From contig JAQWSU010000046.1 of NCBI GenBank assembly GCA_029243025.1, positions 1-55,591 of the forward strand: a DNA stretch of 55,591 nt, given 5' to 3'. A program made the translations under genes and the position numbers. This DNA comes from Pirellulaceae bacterium. GTDB taxonomy: Bacteria; Planctomycetota; Planctomycetia; Pirellulales; Pirellulaceae. The first letter of the stretch is position 1; each line of letters starts with the position of its first letter. A model generated the notes under the pieces. It was not told the DNA's origin, did not search any database, and was given only the letters and a program-made list of their open reading frames with translations. Of this stretch, positions 1 through 55,591 are shown piece by piece.

Positions 1-351
1 CGCACGTTGCTCATAAAGCTGGTTAACGCGCTAGCTGAATTACTCAACCGCCAGAATTTATTCCCCTCCATCGGATGGAGGCGATTGCAAGCAGCGTTCT
101 CATCGGTTCCCCCTCGTCCCGTTGAAGTGTGTAGCACGTCCGCCAGTAAACCAACTTGGCAGAATCTTGTACAGCAAATCGCCTGCAGGCGCTTCAGGTA
201 CCACCGCCTCAGATGGTCCCTGAAATGGTCGTTTTGCCCCCTGCCCGCAGACGTGATTTCGAGCCTTTTGTAGTAGGTCTAGCGGGTTTTCAAACCACCG
301 AATCCGCACCTAACAAACAACATGACCAGCTGACATGAGCGCCCCAAGAAA
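1..351. other. Left edge, no gene supported
   Basis: I see no convincing coding sequence here. The short open frames on both strands are rich in Arg, Pro and Ser and match no family I know. A 7-bp inverted repeat (CCTCCAT at 65-71, ATGGAGG at 75-81) could form a small hairpin but has no U-run. The stretch probably holds the 3' flank of the thioredoxin-like gene at 352 and the edge of something outside the window. Confidence 0.5.
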
Positions 352-993
352 TCACAACCCTCGTTTTTCTTGGTAAGGCTTCGCATATTCTTCCAAGGAC
401 GCTCGAATTGTCGATCGGGTTTCATCACTGGAATGTTTCGCGGTTTGTTCCAACATCTTCATGAAGTGTTCAATGCCGGCAGGCTCCACCGGACAGCCAA
501 TATTTCCGTTTGGCCCATCGGCACTAATCAGCTCGTCACCTCCCGCGTCCAAAATCACCATCCACGGTATCCCACCGGTTCGATCACCACGAAGCCGAGT
601 CGCCACTTGTTCGCCATTCGTCATCTCATCCGTGTCAATCTTGACCACGATATAATCCTCAGCCAGCAATGCATGATTCGGCTCGAGAAACTTCTCGAGT
701 ACGCCACACCACCCTCACCATGGTGCCCCCAGATGAATGAAGACGTTCTTGTCCTTCACTTTGGCTTCCGTGAGCGCGTTTGCCAAAACAACTTCGGCAT
801 CAGAAGATTTCGTATCCGGCTGAGCGGATGCGGCAGACGCAGACCCATCCAGCGGCGGATCGCCAGCCACAACAGACTCTTTGCTGCCCGGATCGACTCG
901 ATCAGTCTGGCTGTTTTCCAGAGCAGTTCGACTACAAGCTGAGATCAACAAGAGCACCACCATGCTTGAGTAAAAAGCATCCAAGCGTCTCAT
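352..993 (-). CDS. Thioredoxin-like lipoprotein, candidate selenoprotein (UGA at 715-717 read as Sec93)
   Basis: Predicted 213-residue exported thiol/disulfide protein. The N-terminus has a lipobox-like hydrophobic stretch ending LLISAC (Cys about 20), a low-complexity linker, then a thioredoxin fold whose strand VFIHLGAPW runs straight into UGA followed in the same frame by GWCGVLEKFL. The active site therefore reads W-U-G-W-C (Sec93, Cys96) where a thioredoxin has WCxxC. The fold continues after UGA (IVVKIDTDE, then GIPWMVILDAGG with the cis-Pro), so this is one gene read through UGA. The part after UGA has no Shine-Dalgarno and no active site of its own. The start is the ATG at 993, behind AAGGGGGAAGTG; a GTG lies one codon upstream. 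A hairpin follows the UGA (682..699). Alternatives are a recent Cys-to-UGA nonsense mutation or a sequencing error. The fold call is firm; Sec is an inference strengthened by the other UGA genes in the window. Confidence 0.75.
682..699 (-). promoter_or_regulatory. Putative bacterial SECIS hairpin of the thioredoxin-like gene
   Basis: On the minus strand, 15 nt after the UGA, CTCGAGAA-GT-TTCTCGAG forms a perfect inverted repeat. A realistic fold is a 6-bp stem with loop AAGUUU, which puts the loop G at +24 and U at +25. Bacterial SECIS elements carry their apical G/GU about 16-37 nt after UGA, so position and size fit. The loop differs from the GGUC loops of the other two candidates, so this is the weakest of the three. 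Confidence 0.55.
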
Positions 994-1381
994 CACTTCC
1001 CCCTTGAAATGCGTGATGGCTGATTCGATTCACCATCAAAAAATGAAACCCAATTACAGGGGACAAATCCGAACGTTAGCGATCATAAATATCCGCGATT
1101 GACCGTTTCAAGGCAAGCGACATCGTTCAGGGACAAATTAAACCTCCCCTCGTTCTTTAGCCCTGAAAATCGCACTCGAAACGATCGCGAACTTTTCTTC
1201 ACAGATTTCATCTCGTTCATCAAAGATCGATTATCCGTCTCTTCACCCGCTTCCTCAGCGATTCTGACCGGAACAATTCTCGACATGAAATCGCCAACAT
1301 CGCCTGAGGCGATTCGACGTCTCCCAAATCTCACGATGCATCCGAATCGCTCAACGGCCATTTCTTACCATCACGGCAAGG
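994..1381. other. Intergenic region, no gene supported
   Basis: It lies between the thioredoxin-like gene, whose promoter it should contain, and the terminator of the LamG gene. Overlapping frames of about 90 codons exist on both strands (1083..1361 minus, 1099..1398 plus), but neither has a good ribosome binding site or a recognisable domain. Confidence 0.4.
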
Positions 1382-1414
1382 TAAAAAAAATCCGCTGACC
1401 AACGGTCAGCGGAT
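1382..1414 (-). terminator. Rho-independent terminator of the LamG/PEP-CTERM gene
   Basis: An 11-bp perfect stem (ATCCGCTGACC at 1390-1400, GGTCAGCGGAT at 1404-1414) with a 3-nt loop is followed on the minus strand by an uninterrupted run of eight U. It lies 34 bases beyond the stop codon of the gene ending at 1448. Confidence 0.9.
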
Positions 1415-1447
1415 TCGTAATCAAAACTGCTTATCTAAAAATCATCA

Positions 1448-2260
1448 CTAGCTTCGCTTGCGGAAACGCAGCAAACCAGCCAAGCCGATGAAAACGATCG
1501 TCAACGACGACGGTTCCGGAATCGACAGCGGCGATGCGCCTGCGGCCAAGCTCGCAACTTGACCGTCGCTTAAGGCGAAATCATAGATCGCAGCATCATC
1601 GATGTTACCCAAGAAGTTACAGCAATCACTTCCACGGAGAATACCACCAAGGGTCGTAGTGTCCGGTGCGAAACCATCATTGACGAACGAAGCGTAATCG
1701 AAACTCTGGTCTTCAACGCCATCGATGTAAAGAGTTCCAACATGATCCGTGTCGACCCACGCCATGTGACGCCAAGTATCATCAAACAGATCGCCATTCG
1801 AGAACTGATGACCAGGACTTCCACCATTTCGGAAGAAGAAATCAAACTTTGCATCGGAACTGTTATTCTTTGTGCCCAAGTTGAACAGCGGATTGTTATT
1901 CGTCGTCATGCCTTCAGAAAAGACTCGGTCGTCCGAATTCGCTGTTCCCTCGCCTTTCACCCACATGGAAATCGTGAAAGCCGATTGAGTGGTAAGAGGC
2001 AAGTTTGAATTCTGTGTTACGTTCACCAAGGTTCCGGCAGCGCCATCAAAAGCGGCGGACTTACCACCGGCGGGCAAGCTAGTTGGAATGTCCGCATCAA
2101 AGGATACGCCACCGAGGATTTCTCCCTCGTTACCGTTTCCTGATTGATCGGCTGTGTTGTCGTCAAAATCCCAGTAACCCACCAATCCATCCGCGCTGGC
2201 CGACGAAGTCAGGGTCAGACTAAGACAAAACAAGAAAAGAAGAGAGTGCCGCAACTTCAT
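1448..2260 (-). CDS. LamG-fold PEP-CTERM secreted protein
   Basis: A 270-residue exported protein. A signal peptide (MKLRHSLLFLF to SASA) is followed by a concanavalin-like LamG jelly roll over about residues 25-235 (GLVGYWDFDD, FTISMWVKGEG, WRHMAWVDTDHVGTLYIDG, DDAAIYDFALSDGQVASLA), then IPEPSS, a membrane helix and RFRKRS, a canonical PEP-CTERM sorting tail. Start ATG 2260 is chosen because GAGGAG lies 7 nt upstream; a longer in-frame extension would bury the signal peptide. Proteins of this kind are exported and probably processed by an exosortase. The ligand is unknown. It is transcribed alone, ending at the strong terminator at 1382..1414. Confidence 0.88.
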   Translation of the reverse strand: MKLRHSLLFLFCLSLTLTSSASADGLVGYWDFDDNTADQSGNGNEGEILGGVSFDADIPTSLPAGGKSAAFDGAAGTLVNVTQNSNLPLTTQSAFTISMWVKGEGTANSDDRVFSEGMTTNNNPLFNLGTKNNSSDAKFDFFFRNGGSPGHQFSNGDLFDDTWRHMAWVDTDHVGTLYIDGVEDQSFDYASFVNDGFAPDTTTLGGILRGSDCCNFLGNIDDAAIYDFALSDGQVASLAAGASPLSIPEPSSLTIVFIGLAGLLRFRKRS

Positions 2261-2686
2261 AAAGAACTCCTCGTGATGAGAACGTCGAAAGATCTCGTGA
2301 TAAGAAAAAGCGAATTTTTTTTCGCGTAATTTCGTATTCTTCGAATCTGTTCGGCTCAGTAGCGTTCTCGTACGGGAGAGGAATGGCGACGAAAATTCGT
2401 CGCCATAGAACGGAGGCGATGACTGATTTCTGTCAATTAGGTTTCCTGATTCCGCCCTCTTTCGGACAAGATAATTTTGCAAAGTTCACAAAACTGAGCG
2501 CAAAAAATGGCGTCGCATAAAAAGCGTGTTAACCAATAGCAACACCCATCGAAGGAGCCATCCAATCAACCCCGAGTGAAGTTCGGCTAGATCTTTATCT
2601 CATCGCAGGTTGCATGGCGCTGATTGCATGGCGCTGATTGCATGGCGCAGCATGACCGATGGCATCCGCGCTTGAAACGCGACGAC
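2261..2686. other. Intergenic region with a 14-bp minisatellite
   Basis: It separates the start of the LamG gene from the end of arsA, both on the minus strand, so it should hold the promoter of the former and the transcript end of the latter. Apart from the tandem repeat at 2611..2648 I see no gene and no obvious terminator. Confidence 0.5.
2611..2648. repeat. 14-bp tandem repeat, about 2.7 copies
   Basis: TGCATGGCGCTGAT occurs at 2611-2624 and 2625-2638, with a partial copy TGCATGGCGC at 2639-2648, all identical. It lies just beyond the 3' end of arsA. Confidence 0.95.
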
Positions 2687-4459
2687 TTAAGATCGAGGAG
2701 TCGAGACAATTTGGCGCAGGCCAGCTAGTCCTATCGGGGGAATCTCTTGCCAGGGCACCAGCGCGATACGATCAGCCAACTTGTTCTGGACCATCGCAAT
2801 GAAATGTCGCTCATGGTGCTGCCGCTCCATCAAAACGGGATCCGTAACATTCAGCGGAACCAAACTTTGATTGACCACCCAAGCGTAAGGCTCGATTTGA
2901 GCTCTGCGCAGATCTTCTTGCAACCTGGCCGCTTCGTGCACCGGAGTAGCTTCCGGCACCGTGACGATCAAGACGCGGGTAAATTCGGGATCACGCAACA
3001 AAGGAAGTAACTGGGAAACTGGAGGAGAAATCTGAGTCGACTGTCGATCCAGTTCACGATGGTAAGCCAGTGCGGAATCCAGCAGCAAAATGGTGTGACC
3101 CGTTGGCGCTGTATCAAGTACAACGAATCGATCGGTACCATCGGAAACGGCCCTGGCAAATGCACGAAAAACGGCAACTTCCTCCGTGCAAGGTGAGCTC
3201 AAATCTTCCTGTAATAACTTTTTCCCCGCCTCATCGAGATTTTCACCCGCTGTCTGCATTACCTCCTTCACATAGGCGGATGTTTCCATCTGCGGATCAA
3301 TGCACGCAACCGATAAATTTGCAAGTTTCTCTTCAGCCAAGGTTGCTGACAAATGGGAAGCTGGATCGGTGGTCGACAGATCAACCTGAAAACCACGTTC
3401 AGCGAGTGCGACCGCGACGGCTGCAGCAACAGTCGTTTTCCCGACGCCGCCCTTCCCCATGGCCAAGATCACGCCATGCCCACTGGCAGCAAGCTGGTCG
3501 ATAATTGAACTAATTTGATCTGGCTGAGATTCCATCATCCTTGCATCGAGCGAGCGATTGATCGAGGTAAGTTCCTGGGGTGCATGAATAACCTGTCGCA
3601 GTGCGTCAATCCCCAACAAACTGCCGGAAGCAAGCGGCACGGTTGTCCGATGCAGTGCCTTTAAGTCGACTGGCATCTTGGCGAGTGCCGTCTGGCAGCG
3701 AACTTGGAGCGACTTCGCCACGCGATCACCGACGGCAGGATTGTCGAATGCTCCATTTACAATCAGATACTGATTTTCGACGCCAAGTTTTTTCAACTCA
3801 ACACTCGTTCTCGCAGCTTCCCGGGACGCCGATATTTCGGGACGGGTTACAAGTACGAGCGTTGTCAAATCAGGATCACGCAGCGAATTAACCGTTTCCT
3901 GATAGACCTGTTGCTGGACTTGCAAACCGGCCAATGAGCCCAAGCAAGAGCTTCCGGTCGTGTTGGCCTCCATGAATCCGGTCCATGCCGATGGCAAGGT
4001 CAACAATCTCAATGTATGTCCGGTGGGAGCCGTATCGAACACGATGTGATCAAACGATTGCGTCGCCTGCTGATCACCGAGCAACCGCGCGAATTCATCA
4101 AACGCAGCAATCTCTAAGGTACAAGCGCCGGAAAACTGCTCCTCCATACTTTCCACTGCCGCAACAGGTAGTACTCCACGATACGGTCCCACAATCCGTT
4201 CGCGATATTCACGAGCTGCTAACTCGGGATCGATATTCATCGCCATCAAATTCGCAACTAGGCGAACAGCGGTTGGCTTCGTATCAAGTGGGGTGGCCAA
4301 CACCTCATCCAAATTAGAAGCTGGGTCGGTTGAAACAAGCAAGACTTGCCGACCTCGATCGGCGAGCTCAATGGCAGCCGCACAGGCCATGGAAGTCTTG
4401 CCTACTCCGCCTTTCCCAGTAAACAAGAGATTGCGAGTAGGATCTTTGAGAAACTGCAT
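2687..4459 (-). CDS. arsA: ArsA, arsenite-stimulated pump-driving ATPase
   Basis: 590 residues, matching the two-domain bacterial ArsA (about 583). Each half carries a deviant Walker A, GKGGVGKT, at about 15-22 and 333-340, and each half has the ArsA signature DTAPTGHT. The metalloid-site cysteines are present in context: FSGACTLEIAAF, SSCLGSLAGL and SSPCTEEVAVF, corresponding to Cys113, Cys172 and Cys422 of the plasmid R773 protein. In that system ArsA hydrolyses ATP to energise arsenite export through ArsB or Acr3 and accepts As(III) from ArsD. Start ATG 4459 gives the usual N-terminus; a longer reading adds 18 unlikely residues. arsD lies 26 bp upstream on the same strand. No arsenite permease is in the window. 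Confidence 0.95.
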   Translation of the reverse strand: MQFLKDPTRNLLFTGKGGVGKTSMACAAAIELADRGRQVLLVSTDPASNLDEVLATPLDTKPTAVRLVANLMAMNIDPELAAREYRERIVGPYRGVLPVAAVESMEEQFSGACTLEIAAFDEFARLLGDQQATQSFDHIVFDTAPTGHTLRLLTLPSAWTGFMEANTTGSSCLGSLAGLQVQQQVYQETVNSLRDPDLTTLVLVTRPEISASREAARTSVELKKLGVENQYLIVNGAFDNPAVGDRVAKSLQVRCQTALAKMPVDLKALHRTTVPLASGSLLGIDALRQVIHAPQELTSINRSLDARMMESQPDQISSIIDQLAASGHGVILAMGKGGVGKTTVAAAVAVALAERGFQVDLSTTDPASHLSATLAEEKLANLSVACIDPQMETSAYVKEVMQTAGENLDEAGKKLLQEDLSSPCTEEVAVFRAFARAVSDGTDRFVVLDTAPTGHTILLLDSALAYHRELDRQSTQISPPVSQLLPLLRDPEFTRVLIVTVPEATPVHEAARLQEDLRRAQIEPYAWVVNQSLVPLNVTDPVLMERQHHERHFIAMVQNKLADRIALVPWQEIPPIGLAGLRQIVSTPRS

Positions 4460-4485
4460 GGAAAACCGTTTTCGTTGACACCCAA

Positions 4486-4854
4486 TCAACAACAACCCGT
4501 GTCGCCACAGCAACCGCCATCATCCGCAATCGGTAGTGAGGTCTTTTGCTGTTTTGTTCCCGTCCACAAGGCGAGGTTATCCCGAGTCGGATATTCGCTG
4601 CGGCTCACGATGCGATCATCGACGATAATCAAAGGCAGACATTCGACCCCTTCGTCAGCAAGCATCTGTTGAACGATTGGGTTACTCGAGAATTGGATCG
4701 GGTCTTGTGCCAAATTAAACCGATCGACATGGTTCCCCTGTGATTCAAGCCAATCAAGATCGGCTGCAAAACGGGGTAATACCGGATCGACGTCGGGTCC
4801 ACAGACACCTGTTGAACAACACATCGCTCTGTCGAAAATCTGAACTTTGCTCAT
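4486..4854 (-). CDS. arsD: ArsD, arsenic metallochaperone
   Basis: 122 residues with the ArsD hallmark cysteines: CCSTGVCG places Cys12, Cys13 and Cys18 exactly as in R773 ArsD, and the C-terminus has two vicinal pairs (GGCCGDTGCC). The family binds As(III)/Sb(III), passes it to ArsA and is a weak trans-acting repressor of ars operons. Start ATG 4854 follows CGAGGAGATCGGG. An upstream TTG would add 19 residues before the conserved MSKVQIFDRA and is rejected. It is first of the arsD-arsA pair, 26 bp apart. No arsR gene is visible upstream. Confidence 0.95.
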   Translation of the reverse strand: MSKVQIFDRAMCCSTGVCGPDVDPVLPRFAADLDWLESQGNHVDRFNLAQDPIQFSSNPIVQQMLADEGVECLPLIIVDDRIVSRSEYPTRDNLALWTGTKQQKTSLPIADDGGCCGDTGCC

Positions 4855-5280
4855 CCCGATCTCCTCGATTCTTGAATCAGACTTCGTCAACCACACAGGA
4901 TTCCTGCTCAACGACAGCAGCCCGAAGCAGCGTCACATCACGCTGTCCCACGAAGACCTGCCTGCTTATCCACGACGAACCATATCGCCAACTCGTCATG
5001 GAGTCAATAATCGATCCATGGGCGGGTTCCCCATCCGATCCAACCCAAACGACCTGGGCTCACCCCGTCCGAGTCCCTGACTCTGCCCAGCCTCTATGGG
5101 CGACAATGCCTGAGCTGCCTTGAGACAAACCGCAGCTTAAGACATCTACCATGACACATCGATTGCGAACCGCCAACCATGAAAACAACCGGTCATCTTG
5201 CCAAGAGCAGGCGAAAACGACTTGTCCAGCCGTGCATAGCAACGAACAAGCTGAGCCGTCGCAGAAAATCCAGACGTTTT
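4855..5280. other. Intergenic region upstream of arsDA, no gene supported
   Basis: This is where an arsR regulator would be expected. I looked for the ArsR winged helix (a VSRHLxxLRxAGLV-like segment) on both strands and did not find it. Short open frames exist (for example minus 5060..5242 and a roughly 55-codon frame ending near 4866), but neither resembles a known family. The arsDA promoter should lie here. Confidence 0.5.
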
Positions 5281-5320
5281 CCTAGGCAGATACTGAAATT
5301 CCTAGGCAGATACTGAAATC
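5281..5320. repeat. 20-bp tandem duplication at the end of the sulfotransferase gene
   Basis: CCTAGGCAGATACTGAAAT plus one base occurs twice in succession (5281-5300, 5301-5320). The right copy encodes the last residues and TAG stop of the sulfotransferase on the minus strand; the left copy duplicates that end downstream. Confidence 0.95.
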
Positions 5321-6186
5321 GTATGATTTAGTGGGTAACCATAAGCCCTTAATCCTCGATTCGCCCAAAACGTGGCGAGCCACCATTTGAAGGGCGAGAT
5401 TTGATGCTGGTATTCCTGATCAAACAGAATTCTTTTCGGACCTTTTCGACGCATTCGATTGCCAGCAAACACATGGTGTTCCTGTGCCCAAAACTCAAGC
5501 TGTTGAGGCTCGAACTCCAGTCCAATATTTGCAAGGACCCGACGAAGCTGCTGCTCAGGACTGGTCACCAAGTCTTCGTATCGAACACGACAGTAACGAA
5601 GTTTCTTCCGCCGAATAATGCGGGAGACAGCTAAATTGATACGATTCCATGAACGAGCAGCTGAATAAAATCCATACGACCTTTTCTTCCAGATCGAATC
5701 AACCGAGCCTTTCCTCTTCCTACGCATTCCTTTGCGTTGGTAACTAAAGGCCACAGCACGAGCATCGCGAACCATATGCACGACGAACAAATCAATCGCT
5801 GAAGATCGAACAAGTTTATTCAAGCGTTGAAGGCTTTTCGAGCTGTCGCACAAAAAACGTTCTTTTCGAACAGAAGTCATCGCTCGCAGCAACGTCAAAT
5901 TCCGTGATGCGAACTTCGACAAGTCATTTGTGTTGACTTCAAAACCGGACGCCCCATCGGCATGCTCGACTGACTTCCTGACTTGCTGCCAATAATCACA
6001 TTCCGAAAACTTCACGCCGCACATGCAAAGCGAATCGCTGCGCAGTAAATCAGGTAATTTCTGCTCAGCTTGCGACAGCTCACCGGCGCTTCGAATTTGG
6101 GAATGCGACCCGAACATCAGGTCGAGCAATGTCGTGCCACTGTGGCCAGCACCTGCAATGTAAATCAATGGAAAAGTCTGACTCAT
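5302..6186 (-). CDS. Sulfotransferase family protein
   Basis: 294 residues. The N-terminal strand and loop AGAGHSGTTLLDLMFGSH (about 11-28) is a PAPS 5'-phosphosulfate-binding loop, and MVRDARAVAFSYQRKG (about 138-153) is the 3'-phosphate-binding segment of the sulfotransferase fold (an Arg and Ser/Tyr on an R-D-A-R-A-V core). DLMFGSHSQIRSAGEL resembles the carbohydrate and protein-tyrosine sulfotransferase group. It likely moves sulfate from PAPS to a polysaccharide or lipid; the acceptor cannot be read from sequence. Start ATG 6186 is preceded by CCGGTGGGT. No signal peptide, so it is cytoplasmic or membrane-associated. It appears monocistronic. Confidence 0.88.
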   Translation of the reverse strand: MSQTFPLIYIAGAGHSGTTLLDLMFGSHSQIRSAGELSQAEQKLPDLLRSDSLCMCGVKFSECDYWQQVRKSVEHADGASGFEVNTNDLSKFASRNLTLLRAMTSVRKERFLCDSSKSLQRLNKLVRSSAIDLFVVHMVRDARAVAFSYQRKGMRRKRKGSVDSIWKKRSYGFYSAARSWNRINLAVSRIIRRKKLRYCRVRYEDLVTSPEQQLRRVLANIGLEFEPQQLEFWAQEHHVFAGNRMRRKGPKRILFDQEYQHQISPFKWWLATFWANRGLRAYGYPLNHTISVSA

Positions 6187-6407
6187 ACCCACCGGTCCAG
6201 AAGATCTCGGGACACCACATAACAACCGTCTACCAGCGCCGATTTTAGATGACTTTTGCTCCTGCTCCTAGATCAGGTTATCCCGCGAAATCTTGCCTTT
6301 CCATGCCCTGCTAGAATCCAACCTAAGTCGAATGGAATGTCCCTCTTTTGCGATCGTGCCAAGCAATTCAACAGACGACTGTTTCCATCAGAATCGGGAC
6401 TGCTCCC

Positions 6408-7940
6408 TCAGTCGACAAATGGGGCCGGAGCACCGTCGAGCATGGCCAGATCTGAACAAAAGGGCGAAGCTGGAAGGCCAGCTCGATTGTACAACTTGCA
6501 AGTCAGAGGATTAATCTCGTAGGCATAGCGAACGGCAAGCGGCTTCGTTAAACCGTCGCACTGAACCTCAACAGTCTTATCACGAATGATGGCAACAGCC
6601 GGAGACCAACGTCCTTTTTCATCAGCCAGCTCAAAATGGGCCAACTGCCCATCGACTTGTTCCTGTGGCGGAGACAATCCATCTTTCCTTGCAATCATGA
6701 GTCCACTTTCGGAGTGCGAGAAATGAACGATTGCTCGGTCATCCAAAAACTCAACTCGGTCGAACAATGGACCACTGGAAGCAATCGGTTGCTTGTAGGC
6801 TTTCGACAAAGCCATCAGGGCAAGACGCTCGCCCACATCAACTTTATTCGCAGGATGAATATCCTCGTCGAGCAGATCGATGGTGACGACCATTCCGGCA
6901 TGAGGCAGTCGAGCAACCTGGCGTTGCTGCTCTCGCAAATAAGGCCAATTGGGTCCGGCGCCACTTCCTGGTAGTTGGACAAAATAGAAAGGAAGTAAAT
7001 CGTCGTTGAAGGCATTTCGCCAGCCAGAAATCAAGCCACGCATCTTATGCTGATAATCCCGAGGATCCTCACCCTTGCCTGAATTTGACTCCCCTTGATA
7101 CCAAATCACCCCACGCACCGAAAAACGTTGGATCGGCGCAATTCGAGAATGAAATAGCCTCGCGGGCAACCAGTTCTCATCTCGAGCGCGCACACCGCCC
7201 GACAACTGCCGAAGACCCACCAGATCACTCTGATCACCAAGCTCCAGTTCGCGACGCAGCGTCGGATGCGACGCGAATGCAGATCGGGGTAGGTAAGGCT
7301 CAATGGGAGTTCCGCCCCTTGACGAGTCTACGATCCCAATTGGCACCCCTAAATCTGCGGATAGTCGACGAGCGAAATAAAAACCGACCGCTGAAAACCT
7401 TGAGGCAGTTTGCGGGGAACAAATTACCCATTGACCTGAACTCCTGAAATCTGCCAAGGGCTGTGACGCGGCAGCTTCAGCGATCCGGCGAAAACGTAGG
7501 GAGGGAAATGATGCGACGACCAAATGCTGCTTCGCAGCTGGTAGCCGTGAAGCCACAGAGGCCAACGTCATTGCCATATTGGATTGGCCGCTGGCGTGCC
7601 ACACGTCTCCGACAACAACATCTCGAAGCACCACCTCTTGCTGACTACCACTGACCATCAAGTCCCGCCCAGACGAAGCCGCACCCATCGGCTTCAATTC
7701 GACGATCCAAGCCCCATTTTGATCCGCTTTGGTCGACAATGCTTGATCTGCAAAACGAACACTCACTGGCTGACGACTCCCAGTCCAGCCCCAAATCTGA
7801 ACTGGCTGATCGCGTTGCAGCACCATGCGATCCCCAAAAATCTTGCCCAACCGCAACTCTGCACCCACCGGATTGGTCAGAATCACGAGCATCAAGATTG
7901 GCGCGAGCCACCGAATCCCCGATAAAATTTGATTGATCAT
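6408..7940 (-). CDS. Sialate O-acetylesterase-type SGNH esterase, secreted
   Basis: 510 residues with a signal peptide (MINQILSGIRWLAPILMLVILTNPVGA, cut here into MINQILSGIRW and LAPILMLVILTNPVGA). A beta-sandwich opening (LRLGKIFGDRMVLQRDQPV) is followed by the nucleophile motif ASGQSNMAM (Ser about 120) and by VIWYQGESNSG. These are hallmarks of the SASA family, which removes O-acetyl groups from sialic acids, xylan or other glycans. The usual WLCSGQSNMEMPL reads WHASGQSNMAMTL here, a mild variant. Start ATG 7940 has GAGG upstream. It was probably acquired for polysaccharide breakdown; a second SASA protein lies at 17332..18975. Confidence 0.9.
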   Translation of the reverse strand: MINQILSGIRWLAPILMLVILTNPVGAELRLGKIFGDRMVLQRDQPVQIWGWTGSRQPVSVRFADQALSTKADQNGAWIVELKPMGAASSGRDLMVSGSQQEVVLRDVVVGDVWHASGQSNMAMTLASVASRLPAAKQHLVVASFPSLRFRRIAEAAASQPLADFRSSGQWVICSPQTASRFSAVGFYFARRLSADLGVPIGIVDSSRGGTPIEPYLPRSAFASHPTLRRELELGDQSDLVGLRQLSGGVRARDENWLPARLFHSRIAPIQRFSVRGVIWYQGESNSGKGEDPRDYQHKMRGLISGWRNAFNDDLLPFYFVQLPGSGAGPNWPYLREQQRQVARLPHAGMVVTIDLLDEDIHPANKVDVGERLALMALSKAYKQPIASSGPLFDRVEFLDDRAIVHFSHSESGLMIARKDGLSPPQEQVDGQLAHFELADEKGRWSPAVAIIRDKTVEVQCDGLTKPLAVRYAYEINPLTCKLYNRAGLPASPFCSDLAMLDGAPAPFVD

Positions 7941-8102
7941 GGTTGCCTCTAATTTTTGCTCACTCGAGCCTACGAAGTCGATAAGTCGCAGCCTTAGAGT
8001 AACAAAAGCACCAAAACATCGCCAAACTCTCCCAAAAACGAGGGAGCCTCAGCCGTTCTCGACGTTCTCAGCAACCGTGATTCGGAAGCGATCGAAAGTT
8101 TC

Positions 8103-8137
8103 AAAAAAAGCGAGACACCCACTAAGTGGTGTCTCGC
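8103..8137 (-). terminator. Rho-independent terminator after the hypothetical gene ending at 8208
   Basis: The inverted repeat GCGAGACACC (8110-8119) and GGTGTCTCGC (8128-8137) can extend into the loop through CACT/AGTG. On the minus strand it is followed by a run of seven U (A-run at 8103-8109 on the plus strand). It lies 71 bases past the stop at 8208 and supports that gene being real. Confidence 0.88.
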
Positions 8138-8207
8138 CTGATCCGACATCGTCGTTCGATGATCGCGTTCACACTGCACAAAACGGCAAAGCGTGCCCGC
8201 TGAACAT

Positions 8208-8624
8208 TCAGCCCACATTCCAATCGTTACTGAACCATTCCACACGATCGGCACGACGAGGGCTGTAGTTTTTGTCAGCCTTAAACTTGTGTTGTTGTAA
8301 GAAACTCAGAAACAAATCAAATGGAACCTGCACGTGCTGGGCCACTACATCCACCTTATCGCTCTCCGGCTTCCAATCGTAGAGCAAGGAATTGTCGCGT
8401 TCGAACCATTCGTCCAAATACTTTGCATCGGTCGGACTCGTCGCCAACAAACCGCAACGATGTTTGCAAAGAAAACCTAATAATTTGCTAGCAAGCATCC
8501 TGGTATTGGCTGCATCATCCCCCATCGTGGCAGCAGCAATATTCCAAAGACTCACGAACTGATCTTCGTCCAGATCTGCGGGTTTTACGGTGAATTCAAT
8601 CTCAGTCAGGTCAAGCGTTTCCAT
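8208..8624 (-). CDS. Hypothetical acidic protein
   Basis: 138 residues, family not recognised. The protein is soluble and acidic (METLDLTEIEFTVKPADLDED at the start) with helical stretches (FVSLWNIAAATMG, MLASKLLGFLCKH) and two cysteines near CKHRCG. Start ATG 8624 is chosen because GAGG lies about 8 nt upstream; an in-frame start 14 codons earlier lacks this. No signal peptide or membrane helix. The strong terminator at 8103..8137 and normal amino-acid usage argue that it is expressed. Confidence 0.7.
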   Translation of the reverse strand: METLDLTEIEFTVKPADLDEDQFVSLWNIAAATMGDDAANTRMLASKLLGFLCKHRCGLLATSPTDAKYLDEWFERDNSLLYDWKPESDKVDVVAQHVQVPFDLFLSFLQQHKFKADKNYSPRRADRVEWFSNDWNVG

Positions 8625-8708
8625 GAAAACCTCATTTGGAGCAAATAAGCAAATGGCCGTATTCAATTCGGCAATCCGTGCCGATGGGCCAGCAAGAAGA
8701 GCACTGTC

Positions 8709-9023
8709 TTAGCAATTCATTATCCGGCTGTCCATGGATCCAAACCCAGATTGTGAACGCCAGCAACGATTGATCTTCACCCAGCCTGCGGCCACTCCAA
8801 CCTCTTGGCCCGCGGTAGGGGAAATTAAACCCGAGCAAACCTCTAAAATTTTGATCGCAGATTGAAAAACGGCGAGTTCAAAGTCGCCGGCTTCATGGTC
8901 GATTCGAGGCAACAACCGCTCAGAAATTCCGATCAAAGCCGACGGCCATCTCTTTTGCTTTCCCGCAGCAAAATCCGCCCATCCGCCGATTAATTGAGCG
9001 TCAAGAGCAGCCGTGCAGGCCAT
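8709..9023 (-). CDS. Possible small hypothetical protein
   Basis: 104 codons. The first 65 residues (MACTAALDAQLIGGWADFA onward) look protein-like with amphipathic helices; the last third looks less natural. AGGA lies 5-6 nt before the ATG. It would be transcribed with the gene at 8208..8624, 85 bp downstream. A further open frame (9030..9320, minus) ends just before this start, so the region may hold remnants of small genes. Not matched to any family. Confidence 0.35.
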   Translation of the reverse strand: MACTAALDAQLIGGWADFAAGKQKRWPSALIGISERLLPRIDHEAGDFELAVFQSAIKILEVCSGLISPTAGQEVGVAAGWVKINRCWRSQSGFGSMDSRIMNC

Positions 9024-9130
9024 TTTTTCCTATTTCTTCGCGATAGCTTGTCTACCGCATGCATGACTGTCAACTATTTCTGACCTATGAATGTCAACGT
9101 GATCGTCAAAGTCAATCATCTTTTCGCTCT

Positions 9131-9243
9131 TGCCTCTTACCCAAATGCTACTTTCAAAAACATCCGCAGGACCACTCCTCCTCTTACCGATAGCAAGATC
9201 TGCAAACGATATAGTTCCATTTGCAAACAGCTGGTAAGAGGCA
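9131..9243. repeat. Three copies of a 9-bp element upstream of the efflux operon
   Basis: CCTCTTACC occurs at 9133-9141 and 9180-9188, and its complement GGTAAGAGG at 9233-9241. The outer pair extends to an 11-bp perfect inverted repeat (9131-9141 and 9233-9243). All lie 54-166 bases before the start of the efflux operon at 9297, where an operator for a metal-responsive regulator would sit. Function is inferred from position only. Confidence 0.5.
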
Positions 9244-9296
9244 TCGCCGATTTGGTCGCTACTATTTTTCTTGCGATGGCAACTTGGAAATTGGCA

Positions 9297-10883
9297 ATGA
9301 ACAACAAAAAGCGAATTCACGCACGAACTGTGCGAATCCTCGGATTTGTCGCGGAGAGGATCTGGCCCGTGACTCTCCTGAGTCTGGTCGGACTCTCACT
9401 TGCGGGATGCGCATCTCCACGGCAACCAACGAGTTTGGCATGCGGCCCTTCCAAGAGCTCAGTCGTCTCCAGCAGAGCCGAACGGATCCCACCAGAAGTA
9501 ACGCGAGTCGCACACACGGCGGTGGAGGAGTCGAGGGTCGAGGTCGTTCACCCTGAACAACTCCCCTCCCAGATCATGCACAGGCAAACATCGCTTGACG
9601 AGTTGACGCTTGCTGCGGAAGTCTCGAATCCATTTTTGCGTCGCCTCTTCCAGGATTACCAGGCTGCCCGCGCGAAAGCTCAGTACATCGGCAAATTGCC
9701 CGACCCAACCATTGGAACCAATGTATTTGGTCATCCAATCGAGACGGCTGCTGGAGCTCAGAGAGCGAATCTCACCGCAGCTCAGATGCTACCCTGGCTG
9801 CCTCGACTCAATGCGCAAGCGCAGCAGGCTTATTTTGAAGCAGCAGCGATTGGTCAACAGCTTGCATCAGAACGACTCAAAGTTTTCGCTCGTGTACGTA
9901 TCCTTTGGTATCAACTTTACGTCATCGAGAAACACATCGAAATAAACACGGCGAACCAGCGTTTGCTGCAATCGCTCATCGACGTCGCCAACGCGCGCGT
10001 GGCAACGGGCAACACGTCGCAAGGCGATGTTCTGATTGGCACCTTGGAATTCAGCAGGCTTGAAGAATCCCTTGTTGAACTTCGTCAACAACGATCTTCG
10101 ACGACATCAGAGATCAATCGACAGGTAGGCCGATCGGCCGAAATCCAGATTGCGTCACCTGAGCAATTGCACGTTGTCCTACCCGCCTGGCATCACTCCA
10201 TGCTTCGGGATGCCGCCTGGGCCAATCAACCTGAAATCGAGTCGGCCAGAATTCGCACCCAGGCTTCGCGTTGGGGAATAGAAGTCGCCCGACTCCGTCG
10301 CCGTCCCGATGTTTCACTCAACGCTAACTGGTTTGCGATCGATGATAATCGTCCGCTCGTCCCTCTTGTTGATGTCGGACAAGATGCCTGGTCAGTGGGC
10401 GCGACGCTGAGCGTTCCGATTTACCACAAGAAAAACAATGCCATCGAACGAGAAGCTCGTTGGCAGCACGCCGCGTCTCATTCAACCGTAGAAGAAATAA
10501 TGCAACGTTACGATTCTGCAATTCTTGATTTGTGGGAACAAGCACGCGCGGCAGACAAAACAGCGAGACTGTATCAAGATACGATCATCCCTGAGGCAGA
10601 ACGCGCATTGAATGCGGACCAACAATCCTATGCAAACGGCGAAGTTGAATTCGATCGGGTGATCGGCGACTTCCGTAATTTGCTGACTCTCGAATTGGCG
10701 CACTATCGGTCGATCGGCCAACTGGCGACGGCAATCGCCAGAATTAAACAGGCGACAGGCACGGAACTTGCCGAACAGCCCGTTCCCCCCAACGAGACAT
10801 CGCAGCAGTCTGCAACCGCAGAGTTTCCGGAGAGTCGCCCGTCTCACCCCCATCGGCCCCCAGAACCTGCCGAGATCGATTAG
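9297..10883 (+). CDS. Outer-membrane efflux lipoprotein of a heavy-metal RND system (TolC/CusC/CzcC-like)
   Basis: 528 residues. A lipoprotein signal ends LVGLSLAGC (Cys about 38), followed by a linker and two long coiled-coil repeats typical of outer membrane efflux proteins (DELTLAAEVSNPFLRRLFQD; QAARAKAQYIGKLPDPTIG; a second half from VDVGQDAWSVGATLSVPIYH). The C-terminal helix IGQLATAIARIKQATG matches the family's end. Start ATG 9297 is chosen because it gives a clean lipobox; an in-frame extension back to 9087 adds 70 implausible residues. Such proteins form the outer-membrane channel of tripartite metal pumps. It heads an apparent operon with the Cys-rich protein, CusB-like and CusA-like genes. 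Confidence 0.9.
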   Translation: MNNKKRIHARTVRILGFVAERIWPVTLLSLVGLSLAGCASPRQPTSLACGPSKSSVVSSRAERIPPEVTRVAHTAVEESRVEVVHPEQLPSQIMHRQTSLDELTLAAEVSNPFLRRLFQDYQAARAKAQYIGKLPDPTIGTNVFGHPIETAAGAQRANLTAAQMLPWLPRLNAQAQQAYFEAAAIGQQLASERLKVFARVRILWYQLYVIEKHIEINTANQRLLQSLIDVANARVATGNTSQGDVLIGTLEFSRLEESLVELRQQRSSTTSEINRQVGRSAEIQIASPEQLHVVLPAWHHSMLRDAAWANQPEIESARIRTQASRWGIEVARLRRRPDVSLNANWFAIDDNRPLVPLVDVGQDAWSVGATLSVPIYHKKNNAIEREARWQHAASHSTVEEIMQRYDSAILDLWEQARAADKTARLYQDTIIPEAERALNADQQSYANGEVEFDRVIGDFRNLLTLELAHYRSIGQLATAIARIKQATGTELAEQPVPPNETSQQSATAEFPESRPSHPHRPPEPAEID

Positions 10884-10969
10884 GATTTAGCCTTGTCGTC
10901 TGTCTCTTTTGCAGTGATACTTGCTAAGGCTGGACCCGCATATAGTATTTTTGGCGAGCAGATTTTTGC

Positions 10970-11431
10970 ATGTTTATTAAACGCATCCGACCTTTAGCAT
11001 CGGCCTTAGTGGCAACCGCCTTGTTGACCAGCCAAGTCGTTGCTTCGATACCGTCGCGATGTGGATGTTCTGAGAGTGGATGTTCTGAGAGTGGATGTTC
11101 AGCAAGGTCTGAGCAGGAAACCATTCAGCGGATGGCAAAAGGAACAGACTGTTGTTCAGCTGCCGTCGCCGAAACCCATTGCAACTGCGAAAACGGCTGC
11201 GATCCGTGCGACAGATCGCCTCACTGCAGTTGTGGCTTGACTCCGATCAAAGTTCCGACTCAAAAAGATCCGACAAGCTGCCGAATCGAACAGTTCAGCT
11301 CAGCAACGCCTCACGAAAACGGAACAATCACCGACGGGCTAGAGCACAACCACGATTCTTCTGTCCCGGCTGCTCCGTCGCTACGAGAAAGTGTCTCCAT
11401 TCACATTCTCTTTTGTATTTGGCGAATTTGA
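10970..11431 (+). CDS. Cys-rich exported protein in the metal efflux operon
   Basis: 153 residues, no family recognised. A signal peptide (MFIKRIRPLASALVATALLT, then SQVVAS) leads to a mature part with about 14 Cys and several His, clustered as RCGCSESGCSESGCS, DCC, HCNCENGCDPCDRSPHCSCG and HNHDSS. This composition fits binding of thiophilic metals such as Cu, Cd, Zn or Hg in the periplasm. It lies between the outer-membrane component (87 bp upstream) and the adaptor (224 bp downstream), so a chaperone or buffer role for the pump is reasonable but inferred. A 15-bp DNA repeat encodes the first Cys cluster. Confidence 0.7.
   Translation: MFIKRIRPLASALVATALLTSQVVASIPSRCGCSESGCSESGCSARSEQETIQRMAKGTDCCSAAVAETHCNCENGCDPCDRSPHCSCGLTPIKVPTQKDPTSCRIEQFSSATPHENGTITDGLEHNHDSSVPAAPSLRESVSIHILFCIWRI
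11061..11100 (+). repeat. 15-bp in-frame tandem repeat inside the Cys-rich gene
   Basis: GTGGATGTTCTGAGA occurs at 11061-11075 and 11076-11090, with a partial copy at 11091-11100. Being a multiple of three, each unit adds the residues S-G-C-S-E, so copy number would change the number of cysteines without breaking the frame. Confidence 0.9.
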
Positions 11432-11655
11432 GATCAATCGCCCGCTTCTGCGCAATTATGACTTGCGCCCATTTTGCGCAAGTCCTTGATGATGGCTACC
11501 GGCCTTCAGTTTTTCCGCAGATTCACTCGCCGTGATGCACGATGATTCTCAGGCAACTTCCTGAACAAGTCGCACCGCAGACTGACAACATCGATGCTTC
11601 AAGGCTTACTCATTGATGCAATGCATAACGCAGTAGTTTGTCATGAGGTGAAACG

Positions 11656-13719
11656 ATGTCTGAATCCAGCTCGAAGACAGAAACCGCAACACCCCACCCC
11701 ACGGATCATCGCAATGTGAGCTGGTGGATAAAGCTCATCATTCGGCCACTGTTATTCCTGCTCGTAGGCGTAATTCTGATCGCCGCGCTCGGGGTCGCTC
11801 AGAAAGCGGGTTGGATCACATCCGAGGGCGAGCCCCGCGCCTCATCGGGGACGGGTGGTAAGCAAACGTATACCTGTCCGATGCACCCTCAGATTCGGAC
11901 TCCTGAACCTGATCGTTGTCCAATTTGCGGGATGGAACTCGTTCCGGCAACTTCAACAGGCACCGATGACTTGGATGAACTCTCGGTGAGAATCCAACCG
12001 GCACAGAGAAGACTTTCAAATATTCAAGTTAGCGAGGTGCGTAACGAACCGGTCGACGCCACAATCAATTCGATTGGTGCCATCGCTATCGACGAAAGCC
12101 GCATGGCCACAATCTCGTCTTATTTCGATGGACGCATTGAACGCTTATTTGCAGATTATACAGGCGTCAGGGTCCAGAAAGGTGACCATCTAGCGATCAT
12201 CTACAGTCCTGAATTGTTTGCGGCCCAAGTCGAATATATTGAGAGTCGAAGATCTCTTGCTACCGCAACCTCGCTCGAATCTGTACGAAAGGCACAAGAA
12301 ACGTTCGTCACGAATGCGAGACAAAAACTCCAGGAACTTGGCCTGAGAGAAAATCAAATTCAGGAACTGGAGCGAACGGGTAAAGCGAACTCCCGGCAGA
12401 CAATCTATTCCACGATCGGAGGTACCGTCATCGAAAAACTGGCGGTAGAAGGAAAATACATCACGACAGGAGAACCCATCTATCGAATCGCCGATCTATC
12501 GATGGTTTGGTTGAAACTCGAACTCTATCCTGAAGATGTTTCGCGCATCCGATTTGGTCAGCAGGTCAAGGCTCAAATCACGTCGCTACCCGATCAGCTG
12601 CTCACAGGCCGCGTGGCATTCATTGATCCAGTCGTCAACGAAAAAACTCGCACGGTGGGTGTTCGTGTTGAATTCCTCAATCCCAACGGAAACCTTCGGC
12701 CCGGGGACTATGCGGAGGCTTCTATTCGCCTTCCCATTGGCCAGAACGGAGAAATCTACGATGCCAAACTTGCGGGAAAATGGATCAGTCCCATGCATCC
12801 GCAAATCATTCGAGACGCGCCGGGGCCCTGTCCTATCTGCGGAATGGCTCTCGTCCCCACGACGCGTTACGGTTACGCAAGTCAACCGGTGAAACAGCCT
12901 TCGTCGCTGTTCGTACCACGCTCTGCCCTGTTAATGGCTGGCAAAAACAGCGTGGTCTACGTGGAAGTCGAGCCGGGACGATTCGAAATACGACCGGTAA
13001 CTTTGGGGCCACTTCTTCGAGATCGTGCGATTGTGCTCCAAGGCTTAAAGGCAGGGGAAAAGGTAGCGACGGCCGGCAACTTTTTGATCGATTCCCAAAT
13101 GCAACTCGCAGGCAAACCCAGTTTGATCGATCCCACACGGGCAATCGAAAAAGCTGCAACTCGAAACAAGCCATTACAGTTACCGGAGCTTCTCGTCGCG
13201 GCGATCGACGGTGAGGCGGGATCCCAACTCGAATCGCTTTTCGCAAGCTATTTCCGCATTCAGCAACGATTGGCTGCTGACCAGCAACCCCCGCAAAAAG
13301 ATCTCACAGAACTCCACTCGCTCGCTACGAGACTTGCCGCCGATCAAAACCTATCGACAGAAGCAAGGAATCAGCTGAGTGAAATCGCAACAAACAGCGA
13401 ACACCTGGACCATCTTGATCTGAAACAAATAAGACATGATGCCTTCCGCCCCATTAGCCATGCAATCATAAAATTGGCCTCAGTCGCCCGGGGAAGTCAG
13501 GGCCAGCAAGCATTCCAGCAATTGTTTTGCCCAATGGTGGAAGGAGGATCCGGGGATTGGCTTCAGGCCGAAACCACACCGGCCAATCCGTACTGGGGCG
13601 ATAAGATGACCACCTGCGCGATAGTAGTCCGTTCGCTTCCAATACCCCAAGCCAAAGCAAAGCAAAAGTCAGAACAGCGAGATACGGAAACTCATTCCGC
13701 GACCGGAGGTCAGCCGTGA
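11656..13719 (+). CDS. CusB-like RND periplasmic adaptor with two heavy-metal-binding domains
   Basis: 687 residues. There is one N-terminal membrane anchor (about 25-48). A heavy-metal-binding motif TYTCPMHPQI...CPICGMELVP lies at about 71-98. The adaptor core follows: a lipoyl/hairpin region with IYSPELFAAQVEYIES, a barrel with GEPIYRIADLSMVWLKLELY and VSRIRFGQQVKAQI, and GRVAFIDPVVNEKTRTV. A second metal-binding motif (SPMHPQI...CPICGMALVP) is inserted at about 375-402. The C-terminus, from about residue 520, resembles DUF3347 (FCPM, GDWLQ, NPYWGDKMTTC). The adaptor couples the inner-membrane pump to the outer channel and hands over metal. The start has GAGGTGAAACG upstream. Its stop overlaps the next gene's GTG start. 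Confidence 0.93.
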   Translation: MSESSSKTETATPHPTDHRNVSWWIKLIIRPLLFLLVGVILIAALGVAQKAGWITSEGEPRASSGTGGKQTYTCPMHPQIRTPEPDRCPICGMELVPATSTGTDDLDELSVRIQPAQRRLSNIQVSEVRNEPVDATINSIGAIAIDESRMATISSYFDGRIERLFADYTGVRVQKGDHLAIIYSPELFAAQVEYIESRRSLATATSLESVRKAQETFVTNARQKLQELGLRENQIQELERTGKANSRQTIYSTIGGTVIEKLAVEGKYITTGEPIYRIADLSMVWLKLELYPEDVSRIRFGQQVKAQITSLPDQLLTGRVAFIDPVVNEKTRTVGVRVEFLNPNGNLRPGDYAEASIRLPIGQNGEIYDAKLAGKWISPMHPQIIRDAPGPCPICGMALVPTTRYGYASQPVKQPSSLFVPRSALLMAGKNSVVYVEVEPGRFEIRPVTLGPLLRDRAIVLQGLKAGEKVATAGNFLIDSQMQLAGKPSLIDPTRAIEKAATRNKPLQLPELLVAAIDGEAGSQLESLFASYFRIQQRLAADQQPPQKDLTELHSLATRLAADQNLSTEARNQLSEIATNSEHLDHLDLKQIRHDAFRPISHAIIKLASVARGSQGQQAFQQLFCPMVEGGSGDWLQAETTPANPYWGDKMTTCAIVVRSLPIPQAKAKQKSEQRDTETHSATGGQP

Positions 13720-16700
13720 TTCGCCAGGTAATCAGTTTCTGTACTCGCGAACGAGTCATCGTCTTGCTACTCACGGCAGTTGTTATCGCTTACGGTTCCT
13801 ATTGCGCGCTACAAGTACCCATCGACGCAATTCCGAACGTCGGTGAAAACCAAGTCATTGTCTTCACGGCTTGGCCAGGTCGATCTCCCAAAGATATTGA
13901 GGACCAGATCACCTACCCACTTTCAGTCGCGTTACTGGCGGTGCCCGAGGCTGAAAGCGTGCGAGGCAAGAGTCTTTTCGGTTACAGCTTTGTACAAGTC
14001 ACCTTTTCGGACAATACCGACTTTTACTGGGCTCGATCACGTGTCGCGGAACAACTCAATGGCGCCACGGCCGATCTACCAGACGGAGTTGCGCCGACGC
14101 TTGGACCCGATGCGACCGGCATCGGGCAGGTCATGTATTACGTGCTTCAGCCGACGCCGGGAACCAACTTGGCCGAACTCCGAAGTTTGCAGGATTTCGT
14201 CATTAAGTATGAACTGCAATCCGTCCCCGGCGTGAGCGAAGTGGCAAGCGTCGGTGGATACGTCCGCCAATACCAAATCGAAGTCAATCCTGATCGACTG
14301 CGATTTCATGATATCCCCTTGGACAAGCTGATTCGGGCGGTTGAAAATTCCAACATGGACGTCGGTGCAAAGACCGTCGAATCAAGCGGAATGGAATTTA
14401 TCATTCGGGGACGCGGATTTATTGGCGATGACGGAGGCCCCACGCAAGCGATCGAAGATATCGAGAACACAGTGGTCATCACACGTGACGGTGTACCTGT
14501 AAGGATTCGCGACCTGGGCGTTGTCCAGCTGGGACCTGACTTTCGTCGCGGAGCGATGGATTTAAACGGCTCCGAAGCGGTGGGGGGCGTAATTGTGATG
14601 AGATTTGGGGAAAACCCCCGGTCCGTTATCGATCGCGTCCGGTCAAGAATCAAGCAAATCGAACCCAGCCTCCAAGGAATCAAAATTGAAATCATCTACG
14701 ATCGCACCGACCTGATCGATGAAACCATTGCGACGCTTACCACGGCACTTTTCCAAGAGATAATTATCACCGCCGTCGTGATCTTGCTCTTCTTGCTCCA
14801 CTTTCGTGCGAGTCTCGTCGTCGCGTTGACACTTCCGATTGCCGTTCTGCTGGCGTTTATCGGCATGAAACAGTTCGGCATCGACGCAAACATTATGTCC
14901 CTTGCCGGTATCGCCATTGCAATTGGAACCATGGTCGATATGGGCATCATTGTTTCGGAATCGATCTACGGTCACATCGCCGAATGGGAAAAAGAGGGAA
15001 GTCCGGGCGGGAGCGAGCAGCGTTTGCAAGTTATCAATCAAGCAGCCGGCGAGGTCGCACCAGCCGTCATCACAGCCGTGTTGACGACGGTTGTCAGCTT
15101 TTTACCTGTTTTCATGCTCACCGGTCGTGACTTCCGACTATTCGCTCCACTGGCGTGGACGAAGACTTTTTCTTTAATCGCCGCGTTGATCGTCGCCGTC
15201 ACACTCGTGCCTCTGTTCAGTCGAATACTACTCACCTCCAGCGGCCTGAAGATTCCCACGAAGCTTGCCGGCGCGACAATGTTCAGCATCTTGCTGACGA
15301 CTTCGTGTTTCTTCCTCTGGGGCGACATGGCCGCCAATCAGTTCTCGATTGGAAAACCCATTTTGACAGTCATGACTGCTTTTGTTGCTTGGATTGGCGG
15401 AATACTGATGCTGGGTGAGCGTTTGCGTCCCATCGAACAAAACCCGGTCAGTCGGCGGATCCACCAAATTTATGAACCAACGCTTCGGTTCTTCCTGCGA
15501 AAAAAGGGGACCTTCCTTTGCCTACCCCTCCTTCTGCTGCTGCTCGGTACGGGTGCATGGATTGGTTTACCGACCGTACTACGTCCTGCTGAACGTTTCA
15601 CAAAACTGCTGGGAACAGACCTTAACGAAGTTCCCGGATATGTTCGCTTCAAACATATGTTACCCGGGCTGACGACGGACGATTGGATTGCTTTAGACGA
15701 AGGTAACTGGTTCTACATGCCGACGCTATTTCCTGCCGCAAGCTTTTCTCAGGCAATGGAAGTCCTACAAACCCAAGATGCGCTCATCAAAGAGATTCCC
15801 GAAGTCGAAAATGTGCTAGGAAAAATCGGTCGTGTAGAATCAGCCCTCGATCCCGCACCGGCAGCGATGGTCGAAACCTATGTGATGCTTAAACCCAAAG
15901 AGCAATGGCCTGCGGGAGTCACCTCTCGCGACATCTGGGATCGAATCAATGCGGTAGCAACACTTCCTGGTGTGACTCCAGCCTCACCGCTTCAGCCAAT
16001 CGAAGGTCGAGTCGTGATGTTACAAAGTGGCATCAAGGCGTCGATGGCAATTCGAATCTATGGCGACAGTCTCGAAGGTCTGGCGAAAGCATCCTTCTCC
16101 GTTGCAGAGCAATTAAGAAATATTCCTTATGTAAATGCAGCAACAGTCAATCCCGATATCGTGCTGGGAAAACCCTACGTTGAGTTCAAAGTCGACCGGG
16201 AAGCGACGGCTCGCTACGGAATGTCAACGAAGATGGTCAATCAGATCATCGAAACCGCCCTGGGAGGGATGAATCTCACGAAGACATTCGAAGGTCGGGA
16301 ACGCTACCCGATTCGGGTTCGTTATCAACGAAACCTGCGGGAACGAATCGATGAGTTAACACAACTCCCCATCGTGACTCACTCCGGTGAGGTCGTACCG
16401 CTGAAGGTTTTGGCCAAAATGCAAACAAGTTGGGGACCTGGCGTCATCAGCAGCGAGGATGCTCGGTTGGTTGCCCACATTTCGTTCTCACCTTCCGGCG
16501 CAACGGGTGATCTGGAAACCGTAAGGATCGTCGAGAAGGCCTTGCGGAAATCTCAAGAAAATCGATCGTTAGATTTACCCTCCGGATATGCTCTGCAAGC
16601 AGTTGGTTCATTCCAAAATCAAATCGAAGCAAACCAAAGGTTGATGTGGGTTCTACCCCTCGTCATCTTTACTAATCTGTTCATCATCTATCTGCAGTTT

Positions 16701-17228
16701 CGACAGCTATCCACAACGCTCATCGTTTTCGCTGGAATTCCAGTGGCTTTTGCCGGCGGTATGATTTTGCTCGCCGTCAATGACATTCAAATGAACACCG
16801 CGGTCTGGGTGGGTTTCATCGCATTATTTGGCATCGCCGTCGATGATGGCGTCGTGATTGCGACCTATCTCGAACAAGTTTTTTCTCGTCGTCGACTGAG
16901 CAACATTGCTGATCTCCGCAACGCCACGCTCGAAGCGGGCCTGATGAGAATCCGACCATGCTTAATGACCACTTTTACGACAATCATCGCCCTGATTCCT
17001 GTTTTGCTGTCTACCGGTCGCGGTGCCGATGTCGCCAAGGCTATGGCCTGGCCCGTATTTGGAGGCATGGCCGTTGAACTGTTGACGCTCTTCGTGGTTC
17101 CGGTTGTCTACTGTGGGTTCAAGGAATTGAAAATGAATCTCGGCATGCGAGATCGACATTGGAGCACTGCAGGCAATGCGCTGCTATGCGAAGAACGCCC
17201 AACTACAACATCACTCATCAACGACTAG
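13716..17228 (+). CDS. CusA/CzcA-like heavy-metal RND efflux pump
   Basis: 1170 residues, within the size of HME-RND pumps (about 1040-1170). The N-terminus FCTRERVIVLLLTAVVIAYG and the loop VFTAWPGRSPKDIEDQITYPL are diagnostic of CusA/CzcA. TM4 carries the proton-relay acidic residue in GIAIAIGTMVDMGIIVSE, and the second half has FGIAVDDGVVIATYLEQ. About twelve membrane helices and two large periplasmic loops are visible. It exports mono- or divalent metal by proton antiport; which metal cannot be decided by eye. Start GTG 13716 overlaps the adaptor's TGA and is preceded by GGAGGT, so the two are translationally coupled. An extra segment of hydrophobic helices at about 510-580 lengthens it relative to CusA. 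Confidence 0.95.
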   Translation: MIRQVISFCTRERVIVLLLTAVVIAYGSYCALQVPIDAIPNVGENQVIVFTAWPGRSPKDIEDQITYPLSVALLAVPEAESVRGKSLFGYSFVQVTFSDNTDFYWARSRVAEQLNGATADLPDGVAPTLGPDATGIGQVMYYVLQPTPGTNLAELRSLQDFVIKYELQSVPGVSEVASVGGYVRQYQIEVNPDRLRFHDIPLDKLIRAVENSNMDVGAKTVESSGMEFIIRGRGFIGDDGGPTQAIEDIENTVVITRDGVPVRIRDLGVVQLGPDFRRGAMDLNGSEAVGGVIVMRFGENPRSVIDRVRSRIKQIEPSLQGIKIEIIYDRTDLIDETIATLTTALFQEIIITAVVILLFLLHFRASLVVALTLPIAVLLAFIGMKQFGIDANIMSLAGIAIAIGTMVDMGIIVSESIYGHIAEWEKEGSPGGSEQRLQVINQAAGEVAPAVITAVLTTVVSFLPVFMLTGRDFRLFAPLAWTKTFSLIAALIVAVTLVPLFSRILLTSSGLKIPTKLAGATMFSILLTTSCFFLWGDMAANQFSIGKPILTVMTAFVAWIGGILMLGERLRPIEQNPVSRRIHQIYEPTLRFFLRKKGTFLCLPLLLLLLGTGAWIGLPTVLRPAERFTKLLGTDLNEVPGYVRFKHMLPGLTTDDWIALDEGNWFYMPTLFPAASFSQAMEVLQTQDALIKEIPEVENVLGKIGRVESALDPAPAAMVETYVMLKPKEQWPAGVTSRDIWDRINAVATLPGVTPASPLQPIEGRVVMLQSGIKASMAIRIYGDSLEGLAKASFSVAEQLRNIPYVNAATVNPDIVLGKPYVEFKVDREATARYGMSTKMVNQIIETALGGMNLTKTFEGRERYPIRVRYQRNLRERIDELTQLPIVTHSGEVVPLKVLAKMQTSWGPGVISSEDARLVAHISFSPSGATGDLETVRIVEKALRKSQENRSLDLPSGYALQAVGSFQNQIEANQRLMWVLPLVIFTNLFIIYLQFRQLSTTLIVFAGIPVAFAGGMILLAVNDIQMNTAVWVGFIALFGIAVDDGVVIATYLEQVFSRRRLSNIADLRNATLEAGLMRIRPCLMTTFTTIIALIPVLLSTGRGADVAKAMAWPVFGGMAVELLTLFVVPVVYCGFKELKMNLGMRDRHWSTAGNALLCEERPTTTSLIND

Positions 17229-17331
17229 CGATTCGTGGAGCCGTCATTTACGAAAACTCGACTTCGATCGCTTCGAAAGAATAATACAAACCAACCCTTC
17301 GCACAGATGTCAACAGTCGCCCATGACAAAT

Positions 17332-18975
17332 CTACTCCTGGTGGAGATAACTTTCGGCCATAAGTTCTCCCAGACGCACAACACCCAATGTATCCAGCAC
17401 AAGCTGTTTCGATTGCGGCGGTAAATCAAAAGCTTTGATCAGGACGAGATTGTCATCGGTTGCGGCAATTGCCTCCAAAGCTGCAGTCACATCGATCGAA
17501 TTAACACTTTCGTGGTCCGTTGGTGGTTGCTGACTGACAAACCACTTCAGTGCAGGAAGCGACAAGTCTTGTCGACTCTGCTTCACCGTTGCGCCCAGCC
17601 ACTCTGGCACACGCTGCCGATAGGGTGGCATTGACATTTCATTCTCGCCGAGATGGAGAAATATCCCCGCAAGCTCCACTTGATGCCCACGTTGCTCGAG
17701 TTCCCGAATCGAGTCCTGAATAAAACGAATGAATTGCGGGTACAAATGGCGACTTTTGGCGACGCTACCTTCCGGCGTCCAATCATTCATTTGCGATCCG
17801 CTATGGGTGAATTTGGCGATTGCAATATTGTCTGAAATTTCTTGTTTGAGCAAACGTCCAAAGCTCAACTCAGGTCCAAAAGTATCGTAAAACCCAGCGG
17901 GACCCAATGGCTCCCAACCAAGAGACTTCTTATATCCACCACCAATGCTGTAACGAAAGGCAATTTCCGGATTATCGTCAAGTAGATCTGAATTGGCTGT
18001 TTTCAGTTGTTGAACAAAAGCCCGCTCACCTTCCATATTGCGAAACCCGCCGAGCACGAACAACTGGACCCTCTCGTCCGCCTCATAAGGCCATCGGTCC
18101 AGCACTCGTTCACTCCTATCCTGTTTTCCAATAGTGCGCAGATAGGCATCCGCATAATTGACGCCTTGCTCCAATTGCCCCAACGTTCCGTAATGGTAAT
18201 GCAATCCAACACCGCCTCCGATTTCAACGCCGACATGCGAGGTCGGCACATATTCGGCTTGGGGATCAGCCTTGGTTACAGCACGCTGACCCTGACTGAT
18301 CGCATACATTCTGGGGCGAAGATCCATTCCCCAAATCGTCTTCGTACAAAGCTCTCCGATATAAAACTTGAGGTTCGGCGCTTGCAGATCGCGTCGCCAT
18401 TGAGCAAGAAATTTCGCCAAGTTGTCGCCATAATTGGGCATGTATTCTTCTTCAAACATATCGTTTTCGCCTTGGTGCCAGACAAAACCTTCCAGGCGAT
18501 AAGGGATTTTTTTCTGATCAAGTTTCGCGAGAGAAGCTTTCACCAGTTCCAGCGTTAAGGGATACATCTTGAATCCCTGAGGATCATCCGGATTCCAATC
18601 CCCGCCTAAATGCGTTCCACCCGCAGCACATTTTATGATCCCAATCGGAGCATCTAGATTTCGACTCAATCGACGAGCGAAACTTAACTCCGGGCCAACG
18701 ACATCATTGACGGGTTGCAGATCGCCCCAACCGTCTGACGTCATTTTTTCCTCCCGGCCAATGCAGTAAGAAAACAAAACGTCAGCTTGAGTTTTCCCGA
18801 ACCCAACGAAGGGTGGGAACCGATCGATATCTCGAACGTGGGAGTCAGAACCCACCATATTCGACTGGCCGGCAAAAATAAAAATACGGATCGGTTCAAC
18901 ATCCGCTGCGACGACTGACACATTCCAATAAAAGAAAACAGTCAAGAGCCAATACAGTTCGGTTTTCATTTTCAT
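17332..18975 (-). CDS. Secreted protein with two SASA domains, the second degenerate
   Basis: 547 residues. The signal peptide (MKMKTELYWLLTVFFYWNVS) is followed by a SASA esterase domain (about 27-285) with IFIFAGQSNMVGSDSH (Ser about 38), GFVWHQGEND (about 164-172) and GLHYHYGT supplying the catalytic His. From about 302 a second copy begins, LFVLGGFRNMEGE, where GQSNM has become GGFRNM, so the nucleophilic Ser is missing; its WHQGEND equivalent reads LHLGENEM. The second domain aligns along its length (FGPELSFGRLLKQE, SGSQMNDWTPEG) but should be inactive, perhaps serving in binding or stability. Start ATG 18975 gives the best signal peptide. Substrate is probably an acetylated glycan. Confidence 0.85.
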   Translation of the reverse strand: MKMKTELYWLLTVFFYWNVSVVAADVEPIRIFIFAGQSNMVGSDSHVRDIDRFPPFVGFGKTQADVLFSYCIGREEKMTSDGWGDLQPVNDVVGPELSFARRLSRNLDAPIGIIKCAAGGTHLGGDWNPDDPQGFKMYPLTLELVKASLAKLDQKKIPYRLEGFVWHQGENDMFEEEYMPNYGDNLAKFLAQWRRDLQAPNLKFYIGELCTKTIWGMDLRPRMYAISQGQRAVTKADPQAEYVPTSHVGVEIGGGVGLHYHYGTLGQLEQGVNYADAYLRTIGKQDRSERVLDRWPYEADERVQLFVLGGFRNMEGERAFVQQLKTANSDLLDDNPEIAFRYSIGGGYKKSLGWEPLGPAGFYDTFGPELSFGRLLKQEISDNIAIAKFTHSGSQMNDWTPEGSVAKSRHLYPQFIRFIQDSIRELEQRGHQVELAGIFLHLGENEMSMPPYRQRVPEWLGATVKQSRQDLSLPALKWFVSQQPPTDHESVNSIDVTAALEAIAATDDNLVLIKAFDLPPQSKQLVLDTLGVVRLGELMAESYLHQE

Positions 18976-19096
18976 TTCGGTTGAACGTCTCCAACAAGAT
19001 TCGAAAAATTTCACAACGCAAAACAACGGCGAGGCCGGCGAATGAGCAATCGCGTCCAGGAATTTACGTTATCAGGGACTAACAGTGCCGTCTGCC

Positions 19097-19732
19097 TTAG
19101 CCAAGACCTAAGCGAGAACGAATTCCCGCTTGGATCGCATGCGGTTTCGAGGTACCGTCAATATCCAAAACAAGCTCTTTCCCACGAAACAGAGCCAAGA
19201 CGGGCTCTGTTTTCTCATGGTAATCTCGCAATCGATCGGTCAGAGCAGCAGGCGTATCATCCGGCCTGGTCACAAGCTGTCCGGAACACACGTCACAGGT
19301 ATTTTCTCGCTCAGGTCGATGAGAGATTAGATTGTAGTCCAAACCGCACTCACTACAGAGGCGCCGCGACAGTACTCGTTGCCGCACAACTTCGTCTGAC
19401 ACTTGAATATGGATCACAGCATCAATGTCATAACTTTCGAGAAAGAAGCGAGCTTGCCCCACATTACGCGGAAAGCCGTCTAAGACAAATCCGTAATTCC
19501 AATCGTGATCTTCCAGTCGACGGTGCACGATGCCTTCAACGATTTCATCACTGACCAGGTCACCGTCCGCCACAATTCGCTTGACTTGTGCACCGAGTTT
19601 GGTGCGGTTCTGAATGTGCCAACGAAAAATATCGCCAACACTAATGTGTACAAGATCAAGCGTCTCTCGCAGCAACTGCGCCTGGGTTCCCTTGCCACAT
19701 CCTTGAACTCCCATGATGACATATTTGTGCAT
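19097..19732 (-). CDS. adk: Adenylate kinase with a zinc-type LID
   Basis: 211 residues, the usual length. The P-loop GVQGCGKGTQ lies at 8-17, the NMP-binding segment includes HISVGDIFRWHI, and FVLDGFPRN carries the conserved Asp-Gly-Phe-Pro-Arg. The LID has RRLCSECGLDYN and later TCDVCSG, a four-Cys Zn site. The family interconverts ATP + AMP and 2 ADP. The P-loop reads VQGCGKGT rather than the commoner APGSGKGT, and SVGDIFRW replaces STGDMLRA, so this may be a divergent second copy or another nucleoside monophosphate kinase. It follows the PQQ-like gene on the same strand with a 39-bp gap. Confidence 0.88.
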   Translation of the reverse strand: MHKYVIMGVQGCGKGTQAQLLRETLDLVHISVGDIFRWHIQNRTKLGAQVKRIVADGDLVSDEIVEGIVHRRLEDHDWNYGFVLDGFPRNVGQARFFLESYDIDAVIHIQVSDEVVRQRVLSRRLCSECGLDYNLISHRPERENTCDVCSGQLVTRPDDTPAALTDRLRDYHEKTEPVLALFRGKELVLDIDGTSKPHAIQAGIRSRLGLG

Positions 19733-19771
19733 ATCTGCCTGCCGTTCCTTGTCATAAGTCTGTCACACGGG

Positions 19772-21079
19772 TCAATTCGATTCTTTCTTCGAGATTCGAT
19801 ACAGATGGCTTTCGCTGCGCATGAAGAAGGACTTCCCCGAGATCGCCGGTGACGCCAAAAAAATCCCATCCAGCTGATTCGTGGCGATCGAACGGAATTC
19901 GGAGTCGATTTGAATCACGATCGTTTTTCCTTCTTGGCTACAAACGTAAACATTTCGACCAACGCTGATCGGTGAAGCTCGGTAATTGCCGCCCAGTCTT
20001 TTCTGCCACAGTTGTTCTCCTGAAATCGCATTTAAACAGGTGGCAATCCCAGAATCTTTGATCAAGAACAATTGCTTACCCATCAGCAGCGGCGAGGGCA
20101 CCTGCGGTATCGTTTCTGTCCGGACCCAAGCAAGGTGTTCATCCCCCAATTGCCCGCGACCATCTGGTCGAATCGCATACAGCGCGTAATGACCATCCCG
20201 CAACCCGCCAATCGCATACACCAATCCGTTTCCGAAGACAGGACGTGCAACCAGCGAGAAACAATTGTAGGGCAACCACCAAACCTCTTCCCCCGTATCG
20301 ACCCGATTGGCCACCACATGGTCAGCCGGAGTACTAACGAGTAAGGACTGGCCCGCTACCTCAATCACAAGAGGCGTTGAGAATGCGATGAACGGGAGCC
20401 CTTTACGAGAAACATTCTGCTCTTCACTCGATTTCCGTTGAGCCTCTTCCAAGTGCTGACGATCCCGTCGCCAACGAATTTTTCCATTCTGTTTGTCAAA
20501 AGCCACCACGAATTGTCGATCGGACCCATCGGCACAAACAATTAATAAGCCACCAACGACAACAGGCGAATTCGCACTGCCATGCGGAGTCGAATAGATC
20601 AACGCTTGGTTGCGCCAGAGAACTTTCCCGTCCAACGACAAACAAGCAGTCCCATTACGGCCAAAATGAACATAGAGTCGGCCTTCATCAATAATCGGTG
20701 TTGGTGTTGCATGGCTGTTTTGCGAGTGAACGTGCTCTACTTCATTGCGCCGGAACACCTCGATATTGTGAACCATTTTTCCGCTTACTCGATTCACACA
20801 AATCGCTCGCAACGACCGTCCCGCCTCAACAGCCGTTGTCAACCAGATCTGGTCGCCTCGAATCACGGGCGAAGACCAGCCCACCCCGGGAATCGCTGTC
20901 TTCCAAGCAACATTTTTCGTTTCACTCCAGTGCAGCGGAAACTGCTCCGCTATCGCATGTTGATTGGCGTTTCCTTGTCCATTCGGCCCGCGAAACTGCG
21001 GCCAATCAGCAAACAAGGGAGTCGCCAGCGTTAGCACCAGAGAAACAATCGCAAGTGTCTTCCAATCAATAAATCGCAT
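19772..21079 (-). CDS. PQQ-like (BamB-type) beta-propeller protein, exported
   Basis: 435 residues. A signal peptide (MRFIDWKTLAIVSLVLTL to FA) leads to DWPQFRGPNGQG, the typical opening of planctomycete PQQ-repeat proteins, followed by seven or so propeller blades with W-K/R and G-K motifs (WSSPVIRGDQIWLTTAV, SHATPTPIIDEGRLYVHFG, GKIRWRRDR, GEQLWQKRLGG). These proteins resemble BamB and quinoprotein folds but usually lack dehydrogenase residues; the role is unknown. Start ATG 21079 is the internal Met beginning the signal peptide; a GTG five codons upstream is also possible. It is probably co-transcribed with the adenylate kinase 39 bp downstream. Confidence 0.88.
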   Translation of the reverse strand: MRFIDWKTLAIVSLVLTLATPLFADWPQFRGPNGQGNANQHAIAEQFPLHWSETKNVAWKTAIPGVGWSSPVIRGDQIWLTTAVEAGRSLRAICVNRVSGKMVHNIEVFRRNEVEHVHSQNSHATPTPIIDEGRLYVHFGRNGTACLSLDGKVLWRNQALIYSTPHGSANSPVVVGGLLIVCADGSDRQFVVAFDKQNGKIRWRRDRQHLEEAQRKSSEEQNVSRKGLPFIAFSTPLVIEVAGQSLLVSTPADHVVANRVDTGEEVWWLPYNCFSLVARPVFGNGLVYAIGGLRDGHYALYAIRPDGRGQLGDEHLAWVRTETIPQVPSPLLMGKQLFLIKDSGIATCLNAISGEQLWQKRLGGNYRASPISVGRNVYVCSQEGKTIVIQIDSEFRSIATNQLDGIFLASPAISGKSFFMRSESHLYRISKKESN

Positions 21080-21592
21080 GGCAGGCGCATCCACCGTCCC
21101 CGAAAGTTATGTCAATTCACGACGCCGTGAATCTTTCCGAACTGGTCCATCATGGCCTCGTCTGACTCGAAATTCAAACTGCACGACGGATTCCACTTCT
21201 GCGTCAAGGAATTCACCGTTGTCAGATCGCGGTTCTTTATCTTATCAGCTCTCAAACTGACTCGATTGCTCATGCGAAAAATTCGACTCGAATTTGGCTT
21301 CCCTCACCAGCCTTTACCGCGTTACTCAACCGGCGAATGAGAAACTTTCAACTAATTTGCACTCGCAAAATCCTGATCTTGCCTGACGAACGGTCAACAC
21401 GACGGCATGCCCCGCTGCGATGAGGAGAAGCACGCTTGAATTCCTGCTTAACGAGGTAAAAATATCAGTCTGGTTGAGAGGGGGACGCGTCGTATCCGGA
21501 TATTTAAAAGGATCGCCAGTTGCACTCGCTTCACAGGTCAACATGCAACTGACCAAAATACATTCCTAACAAACAAATTCGATGGGTGTAGG
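21080..21592. other. Intergenic region between divergent genes
   Basis: It separates the PQQ-like gene (minus) from the zinc-ribbon gene (plus) and should contain both promoters. A 72-codon minus-strand frame (21326..21544) encodes a peptide with one hydrophobic stretch (SSVLLLIAAGHAVVLTV) and could be a small membrane protein, but it lacks a nearby ribosome binding site and I do not call it. Confidence 0.4.
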
Positions 21593-22273
21593 TTGAGCGA
21601 CACGAGAAAAAAACACAAGTTCGACACCCAACGTGAAGCACGCCGCCTACGTCAATTGGCCGAGCAGGGGCGTATTGCGACGGACAGTGATATGCCAGCG
21701 GAAGCTGTCCCCGCCGATTGCACGCGTCAGCAGCCGAACAATTCTTACGCACCGGCCCCTCGCTTTTATACGGACAAACCATTCTCGTGTATCGATTGCG
21801 GACGCGACGACACATGGACAGCGCAACAGCAAAAATGGTACTACGAGGTCGCCAAAGGATCACTCTACGCCACTGCGGTTCGCTGTCGCGATTGTCGCAA
21901 AACCCACCGAGAGCAGCGGATGCAAGGCGGTGACCCCAATCGTTGGAAACGTCCCGGAGCACTCTTAGCCGCGATTCGAAAAAAGATTGAACCGACACTG
22001 ATCGAGCAGGAATTCCAATTTGATGGACGGGATTCAACCTGGATCGATTATTCTCGCCCTGGCGTGATCCTGCGATGCCTGTTTGAAGCCGAAGAACCAG
22101 CGTTGATTGCCGAGTCACTCGACCATCGAGCTGACTGTCATCAGATCACTCATATTACGCTTTCCGGCGCGAAGTCCGCAGACACGATCACGGCACGAAT
22201 GGAGCAATTCACGAATGCCGTGCTTAGCTTCGTGCGATCAGTTCCTCAGATCTCACCCAGCGATTCTCCTTAG
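21593..22273 (+). CDS. Zinc-ribbon domain protein
   Basis: 226 residues. The middle has YTDKPFSCIDCGRDDTWTA (about 60-78) and RCRDCRKTHREQR, giving C-x2-C ... C-x2-C as in the 'probable zinc-ribbon' family, which has the DKPF-C-DC-G and aromatic-QQKWYYE features seen here. The N-terminus is basic (RKKHKFDTQREARRLRQL). The C-terminal part has no family I recognise. Function unknown; nucleic-acid or protein binding is possible. The start appears to be TTG 21593, since no ATG precedes the basic region in frame; GGGTG lies just upstream. It converges on the cytochrome gene 15 bp downstream. Confidence 0.75.
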   Translation: MSDTRKKHKFDTQREARRLRQLAEQGRIATDSDMPAEAVPADCTRQQPNNSYAPAPRFYTDKPFSCIDCGRDDTWTAQQQKWYYEVAKGSLYATAVRCRDCRKTHREQRMQGGDPNRWKRPGALLAAIRKKIEPTLIEQEFQFDGRDSTWIDYSRPGVILRCLFEAEEPALIAESLDHRADCHQITHITLSGAKSADTITARMEQFTNAVLSFVRSVPQISPSDSP

Positions 22274-22288
22274 ATCGTTCGCACTGCA

Positions 22289-23632
22289 TCAGTCGGTGCT
22301 TTTCGAGTCATTCGTCGAAGACAAGAAAGCGATCAAATCAAGAATCTCGGAGCGATCAAAATTCATCAACAACCCCTCTGGCATCGTTGACAATTTGGAG
22401 ACACGCCGTTCCGCGATCGTCGCAGCCGGAATATCAATTGTTTCTTTTGGCTTCAGTGGATTTGGGAGTACGGTTACTTTTTCGGCATTTTCCTGCACAA
22501 CTAATCCCGTAATGATCTTGCCTTCTTCAGTCACAAACAGTTGCGTTTGATAGTCTTTGTGAATCTCGGCAGATGGCATCAGAATCTGCTGAAGCAGTTT
22601 GATACCTTGGTGTCGCTTTGCGACCCCCATAAGTTCTGGGCCAAGCTTATTCCCCTTCGCAGCAACCAGATGGCATTTGCTACAACTCGCCTCCTCGAAA
22701 ATCAAACGGCCTCGATCGATCGAAGAGTGATCCAGGTCATTCAGTTCGCTCGAGAAATCCTCCGTTTTCCACATCTTCACGAAGCGACGTTTTTTCTTGG
22801 GCGTATTATCCGTGCGAACCGCCCCTGGATTGGCAACTGCATTCGAGGCTGGTGAGGCGGTCTGCTGTCCCGTTTGTTTTGGTTGGAAGGCAAAGCCAAT
22901 CGGGGCAATTGACTCATTGCTGACAATCAACTCCTTCTGCTGCTCACCAAGCGCTTCATGCCAAGCGGCTACCGTGTAGCTTCCCGCCGGAAGTCCTGAA
23001 AACTCGAACTTTCCACTCTCATCACTCACGGCAAAGAAAGGATGATCCATCACAAAGATGTAAGCGGTCATCCAAGGATGAAAGTCACATTGGATTTTGA
23101 TCTCGCGTTCGGCTCGCCGAAACGATTTCTTACGATCCGGTGAAGAGGCAGGCTGCGCCACATTAAAAGCTCGGTTGCGGAGAGACAGTGAACGCACATT
23201 GTGAATCAGTTGATCGCTGTTGCGCATCAATAGTTCCTGTCCCGCACGAATCCCCTGGACACGAGGTCGAAACATGCAATCGATTTGATCGAGCACTGGC
23301 AATTTGCTCAAAAGCGGATAGTCCTGCTTGGGAATCCCTTTCTTAACATAGACAAACACGTTGGCGATTCCACCGTCTTCGCCCACGATCAAGTTTTCGT
23401 CTAACAACTGTTGTTGATGTAACTCATGACAGTCGGTGGGCTTTCCATCTTTGCCTACTAATCGAATCACTTGACGCTGGGGACGTGGACCATCGAAGGT
23501 CACAACACCAGTCACTTTCCGTTCCGCGCCAAAGGCCAACTGCTGCTCAAATAATCCGGCGACGAGTGCAATCAGCACAACCCCGTTGACAGCAAATTGT
23601 GAAGATCGGTAACAAAACACTCTGACTACCAT
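22289..23632 (-). CDS. Cupredoxin-like/c-type cytochrome fusion protein
   Basis: 447 residues. An N-terminal signal segment (VVLIALVAGLFEQQLAFGA) is followed by a methylamine-utilisation/cupredoxin-like beta domain, with NVFVYVKKGI, an IHNVRS histidine and the CDFHPWM segment at about 182-188 that resembles a type-1 copper loop. A carboxypeptidase-regulatory-like strand set follows (FEFSGLPAGSYTVAAWHE). After a KKKRR linker comes a cytochrome domain with heme motif CSKCH (317-321), of the putative heme-binding type common in Pirellula and Verrucomicrobia; it ends RSEILDLIAFLSS. It probably carries electrons outside the cytoplasm; partners unknown. Start ATG 23632 is the only good start before the signal. 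Confidence 0.85.
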   Translation of the reverse strand: MVVRVFCYRSSQFAVNGVVLIALVAGLFEQQLAFGAERKVTGVVTFDGPRPQRQVIRLVGKDGKPTDCHELHQQQLLDENLIVGEDGGIANVFVYVKKGIPKQDYPLLSKLPVLDQIDCMFRPRVQGIRAGQELLMRNSDQLIHNVRSLSLRNRAFNVAQPASSPDRKKSFRRAEREIKIQCDFHPWMTAYIFVMDHPFFAVSDESGKFEFSGLPAGSYTVAAWHEALGEQQKELIVSNESIAPIGFAFQPKQTGQQTASPASNAVANPGAVRTDNTPKKKRRFVKMWKTEDFSSELNDLDHSSIDRGRLIFEEASCSKCHLVAAKGNKLGPELMGVAKRHQGIKLLQQILMPSAEIHKDYQTQLFVTEEGKIITGLVVQENAEKVTVLPNPLKPKETIDIPAATIAERRVSKLSTMPEGLLMNFDRSEILDLIAFLSSTNDSKSTD

Positions 23633-23683
23633 TCGCCTATTTCCCTGTCAACCGATCGCAATCGCCGTTGGTGGGCGACGCCC

Positions 23684-23728
23684 TTTTGGTGAGTACGTTT
23701 TTGGTGAGTGCTCTTTTGGTTACTCACC
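23684..23728. repeat. Tandem TTTTGGTGAGT copies and a small hairpin
   Basis: TTTTGGTGAGT occurs at 23684-23694 and 23699-23709, with a partial third copy TTTTGGT at 23714-23720. GGTGAGT (23703-23709) pairs with ACTCACC (23722-23728). It lies just past the stop of the gene at 23743, on the minus strand; without a U-run it is not a clear terminator. Confidence 0.7.
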
Positions 23729-23742
23729 GGCCAACATTGATC

Positions 23743-25392
23743 TCAACGATTCACCACTTCCGTCTTCTCATTAATTAATTCGAGTTTGATGATCGAACCA
23801 AACCCGCGTTCGGTATGCCGCGCGGGACCATTTGAGTTACAGGTCCACAAATTTCCGTCCGCATCAAACTCAATTTCTCGCGTGTAGGTAACTCGAGAAG
23901 GCATACGAAATTCAACGAGGTCTTCGGTTTGCGGATCAAACCGATAAAGCGTGTCATTGCCTGTTCCACAGATCCAAACGTTCCCCTTCGGATCAATATT
24001 CAAAGCGTATGGAATCTGATTTTCGGCATCAGGCAGATCATAAACTTTCCATTCCTCTGTTTTGGGATCAAATTTACCGAATTTCCCCGAACCAAAAGCT
24101 GGCACCCAAACAATCCCATTGGCGGCCACGTGTAAGCGTCGGGGGCCTCGAAAAGGCGGATTCCATTCTCTGATGTTTCCGTCTTCCGCATTCGGGTCGA
24201 TTCTTCCAATCCGATTTCCATTCAGTTTGGAATACCAGATCGATCCATCAACGGGTGAATAATCGATCCCATAGGGAGTGATACCGCGAGACTCACCTTT
24301 ACCAGCACCAACCGCCTGACCGGCATGCAACAGGCGATATTCTTTTACATCAAGCGTCTGCGGATGGATGCTGAAACAGGAATTCCGACCCGCATCGGTA
24401 TACCAGACCAGCCCTTCAGGATCTTGAGGGTTGATTCGCAACGTGTGCGGATAGGCACCGCGACGAGCAGGTTTTTCTGCACTCGAAGCGATCGTGAACT
24501 CCTTCGTTTTCAAATCAAACTTGGCCATCTCACCTGAGATACAAAGCGTGAACCACATATTGCCATCGTTTCCCAATTCGATTGAGTGCGGGCCACGGTA
24601 CTTTCCGGGGAACCGATAGACTTTTCGCTCGCCCGTATCAGGGTTCAAGGTCACCATTGCATTTTGGCCCATATCGACACCATAAACCAAACCATCAGGA
24701 CCAAGTTCAATGTCATGGATCATCGCGTTAAATCGCTCACCCATGTCCCATTCTGTGATCTTTGCTTTGGTTGCCAAACCGCTTGGTGCCGCAGGCGCCA
24801 CGTACTTGGGCCATTGGGCAACCGCTTCAGGCTTGTAGGTATCGACCAGTCGCTGGACAATTGTGTCCTGCGTATGTCGATAGAGGCCGCCAAAACCATC
24901 CATGCGACGGATCATGGTCTCCCAATCAACGGGCTTTTCCGGAGTTCGAAAGCCAATCGTTCCAGCTTGATGGCAATAAGTGCACATCATTTTGAAATTT
25001 TCTTTGTCCTTCGAATTATCCCACTCGAGCATGCTGAAACCGCTATTTCCCGGTCGCTGTTCTTCCAGATCCTCCCCTGTCGCGGGCTTCATCGTAAAGG
25101 CAACGAAATTAGTGTCCGGCGTGATGTCGTCCTGCCATTCGTCGAGCTGTCCAAGCAACCGGGCACGGACCTGATATTCGATATCCCGCAGTCCATCAAT
25201 CACAAAGGAACCATCCGGTTGGCTGGATACAGAAATGCTTTGCTGATGTGCTTCATCGAAGGCGGAAACCATTACCCCCCCCATCGGGTTTCCTTCCACG
25301 TCCACCACGCGGCCACGAATTGCGGCACCATTGACTTGTCCGATCAACAGCCCCTGAGTTATCAGCAGCCCAATCATTAAGCTTTTTTTCAT
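23743..25392 (-). CDS. Carboxypeptidase-regulatory/cytochrome c/lyase-type propeller protein
   Basis: 549 residues. Signal peptide MKKSLMIGLLITQGLLIGQV to NGA; a carboxypeptidase-D regulatory domain (AIRGRVVDVEGNPMGGVMVS, about 24-100); a cytochrome segment with heme motif CTYCH (137-141); then a six-bladed propeller like streptogramin lyase Vgb/NHL proteins from about 200, with blade repeats GLVYGVDMGQNAMVTLNPDTG, cut here as GLVYGVDMGQN and AMVTLNPDTG, and later GNDGNMWFTL, DGSIWYSKLNGNRIGRI, ANGIVWVPAFGSGKFGKFD, KGNVWICGTGNDTLYRFD, DGNLWTCNSNG. Likely exported. Function unknown; heme plus propeller suggests a redox enzyme or sensor. Start ATG 25392 has TTGAGG upstream. It lies in a same-strand run of three heme proteins. 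Confidence 0.87.
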   Translation of the reverse strand: MKKSLMIGLLITQGLLIGQVNGAAIRGRVVDVEGNPMGGVMVSAFDEAHQQSISVSSQPDGSFVIDGLRDIEYQVRARLLGQLDEWQDDITPDTNFVAFTMKPATGEDLEEQRPGNSGFSMLEWDNSKDKENFKMMCTYCHQAGTIGFRTPEKPVDWETMIRRMDGFGGLYRHTQDTIVQRLVDTYKPEAVAQWPKYVAPAAPSGLATKAKITEWDMGERFNAMIHDIELGPDGLVYGVDMGQNAMVTLNPDTGERKVYRFPGKYRGPHSIELGNDGNMWFTLCISGEMAKFDLKTKEFTIASSAEKPARRGAYPHTLRINPQDPEGLVWYTDAGRNSCFSIHPQTLDVKEYRLLHAGQAVGAGKGESRGITPYGIDYSPVDGSIWYSKLNGNRIGRIDPNAEDGNIREWNPPFRGPRRLHVAANGIVWVPAFGSGKFGKFDPKTEEWKVYDLPDAENQIPYALNIDPKGNVWICGTGNDTLYRFDPQTEDLVEFRMPSRVTYTREIEFDADGNLWTCNSNGPARHTERGFGSIIKLELINEKTEVVNR

Positions 25393-25527
25393 CGTACAAT
25401 CCTCAAGGACTTCGAGTCCGTCCAAGTATTTGTAGGTTACTCACACTGGAGACACACCGCTTGTCACGCAGACGGCAGGCCCCTTTTTTTACTGCGAGTC
25501 AAATCACTTCCGCAGATCCATCTACTG

Positions 25528-27249
25528 CTATTCGATCGTGCCCGAAGTTTCCAGCACGCTTGACTTCAAGATTAATTGACGAAACTGTTTATCAGTCACA
25601 TCGTCTAACAAACAGAGAAAGGCAGTCAACTGTTCGATATCTTGATCATCTATTCGCATTTTTGCGTATTCAAGTGCGTCATCACCCGGGTCCAACTCAG
25701 TCGACTCTGGACCTGCCTTGACTTTGCGACGAATGATGCCGCGCAGTTCCCCTTTTGTCTTACCCAAATTCCTAAGGGAAGGTGTTAACTGCGGTGATTT
25801 TTCCAAATTAGTGCTGTGCCGCTTTGAATCGGTGAAGTCTGGCACGGAATGGCAAGTTTGACAGTTCCCAACACTTTGCTCACCGTCGGATCGCAAAAAA
25901 ACTTTCAAGCCTTCGTAAGCCTGCTGGTCCATGCCAGGTGGTAGCTTCAACAACACACGCCCCTCTTGATTGGCAAGACGGCCAAAGATTCGACCGGCAA
26001 CATCGACTGCTGTCTCACCGGCCGCGGGTTTTTCGGGTACTCGGTTCACATAAACGAATGCATCGAACAAGGAACGCTTCTGGTTGGCGAGTCGATGAAC
26101 TTTGGTTCGTCGCTCAATCACCCCTTGTTGTTCCACTGACTTGGATTTTCCTGCAGGCTTTGGTTTGAGATATTGATTGAACCAATCAATCGCCAATTGC
26201 TGCGCTTCGCGACGTTTTTCACGATAGATCCCATAGTGCTTAATCCCCCGTATCGTAGCCAGCTTCTTCACACCCGTCGCCCTTTGATGGGCTAAAATCG
26301 CGTGCTCTTCATTATCAAACAACTCTTCATTTTCGGCAATAATGAACAATTTAGCACAATTTTCGCATCGCCCAATGTCTTCGATCGGTGCGTAACGCAT
26401 TAACTTTTCCCATACCGGTTGCCCTCGCATGTTATTGAAATTGGCAAAAGGTTCGGGATAACCAATCCTGCCACGCGATCTCAGCATTCCCTGCTGAAAA
26501 ACAAGCTTTCGCAGCTGAGGAATCTGTATGGCCCAACGAGCATCCATTGCCCCAACTTGACTCACAAATGCCTTCACGCGCGGGTCACGCGCCGCGACAT
26601 AGACCACGTGACCACCGGAAAAAGACGATCCCCAAATCCCAATTCGATCCTGATCACAACGAGGCTCGCCTTGCACCCAATGGATCGCATTCATGATGTC
26701 GGTTGTTTGGTCAACCGGGTCAACAACTCCACGAACTTCAACCACTTCCGCAATCAATTTGCCGTCTTTTTCAGTCGGCTCAGCTGTTGAAATCAATCGT
26801 GCAGCGCTGTTCCCCCAACCACGATAGTCGAATGTAACAACCAGAAATCCAGCCTGCGCGAACACAATCGCATCCGGCCGCAAGGCCTCCGCCGTCCCTC
26901 CCCATCCATGACTCATAATGATCGTTGGCAAACGCCCTTCAACATCCCTAGGTAAGAACACCTCCGCCGCCATGCGAGTTCCTTCGCTGGTAATATCGGC
27001 TTGACGAAAAATAACATCCTTGGGAACGTCAAACCCAACCTTCGCTTGAGCGGATTGGGAAGCACCAGTCAAACTGCAACAAATCACAAAAATGATCGAC
27101 ATGATCACGAGCTGATATGACCGAGAAACTTGGCCACCCGGATCCGCATTGATCGGTCGAGATCGCCCGATTCCAAAATATCGAAATACGGAAATGAGAT
27201 TACTGCGAGACAATTTCAAGATCGCATTATTACCATTACTCGGAATCAT
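25528..27249 (-). CDS. Alpha/beta hydrolase fused to a c-type cytochrome
   Basis: 573 residues. A hydrophobic segment (LVIMSIIFVICCSLTGAS, about 47-64) precedes an alpha/beta hydrolase of the X-Pro peptidase/acetyl xylan esterase type: oxyanion region MSHGWGGTAE, strand TFDYRGWGNSA, nucleophile elbow GIWGSSFSGGH (about 204-214) and late His in IRGIKHYGIY. The C-terminal quarter holds a heme motif CQTCH (463-467) with SPQLTPSLRN and AFLCLL, like di-heme and cytochrome-c domains in planctomycete oxidoreductases. A single polypeptide with both is unusual. Start ATG 27249 is preceded by GGGGGAAUGG; ATG 27102, which would begin a normal signal peptide, is an alternative without a clear binding site. 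Confidence 0.82.
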   Translation of the reverse strand: MIPSNGNNAILKLSRSNLISVFRYFGIGRSRPINADPGGQVSRSYQLVIMSIIFVICCSLTGASQSAQAKVGFDVPKDVIFRQADITSEGTRMAAEVFLPRDVEGRLPTIIMSHGWGGTAEALRPDAIVFAQAGFLVVTFDYRGWGNSAARLISTAEPTEKDGKLIAEVVEVRGVVDPVDQTTDIMNAIHWVQGEPRCDQDRIGIWGSSFSGGHVVYVAARDPRVKAFVSQVGAMDARWAIQIPQLRKLVFQQGMLRSRGRIGYPEPFANFNNMRGQPVWEKLMRYAPIEDIGRCENCAKLFIIAENEELFDNEEHAILAHQRATGVKKLATIRGIKHYGIYREKRREAQQLAIDWFNQYLKPKPAGKSKSVEQQGVIERRTKVHRLANQKRSLFDAFVYVNRVPEKPAAGETAVDVAGRIFGRLANQEGRVLLKLPPGMDQQAYEGLKVFLRSDGEQSVGNCQTCHSVPDFTDSKRHSTNLEKSPQLTPSLRNLGKTKGELRGIIRRKVKAGPESTELDPGDDALEYAKMRIDDQDIEQLTAFLCLLDDVTDKQFRQLILKSSVLETSGTIE

Positions 27250-27395
27250 GAAGCCATTCCCCCCATACGATCATCATTCAATCCAAATTTTTTTCGGGCC
27301 AAGACGTGCAATTCAGCGCAAGACCACAACGTCCCCATTCTAGCGTTTCATCCGTGTAACCGCTTGTATCGTTTCCCCTGTCACCGTTGCCCGAT

Positions 27396-27431
27396 ATCGC
27401 AGCGTCTGATCGCATCGCAGCGTCTGATCGC
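27396..27431. repeat. 18-bp perfect tandem duplication in the intergenic region
   Basis: ATCGCAGCGTCTGATCGC occurs at 27396-27413 and again at 27414-27431. It lies between the hydrolase-cytochrome start (27249) and the end of the CotH gene (27551). The 301-bp gap shows no other feature and no clear terminator. Confidence 0.95.
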
Positions 27432-27550
27432 GATTGCGGATAAGGGGCAGAAATCGTGGGGAAAATGACAAGCCCGTTGCGTCGCGATGAAATCAAGAGG
27501 GCAAGCGTAGCTTGCGTCATGGGAGTCCGATTACATCAAGCAGGAAAATC

Positions 27551-30500
27551 TCAAAAGTCATCACTCGCCCAAACCGCGTCGGCCAAGCGGCGATGGATCA
27601 ACCGATCTTCGTCGATGGCCGCGAAGTCGCCAGCCGATGTCGCTGCAGCCCCCGCTGCGTAGCTACCCGCCTGAAACGCCAGCACAAGGTCGCGAGATGT
27701 GAAATCGCCATCCCCATTCCAATCGCCATCGGCCCATCCGGAGTTGATAGAGATCTCGTCTTCATATTCGCCAGCCCGAAAGACCACGACGAAGTCAGCC
27801 GAGTCAAATGTGCCGTCCAAATTCGAGTCACCATACAGCGAGCCCAAGCCCACATCGATCATCAGATTTCGATCATTCGCGTCGACAACGCCATCCCCGT
27901 TCAAATCGAACCGCAAATCACCTTGCCGCACACCTTCGGACAAAAGATCGAGATCCTTCACACCGACCGATCCATCCTGATTGAAATCAGCATCCCATGG
28001 CAACGGATCGGTCGCCCCCGGAGATCCACCTGGTTGGCTACTCGGTCGCCACCTGGAGCCGACTTCCCAGCTTTCCGGCGCTCCCCAAGGATCGCGAATC
28101 ACTAACGAGTCCCCCTCCCCATCACTCGTGGTGGGCCAATCGTTTTCCGCTGGCTGATCACCATCCTCGTAACGGAATTGCAGCACGGTCCCGTTCAGCG
28201 CGTCCTCGACTTTAATGGATTCACCGCCATTGCTGAGTGCTCCCTCGAAACTCCCAGCAATGAGATCGGCGGATACTGTCGGATAGGCAGCCTGGAAAGC
28301 CGGCAGATCGCGAACCAGCAGTACGAACGCGCCTGGAACCAGTGATGTCACCTGACTGGTCGCAAACAGGAATGGATCACTTGGACCATCGGTTATCCGA
28401 ACTCCTGTTAGATCGAGCGTGGTTCCGTCACTCGTATTCTGTAGCTCGATAAATTCTGTCGCATCCCCCGCACCGGCCGGATTGTAATGGATTTCGGTGA
28501 CGCGTAGATACTTCTGGACGTCCGAGGTGACTGTCGGAGTCTCCAAGGTCGCCATCACGACACCTTGAGGGCTGACCAATTCCACGGTCTCAGAGCGACT
28601 CGACAAATGCCCTTGGTAGCCATCCATCACAAACAATCCCTGTCCTCCGGTTGGACCGACTTGGCGATTGCGAAATGCCAGAGCATTCGGGCTGACGAAT
28701 AATGACTCCCCTGTCGGAATGACAGCTCCACCGCGGAACTGATAAGTGACACCTCCTCGCAATTCCCACCCCGAAAGATCGAACGCTTCGGGTGTAGAAT
28801 TCACCAACTCTAAATATTCTTCATCCTGATTACCACTGACTGGATTCTGGTCGAATCCGCCGAATGAAATGCTGGACTGATCGGATTGAGCGTAGGGAAT
28901 TCCGACGGCCGAATCATTCGGCAAGAGCCCTTCCACTAATTCGAGTGACAATAACAGATCATTACTGGTTGCACTTGAGTTGAGTAAATGAACAGCCAAG
29001 ACATTGTCGGCTCCCAAATCAACTTGCGACACCATCGAGGAGATATTGAAATTCTCAAACTCGACCGCTTCTGAGTCACGATGAGACCGCCCCCTCGAAT
29101 CGAAGCCGTTATCCTGCGTGCGAGTGTTGGCTCGCATCACCTCAACACCGTTCACATAGGCAATAAACCCATCGTCATACTTCATGCGCAACGTCAGATG
29201 CTCAACCGCCGACGGATCGTCTAACGAAAACGGCACACGCACCAAGACAGAAGTACAACTCGCACATGATTCAACCGGACTAACACGGGTTTGAATCAAG
29301 GATTCGTAATCCGCAGGACTACTCTCAAATCCGATCCCTAACGCCCCTGTCTTCCATTGATCTGCGTTAACAGGAAGTTCACGCCCGGTCCACGTCAGCC
29401 CGAGGTCATTGTTTGTTGGCACGAAATACTCGGCTTGATCCGTTCCCTCTGGGATCACGACCTGGTATTCCGTCTCTTGCAAATGCGAAATACTGTGAGT
29501 CTCGAAGAGATGTACTCGTCGTGGGATCAAGTAGTCCTGCTTAATTCGATCTGCAGCTTCCTCTAACGTATATCGTCTGCCGCCGAAATGCGTCCGATTC
29601 CCCCAGGTCTCTTTATCAAGCAGGACATCTGGCCCAAGCAAACCGACCAACTCATCGATACGGTTTTCAAAATACCGTTGCTCGACAGGCGTTTCCGCAG
29701 CGGCCATAAATTGGTCCATCAAGGAACGCACCCGTCGCAAAAACATCGCATTGGTTCGAGGCGAATTGACCACTGCGTGAAAGAGGTGATTTTTCCGTCC
29801 ATGGAATGGGTAATCAAGTGTTCCCATATAGGGATGGCTTGTATGCGCGGGCCGTTCATCATCGGACGTTGAGAAAATATCAGTGTTGAGGGCGTTGGGC
29901 CCCAAAACTAAGTCCAAGTCCCAGGGCAACATCTTCCACTCCTGGTTGCCCTCGGTATCACGATAGATGTAGTAATTTTTGTCCGTCGCATCCAAATTCT
30001 GCAGAATCACGTTGACTGCCATCAAATTAATCTGGGAGGCCAAATCGACGTGATCAAACAGAAAACGCTCCAATTCCTCCCCCGTCAACTTCAGTCCGTC
30101 AATCAAACCCTGCAAATCAGAGGCATCTTCCGCATGTCGCGTCTTCTTCCGGAAGTAGCCTTCAGCGCGACCGGTGAGTCCATTGAGTCGATCGGCTCGA
30201 GCCTTATAGAGAGCCCCATCGGGATCCAATCCGTTACGGCGTAGATAATCTCGATCTGGTTGCTCGACAAAGTGGGCTAAATTCCAAAACTCGCCGTTTT
30301 GCTCAACTCGAATCGGGAATGTGATCGGCGCAACTCCCCCCGAATCGCGCGTCAGCTCGTATGACAGAATCGCCCGCACATACGATTTATCGGTGTAAGT
30401 GGTATTCAAATTGAGTTCATCAACACGTGGTATATCTTCCTGAAAGCGAAAATGGTAATCGTCGTTGAACTCAATCTTGTATGCCTTCTTGGGCCAAGAT

Positions 30501-32212
30501 CGGGCGGTTCCACCGCGGATGCGAATAAAAACATTATCGTAGAATTCGCCCTGGTAAAAGACGGAAGCGCGTGTCCCACCTCCTGTTTCGGCTCGACTCT
30601 CCCGCTGAACGAAGCGGTGCAGCACTGGCAATGCTGATTCGATTGTCGTATCGCTAATCATGGTGCCGTAATATTCGGGAGAGTTATCATCCGTCAAGAA
30701 CCGAGGCATTCGAGATTCAACCCCATGTTCGTCGGTGATAGAAATCGAGTAGCGAAGCATTTCGCCCGGCTGCGCCGTACCTGCCGGTATGACGCCAGTC
30801 AACAAACCGTCATTGGCTAATAAGTCAGCACCTGTGCCATCATCGACCATCAGAACCGTTTGTTCCTCGTCGAACATTCGCCGATAGGTCAGCCGCGCCT
30901 CGGTAACGCTAACAGTCGGACCCGAGAGCTGAGCTGTTACCACCAGGGCAGTTGACTCGTCCGTCGGATCCTGGAAAGCATGGGTCGGCGGCAGCAATGA
31001 CGGCACCACGAGCGCATTTCCAGAAGCCGGAGTAGGAGTTTGTAACGATCCAAACGTTTCGCCGAAAAAGCCAAGCGAGACATCCGATACCGAGGACAAG
31101 GCAGCCGCCTCAATCTGATCTACCAGCTGACCGGATGGATCGGCCAACGAAACAAATTCACCATCACGATCCAATGAAAAACTCGCATGCAAATTACCCT
31201 GAGCGTCCAAGCTGGGATCCGTCACATCCAAACCGGAAGCGAAGATCACCATCGCACTGCTGGCTGGCAGAAGCGTCCCCGCCGGCATCTTCCACTTTTG
31301 CGGCGCATTAACATCGTCCGACAAAAAGTACCCGCCGAGATCAATCGGCTGCAATGTCGTGTTTTGGATTTCAATCCAATCATGAGCATTTGTCGGCCCA
31401 GCAAACGAATCCTCTGCACTAACCCGAATCCGTGTCGGTAAAGTACTGGCATTGGCAGCCATCACCTCACTGATTCGAAGTGGCGCAGTGGCAACGGTCA
31501 TTACCGAAAGCGCATCGCTCCAAACCGTCCCACCACCATTCACCGCAGCAAGTCGAACGTAATATTGAGAATTGGATGAAAGATCTCCAATCAACGTGCT
31601 AAACTCGCCATCCGTCCCTTCGAGTTCCAAGCTTTGCTCCCAAAAATCCGCGTCATTCCCTCCGTCGACACTGCCGTAATAGAGCGTCGCAGAAATCAAT
31701 GTCGATCTTCCGTCAATCGTTCCCTGGATCAGAGCAGCCGCATCGCTCACCAAGGGCGATTCATCCAAGGACAAATCCGCTTGAGGAAGTGCGTTCGTCG
31801 TGAAAGAGGCGATGGAATCGGCCCAGACCTGAGCCCCGGCACTCAAGCTGAAGGCAAACGCGCGATAATAATACGCAGCGCCAGCGGTAAGGCCGGAAAT
31901 CACAACCGTATGTTGCCCTGCCGGTCGGGGCCCGAGATCGGCTGAATGGTCCCAATCTCTCAACTGGTCACCACCCGCTTCGTCACCCCAAAAAATGGTA
32001 ATCGTCGGTTCAGCCCCCCCGGCTTCGATCAGATCAACGCCGATCGTTGCCGAGTCAAATGTAATATCCGCTGCCGGAAGATTCGCGACTGTAACAGCAA
32101 GCATTTGCCTGGCCTCTAACGACTCAAGCTTTACCCGTCTCCCCATTAACCTGGCCGACTTCTTGGCCGACTGAATCCGTTTCAAACGTCGCAAAATACT
32201 TTTTGGGAACAT
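27551..32212 (-). CDS. Giant CotH-kinase/lamin-tail/dockerin surface protein
   Basis: 1553 residues. The N-terminus is basic (RLKRIQSAKKSARLMGRR) with LESLEARQMLAV, matching the planctomycete export motif rather than a standard signal peptide. Domains in order: fibronectin-like repeats (about 40-235), a lamin-tail domain (VNAPQKWKMPAGTLLPAS), a spore-coat CotH kinase-like domain in the centre (FIRIRGGTARSWPKKAYKI; LNTTYTDKSYVRAILSYEL; WKMLPWDLDLVLG), further lamin-tail domains (YLELVNSTPEAFDLSGWEL; TEFIELQNTSDGTTLDLTG), and a C-terminal dockerin/EF-hand module (DADFNQDGSVGVKDLDLL, GDSNLDGTFDSADFVVVF). The CotH core suggests protein or glycan kinase-like activity outside the cell; the EF-hands bind Ca. 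Start ATG 32212 follows TAAGG. The C-terminal module is shared with two neighbours. Confidence 0.87.
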   Translation of the reverse strand: MFPKSILRRLKRIQSAKKSARLMGRRVKLESLEARQMLAVTVANLPAADITFDSATIGVDLIEAGGAEPTITIFWGDEAGGDQLRDWDHSADLGPRPAGQHTVVISGLTAGAAYYYRAFAFSLSAGAQVWADSIASFTTNALPQADLSLDESPLVSDAAALIQGTIDGRSTLISATLYYGSVDGGNDADFWEQSLELEGTDGEFSTLIGDLSSNSQYYVRLAAVNGGGTVWSDALSVMTVATAPLRISEVMAANASTLPTRIRVSAEDSFAGPTNAHDWIEIQNTTLQPIDLGGYFLSDDVNAPQKWKMPAGTLLPASSAMVIFASGLDVTDPSLDAQGNLHASFSLDRDGEFVSLADPSGQLVDQIEAAALSSVSDVSLGFFGETFGSLQTPTPASGNALVVPSLLPPTHAFQDPTDESTALVVTAQLSGPTVSVTEARLTYRRMFDEEQTVLMVDDGTGADLLANDGLLTGVIPAGTAQPGEMLRYSISITDEHGVESRMPRFLTDDNSPEYYGTMISDTTIESALPVLHRFVQRESRAETGGGTRASVFYQGEFYDNVFIRIRGGTARSWPKKAYKIEFNDDYHFRFQEDIPRVDELNLNTTYTDKSYVRAILSYELTRDSGGVAPITFPIRVEQNGEFWNLAHFVEQPDRDYLRRNGLDPDGALYKARADRLNGLTGRAEGYFRKKTRHAEDASDLQGLIDGLKLTGEELERFLFDHVDLASQINLMAVNVILQNLDATDKNYYIYRDTEGNQEWKMLPWDLDLVLGPNALNTDIFSTSDDERPAHTSHPYMGTLDYPFHGRKNHLFHAVVNSPRTNAMFLRRVRSLMDQFMAAAETPVEQRYFENRIDELVGLLGPDVLLDKETWGNRTHFGGRRYTLEEAADRIKQDYLIPRRVHLFETHSISHLQETEYQVVIPEGTDQAEYFVPTNNDLGLTWTGRELPVNADQWKTGALGIGFESSPADYESLIQTRVSPVESCASCTSVLVRVPFSLDDPSAVEHLTLRMKYDDGFIAYVNGVEVMRANTRTQDNGFDSRGRSHRDSEAVEFENFNISSMVSQVDLGADNVLAVHLLNSSATSNDLLLSLELVEGLLPNDSAVGIPYAQSDQSSISFGGFDQNPVSGNQDEEYLELVNSTPEAFDLSGWELRGGVTYQFRGGAVIPTGESLFVSPNALAFRNRQVGPTGGQGLFVMDGYQGHLSSRSETVELVSPQGVVMATLETPTVTSDVQKYLRVTEIHYNPAGAGDATEFIELQNTSDGTTLDLTGVRITDGPSDPFLFATSQVTSLVPGAFVLLVRDLPAFQAAYPTVSADLIAGSFEGALSNGGESIKVEDALNGTVLQFRYEDGDQPAENDWPTTSDGEGDSLVIRDPWGAPESWEVGSRWRPSSQPGGSPGATDPLPWDADFNQDGSVGVKDLDLLSEGVRQGDLRFDLNGDGVVDANDRNLMIDVGLGSLYGDSNLDGTFDSADFVVVFRAGEYEDEISINSGWADGDWNGDGDFTSRDLVLAFQAGSYAAGAAATSAGDFAAIDEDRLIHRRLADAVWASDDF

Positions 32213-32981
32213 ACAAAACCTTACAGCTGACAAGGAAAAATATCTCACCGCTTGATGAGCGAATTCACCGATTAACTAAATTTCTTCATTCACCACAAAC
32301 ACGATGGTGACAGCGAGATCAGAATTCACGCAGCGATCGACAACTCGAATTCGATGCACTTCCAACAGAACTCAATGCCATCCATTAATTCGATCGTCGT
32401 CGCCCGACCCTCAACTTGCAAACATCCTGGTCCGCATTTCCCACCGAATTGCTAACGTGAATAGTTCGAAAGTCGTCTGAATGATGCTAATCCGCAATAG
32501 GAATCGTTGCAAGAAAATCTATTCGCTGGACGTCGAATCCACAAAAAAGCGACCAAACACCCCATCTTTTCGTTGACAAATGCACGCCATCCGAGGCGGT
32601 CGAACATTGCCTTGCAAACACAACCCGAGACTCAAACAGCCAAGCAACCGATTTCTCACCTTAATCCAAGGAGCGACCCACTTGAGCCTGCCAACACGGC
32701 GGACCGCAAACAAACTTGATTGTGTTGATTTGACAAACTCAATGAAGACCGCGCAAAGGCGCGATGAAAACTTAATGAACAAGGGTTTCAGGACGAAATG
32801 ATTCGTTAGGATACGGTCCAGCGCTATCGGATTGTCTTACGCATGAGCAGATATTTCCAAGATGAAAGCTGTACCTAAGCTACGCGAATGAGCGCGTTGA
32901 ATGAAATCTCGTTAGACGTTTTGATCGCTAACTTCCTGTTCCTCACTCTTCAAAAAATTCCAATGACAAACGGACTCAACC
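32213..32981. other. 769-bp intergenic region between divergent surface-protein genes
   Basis: It holds the promoters of the CotH gene (minus) and the frameshifted PEP-CTERM gene (plus). Several short frames on both strands have no family resemblance, no good ribosome binding site and low-complexity composition. I find no RNA gene or clear hairpin. Confidence 0.5.
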
Positions 32982-34272
32982 ATGTATCGCTTTTTATTGT
33001 TTCTGACGTTTATGCTTTCCTTCGTCTCCATTGGTCAGACGGCCGACGTAATCCTAAACGAATACAATGCTGTAAGTACAACAAAAATACTTGATGGAGG
33101 TGAAGGTGAGGACTCGCAACTTGGCCTGGTTCTCGGCAACGGTGGAAATTGGTTTGAATTGCTTGTAGTTCGCGATCATGTCGATATGCGAGGTTGGGCA
33201 CTCGATTGGGTAGAAGACGAAGAGGTCGGCAACGACGAAACAGCGGCGGGCAGAATCACGCTAAGTGAAGATGCCATTTGGTCTGACCTGCGTTCCGGAT
33301 CAATCATCACCATTGTAGAGACAGCTGACGGCGGAGACATCCTGATCGATACTCAAACGGATCTAAGTTACGACCCGCTCAACGGTGACTGGTGGATCAA
33401 CGTGGTCACACAAACAGAACAAGCAAAAGGTACATCAGCTCTTATTTCAACAGTAACCAATGACGGAGAACCAGGTGATTTCTCCGTAGGTAAGGATGAT
33501 TGGACTCTGACCATCTTGAATGCCGATGGTAACACCATCTTCGGCCCTGCTGGTGAAGGGGCCGAAAGCTGGGCCGGGGGTAAAGTGAACAGTGAAGAAG
33601 CAGGCAGTCTGGAAGGACCGATTCAGACGGACGGACAACCACTGACAATCGCTGCCTGGCAAGCGATCACCCCAAGCAGTGAATTCTACGACGACACAGG
33701 CACAACCAGCTTCGGAGCAGCCAACGTCGATTTCAATACCGAGACAAACGAATTCACCACCATTCAAGATCTTTCCGTCTTACGAAACCCGGTCCTTGGC
33801 ATTTTTGCTCCGGGCGACTTAAACGAAGATGGTCTTCTGACAGCCGACGACCTTGATCAATTGAGCCTAGCAGTCCGCGACAACTCGATCGATTCTCGTT
33901 ACGACCTCGATGCAAATGGAACGATCAACAACGACGACCGTTTATTCTGGGTTTCTGAAATTCGGCACACCTGGCTGGGTGATTCGAATCTCGATGCGGG
34001 AATTCAACAGCTCAGATTTTGTATACGTATTTTCGATTGGCCAGTATGAAAACGGTATCGACGGCAATTCAAACTGGGAATCGGGCGACTGGAATGGCGA
34101 TGGCGAATTCGACAGTTCAGACTTCGTCGCTTCCTTCGCAGCTGGCGGATTTGAAAACGGACCACGCTCCACGGTACAAGCGGTGCCAGAACCGACGAGC
34201 CTCGGGCTAGTCACCGTCAGCCTCGTTATCGGTCTTGGCCTGGCGCATCGGCGTCAAAAGAGCCTCACGTAA
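32982..34272 (+). pseudogene. PEP-CTERM EF-hand surface protein interrupted by a +1 frameshift near 33997
   Basis: Reads as one 429-residue protein if one base (C at about 33997) is removed. Frame 1 (from ATG 32982) has a signal peptide (MYRFLLFLTFMLSFVSIGQT), a lamin-tail/nuclease-like opening DVILNEYNAVSTTKIL, GNWFELLVVRDHVDMRGW and then EF-hands GDLNEDGLLTADDLDQL and DANGTINNDDR, up to HTWLGDSNLDA. The next frame continues GEFNSSDFVYVFSIGQYENG, WESGDWNGDGEFDSSDF and a PEP-CTERM tail VPEPTSLG with RRQKS. The break falls inside a module intact in the genes at 27551 and 36605, so the true reading is clear. It could be a genuine pseudogene, a programmed shift or a sequencing error. A good terminator follows. 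Confidence 0.8.
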
Positions 34273-34415
34273 CCAATCGATTTCAGACGAAACGTCAATT
34301 CAGATCGGTGAGTCCAGCCGCTGGATCGTCTGACGTCTAGCCTTCAAACAATCGCCGGCGATTACGTAATTTGCTGTGGCGCAATCCAAGAGAGCACCAA
34401 CAGTTAAAAATTGAG

Positions 34416-34451
34416 AAAAGCCACACTGAACAACGTGGCTTTTCTTTTTTT
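34416..34451 (+). terminator. Rho-independent terminator
   Basis: Stem AAAAGCCAC (34416-34424) and GTGGCTTTT (34435-34443) with a 10-nt loop, then CTTTTTTTTG. It lies 143 bases past the stop of the frameshifted PEP-CTERM gene and close to the end of the convergent small gene at 34490. Confidence 0.88.
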
Positions 34452-34489
34452 GTAGCTTACTCGCTCTGCGCCCAACCAGGGTGGCTCAC

Positions 34490-34762
34490 CTAGCGAGCAG
34501 CGACGGCCAACTCGGATTCGAGCTGCTCTCGTAAAGCTTCGGCACCGACGCGCTGTGCATGCTGTCGACTCAGCAAATTACGACCTTTCTCGGTCCATAC
34601 TCGTATCTGACGTTGAACCTGTCCATCCGCATCAACAAATCGAATTTCCGTGGGAGTGACATCTTCGATCTCGATCCGGCTGTCAACGATCTGATAGTCG
34701 ACCGACAGCTGGACGAGGCGATTGCAATCATCGTCCTCCCAAGTAGTTGCGTGAGTTGCCAT
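34490..34762 (-). CDS. Small hypothetical protein, 90 residues
   Basis: No family recognised. The sequence begins MATHATTWEDDDCNRLVQ, with regular beta-like alternation (IEIEDVTPTEIRFVDADGQ, RQIRVWTEKG) and a helical C-terminus (AEALREQLESELAVAAR). It looks like a real soluble protein. The ATG is preceded by GGGAGTGACTCACT. It is convergent with the frameshifted PEP-CTERM gene, sharing the terminator region at 34416. Confidence 0.6.
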   Translation of the reverse strand: MATHATTWEDDDCNRLVQLSVDYQIVDSRIEIEDVTPTEIRFVDADGQVQRQIRVWTEKGRNLLSRQHAQRVGAEALREQLESELAVAAR

Positions 34763-35222
34763 AGTGAGTCACTCCCAATAAAAAACGTGGAAACAATTGA
34801 AGAGCCGCTAGATTGCTACCGATCAAAGAAACGTCGGTCAGCCGCGACGGAAACTTTGTCCAAAAATCGAACTTCTAACGATATCCACGCCTATCGATCT
34901 GGCAAAGGGGCTATCGCTGAAGAAAGGACGAATTCATCATTCTTTTTTATCTTTGGTATTTATTGCTTAACACGACTTCCCCCTGGGGGCGGCATAATCG
35001 TGCCAGCAATCTCCACCCGACGCTCCTGTCAACGTGATCAAACGGCAGCCTAGCGGGACCATTGGGGAGCCAAAACGGCCCGCCACAACGGTGGATCACA
35101 ACGGTGGATCACAACGGTGGATCGACAGCCAACGCCGCTCCAACCGTCAGTAAAGCCCCTTCGACGGCGACGATCGGTCGGAGTCAATCGGGCCAGGGGC
35201 CGCCAGCGAAGAAACCCAAAAA
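34763..35222. other. Intergenic region with a 13-bp minisatellite
   Basis: It lies between the small hypothetical gene and the end of the DUF6580-like membrane protein gene. Apart from the repeat at 35084..35122 I see no gene. Plus-strand frames crossing the repeat are low-complexity (Pro, Thr, Arg) and not supported. Confidence 0.5.
35084..35122. repeat. 13-bp perfect tandem repeat, three copies
   Basis: CACAACGGTGGAT is repeated exactly three times (35084-35096, 35097-35109, 35110-35122). It is intergenic, about 100 bp beyond the stop of the membrane protein gene at 35223. Confidence 0.97.
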
Positions 35223-35753
35223 CTACGCATCCATGGCAAGCGTCGATCGATGCCTCACCGGCAGCGTCGATTTGGCCAGGGCAACAGCGCCAAAGAAAAG
35301 TGTCGTGTAAGTCAAATCACTCAGTAACGTATTGCGAAAAAAGGGCAATGCCAGCGTGTAGCAACTGATGAATCCATTCAGATTGGGTTCATAAAATGAC
35401 AGCCAACAGGCAAAATTCGTGGCACAAAAGAAAAGACAACTGCCGATGACCGAGGCGGCGACGAGTTTGCTGGGCTGCCTTCCCGATTGACCAATCCAGT
35501 ACTGCCCAATCACCACATTGAAAATTAAGCAACCATAGACGACGAGCATCAGGGAATGGAACCCGAGCATCCAATCACTGACCAACATCGCGATGACGGG
35601 GATTAGCAAGCCAATTTTTTTCGAGCGACAAAGGGATCCAGCGAATAGAGCAAGCGCCGCGACGGGAGCAAAGTTCGGTGGATGCGGCAGGAATCGCATG
35701 GCGACAGCAAATAAAGTGATCATTGTCACCACGAGCAAGCGGGAAGAGATCAT
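35223..35753 (-). CDS. DUF6580-like integral membrane protein, candidate cobalamin-related transporter
   Basis: 176 residues, about five or six membrane helices (LLVVTMITLFAVAMRFL, FAPVAALALFAGSL, LLIPVIAMLVSDWMLG, LMLVVYGCLIFNVVIG, VIGSCLFFCATNFACWL, TTLFFGAVALA). The pattern PHPPNFAPVAALALFAG with a VSDWMLGFH loop matches my recollection of DUF6580, a small family resembling S-components of ECF vitamin transporters. Start ATG 35753 has AAGGAAACC upstream. The DUF1289 gene ends 10 bp before it, so the two are one operon. A cobalamin riboswitch lies upstream on the same strand (36204..36383). Family known: uncharacterised. Inferred: uptake of cobalamin or a precursor. Confidence 0.78.
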   Translation of the reverse strand: MISSRLLVVTMITLFAVAMRFLPHPPNFAPVAALALFAGSLCRSKKIGLLIPVIAMLVSDWMLGFHSLMLVVYGCLIFNVVIGQYWIGQSGRQPSKLVAASVIGSCLFFCATNFACWLSFYEPNLNGFISCYTLALPFFRNTLLSDLTYTTLFFGAVALAKSTLPVRHRSTLAMDA

Positions 35754-35763
35754 TGCGGGTTTC

Positions 35764-35979
35764 CTAAGGACAAGTTTCGCGGACCGAAGATACAAGGCTC
35801 ATAGCGACGCGGGATCGGTTACTTCGACTCCCCAGGCCTGCCATTACTTTATTCCGTTCTGATGGCGATAGAAAACGCCAAGCAGTGATTTCATCAAGAC
35901 TGCGACAACAACTTACGCATAAATCAGAACGGTGATCAATTCGACAAACTCCGTTACACGGGGAAATTACCGCATCCAT
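35764..35979 (-). CDS. DUF1289 family small Cys protein
   Basis: 71 residues. ISPCNGVCRIDHRSDLCVSC then CRSLDEITAWRFLSPSERNKV reproduces the DUF1289 pattern (SPC-x2-VC-x-(I/L)D ... C-x-GC-xR-(T/S)-xDEI-xW). Four or five cysteines could bind a metal or Fe-S cluster; the family has no settled function. Start ATG 35979 places the conserved core near the N-terminus. It is first gene after the cobalamin riboswitch, with 225 nt between, and is followed 10 bp later by the DUF6580-like gene. Confidence 0.85.
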   Translation of the reverse strand: MDAVISPCNGVCRIDHRSDLCVSCCRSLDEITAWRFLSPSERNKVMAGLGSRSNRSRVAMSLVSSVRETCP

Positions 35980-36203
35980 CACGGTGCTCCATTTTTCGCT
36001 ACGTTGATCGGCAACAAAATACGCGTCTTCCTGCCGACAAAACAAAACGACGAATTAACTTTGATCAGTACGACACCAGTGGGACCGGTAAAAACAGATC
36101 CGGGCGTGTCGAAATTCGCATGACCACAAAATAACCAAAGCGAACATGCAATCTGAGCAAGCGACTCGAAGTTTCGTCCGTTCGCGGCGAACGACAACTC
36201 AAC

Positions 36204-36383
36204 TGTCTGGGTAGGTCTTCTGACTTCTGCACGGGAAACCCGCCTTCTCGCTAAGGCAATCGCCTTTTGCAATGGCCAAGAAAGGGTTTCCGCCGTTAGC
36301 AGTCACAGCGGCCGGACCGTTCCGGAATTTCACCGGTATTCCCTGTTCGCCCAGTTGCCGCAGGCAACTGGGCCACCCAAACA
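36204..36383 (-). ncRNA. Cobalamin (B12) riboswitch
   Basis: On the minus strand: closing stem P1 TGTTTGGGT (36383-36375) with ACCCAGACA (36212-36204); stem CCCAGTTGCC/GGCAACTGGG; the conserved core ACAGGGAATACCGGTGAAAT, then TTCCGGAACGG and GCCGCTGTGACTGC; and the B12 box GTCAGAAGACCTACC near the 3' end. Order and spacing match the cobalamin aptamer. It senses adenosyl- or methylcobalamin and normally lowers expression of B12 uptake or synthesis genes when the vitamin is plentiful. Downstream genes are the DUF1289 protein and the DUF6580-like membrane protein. The expression platform was not resolved. Confidence 0.93.
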
Positions 36384-36399
36384 CGCTTGGAATCCAGCT

Positions 36400-36427
36400 A
36401 TGTTAAGTTCGCGCAAGCCGTTGTCAA
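36400..36427 (-). promoter_or_regulatory. Sigma70-type promoter for the riboswitch operon
   Basis: On the minus strand TTGACA (36427-36422) is followed after 16 nt by TAACAT (36405-36400), four of six matches to the -10 consensus. It lies directly before the riboswitch 5' end at 36383. Confidence 0.6.
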
Positions 36428-36569
36428 CATGAGACCGACTTATTTCCCTCGGCGGTGCTCAAATGCCCCGCATTTCGAGACCGCAACGAAAAAAACATCT
36501 TCGACTTTGAGCCGCTGGGCAACCCAAGCCAGCGTTACAGCAGTCTGAGCCACCACGTAGAGTTCGCCC

Positions 36570-36591
36570 GTCGGTCAACGACCGACTTTTT
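36570..36591 (+). terminator. Hairpin with U-run, orientation uncertain
   Basis: GTCGGTC (36570-36576) and GACCGAC (36580-36586) are followed by TTTTT on the plus strand. No plus-strand gene ends here, so it may act mainly as a hairpin ending minus-strand transcripts from the LamG gene stopping at 36605, or be a relic. Confidence 0.45.
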
Positions 36592-36604
36592 CTGAACGAC
36601 GCTT

Positions 36605-37798
36605 CTAGCGTCGCCGGAACACCAACCCCCCCCAAGCCCCCAGCATCAACCAAGCGGTCGTTGGTTCGGGAACCACAGCGGGCGAGGCAAGCGGCCCCTT
36701 CTCGTAGCCACCATCGCTAAAAGCGGCCACCAGATCACCACTATCGAATCTCATATTGCCATCAAAATCACCATCCGCCCAACTCGCATCTTTGGGCCTG
36801 TCGTATTTCGCGGAGCTGAACATCTGCACAAGGTCCGAGCTATTGAACTCACCTTCCAAATTTGCATCGCCCACCCATGTCTTCGCATAATCCTTCACCC
36901 AAATCATCCGGTCAGCACGGTTAACGAGCCCATCGTTATTTTCATCGAAAACTCCCAGGTCCGGTGCTGCGTCAGCCATCGCAACGGACTGCAGGTCGAT
37001 GTCAGCAACATCCACCATGCCATCCCCGTTGTAGTCTCCGGAAACGTTATCAAGATAAGCATTAAAGTCACCCGACATGATCGCGAGCACTTCATCCGAG
37101 GTCAGGGCGTGATTGAAGATGGCCACATCATCCAACATTCCATCCATATTGGTTGTGCCATCAAGTCGACTGCCAATAAACAATGGCATGTCTTCGTCAA
37201 TCAGAAATACAGTTTCGCGATCGATAAAGGCGTCGCCATTTTCCTCTCCGTCGAGATAATGCACGACTTCTCCATCTTCGTCCATCGTGATGGTGATATG
37301 CGTCCAAACTTCTGCCTCGGGTGGGTCAAGGGCTTGAGAAGCCTGCAGCCCCCCGTCACCTTCACCAACGTACAATTGGACGCGTCCATCACCTTGTTGC
37401 AACGTATAGACATCGTAGGGAGAGGGTTTGTTTTGTGCGTTCGCCCCCGTCTTGGCGACAATGCTATTCCAAGTATCAAACTGAGCGAAGTTGGCCCAAG
37501 CGGCAATCGTTAACCCGGTTTCTTCAATTGAGAGTGAATCGGAGTCCGGAACCTCAAGCCATTGTTCGGGTACACCGTTACCTTGTCCCTCAAAATTCAT
37601 CGCCCCGCCCCGCTCATCATCATTCACCCAAGTGGCTTCAATGACTTCGGCATCATTACCGAACGCGCTGGAATCGGGCTGAGGATTGGCCGCCTCGTCA
37701 AAACGCCAAAGCCCAACCAGATCGGCATGAACTGGAGCACAAGTCCACATCGTGGCGATGCAAAGACCCGCACAGCTCAATAGCAACTTCAAAGTCAT
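36605..37798 (-). CDS. LamG/EF-hand PEP-CTERM secreted protein
   Basis: 397 residues. Signal peptide (MTLKLLLSCAGLCIATMWTC to VHA), LamG jelly roll (DLVGLWRFDEAANPQPDSSA; LTIAAWANFAQFDTWNSIV; WTHITITMDEDGEVVHYLDG; DDVAIFNHALTSDEVLAIM) to about residue 250, then EF-hand/dockerin repeats (SGDYNGDGMVDVADIDL; DENNDGLVNRADRMIW; VGDANLEGEFNSSDLVQMF; WADGDFDGNMRFDSGDLVAAF) and a PEP-CTERM tail VVPEPTTAW with FRRR. Start ATG 37798 has GAAGGAG 8 nt upstream. Exported, Ca-binding and probably exosortase-processed; ligand unknown. The EF-hand module is shared with the genes at 27551 and 32982. Confidence 0.9.
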   Translation of the reverse strand: MTLKLLLSCAGLCIATMWTCAPVHADLVGLWRFDEAANPQPDSSAFGNDAEVIEATWVNDDERGGAMNFEGQGNGVPEQWLEVPDSDSLSIEETGLTIAAWANFAQFDTWNSIVAKTGANAQNKPSPYDVYTLQQGDGRVQLYVGEGDGGLQASQALDPPEAEVWTHITITMDEDGEVVHYLDGEENGDAFIDRETVFLIDEDMPLFIGSRLDGTTNMDGMLDDVAIFNHALTSDEVLAIMSGDFNAYLDNVSGDYNGDGMVDVADIDLQSVAMADAAPDLGVFDENNDGLVNRADRMIWVKDYAKTWVGDANLEGEFNSSDLVQMFSSAKYDRPKDASWADGDFDGNMRFDSGDLVAAFSDGGYEKGPLASPAVVPEPTTAWLMLGAWGGLVFRRR

Positions 37799-37840
37799 CG
37801 GTGTTTCTCCTTCTTTGTTTTCCGGGGTCTCCGCGTTTAG

Positions 37841-37862
37841 AATCCATAACGAATCCATAACG
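37841..37862. repeat. 11-bp perfect tandem duplication
   Basis: AATCCATAACG occurs at 37841-37851 and 37852-37862, between the divergent LamG/PEP-CTERM gene and the ASPIC-TlpA-TPR gene. The 245-bp interval must also carry both promoters. Confidence 0.9.
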
Positions 37863-38043
37863 AGGTGTCGCCCCAGGGAACGCAAAATCGTGCCCCACTC
37901 CTCGCACCAGCCGATCTCAAAGAATCGGTCTGCTGCGGCTTTCAAACTTGTTGGGTCATTACAATGTGGTGATCAAGAGGTGGGCTAGTAAAATAGCAAT
38001 TGGACGTGACACAATCAATAAAAAAATCACTCCGAGCGAATCC

Positions 38044-41000
38044 ATGCGAAGATTCCTGGTTCTGATCCCGACACTCGTGCTATTGGGCTGCCAAATCCAA
38101 ACGGCGGATCCAGACCGGGCCGCAAAAACGAGCGCAAAGCCAGCGGATCCAGGCGATCGCAAGCCCGCCACCGTCGAGGCTTCGCTGCCGTCGGATCAGG
38201 TCATCGTCGGGGCAACCGGTGATCAATGGAAGACGGAACAAGCCAGCGAGAAAATCGATCGTCATTTAAAAGCACTGAGTGATGTCATCCTTGGCAACGC
38301 ACTCAGCGGCAACAGCGACGAACTCCTCTTTATCGACGAGGCGGTAGAATATACAGAACTCCACCCGACTGAAACCGATCTGGTTTACCAAGATGCGAGC
38401 TTGGAAATCCGACAAGCATCGGCGAATCTAAGCCAACAAATCGAGGACCAAGCCCAAGTGGGCCGAGCAGGTTTACTCGCAGAATTGAAAACGGTTGTCA
38501 AACAGCCACGTCCCAACGACACCCCGAATCTCCAAACGGCATACGGAAAATTCAAGATCACTTCGATGAGGGAAACTGATCGAGATTTCCAAGCCGAACT
38601 GTTGTGGCAGCTCAGTCTTCCAACTCGTTTCGGCAACTATCAACAGATCGCCCGCTGGCACAGTCGCTGGATCCTAAGGGATCAGAACCCTCATTTGCTC
38701 TCGCTTTCCTTGATTGAGTTTCGAGAAGTGCAGGCTCAGGAACAACGAGGGTTCGTTGATTGCACGAATGCGGTCACACGCAGTGCAAGCAACTTTGCGC
38801 AACAATTCAGTAACTCGATGAACTACTGGCTCGATCGTCTGGAATATCGTTTTGCGATCTTGCCATCAAGTTATCAGGGGATCGCCATCGCCGACGTCAA
38901 CGGCGACGGGCTGGAAGACATTTTCATTCCTCAACCGGGCGGCGTCGTTGGCGGACTTCCCAATCGGCTCTTGATACAACAGGCTGATGGAACGCTGCTC
39001 GACCGTTCGACAATTTCAGGCCTGGATTGGCTGATCGAGACTCACTCCGCATTGTTTGTCGATCTTGACAATGACGGTGACCAGGACATCATCGTCGCCA
39101 CAGTAATGGGCCTCGTCTTTGCGGCAAATGACGGGACAGGGCGTTTTGAGAAACGAGGTGTAAAGCTGACGCCAGAAGCGCCTCCAATGTCGCTCACTGC
39201 GGCTGACTTTGACCATGACAGCGATCTCGACATCTACGTCTGCTGCTATTCGCCTCGCACGTCATCAAGCTTGATGGGTCGACCGATCCCTTATCACGAT
39301 GCAAACAACGGGGGTCGCAATCTTTTACTGCGAAATGATCGCGATTGGCGATTCCGCGATGTCACTCAGTTGGTTGGCCTGGACACCAACAACCGACGAT
39401 TTAGTTTCGCAGCAGCATGGGAAGACTACGACAACGACAACGACATGGACCTGTATGTAGCCAACGACTACGGCCGCAACAATTTGTTTCGAAATGAAGG
39501 TGGCAAGTTCACGGATGTTGCAGCGGAGTTGGGGGTCGAAGACATCTCGGCAGGAATGAGCGCCACATGGGGAGACTATAACCGTGACGGCTGGATGGAC
39601 CTTTACATTAGCAACATGTGGTCCTCAGCCGGAAAACGAATTGCTTACCAACGACAGTTCCAACCCAAGGCCAGCGGAGACACACGCTCCTATCTACGCC
39701 GACACGCGCGAGGAAATTCGCTCTTTGCCAATCAACTGGGCAGCGGCCAATCAACCTTCCAGGACACTAGCTTGACGTCGGGTGTCACGATGGGGCGTTG
39801 GGCCTGGGCATCTCGCTTTGTCGACCTGAACAACAGCGGTTACCTCGACTTGGTGGTTGCCAACGGATTCATCACCCAAGAAGACACCAATGACTTGTGA
39901 AGTTATTTCTGGCGACAGGTCGTGTCGCAATCACCGCTCACCAACGAAATTGACGAGAATGAACAGCCCCACGATCCCTATCTCGAAAATTGGAACAAAC
40001 TCGCAACTCTGATTCGAGGTGGACGAAGCTTGAGCGGTCGGGAACGAAATTGTTGTTTCTTAAACCACGGAGCAATCCCACCGAACGAACAACAATTCTC
40101 CGATGTTTCCGCAGCAGTCGGGCTCGATCTAATCGATGACGGTCGTGGCTTGGCTGTCGTTGACTGGGACCACGATGGCGATCTCGATTTATGGCTGGCC
40201 AATCGCACAGGCCCCCGCATAAGATTCATGCGCAATCAGCTGGCTGAAAACACGAACTTCATCTCACTCCAACTGCAGGGCACCACCGCCAATCGCGACG
40301 CAATCGGTGCCCGCGTCGAGTTACTTAGCCACGGTGACGATGCAAGACAGATCGAGACCGTGAGAGCCGGCGAGGGTTTCCTGAGTCAGTCGAGCAAGCG
40401 GGTCCACTTCGGCTTGGGAGAAAACGAATCGCCACGCACCGTGCGTGTACGTTGGCCGGGCAGCTCGAAAATCCAGGAGTTCCCCGAACTGAAAGCGAAT
40501 CGCCGATATCGTCTCGTGCAAGGGGCCGAACAGCCCTACCTTTTCCCGAAACGGAATCCAATCACGCTTGAACCCGGCGAATTGACAGCTCCCCCGACAA
40601 ACGACGCCACGCGTGTCGTACTCTCACAGCGCCGAAATCTCCCCAAGCTGAATCTGATTTCTTTTACAGGAGAGCAACAGCCGTTGTCGTCGATCGGCAG
40701 CCAACCCACGTTGATCAATCTTTGGGCCAGTTGGTGTCAACCGTGCATTGAAGAGTTGCAGCAACTGGCAAAGCAAGCTCAGGAGTATAAGGCACAGGGG
40801 CTTGAAATCGTGGCGATCAGCGTCGATGAAGACGTCGCGGCTGCAACCCAAGTATACGAACGGTTGGAATTGCCGTTCACGGGCGGAATGGCCCCGAACT
40901 CGACAGTCGAACAGCTAACTCAAATCGACCGCGAAATTTTCTACCGTTTTCAAAATCTTCCACTTCCCTGCAGTTTCCTGGTCGATCAAAGTGGCAAAGT

Positions 41001-41922
41001 CGCGGTGGTTTACAAGGGGCCCGTCAGCGGAGACCAACTACAAAGCGACATCGATTCTTTGCAGGGTTCGCTCACCCAAATGGTGCAGACAGGGCAACCG
41101 TTTCCCGGACAATCGATTGCAGCTTGGTTTTCACCCGATCCGGTCAATATTGCTCGCGCTTATTGGGAGGGCGGTTATGCGGACGAAGCAATCGATGCTT
41201 TGACGGATCCAGTGCAAAAACCCACTTCAACCCAGGAAAAACTCCGGGCCCTTCAACTGTTGGCCACCATCGCCAAGAGTAAAAACATGCCTGCCTTGCA
41301 TCAATCTTCCCTGCAGCAACTTGTCCGTCTCCAACCCAACGGATTTGCGGCCAGAATTCAACTTGCCCTTAGCTACCACCGAGAAGGCCGCGCGAAAGAG
41401 CTTTCTGCACAGATCGATCATCTCGAAAGGTCTGCAGCCGATCATGCCCAATTATTGCGAATGCTTGGACCGTTCTACATCAGCCTAGGGCAGCCCGAGC
41501 AAGGACTCAAACGTCTCAAACAAGCCCAAAGACTTTCACCGAATGACGCCGAAATACAGATGAGTGTGGCGTTGGCCTATCAGATCTCGGCAGAAATCAA
41601 CCTTGCCATCAAGCAGTACGAAGAAATATTGCAAAATCATCCCCATCGACTGGATGCAGCCAACAATTTGGCGTGGCTATTAGCCACGGATCCAAGCACG
41701 GCTGCAAGACGATCTGAAGCTGTAGCGCTTGCTAAGGAGACATGCCGTCAAACCCAAGATCGCCACCCCGCCTTTCTCGATACACTGGCGATGGCACTCG
41801 CTAACTCCGGAGACCAAGCTGCCGCGGTTGATGTTCTTCGTCGAGCGATTCCTGTGGCGCAAGGACGTGGCGAGATCGATCTTGCCAGAAAAATGAGAGA
41901 TCGGCTGACCTCTTACCAATAG
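38044..41922 (+). CDS. VCBS/ASPIC-TlpA-TPR lipoprotein, candidate selenoprotein (UGA at 39898-39900 read as Sec619)
   Basis: 1292 residues if UGA is read through. Lipoprotein signal (MRRFLVLIPTLVLLGCQ, Cys 16); a helical region to about 270; FG-GAP/VCBS propeller repeats at about 275-617 (VNGDGLEDIFIPQ, DLDNDGDQDIIVA, DYDNDNDMDLYVAN, DYNRDGWMDLYISN, DLNNSGYLDLVVANG); UGA within NDL-U-SYFWRQVVSQSP; more VCBS sequence and an ASPIC/UnbV domain (IGARVELLSHGD to YRLVQ, about 690-830); a TlpA/thioredoxin domain from about 865 with NLWASWCQPCIEEL (Cys898, Cys901); and TPR repeats from about 1040. The frame is unbroken except for UGA; the second half lacks its own Shine-Dalgarno and starts mid-domain. 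A strong hairpin follows UGA. A split pair of genes or a nonsense mutation are the alternatives. Function unknown; an exported redox role is plausible. Confidence 0.75.
39912..39928 (+). promoter_or_regulatory. Putative bacterial SECIS hairpin of the ASPIC-TlpA-TPR gene
   Basis: GCGACA (39912-39917), loop GGTCG (39918-39922) and TGTCGC (39923-39928) form a perfect 6-bp stem. The stem starts 12 nt after the UGA and the loop GG lies at +18/+19. In E. coli fdhF the loop GGUCU starts at +19, so size, loop and spacing nearly coincide. The formate dehydrogenase hairpin in this window has the same architecture. Confidence 0.75.
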
Positions 41923-42052
41923 CCGTCACGGGCCCCGTCTTACGGATTCCCTGCAGCTCGCATGGGCCCAGGATTATTTCCTAGCGACCTCTCCGTTTTG
42001 ATAGCGATCTGATTCATCGTCGGCTTTCCGTCTTCCGTGATCCGTTGTTTCA

Positions 42053-42988
42053 TCAGGCCAAACGGCCCGTTGATCGATCACTGTCCTGGATGGGATCAAC
42101 AGCCGCACCTGCTTGACGATGGGCCGCCGCTTCCGGTAGTTGGATCAACTGGTAGCGTGAAATGAGTGCGGCGAAAATGATCAAACAAGCGGCAGCAAGC
42201 AACGTCGATCGCCCTACCATTGCGATCAACACCAGGGGCATGAAGTACCCGCCGACGAAAGTTGCAAGTCCAATTAACCAATGCTTCGATCTCAAATCGA
42301 AACTGCCAAACGAATCGCGCAAACCGACAAGTAACAGACCAATCGTGACCCCATTCAACAATAACAGGCCAACGAGCGTCGGACGAAGAATTTCAATGGC
42401 ACGATCCTGCTTCATCCAGATCGCCAGTACGACGAACAAGGCACTGCCGAGTAAAAATGCAGAACTTGTTAAATAACTACCGAGCCAGCGAGCGTCTTTC
42501 CACCCTGGCTGTGAACTGGTACTAAAGAGTACACCCTTGTAGATCGCGGTACCCAAGGCAGGCAAGATCCCAGTGATCAACACCAGAGCTTCAAACCAGC
42601 CGGGTTGAATCCCTAACAAGGCTAACAGCGCTGCAATCGCAAGAGGCAGGGAGTAGGCAGTCAGGCACCAAGTTCCCAAAGACATCGGCGAACTTGGCTT
42701 AAACACTCGTAACATGTGATGAAAACGCCACGGGTCCCCCAGATCGAGCACCAGCAACACCAGATCAACAATCAGCAAAAGAAAAGCCAGTGGAAACGCA
42801 ACGCGTGTCACATTCGAAAACGGTTCCGGGGCAATCAGCTGTGATAATGCTGCAACGAGAAAGAGTCCGGCAGTCAGATTGTTGAACCAGACGTCAAACA
42901 CGACGAGCCCATGCCAACTCGGCGCCTTCGTAGGGGGCTTCGTCAGGTAATCGCTCGCAGGAGATGGCAGACCGGATTTACGTCGCAT
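42053..42988 (-). CDS. NrfD-type membrane subunit of the formate dehydrogenase complex
   Basis: 311 residues, about eight membrane helices. The opening WHGLVVFDVWFNNLTAGLFL, then LVLLVLDLGDPWRFHHMLRV and FKPSSPMSLGTWCL, are diagnostic of the NrfD/PsrC family (the LGDP-W-RF and SPMS-G-W motifs). Such subunits exchange electrons between an Fe-S partner and menaquinone. Start ATG 42988 has GGAAGG immediately upstream and lies 2 bp past the FdhB stop, so the two genes are coupled. It replaces the cytochrome b subunit of E. coli Fdn/Fdo. Confidence 0.92.
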   Translation of the reverse strand: MRRKSGLPSPASDYLTKPPTKAPSWHGLVVFDVWFNNLTAGLFLVAALSQLIAPEPFSNVTRVAFPLAFLLLIVDLVLLVLDLGDPWRFHHMLRVFKPSSPMSLGTWCLTAYSLPLAIAALLALLGIQPGWFEALVLITGILPALGTAIYKGVLFSTSSQPGWKDARWLGSYLTSSAFLLGSALFVVLAIWMKQDRAIEILRPTLVGLLLLNGVTIGLLLVGLRDSFGSFDLRSKHWLIGLATFVGGYFMPLVLIAMVGRSTLLAAACLIIFAALISRYQLIQLPEAAAHRQAGAAVDPIQDSDRSTGRLA

Positions 42989-42989
42989 T

Positions 42990-43967
42990 TCACCTTCCCA
43001 ACACAAGGGTTGCCCAGAGAAAAGCAACGCAAACGACGGCGGTAAAAACGGCGCGAAGATAATCACCCTTCATTTGCAGCCAGGGATTGACCGGAGAGTC
43101 AGGAAGCCCATAGACAGCGGGCTCGTCAACCAACAAATAGAACGAGTTCAATTCGGAATAGCCTTCCGTCGCCTGATCGCCATACAAGTAAGCGGCAGTA
43201 ACCCCGTGTTGATGTAAAGTTTCGACTCGTTCGCGTGCTCGTTGCCGCAGATCTTCGATCAATCCAAAATGAATTGATTCGGTAGGACATGCTTTTGCGC
43301 AAGCGGGTTCTAACTGGTCTCGCTGGCGATCATAACAAAGCGTGCATTTATGCGCATGCCCATCGAAGGTCGCGCGACCGATCACTCCAAATGGACAAGC
43401 AGCCACACAGTAAGAACAGCCGTTACAAATATCCTGTTGTACGTAAATATTCTCAAACTCATTTTGAATCAGCGATCCTGTCGGGCATGCCTGTTGGCAA
43501 GGGGCCGTGACACAATGCTTACACACATCGCTCATCATCAGCCATCGGCCAGGACGATCTTGATCGGTGGACAACAAATCGAGTGGATTAACAGATGAGT
43601 CGCCCCTCGCGGGCGTATCCACTGCAGGTTCAATCAATTGCTCGATAAATTTGACATGTCGCCAAGAGGTGGCTGATAAGTCAGCCGTATTATCATGGCT
43701 GTTCCCCGTCCAATGGAATCCGTCGGCAGGCAATTGGTTCCACTGTTTGCAGGCAACCTCACACGCCTTGCATCCGATGCACACCGACGTATCGGTAAAG
43801 AATCCGGTGGCAGGCTGTGGCTCAGGCGCTCGTCCTCGCCTAAACGGCTTCAGCGCATAATCGATTATCATCGCCAAGCGACTGGGTGAGTGCTCAGCAC
43901 CTGAGGCCAGCTCAGACAGGCTTTTCTCTCTACTGACCACGTTTAAATTTTCCCTCGGGTTGAGCAT
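42990..43967 (-). CDS. fdhB: Formate dehydrogenase iron-sulfur subunit
   Basis: 325 residues. Four [4Fe-4S] motifs can be read: CIGCKACEVACKQWN; CKHCVTAPCQQACP; CNGCSYCVAACPFG; CTLCYDRQRDQLEPACAKACP (last cut as CTLCYDRQ and PACAKACP). The C-terminus has a single helix, VFTAVVCVAFLWATLVLG, like the anchor of E. coli FdnH. It relays electrons from the molybdenum/tungsten subunit to the NrfD protein. The start is uncertain: ATG 43967 overlaps the FdhA stop by 38 nt; GTG 43940 lies 12 nt after GAGGG and is also possible. A much longer in-frame reading upstream is a shadow of FdhA. NrfD follows at once. Confidence 0.93.
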   Translation of the reverse strand: MLNPRENLNVVSREKSLSELASGAEHSPSRLAMIIDYALKPFRRGRAPEPQPATGFFTDTSVCIGCKACEVACKQWNQLPADGFHWTGNSHDNTADLSATSWRHVKFIEQLIEPAVDTPARGDSSVNPLDLLSTDQDRPGRWLMMSDVCKHCVTAPCQQACPTGSLIQNEFENIYVQQDICNGCSYCVAACPFGVIGRATFDGHAHKCTLCYDRQRDQLEPACAKACPTESIHFGLIEDLRQRARERVETLHQHGVTAAYLYGDQATEGYSELNSFYLLVDEPAVYGLPDSPVNPWLQMKGDYLRAVFTAVVCVAFLWATLVLGR

Positions 43968-46900
43968 GCGGAGGCGTATCGGGAACCGGCTCTTCCGTAG
44001 GCCAGCTCGCGATGGATTTGGTGGGATTCGGCGAACGGTGTTGCTCAGATCGACCAGCGCGCACTTGGCAGGTAAATGCCTTACTTTCGTGAATGCTAAT
44101 ATTGGGTTCGCCGAGCAAAGAGGTGAGTTGATTGGCCGTATCCCCCACCGTTTCTCCCGCGAAAGCCCAATGAAACGGAATGCCGATTTGATGCACAACT
44201 CGACCATTAATGGTGAGTGGTCGCAATCGCCGCGTCACCATCGCGCGAGCCTGAATTCGTCCACGTGCTGATTGAACAGTCAGCCAACTACCAGGATCAA
44301 TTCCCTTTTCCGCCGCCAACTCATGACTTAATTCAACAAACATTTCAGGCTGCAACTCATTCAGCCAACTATTAAAGCGACTCATCGGTCCGCTCAGGAA
44401 ATGTTCCGTAAGTCGAAAGGTGGTCGCGACAATCGGATACTCATCGGTTGGCGATGAGGCCAGGGGATTTAACGGTCCCGGAAACATCTCGACGACAGGG
44501 CTGCTCCTTTGATCGGGATAAAGCAGATTTTCAACCGGAGCCTCAATGGGTTCATAATGCACCGGCAGCGGGCCATCTTTCAGCCCAGTCGGCGCGAACA
44601 ACCAACCCAATCCATCACTCTTCATGATGAACGGATTGTGACCACCGATCGCCGCCATCCCGGTAGATCCGTTGGGGGGACGATAATCGGGAGACTTGTC
44701 GATCTCAAAATCCGGCACATCTTTGCCAACCCATTTTTGCGTGGCTTCGTCCCACCAAATCAACTTTTTCCGTTCTGACCAGGGTTTCCCAGCGGGGTCA
44801 GCTGACGCTCGGTTGTAGAGAACCCGACGATTGGCGGGCCAGGCAAATCCCCAACTCGATTCAACGGAATCATGCTTGCGTAATCGTTCGCGCGATCGAT
44901 TTCGACCAGGGCTCGGAAATACGCCACTGTAGATCCAACATCCGCAGGCACTTGAACCATCATCTTTGAGTTCGGAAAAGCCTGCTAACAACCGAGGCTC
45001 GCCTGTCTGCGGATCGATTTCAGTAAGCGATCGACCGTTGATCTCCTGTAGAACTCGTTCTAGATCAGGTTCGCCATCGATTTGGCTGAGCGATCCATCC
45101 GGTAGTCGCGGTGGCTGTCGAAAATCGTACTCCCAGGTAAGGTTGAGCAACGGCTGGTCCTTGGGATCCGTCGAGCCGGCATAAAGCCGCTTTAACTGTT
45201 TTCCCAACTCGTAAATGAACCAGGCATCCGATCGACTCTCGCCTGCCGGATCTCGCGCCTTATCGTGCCATTGAATCAAACGTTGTGTGTTGGTCAGACT
45301 GCCTTCTTTTTCAGGAGCCGCAGCGACAGGAATGAAAAACACCTCGGTCTTAATGTCCTCGGCAGGAGGTCCCTGGGGATCATCTTTCCAGAACACCGAG
45401 CTTTCCGTCTCGAACCAATCTAAGACAACAAGCCAATCTAGATTACGCAATCCTTCCTGATGCAACATCGCATTCGGACCACCCCCTGCCGGATTCTGAC
45501 CGAACAAGAAATAGCCTTCCAGCTCACCTCGCGACATCCGATCGAAAGAGGCAAGTTGCGAGTAGTTCGCATCAAGTCGAGGCAACCAGGAAAAACCATA
45601 ATCGTTTTCTGGAGTCGCTGCATCTCCGTACCAAGCCTTCAGTAGACTGACAATAAACTTGCGAAAATTGGACCAATAACCGGTCGATTGTGCAGCACTA
45701 TCGACATACGCATCGAGCGTCTCATGGTGTGACTCTGCGATTGGCTGCGGCAAATAACCTGGCAGCAAATCGTAAAGTGTCGCCAAGTCGGTCGACCCTT
45801 GAATGGTCGAGTGACCACGCATGGCCATAATCCCGCCGCCAGGCCGCCCGATGTTGCCCAACAACAACTGCAAAATCCCGGCTGCTCGAATCAGTTGGAC
45901 TCCCGTGCTGTGCTGGGTCCAGCCCAGCGCATAGACAATCGCACTGGTGCGTTCGCGTCCCGAGTTGCGGCAGAGCGTTTCTGCAACCCGAATTAACTGC
46001 TCAGGAGTACAACCGCAGATTTCCGCTGCCATCTCCGGCGTGTAGCGAGCAAAATGTCGCTTCAAGATCTGAAATACACAATTGGGATGCTCAAGCGTAG
46101 GATCCCGCAAAGGCTCTCCGTCGTCAGATCGGGAGTAGTGCCAGCCCCCCTTCTTTGCGTCGTAACCTCGCGAAGTCTCGTCGGACTGAAACCCACTGAA
46201 CAGCCCATCCAAATCCTCGGTCCCTTGAAACCGTTCATCGATCATTGATGAAGCGTTCGTGTAGTTCAACACATATTCTTTGAACCATTGTTCGCTTTCG
46301 ATGACGTAATTGATCAAGCCCCCAAGAAAGGCGATATCGGTACCGGCTCGAATGTCCACAAACACATCACACAGGGCAGAAGTGCGCGTATAACGAGGAT
46401 CAACGTGCATCAATGTCGCACCATTCTCTTTTGCTTTCATCGGCCAGCGAAAGCCAACAGGATGTGCCTCTGCCATATTCGAGCCCATGAACAGGACACT
46501 ATCGCTGTGCGCCAGGTCTTGCTGATAGGTCGTCGCCGCACCACGCCCAAACGAAGTGCCCAGACCGGGCACGGATGAGCTATGTCATATTCGCGCCTGG
46601 TTTTCGATCCCCACGATTCCCAGCCCGCCAGTAAACAACTTTTTGAGCAGGTAATTCTCCTCGTTGTCAATCGTTGCACCACCCAGACTACCGACTCGCC
46701 GTACTGAATTCAGTCGCCGCCCCGTCTGATCGCAAGCGGTAAAGTCTTTGTCTCGGGAGGTTTTGACTCGCAAGGCAATCTGCTTTATCGCCCAATCCAT
46801 CGTCTTCTGCTCCCAACGGTCCGAGTAAGGCGCACGATAAAGTACGTGTGTAACCCGATGGGGATTGACCGCGAGTTGAAACGCATTCGCTCCCTTCGGA

Positions 46901-47139
46901 CAAAGTGTTCCTTCGCTGATTGGATTGTCAGGGTCACCCTCAATATCGATGATCTGACCTGCCTTCGTATAAACAAGCTGACCACAACCAACCGCACAAT
47001 ACGGGCAAATCGTTTCCGAGACGGCCGCCCCACGCAACCGGGAATACTTGGTCGCGGTCTGCGGACTGTAAGGTTGACGAGAAGAATCAGATCGGTTCGT
47101 TCGACGGAACATTGCCAGGCTTTCTGAGTCGCGGTACAT
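43930..47139 (-). CDS. fdhA: Formate dehydrogenase alpha subunit, selenoprotein (UGA at 46585-46587 read as Sec185)
   Basis: 1069 residues with UGA read as Sec. An N-terminal Fe-S motif (ETICPYCAVGCGQLV ... GTLCPKGAN) is followed by YRAPYSDRWEQKTMDWAI, KTSRDKDFTACD and IVGIENQARI-U-HSSSVPGLGTSF; in E. coli FdnG the match is NQARV-U-HGPTVASLAPTF. The C-terminus (VVHQIGIPFHWAFAGE, FTCQVRAG) is that of the cofactor-binding subunit. It oxidises formate to CO2 using Mo/W-bis-MGD with Sec as the metal ligand. No Tat signal is visible, unlike FdnG. Start ATG 47139 has no clear Shine-Dalgarno; ATG 47112 is possible. Reading the gene as two separate frames would split the active site. Confidence 0.94.
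46556..46572 (-). promoter_or_regulatory. SECIS hairpin of the formate dehydrogenase gene
   Basis: On the minus strand GTGCCC, loop GGTCT and GGGCAC form a perfect 6-bp stem. The loop GG lies at +19/+20 after UGA, as in the E. coli fdhF SECIS, whose loop is also GGUCU. This is the clearest SECIS in the window. Confidence 0.9.
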
Positions 47140-47442
47140 GCATCGTTGAATCGAATTCGATCCAGTTGAATTTCATCGTAAACTTTTCCGCTCTGCATGT
47201 CTGCAGCACCTGCGGCAAGACAGCGAACAGTCACCTTCCCGGCAGAAAGCTTATCGAGGAACCAATCATCCATTTGAATTCCCCATCGATCGCCAGCAAG
47301 GTCGCAACAAGACCAAGCATTGTGGCACCAACGAATCCGCAGCAGAACTCAGCAGAAACAGTCCATCGGCAAGCGTTCAAGCGGAACATAAAACGGTAAG
47401 TGCTCACTCCACTTAATCCTCGGGATGGGTAGAATAGTGAAC
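47140..47442. other. Divergent promoter region between fdhA and the DUF4159-like gene
   Basis: 303 bp that must hold promoters for both directions. Two overlapping minus-strand frames (47231..47458 with one hydrophobic stretch, and one beginning at 47273) do not resemble a Tat signal or a known protein and are not called. Confidence 0.5.
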
Positions 47443-48303
47443 ATGAAAAACTTGTCACATCTGACGCAACCGGCCTTCGTCCTGCTACTCACGACCGCGA
47501 TCGTCCTCGCCGACGCAACACTCCGGCAGGCCGATGAAACACCTCGTGCGCCGAAAAATCCCGCTGACCTGATGAAACAGGATCGGTTCACATTCGTACG
47601 TGTGGAGTACGACAGCAGCGGCGGCTTTGGGGAGTCTTGGTATCGCTATGAGGGTCGCGACTGGGAACGGTGGGAAACCGATTTCCCCCGAGCCGAACGT
47701 AACCTACTTTTTCGACTCACCGAATTAACGTCGCTGTCGATTAATCCAGAACCTATCTCACTGCGACTGACCGACTCCCGAATCTTCGACTATCCCTTCC
47801 TATTCATGAGTGACGTCGGATGGCAAGTCTTGTCACGGCAAGAGAAAGGCCAACTACATCGCTATCTTAAACGAGGAGGTTTTCTGTGGGTCGATGATTT
47901 CTGGGGGGCCGCCGAGTGGAAAAACTTCTACGAAAACACATCCGATTTGGCAGCGGATTGGCATTGGAAAGAAATCCCCCCGGAACACGCTTTGATGTCA
48001 ATTGTCTATCCGCTGGAGAAATGCCCACAAATCCCCGCTCGCATTTTCTACGCACAACGAAAATTGAGTTACGACCCGCCAGAGATTCACCGACGGCCCA
48101 ATGGAGGAGTACCCGACCTGAGCCAAGTTCATTTCATGGGTTTGTTCGATGGCGAAGGACAGTTGATGGCAGTTGCTACCCACAACACGGATATTGCGGA
48201 TGGCTGGGAACGTGAAGGAGAGTCCCAAGAATTCTTCAACAAATTTTCCATTCAGTCCTATGCCATGGCAATCAACATCATTGTGTATGCTCAAACTCAC
48301 TGA
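47443..48303 (+). CDS. DUF4159-like secreted protein
   Basis: 286 residues. Signal peptide MKNLSHLTQPAFVLLLTTAI to LA. The mature part has FTFVRVEYDSSGGFGESWYR, WETDFPRAERNLLFRLTEL, DYPFLFMSDVGWQVLSRQEK, YLKRGGFLWVDDFWGAAEW and a C-terminal SIQSYAMAINIIVYA, all features of the DUF4159 family, an alpha/beta fold found in planctomycetes and others, sometimes beside MoxR/VWA systems. Function unknown. Start ATG 47443 begins the signal peptide; an in-frame ATG at 47425 would add six residues. It diverges from fdhA and converges on the decarboxylase gene. Confidence 0.85.
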   Translation: MKNLSHLTQPAFVLLLTTAIVLADATLRQADETPRAPKNPADLMKQDRFTFVRVEYDSSGGFGESWYRYEGRDWERWETDFPRAERNLLFRLTELTSLSINPEPISLRLTDSRIFDYPFLFMSDVGWQVLSRQEKGQLHRYLKRGGFLWVDDFWGAAEWKNFYENTSDLAADWHWKEIPPEHALMSIVYPLEKCPQIPARIFYAQRKLSYDPPEIHRRPNGGVPDLSQVHFMGLFDGEGQLMAVATHNTDIADGWEREGESQEFFNKFSIQSYAMAINIIVYAQTH

Positions 48304-48313
48304 AACGCGTACC

Positions 48314-48330
48314 GATTGAGCAGCTCAATC
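48314..48330. terminator. Hairpin between convergent genes
   Basis: GATTGAGC (48314-48321), A, GCTCAATC (48323-48330) is an almost perfect palindrome in the 35-bp gap between the DUF4159-like stop (48303) and the decarboxylase stop (48339). There is no U-run on either side, so it is only a possible bidirectional terminator. Confidence 0.4.
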
Positions 48331-48338
48331 AGTCCCCG

Positions 48339-50036
48339 CTAACCGTCCAACGAAATAAATCGCGCTGGCCGCCCGTTGTTTCTTGCCACATGAGCACCCC
48401 ATTCGAGCAAGGTACGACTGCAATCATCTCGTTCAATCGTCAATTCAATCAAGCTCAATCCATCGTGTGCAACGGCCTTCGTGATCGCCTCATCCAACTC
48501 ACCTTCGGTCTCAACGCGGCAACTCCATCCGCGTCCGTCCTCGGCATTGAAAACATCCACTAAACCGGCGTAGTCCCAATTCTTGATGTAGTTATAGGGA
48601 CCATCGTGAATCTCGACCTCAATGGTATAGCCACGATTATTGATCAAAAAGATAATCGGATTCACACCGCAACGAATCATCGTTGAGACTTCCTGTGCGG
48701 TCATCTGGAAAGAACCGTCACCGATCATGGCAAGCACACGACGTTGAGGACTCCCTAGCGCGTAGCCAAGCGTCGCTCCCACGGACCAACCGATGGAACC
48801 ATATTGCATTTGAATTGCAAATTCACAATCTTCGGGCAACTTCAACGCCATTCCGTTGAACCAGGAGTCGCCCGTTTCTGCGACTAAGGCTGACTTTTCA
48901 TCGATCAGGTTTTGGATTCGCGAGAACAGTTGGCCAGTCGTCAATGGAACATCAGCTCCCTCAGGAGAAGGCCACTTCTGTTCAGTACGAAAACGATTGT
49001 ATGCGGTCAACGACGTTTTGTTTTGCTTGACCTGCGGCGTGAGCGCTTTGAGGAAATCATTCAAAAATACATTGCTAAAGTTTTTTCCGCCTAAGCGGAC
49101 GCTATCTGCCTTTGCTTCGATAAGTTTTTTGCTGTCGACCAAGATGGTATGACCAACCGTCGTGTAGTCACTGAACGTTCCCCCGGCAAACAAATAACAA
49201 TCAGCAGAATCAACCACCTCACTGCAGCCGGGCGAGCTGACGGCGCCCCAATAGGTACCCATTGAACTAGGATGCTGTTCAGAGAAAAGTCCCTTGGCAT
49301 TCGGCATCGCTGCGACCGCGTAGCCAGCTGCATCCGCCAACTCAGTAAACGCCTGCTGAGCTTTATAAGGACCAATTTTCACGCCGGCCACCAAAACGGG
49401 CTTCGTCGCACCATTCAACATCTCTGCGGCTGCCTCCACTGCCGCGGCAAGTGAATCGGGGTCACTCTGAGGCGGCTGACCAAAAGTGCGAGCTTGAGGG
49501 GCAGAGGTCGGAGCATTGGCGATGTTACAAGCAACTTCGATGTAAACCGGCTTGCGAAGCGTCAGTGCTTTGTCGATCACTTCGTCAATTTGACTCGGAG
49601 CATCCGCCGGATGCTGAATCACCACTGCGTCGGCAGTCACCTTTGAAAAAATTTCTCGCTGATAACCGTAATCCACCTTACCGATGGTGTGATGCAACAA
49701 TTCATACTCGGATTCGGAATTGGTATTCGGTCCACCGGAAATCGCAATCACGGGTAAATCTTCCGCGTATGCCCCAGCGACCGCATTCAGTGCGCTCAAA
49801 CCGCCAACACTGAAAGTGACCACAACTGCCGATGCACCGCCGGTAGCACGCGCGTATCCATCAGCAGCATAACCTGCGTTCAATTCGTTACAGCAACCCA
49901 CCATTTGCAGATCGGGGTTTGCGATCAATTCATCAAGCAACACCAGGTTGTAATCGCCAGGCACGGCAAAGTAGTGCTTCAATCCAATCTGTTGCAATCG
50001 AGCCGCGAGATACCGGCCAACGGTCCAATTTTCCAT
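48339..50036 (-). CDS. pdc: Pyruvate decarboxylase (thiamine-diphosphate enzyme) of the Zymomonas type
   Basis: 559 residues (Zymomonas PDC 568). It closely parallels Zymomonas PDC throughout: TVGRYLAARLQQIGLKHYFA, then VPGDYNLVLLDEL (catalytic Asp27), CCNELNAGYAADGYARA (ThDP Glu50), ELLHHTIGK (the His113/His114 pair), AETGDSWFNGMALKLP, QYGSIGWSVGATLGYALG, IGDGSFQMTAQEVSTMIR (ThDP/Mg site) and INNRGYTIEVEIHDGPYNYI (catalytic Glu473), then KNWDYAGL. These residues separate PDC from acetolactate synthase. It should convert pyruvate to acetaldehyde and CO2, or act on a related 2-keto acid. The Trp of MQWGHIGWS (Trp392 in Zymomonas) is Tyr here. Start ATG 50036 has AGGAG 10 nt upstream. It appears to stand alone; no alcohol or aldehyde dehydrogenase is adjacent. 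Confidence 0.92.
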   Translation of the reverse strand: MENWTVGRYLAARLQQIGLKHYFAVPGDYNLVLLDELIANPDLQMVGCCNELNAGYAADGYARATGGASAVVVTFSVGGLSALNAVAGAYAEDLPVIAISGGPNTNSESEYELLHHTIGKVDYGYQREIFSKVTADAVVIQHPADAPSQIDEVIDKALTLRKPVYIEVACNIANAPTSAPQARTFGQPPQSDPDSLAAAVEAAAEMLNGATKPVLVAGVKIGPYKAQQAFTELADAAGYAVAAMPNAKGLFSEQHPSSMGTYWGAVSSPGCSEVVDSADCYLFAGGTFSDYTTVGHTILVDSKKLIEAKADSVRLGGKNFSNVFLNDFLKALTPQVKQNKTSLTAYNRFRTEQKWPSPEGADVPLTTGQLFSRIQNLIDEKSALVAETGDSWFNGMALKLPEDCEFAIQMQYGSIGWSVGATLGYALGSPQRRVLAMIGDGSFQMTAQEVSTMIRCGVNPIIFLINNRGYTIEVEIHDGPYNYIKNWDYAGLVDVFNAEDGRGWSCRVETEGELDEAITKAVAHDGLSLIELTIERDDCSRTLLEWGAHVARNNGRPARFISLDG

Positions 50037-50372
50037 ATCTGATTCTCTCCTCATCAAGATTCTCTATTCAGCGACAGGGGGCAAAAACCGCTTCGGCACG
50101 GGGTGCGTCGAGTCTCCCGATGTTTTGTTACGCACATGTTACACCAGCCAATGCTCTCCCCCAAGATGCTCACGAATCAATCGATCGGTCGATGCAAACA
50201 AATCGATTCGGCGGGTACGATGATTAGCCTCTTTTTCCACCAAAAAACCGCTTACAGGTGTGAGAAACTGAGCTCCATCAACGACCGGAGAGAAAAGGTC
50301 GTGTCGACCCTGATCATTGCAGCCAATTACGAAGCAGCAACAGAACAACCACCCAACCTGCTTCTAACCCAC
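50037..50372. other. Intergenic region upstream of pdc, no gene supported
   Basis: 336 bp between the pdc start and the end of the DUF6454-like gene, both minus strand. It should contain the pdc promoter. The short frames inside are not convincing and I see no hairpin. Confidence 0.5.
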
Positions 50373-51275
50373 TCACCATTCCAGCCGGTAACGTAGAACC
50401 TTCGCTCCTCGACCGATATCCTCGGGCAAAAGATACAACGTATCTTGATACCAAGCGAGCCCTTCGTTCGTAACGGGCCGACTCACGTCACTTCGATCCG
50501 CAAAATAATGATTGGTATGGATCACGCCTTGAGCCAAATCAATCAACTGCAGATTGGCTTTCCCCCTTTGCCGTGATTTATCGATACCACCAGCAATGAT
50601 CCATGCACGATCGGACAAGCGAGCAAACTTCCAATCTTGAATGGCAAAGCGAGAAACGGGGCTTTTCGCAAACATCTGTCGAAAGCCCATCCGTTTGATC
50701 AACTGCCCATCTTTCGACCAAAGATAAACCTGCTTCGTATCCCAATTCGCCCCTAACAGGCGGCCATCACCAGCACCAGCCCGACAAACGGCACCAATAT
50801 GATCGTCGACTTCAAAACAAGTCTCCGCTTTTAAGTCGGACAACGGACGTCTCGAATCCAAATTGTATCCACAGATCAAGGATGGACCTGCCGGCCGACT
50901 GGTGGATAAGGGGATCCAATACATTCCCTGCTCATCACGGTCAAATCCCCCCGGATGATCAAGACGTTTGCCGTTGACTTCACGAGGTGCCAAATCGACG
51001 TATTCAAATCGCGCGGAAGCATCACGGCGGTCTAACCTCAACAAAAAAGCGCGTTTGGGCTTGGCTTCGCATCGCCCGGTAATCAGATAGTGATCATCAG
51101 AAACAACGAGACCTTGACAATGAATTTTGACCGATTGCCCGTTGATTTCAAACGGGGGAAGAACATCGGCCCCCATGTAGTGGAAGCGAGCCGGACTGGC
51201 CGTCGCGCCGTCGACCCAAACACCGCTGGCAAGCAGCAACAAACTACAGATTGTGGTTTGAAAAGAACGGCACAT
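50373..51275 (-). CDS. DUF6454-like exported protein
   Basis: 300 residues. Signal peptide MCRSFQTTICSLLLLASGVW to ATA, then a propeller-like body with FHYMGADVLPPFEINGQSVK, HCQGLVVSDDHYLITGRCE, KRLDHPGGFDRDEQGMYWIP and VTNEGLAWYQDTLYLLPEDI. The HCQGL, LDHPGG and NEGLAW motifs match what I recall of DUF6454; no function is known. Start ATG 51275 has CAGGGACAG upstream. It lies 13 bp after the DUF1501 gene stop on the same strand, so the two form an operon. Confidence 0.72.
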   Translation of the reverse strand: MCRSFQTTICSLLLLASGVWVDGATASPARFHYMGADVLPPFEINGQSVKIHCQGLVVSDDHYLITGRCEAKPKRAFLLRLDRRDASARFEYVDLAPREVNGKRLDHPGGFDRDEQGMYWIPLSTSRPAGPSLICGYNLDSRRPLSDLKAETCFEVDDHIGAVCRAGAGDGRLLGANWDTKQVYLWSKDGQLIKRMGFRQMFAKSPVSRFAIQDWKFARLSDRAWIIAGGIDKSRQRGKANLQLIDLAQGVIHTNHYFADRSDVSRPVTNEGLAWYQDTLYLLPEDIGRGAKVLRYRLEW

Positions 51276-51288
51276 TCTGTCCCTGCGT

Positions 51289-52728
51289 CTAGATCAATTC
51301 TCGGATTGGTTGACCATTTTCTTGAACCGCGTAGCGAGGACGGCCGCTGAAATCCGCGTAAGTCGTATTCAAGGGGACACCAAAGTGATGAAAGATCGTC
51401 GCGGACAAATCACCGGGAGTCACCGGTCGCTCACGTATGTGGCCGCCGTCAAACTCAGTGCTGCCAATCACTTGCCCATGCCGCAATCCCCCACCCGCCA
51501 TACACATCGACATAACGTCTGGCCAGTGGTTACGACCGTCCGTACTCCCTTGCGTTCCCAAATAGGGTGTCCGTCCAAATTCACCCATGGCGATAACTAA
51601 AACATCGTCCAACAGTGCTCGTTCTTCGAGGTCGCTGACGAGCGTTGTGATCAGATGGTCGAACAGCGGCAAAAGCGGCCCCAAACCGTTCTTAATACCG
51701 CCATAGGGAGGAATATTGTCACCATGCGTATCCCAAGTTCCCGACGCAGTATGGTAACTCAAATCAATCGTGACGAACGCGGTGCCAGCCTCGACAAGCC
51801 GTCGCGCTAGCAAGGCCTGCTGACACCAGAGATGCTTACCGTATCGCTCGCGACACTTGGCGGGCTCTTGATTCAGATCGAAGGCGACTTGTACGCGTTT
51901 CCCCGCGATCATTTCTACGGCTTGCTGAGTGAACACATCCATCGCGTCCATCGCACCGCTCTGGTCCACATGGCGTCTGAGGCGGTCCAGTTGAGCCAGC
52001 ATCGAACGCCGTTGATTGATACGATCAAGCTTCAAAGCAGTTGTCGACTGAAACATCTGAGCGGATGTCATTCGGCCCGTATTGTTACCAACAAGATCAT
52101 AGACTGGCAGGCGAGCGGCACGATCAGCGATGAACGGATCGTAAGCTTGGCCCAAGTAACCTGCTTTGGCAATGTGCGAAACGGATTTCTGAAAGGCCAC
52201 ATAGGGTGGTACACCAACTTGGTTGGCCCCGTGGTGCTTCGCAACGAAAGATCCGATCGCAGGATATCGATGGCCGTCTCGGTTCACGCGAGGCGCCGCC
52301 TCGCGATGGCCCGTTTGCAAGACAGCATTGGGTTCATGATTGCTCTTTTGGCAATCGACGCTTCGAATGATCGAGAAACGATCTAGCATCGCGGCCTGCT
52401 TGGGCAGATGCTCACTGATGAAAACACCAGGCAGTTTAGTGGCCGTGACGCCAAAGGGGCCACGATTTTCGTAGGGCCGATCGGGCTTCGGATCCCAGGT
52501 ATCAATCTGACTGGGTCCACCCGCCATCCAAAGCAATATCACACTCTTTCCCGTGGGAGCCTGCGCACCCAACTCGCTGGCCAAGGCGCGAGCTTGCAAC
52601 AGTTGTGGCAGCGTTAAGCCGGCCATCCCAGCCAACCCGGCCTTCATCATGCCGCGGCGATTCAAGAGCGTCAGTCCCTCTTGACAACGCGCATTGAGCG
52701 ACGTGAACGCGTGCGAGCCTTGCTCCAT
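51289..52728 (-). CDS. DUF1501 family Tat-exported protein (sulfatase-like fold)
   Basis: 479 residues. A Tat-like start, LNRRGMMKAGLAGMAGLTLP, is followed by SVILLWMAGGPSQIDTWDPK, RPYENRGPFG, HLPKQAAMLDRFSIIRSVD, LQTGHREA, FVTIDLSYHTASGTWDTHGD and VIAMGEFGRTPYLGTQG...GRNHWPDVMSM, all typical of DUF1501, which planctomycetes carry in many copies, usually beside DUF1549/DUF1553 cytochromes. The fold resembles alkaline phosphatase/sulfatase; activity is not established. No DUF1549/1553 gene is adjacent here. Start ATG 52728 has GGAGG 9 nt upstream; a longer frame adds a poor N-terminus. First of a two-gene operon. Confidence 0.93.
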   Translation of the reverse strand: MEQGSHAFTSLNARCQEGLTLLNRRGMMKAGLAGMAGLTLPQLLQARALASELGAQAPTGKSVILLWMAGGPSQIDTWDPKPDRPYENRGPFGVTATKLPGVFISEHLPKQAAMLDRFSIIRSVDCQKSNHEPNAVLQTGHREAAPRVNRDGHRYPAIGSFVAKHHGANQVGVPPYVAFQKSVSHIAKAGYLGQAYDPFIADRAARLPVYDLVGNNTGRMTSAQMFQSTTALKLDRINQRRSMLAQLDRLRRHVDQSGAMDAMDVFTQQAVEMIAGKRVQVAFDLNQEPAKCRERYGKHLWCQQALLARRLVEAGTAFVTIDLSYHTASGTWDTHGDNIPPYGGIKNGLGPLLPLFDHLITTLVSDLEERALLDDVLVIAMGEFGRTPYLGTQGSTDGRNHWPDVMSMCMAGGGLRHGQVIGSTEFDGGHIRERPVTPGDLSATIFHHFGVPLNTTYADFSGRPRYAVQENGQPIRELI

Positions 52729-53228
52729 AACCAACGCCTCCGCCAGTGATCGAAAAATAGTTTCTCGCGAAACTGCATGATAACGGGCAGGAATAGTCCA
52801 CCGCAAGCAATGCCTTTCGTATCGGGCGTCCAACTTCACCAGTAAGCTTAGCAGGCAAGCTTCGCAGGGCGACAAAACACCCAATTCCCCTCAAAGCTTG
52901 CCAAGCCGTTTCAGCATGGTCCGTCCCCGCTTATGAGCTACTCCTCACGACTTGCTCGCCTCAAGTCAAGGCGTTCTTTCGCCAGAGTGACCTTTCGGAA
53001 GCTAACTCGGATCAGCGATCCGGATCAAAAGCGATTGCAGGGTGAGGAACCAACCAGCACACGATCAGTCAATCCAATCCTAGCTCCGGGGAGCACCAGT
53101 GCCCTAGATCCGGCCATCAGCGAGGCTTGGACAAAACCTTGCCTCCATCCCTGTTCATCCCAGGGCTGTTTCCAGACGTTTTAGCTCTTGTTTCTCACGG
53201 GATCATTCCCTGGCCCTCTCGCTTCGCA
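52729..53228. other. Intergenic region, no gene supported
   Basis: 500 bp between the DUF1501 start and the end of the di-heme peroxidase gene, both minus strand. Open frames here (for example plus 52933..53184) are basic and serine-rich with no family resemblance. It should hold the promoter of the DUF1501 operon. Confidence 0.5.
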
Positions 53229-54338
53229 TCACGGAACTCCAGAAGTCTCCTCTTTCAGCAAACCTTGCCGTCCCACCGGTAACTGCGGTGGAATGAATTC
53301 TGGCACCGTTCCCGTCAACGATTTCAGAAAGGCAACGATCAAGGGAATCTCGGAGAAACTTTGTCCGGTCAAAGCTTGCGTATCAGGCAGCAAGCCGTTC
53401 CGACGGCTCGAGGGTATTTCGCGATAATAAAAAGTAACCACATCATCGAGCGACTGGAGAGAACCATCGTGCATGTAGGGTCCCGTTTCGGCAACATTTC
53501 GCAAACTGGGAGTTCGAAAACGATATCGGTCGTCGTCATCGCCAGTGATTAAGGCTCGCCCGAGATCTCCACTCAGTCGCAAGCGATAGTATTTATTGTC
53601 ACTCAGCAAAGGTCCATGATGACATTCAATGCAGCCGGCATCACCCTGAAACAACTCCAAACCTTGCTTCGCTTCCTTCGAAAGCGCTTCTTCATCCCCC
53701 ATCAGAAAACGATCGTAGGCGGAAGGTCCCGTCACCAACGTTCGCTGATAGGCGGCCAGCGCCTTCGCAATTCCATCTCGATCCGGGGCGGATCCGAACG
53801 CCTTTTTAAATTGACGAACGTAACCGGGGATGCGCGCTAGTTCTTGCTCAATCTCAACTAACTCCTGATTCATTTCCCGCGGGGATTGGATCGGAATAAG
53901 TGCCTGTTGCTCGAGGCTTGCCGCACGTCCATCCCAAAACAAACTCGGGTAGAACCCTACATTCAGACAGCTTTGCGTGTTTCGTGTTAAGAGTTGATCT
54001 TGCTGCCCTCTGGCCAATGCAATGCCATCCCCGTACGCCTTTCCCGGAATGTGACAACTGGCACAGCTTATCGTGTTGTCACCCGAAAGTCGTGGATCGA
54101 AGAACAATTGTTTCCCCAGAAAAGCTTTCGCCTTTGTGGTTGGATTATCGGCTGGCGCCGTCGGCGTCGACGTTAAGGGAGCCAACAAAGGGCCGTCCTC
54201 TTTCACGTCCTCAGGAACCGTTTTCTCTGCTGCATTTCTTTGCGCAACAGCTCGGGACACAAAAACGGCACAGACGAGCTGAAACATTACCACCCACGTC
54301 AATAACTTCCGACAGTCGCATCCTTTTGGCTGGTTCAT
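53229..54338 (-). CDS. Di-heme cytochrome c peroxidase/MauG family protein
   Basis: 369 residues. An N-terminal signal (LTWVVMFQLVCAVFVSRAVA) is followed by two c-type heme motifs, CASCH (92-96) and CIECH (236-240), in the family context GKQLFFDPRLSGDNTISCAS, TQSCLNVGFYPSLFWDGRAA, FRTPSLRNVAETGPYMHDGS and LDDVVTFY. Bacterial members reduce peroxide or oxidise proteins in the periplasm. The sequence GPYMHDGS contains a Met typical of the peroxidase group's low-potential region. Start ATG 54338 is the internal Met before the signal. It diverges from the esterase at 54534. Confidence 0.92.
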   Translation of the reverse strand: MNQPKGCDCRKLLTWVVMFQLVCAVFVSRAVAQRNAAEKTVPEDVKEDGPLLAPLTSTPTAPADNPTTKAKAFLGKQLFFDPRLSGDNTISCASCHIPGKAYGDGIALARGQQDQLLTRNTQSCLNVGFYPSLFWDGRAASLEQQALIPIQSPREMNQELVEIEQELARIPGYVRQFKKAFGSAPDRDGIAKALAAYQRTLVTGPSAYDRFLMGDEEALSKEAKQGLELFQGDAGCIECHHGPLLSDNKYYRLRLSGDLGRALITGDDDDRYRFRTPSLRNVAETGPYMHDGSLQSLDDVVTFYYREIPSSRRNGLLPDTQALTGQSFSEIPLIVAFLKSLTGTVPEFIPPQLPVGRQGLLKEETSGVP

Positions 54339-54533
54339 TCTCGTTACACCGTCCATTCGATCATCGTTTCATCTCGATCATATTTCGAGCCGGGCATCGC
54401 TGCAAACACAATCAGAAATCAAATTCGCATCAGATGACAAGAAAGGGAAAGGCTGTTTCCAGTACAACAATTTGCTGGCTACAATGTAGGTTCGAGGCCA
54501 ATTTGCTTCCCTCCAGTGAACCGAGTTCAAAAC

Positions 54534-55591
54534 ATGCCATCGCTATTTACTCATCCACAAATCACGCTGCCGCTGATCATTGCTGCCATCCTTTCATCAT
54601 CATCTTTGTCTTTTGCGAACGATGATCAACCATGGTTCGAACGAGAGACCCCATGGCACGGTTTTCGACAGCAGCATTTTCACATTGCAGATCGCCCCGC
54701 CTATGTGGTTATCCCGGAGCGTGCTGCAACGGGAAATCCTTGGGTGTGGCGAGCGCGTTTCCCGGGCTACCACGCGGAGATGGATCGAGAATTACTCGCG
54801 CGCGGTTACCATATCGGTTACGTCGACGTGGCCGAACTATTCGGCAGCCCAACAGCGGTCGAGATTGGAAATCAGTTTTACGACTTCATGACGAACGAGC
54901 GAAACCTTGCCACCAGACCCGCCCTTGAGGGTGTCAGCCGTGGCGGATTATTCGTTTACAACTGGGCCGCGGCAAACCCACAAAAAGTAGCTTGCATCTA
55001 TTGTGATACTCCGGTCTGCGACATCAAAAGCTGGCCGGGCGGCCAAGGTAATGGCCTGGGTTCAAAACCCACATGGCAAAAGTGCTTGGCGGCGTATGGC
55101 ATGACCGAAGAAGCAGCTCTCCAGTACAAGCAAAACCCGATTGACCACGGCACAGCCATCGCCACCGCAAACATTCCACTATTACATATCGTTTCGGAGA
55201 ATGATCGAGTTGTCCCACCGCAGGAAAACAGTTACTTGCTGCAGAAACGACTGCGTCAGCAGGGACATGAGCTAGAAGTGATCTCCGTCCCAGAGGGCAC
55301 TGAGAAGTCAAACGGCCATCACTTCGACCATCCCGAACCAGAGCGAGTTGTTACTTTCATCATTGAACATACGCGTTCATCTGATTCGTCAAACGTTGAA
55401 CGGATGAATTTGCTCCAGAATGCAAAACGCATTCTATTTCTTGGCGACAGCATCACCTATGCCGGGGAATACATTTCATGGTTCGATGCCTGGTTAGTAT
55501 CGCAAGAGCTGGCCAATCGAGCCGTGGTTATCAACGCAGGTCTTCCCAGCGAAACAGTATCCGGACTTAGCGAAGCTGGACACGCCGGTGG
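54534..55591 (+). CDS. Alpha/beta hydrolase-SGNH esterase fusion (5' part; runs off the window)
   Basis: At least 352 residues, open to the right edge. Signal peptide (MPSLFTHPQITLPLIIAAIL to FA). Next an alpha/beta hydrolase: VWRARFPGYHAEMDRELLAR, GYHIGYVDVAELFGSPTA, nucleophile GVSRGGLFVYNWA, LLHIVSENDRVVPPQENSYL and a late NGHHFDHPE His, like esterases of unknown specificity. From about residue 300 an SGNH/GDSL lipase-acylhydrolase opens with RILFLGDSITYAGEYIS, the block-I Ser. Two esterase folds in one secreted protein suggest breakdown of substituted polysaccharides. The ATG has no strong Shine-Dalgarno. It diverges from the peroxidase gene, 195 bp apart. Confidence 0.85.
   Translation, partial: MPSLFTHPQITLPLIIAAILSSSSLSFANDDQPWFERETPWHGFRQQHFHIADRPAYVVIPERAATGNPWVWRARFPGYHAEMDRELLARGYHIGYVDVAELFGSPTAVEIGNQFYDFMTNERNLATRPALEGVSRGGLFVYNWAAANPQKVACIYCDTPVCDIKSWPGGQGNGLGSKPTWQKCLAAYGMTEEAALQYKQNPIDHGTAIATANIPLLHIVSENDRVVPPQENSYLLQKRLRQQGHELEVISVPEGTEKSNGHHFDHPEPERVVTFIIEHTRSSDSSNVERMNLLQNAKRILFLGDSITYAGEYISWFDAWLVSQELANRAVVINAGLPSETVSGLSEAGHAG

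Follow-up and report, generated by a model that had tools for sequence, protein, structure and literature searches.

The window, a stretch of 55,591 nucleotides from a Pirellulaceae bacterium, harbours a gene (Table 1) that belongs to a large selenoprotein family, the Sec-propeller family, absent from the published catalogues compared (Table 1 of PMC13188914 and Table 1 of PMC9312934). Its reading frame is interrupted by one UGA, at which, judging from the sequence comparisons, selenocysteine (Sec) is almost certainly inserted. Very probably, the members of this family are selenoproteins with a probable redox role. Computation gives strong support to the Sec codon and the SECIS-like hairpin, to a single uninterrupted product, to deep conservation, and to the presence of 24 copies of the gene in this genome.

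Table 1. Features of the window gene and of its surroundings (positions in the window)
Feature	Position	Strand	Remarks
LamG-domain protein, divergent neighbour	36605..37945	-	Pfam PF13385
Read-through gene	38044..41922	+	1292 residues, Sec at 619; probable exported lipoprotein
FG-GAP/VCBS beta-propeller repeats, DxDxDG-type motifs	38875..39873 (approx.)	+	Pfam PF13517, E 3.5e-36; Foldseek to CRTAC1 9etn
In-frame UGA, predicted Sec codon, residue 619	39898..39900	+	context D-L-U-S-Y-F-W-R; aligned TGA in 73/73
bSECIS-like hairpin	39912..39928	+	stem 39912-39917/39923-39928; loop GGTCG 39918-39922
Last FG-GAP blade, past the Sec-bearing helical insert	40036..40240 (approx.)	+	alignment; PF13517 on the matching part of L047 and L164
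UnbV/ASPIC domain	40300..40509	+	Pfam PF07593, E 7.5e-20
TlpA/ResA-like thioredoxin domain	40639..41007	+	Pfam PF00578, E 1.9e-15; ResA/TlpA in Foldseek
TlpA CxxC codons (WASWCQPC)	40735-40737, 40744-40746	+	CxxC kept in 54/54
C-terminal TPR region	41130..41919 (approx.)	+	Pfam TPR matches
Sec UGA of formate dehydrogenase alpha (frame 47139-43930)	46587-46585	-	context ARI-U-HSSS

The first-pass annotation described two long frames in the same phase, split by one UGA, and this holds. Counted from the ATG, 618 codons lie to the left of the UGA and 673 to the right, and translation with TGA as U gives a continuous product that ends at a TAG, the UGA being the sole in-frame stop. The domain set given there (FG-GAP, ASPIC, TlpA, and TPR) is correct for the window copy according to Pfam and Foldseek. 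The N-terminus of the window gene, MRRFLVLIPTLVLLGC, contains a lipobox-like LLGC, recognised by eye. A crude lipobox scan detected a lipobox-like motif in eleven out of thirty-four 5'-complete frames and missed that of the window gene itself; the protein is therefore probably exported chiefly on the grounds of the window gene's N-terminus.

Among the matches listed in a search across 196 related genomes, at least 97 long UGA-form copies were found in at least 29 genomes; about six candidates were scored per genome, so that these counts are lower bounds. All 97 listed matches (E ≤ 5.6e-136, window gene included) carry one in-frame stop, always TGA and never TAA or TAG. Therefore, a chance origin of the single in-frame UGA is excluded in practice. 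Some shorter homologs in the same search have extra stops (a second TGA, TAA or TAG). The scan of the Sec site comprised 89 loci, with L130, a second copy of the window gene, and L156 to L159, which align without the motif, dropped. Checked codon by codon, the TGA stands at the same aligned residue in all 73 UGA genes, including the window gene. Five of these 73 are named MAG loci, four of them labelled Pirellulales, Planctomycetes or Planctomycetota, and one Akkermansiaceae. The nine named loci in the site scan were picked from 80 for aligning through the motif, and the other 71 present different residues, gaps, or no alignment across the Sec site. In one of these 71, L077, the alignment lacks the motif but contains a Cys. 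The in-frame TGA of L066 was rejected as a Sec codon, since it is an ordinary C-terminal stop.

The first-pass annotation had made its proposal of a new selenoprotein depend on the residue at x in D-L-x-S homologs, where Cys or Sec would speak for it and other residues against it. This residue is Sec (UGA) in every one of the 73 genes checked, and Cys in eight out of nine genes of a separate clade, the ninth of which (L017) has Glu at the site and a TAG nine codons further on. In one of the Cys genes, L178, a TAA precedes the site. In one clade, Sec is replaced by Asp in L129 and by Ser in L179. Together with the Glu of L017, these residues speak against the proposal, and so do more distant CRTAC1-type proteins, in which the site is occupied by unrelated residues or falls in a gap. 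Asp at position -2 and Trp at +4 from Sec are invariant, and the +4 codon is TGG in 73/73. The comparison set of 61 proteins was chosen for Ser at +1, thus no claim on the +1 residue is made from it.

The hairpin with a GGUCG loop reported at +18 was located (GCGACA-GGUCG-UGUCGC), the first loop base being the 18th nucleotide past the UGA. The bSECIS model describes a loop of 3-9 nt, situated 16-37 nt from the UGA, with G in the first two loop positions and an MFE ≤ -7.5 (PMC13188914). The window hairpin agrees with this model in loop, spacing, and energy (-9.3 kcal/mol for the fold of nucleotides 10-45). In the same folds, counted past the U of the UGA, two of the 73 genes (L126 and L150) do not reach -7.5 kcal/mol, and several genes have a structure other than the hairpin as their minimum-energy fold. 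In subfamily 1 the stem positions are paired in 98.5%, versus a mean of 59.4% and a maximum of 67.3% under synonymous recoding (2000 trials). Subfamily 2 possesses a different hairpin, paired in 100% versus 57.0% under synonymous recoding. Compensatory changes, on both sides of the stem, occur at four of the six pairs, which was reached in 0/500 shuffles. A hairpin pattern with at least five pairs follows 73/73 UGA codons, 0/8 Cys codons, and 540/3772 background codons. The hairpin is thus kept in the homologs beyond coding needs, as the selenoprotein proposal had called for, and is absent after the eight tested Cys codons. Formate dehydrogenase alpha, an unrelated protein in the window, has a hairpin (GUGCCC-GGUCU-GGGCAC) of the same geometry. 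The two had been called nearly identical, which is too strong, because the stems differ and the loops have only GGUC in common.

According to the first-pass annotation, the right frame has no independent start. This did not stand, as an in-frame GTG that begins at 39922, on the final loop base of the hairpin and seven codons past the UGA, is a possible start that opens an ORF of 666 codons. Two proteins could be made in this manner, with a stop at the UGA, a restart at the GTG, and little or no read-through, possibly depending on the supply of selenium. This is nonetheless very improbable, given that the residues between the UGA and the GTG are conserved, among them the invariant TGG, that the Cys homologs continue across the site without a stop, that the hairpin exceeds coding needs, and that the stop is never TAA or TAG in the listed matches.

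The genome of the window also possesses the machinery for Sec insertion, including tRNA-Sec with a TCA anticodon, selA, and selB. Of the 29 genomes in which the long UGA form was listed, 24 have selA over the cut-off; it was not found in the other five, all of which are fragmented assemblies with selB and/or a strong candidate tRNA-Sec match. All five named UGA genomes have selA. In the genomes with Cys or Glu forms, selA is present in three out of four, therefore the Cys forms are not due to absent machinery. The UGA of formate dehydrogenase alpha, whose part past the UGA matches TIGR01553 above the cut-off, is an internal sign of Sec use in this genome. A change of the genetic code that turns UGA into a general sense codon, pseudogenes, or sequencing errors would account for the in-frame UGA itself and nothing more, and can be dismissed for practical purposes: TGA terminates 13 out of 27 selected long frames in the window, tRNA-Sec, selA and selB are present, and the UGA recurs at the same single position in at least 29 genomes with protein similarity running across it.

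The best fold match of the protein is CRTAC1 (cartilage acidic protein 1, PDB 9etn; E 9.5e-28, TM 0.75 by target length), which is also the best PDB sequence match and has the layout of FG-GAP propeller and UnbV/ASPIC in common with it. In the predicted structure model, Sec is in a helical insert ahead of the last blade of the CRTAC1-like propeller and begins a helix; the confidence of the model around the Sec block is moderate (mean pLDDT 63 for 551-560). The Sec had been placed at the junction of propeller and ASPIC, which is not exact, as one more FG-GAP blade lies between Sec and ASPIC. The local HMM alignments with CRTAC1 omit the part of the window protein with the Sec insert. CRTAC1 is not known to have a TlpA/TPR tail or selenocysteine, nor is animal CRTAC1 known to have an enzymatic role. 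A redox-active bacterial relative would be a lead for the animal protein. A CRTAC1-annotated gene is reported to adjoin homologs of hydrazine synthase (PMC12758564).

In the proposed mechanism, SelB and tRNA-Sec would decode the UGA, guided by the hairpin directly 3' of it. The single long, probably exported product would consist of a CRTAC1-like beta-propeller, the Sec-bearing helix, the last blade, ASPIC, TlpA, and TPR. The Sec at the helix start, between Asp(-2) and Trp(+4), may be the catalytic nucleophile with which an envelope oxidoreductase attacks an oxidised substrate (a disulfide, a sulfoxide or a peroxide), possibly carried by a surface partner. The CxxC of the fused TlpA domain would then reduce the selenenyl intermediate again, with electrons taken from the periplasmic thiol-reduction pathway of the cell. 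Where TlpA is missing, a separate reductant would take its place.

The internal relay through TlpA suggested by the first-pass annotation is plausible for the long forms. All 54 long members that have both Sec and a TlpA domain retain the CxxC, and the two members of that clade without Sec have lost it. This loss of Sec together with CxxC concerns one clade with long branches. A WCxxC regex missed 15 out of 56 long members, and 13 of these 15 have, in the alignment, a CxxC after another residue, which gives the count of 54/54. The relay is not universal, since TlpA is absent from other Sec-bearing relatives (subfamily 2, L047, and two out of four subfamily-3 members). Sec lies about 280 residues upstream of the TlpA CxxC, in a different fold. 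We regard the chances of a TlpA relay in the long forms as even.

The Sec could also be a ligand of a metal or cofactor, or a structural or sensing residue, with the TlpA domain put to another use, such as keeping surface partners reduced. In favour of this, the alignment has no UxxC or CxxU motif at Sec, the Sec stands amid FG-GAP repeats with DxDxDG-type motifs, some forms have no TlpA at all, and the Sec of formate dehydrogenase is a metal ligand that binds Mo or W (PMC13188914). Nevertheless, thiol/selenol redox chemistry agrees better with the exchange with Cys and with the loss of both Sec and CxxC in one clade, and no conserved His/Cys cluster beside Sec stood out in an unsystematic look at the alignment. 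A ligand or structural role is therefore unlikely, and a redox use of the Sec is the likely one.

The C-terminal WCxxC domain is of the same type as the TlpA/ResA thiol-disulfide oxidoreductases. The PilB-type TlpA-MsrA-MsrB fusions, whose TlpA domain could recycle the fused catalytic module, offer an analogy in architecture only. In the window protein, NF010625 falls far below the cut-off, only the TlpA part matches, and no Msr domain was found. Catalogued selenoproteins of the AhpC-TSA/TlpA kind have the Sec within UxxC/UGC, whereas the thioredoxin motif of the window protein is CxxC (Table 1 of PMC13188914). The first-pass annotation knew of no selenoprotein with this domain set, in agreement with two published tables: FG-GAP, ASPIC, and CRTAC1 have no entry among the 119 prokaryotic selenoprotein families and subfamilies of the 2026 Table 1 (PMC13188914), nor in Table 1 of PMC9312934. 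The Sec is thus placed in the CRTAC1 propeller, a fold absent from those tables. Gene callers would likely split the genes of this family in two. A 2016 planctomycete study reportedly gives selenoprotein candidates in a supplement (S9). The literature searches showed no paper on the Sec-propeller family, with a prior listing in Supplement S9 of PMC4807772 possible.

Together with formate dehydrogenase, the 24 copies would bring the number of Sec genes in this genome to at least 25, compared with 46 as the largest number for a bacterium in the literature consulted (PMC12013277). The family implies an influence of selenium supply on the exported proteome in an environmental group. Exported-looking genes similar to the LamG-domain neighbour adjoin several other Sec-propeller copies. 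Tentatively, and with the odds rather against it, the paralogous exported proteins may form a selenium-dependent surface-redox system, in which Sec exchanges electrons with a partner and with the fused TlpA. If true, an integrin-alpha/CRTAC1-like propeller fold would hold a Sec active site, possibly in one of the largest Sec expansions of any single family in a bacterium. In this reading, the partner is a surface protein of PEP-CTERM, LamG, CBM9 or CotH type, and many copies adjoin one of their own. The linkage to CotH kinases is only a hint, because the expected numbers come from a uniform approximation that ignores contig ends and clustering; a CotH match lies within 20 kb of 15/24 copies (about 7.0 expected), within 12 kb of 9/24 (about 4.2 expected), and within 8 kb of 3/24 (about 2.8 expected).

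Judged by computation, the gene with the internal TGA belongs to a new and widely conserved selenoprotein family, in line with the main claim of the first-pass annotation. With the TGA read through, it encodes a product of 1292 residues, with a lipobox-like LLGC at the N-terminus (judged by eye). Pfam detected FG-GAP repeats upstream of the UGA, and UnbV_ASPIC, AhpC-TSA/thioredoxin and TPR domains downstream of it. Neither half of the gene matched a specific NCBIfam (release 20.0) model above cut-off. An AlphaFold2 model of residues 61-1032, built with 39 aligned sequences and with selenocysteine (Sec) modelled as Cys (model residue 559), had a mean pLDDT of 78.6 and a pTM of 0.78. In this model Sec lies at the start of a predicted helix (558-569, model numbering), with a local mean pLDDT of 63 for 551-560 and 92 for 561-570. 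The best solved Foldseek match was murine cartilage acidic protein 1 (CRTAC1, 9etn; E 9.5e-28, TM 0.75 by target), and the C-terminal domain matched ResA/TlpA. Sec had been placed at the propeller-ASPIC junction. One FG-GAP repeat follows Sec (alignment, and Pfam on relatives), which puts Sec not exactly at this junction but in an insert that precedes the last blade.

Features of the window, with coordinates and strand
Feature	Position	Strand	Remark
Giant CotH-kinase/lamin-tail/dockerin protein	27551-32248	-	domain scan
DUF6580 frame	35223-35795	-	downstream of cobalamin riboswitch
DUF1289 frame	35764-36045	-	downstream of cobalamin riboswitch
Cobalamin riboswitch	36193-36395	-	80 bits
Read-through frame	38044-41922	+	single internal TGA, terminal TAG
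In-frame TGA	39898-39900	+	sole interruption of the read-through frame
Six-pair hairpin	39912-39928	+	loop GGUCG; 3' of the in-frame UGA
Formate dehydrogenase-N alpha	47139-43930	-	frame split by Sec UGA at 46587-46585

No FG-GAP, ASPIC or CRTAC1 entry is present in the table of 87 selenoprotein families of PMC9312934 (2022) or in the complete table of 119 families of PMC13188914 (2026), and FG-GAP, VCBS, ASPIC, CRTAC and planctomycete names do not occur as words in the latter. Likewise, none of the nine new families named in deep-Sep (PMC12013277) is FG-GAP/ASPIC/CRTAC1-like. The family is new with respect to the published tables of PMC9312934 and PMC13188914. PMC4807772 (2016), a study of three planctomycetes, describes Sec use in two. 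PMC12758564 describes a CRTAC1-annotated FG-GAP gene flanking hydrazine-synthase homologs in some genomes.

The codon scan of the aligned site covered 89 loci; L130 (a duplicate of the window's gene) and L156-L159 (aligned without the motif) were left out of the count. TGA was found exactly at this site in 73 distinct genes, the window's included, all with Asp at -2 (read from the alignment) and TGG as the +4 codon. Subfamily 1 (56 genes) mostly has the motif D-L-U-S-x-F/Y-W-R-Q-V, subfamily 2 (13 genes) P-D-G-U-x-C-x-W, and subfamily 3 (four genes) D-L-U-S-x-x-W-R-T. The residue at the site largely agrees with a selenoprotein family, with Cys in eight loci (D-Y/H-C-T-x-x-W; L178 among them carries an upstream TAA), but Asp in L129, Ser in L179 and Glu in L017 run against it. 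A tree of 84 rows, made by a quick method and with several long branches, requires three changes of state at the site and has Sec genes on both sides of deep splits. Two branches have support 100 each: one unites the Cys genes with L017, the other the Asp form with the Ser form. Among loci L160-L175 there are shorter Sec propellers, comprising subfamily 2 (PDGU), with its own hairpin and without TlpA, and subfamily 3, with yet another hairpin; both look like further selenoprotein subfamilies.

Conservation of the hairpin supports the claim. For the six pairs of subfamily 1, 98.5% of cells are paired, whereas 2000 synonymous recodings preserving the protein average 59.4% and do not exceed 67.3%; the full stem is present in 51 of the 56 genes (recoding mean 2.0, maximum 8). 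The hairpin of subfamily 2 differs (GGCUGU-CGUGUC-ACAGCC) and is 100% paired (recoding mean 57.0%); that of subfamily 3, with four genes only, has five pairs, also at 100% (recoding mean 74.9%, maximum 95.0%). In an alignment of 60 genes (subfamilies 1 and 3), both sides of the stem have changed at four of six pairs. None of 500 shuffles attained this level, and pairing is lower in every slid register. A shape like the bacterial hairpin 3' of Sec UGA codons (bSECIS), with at least five pairs, follows all 73 UGA codons, none of the eight Cys codons, one of the three Asp/Ser/Glu codons and 540 of 3772 background codons of the same genes; with at least six pairs, the counts are 71/73, 0/8, 0/3 and 342/3766. 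The window's hairpin (-9.3 kcal/mol on nt 10-45) is also within the bSECIS limits set out in PMC13188914. Of the 73, two (L126, L150) do not reach -7.5 kcal/mol on nt 10-45, and several genes have a different structure as the minimum-energy fold of these nucleotides.

The protein-similarity search revealed 80 named loci, five with TGA at the aligned site: L009, L010, L012 and L047, labelled Pirellulales, Planctomycetes or Planctomycetota, and L011, labelled Akkermansiaceae. Cys within the motif occurs in four genes of three loci (L016 twice, L045, L058), L017 has its Glu with a TAG nine codons downstream, and the remaining 71 have other residues, gaps, or alignments not reaching across the site. 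About six candidates were scored per genome in the search of 196 related genomes, so its counts are lower bounds: 80 genomes have a match at E<=1e-20, and the 97 matches listed at E<=5.6e-136 (window's own included), from 29 genomes, all have exactly one stop, a TGA. A second, shorter group (open frame roughly 780-920 residues) has one TGA in most rows, a second TGA, TAA or TAG in a few and no stop in some. A search of the window's genome with the Sec region gave 49 matches. Of these, 24 have a single TGA, the window's gene among them; the other 25, which are more distant, have none.

This genome also possesses a tRNA-Sec with anticodon TCA, selB (365 bits, cut-off 242) and selA (570 bits, cut-off 268). 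Among the related genomes selA is above cut-off in 105 of 196. It is present in 24 of 29 genomes carrying the long UGA form versus 81 of the 167 others (one-sided Fisher p 4.4e-4, only indicative as the genomes are related). The five long-UGA genomes without a selA match are fragmented assemblies (120-1270 contigs). Of these five, G065, G143 and G192 have selB and a candidate tRNA-Sec match (69-71 bits), G145 has selB, and G063 has a candidate tRNA-Sec match (69 bits) with a negative selB search. In the named records selA is present in five of five with UGA and in three of four with Cys or Glu; therefore, the Cys forms are not simply due to missing Sec machinery.

An alignable TlpA domain is present in 54 of the 56 subfamily-1 genes, the exceptions being L147, whose frame is short, and L047, which lacks the domain; C-x-x-C is kept in all 54. 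Two of the four subfamily-3 genes have a WCxxC motif, and no TlpA domain was found in the frames of subfamily 2 or of the Cys genes. With this distribution, TlpA would serve some members as an internal reductant but would not be needed by all. The proposed relay between Sec and TlpA is a reasonable hypothesis for the long members. In L129 the TlpA-equivalent segment aligns weakly (E 0.064), without CxxC; in L179 the alignment covers just the later half (E 5e-5), with no CxxC within the 409 residues examined. No Pfam thioredoxin family was found for L179, nor among 25 of the 28 families listed for L129. This joint loss of Sec and CxxC fits a shared pathway but concerns a single clade. L129 and L179 are long homologs in genomes with selA, and are possible pseudoenzymes.

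Several copies directly adjoin exported-looking genes in the regions fetched: LamG (in the window), LamG-dockerin-PEP-CTERM, PEP-CTERM alone, CBM9 and giant proteins. The domain scan, made on the window's giant protein, showed CotH and lamin-tail domains. Copies L194 and L196 have no such neighbour. These neighbours suggest Sec propellers with surface partners. The window's genome is very rich in CotH domains (61 matches), and their enrichment around the Sec copies is weak to moderate.

The formate dehydrogenase-N alpha gene is the second selenoprotein gene of the window. The hairpin after its UGA has the same geometry as that of the propeller gene, with loop GGUCU, and iron-sulfur and NrfD-like genes are located downstream. 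The DUF1289 and DUF6580 frames are possibly B12-related.
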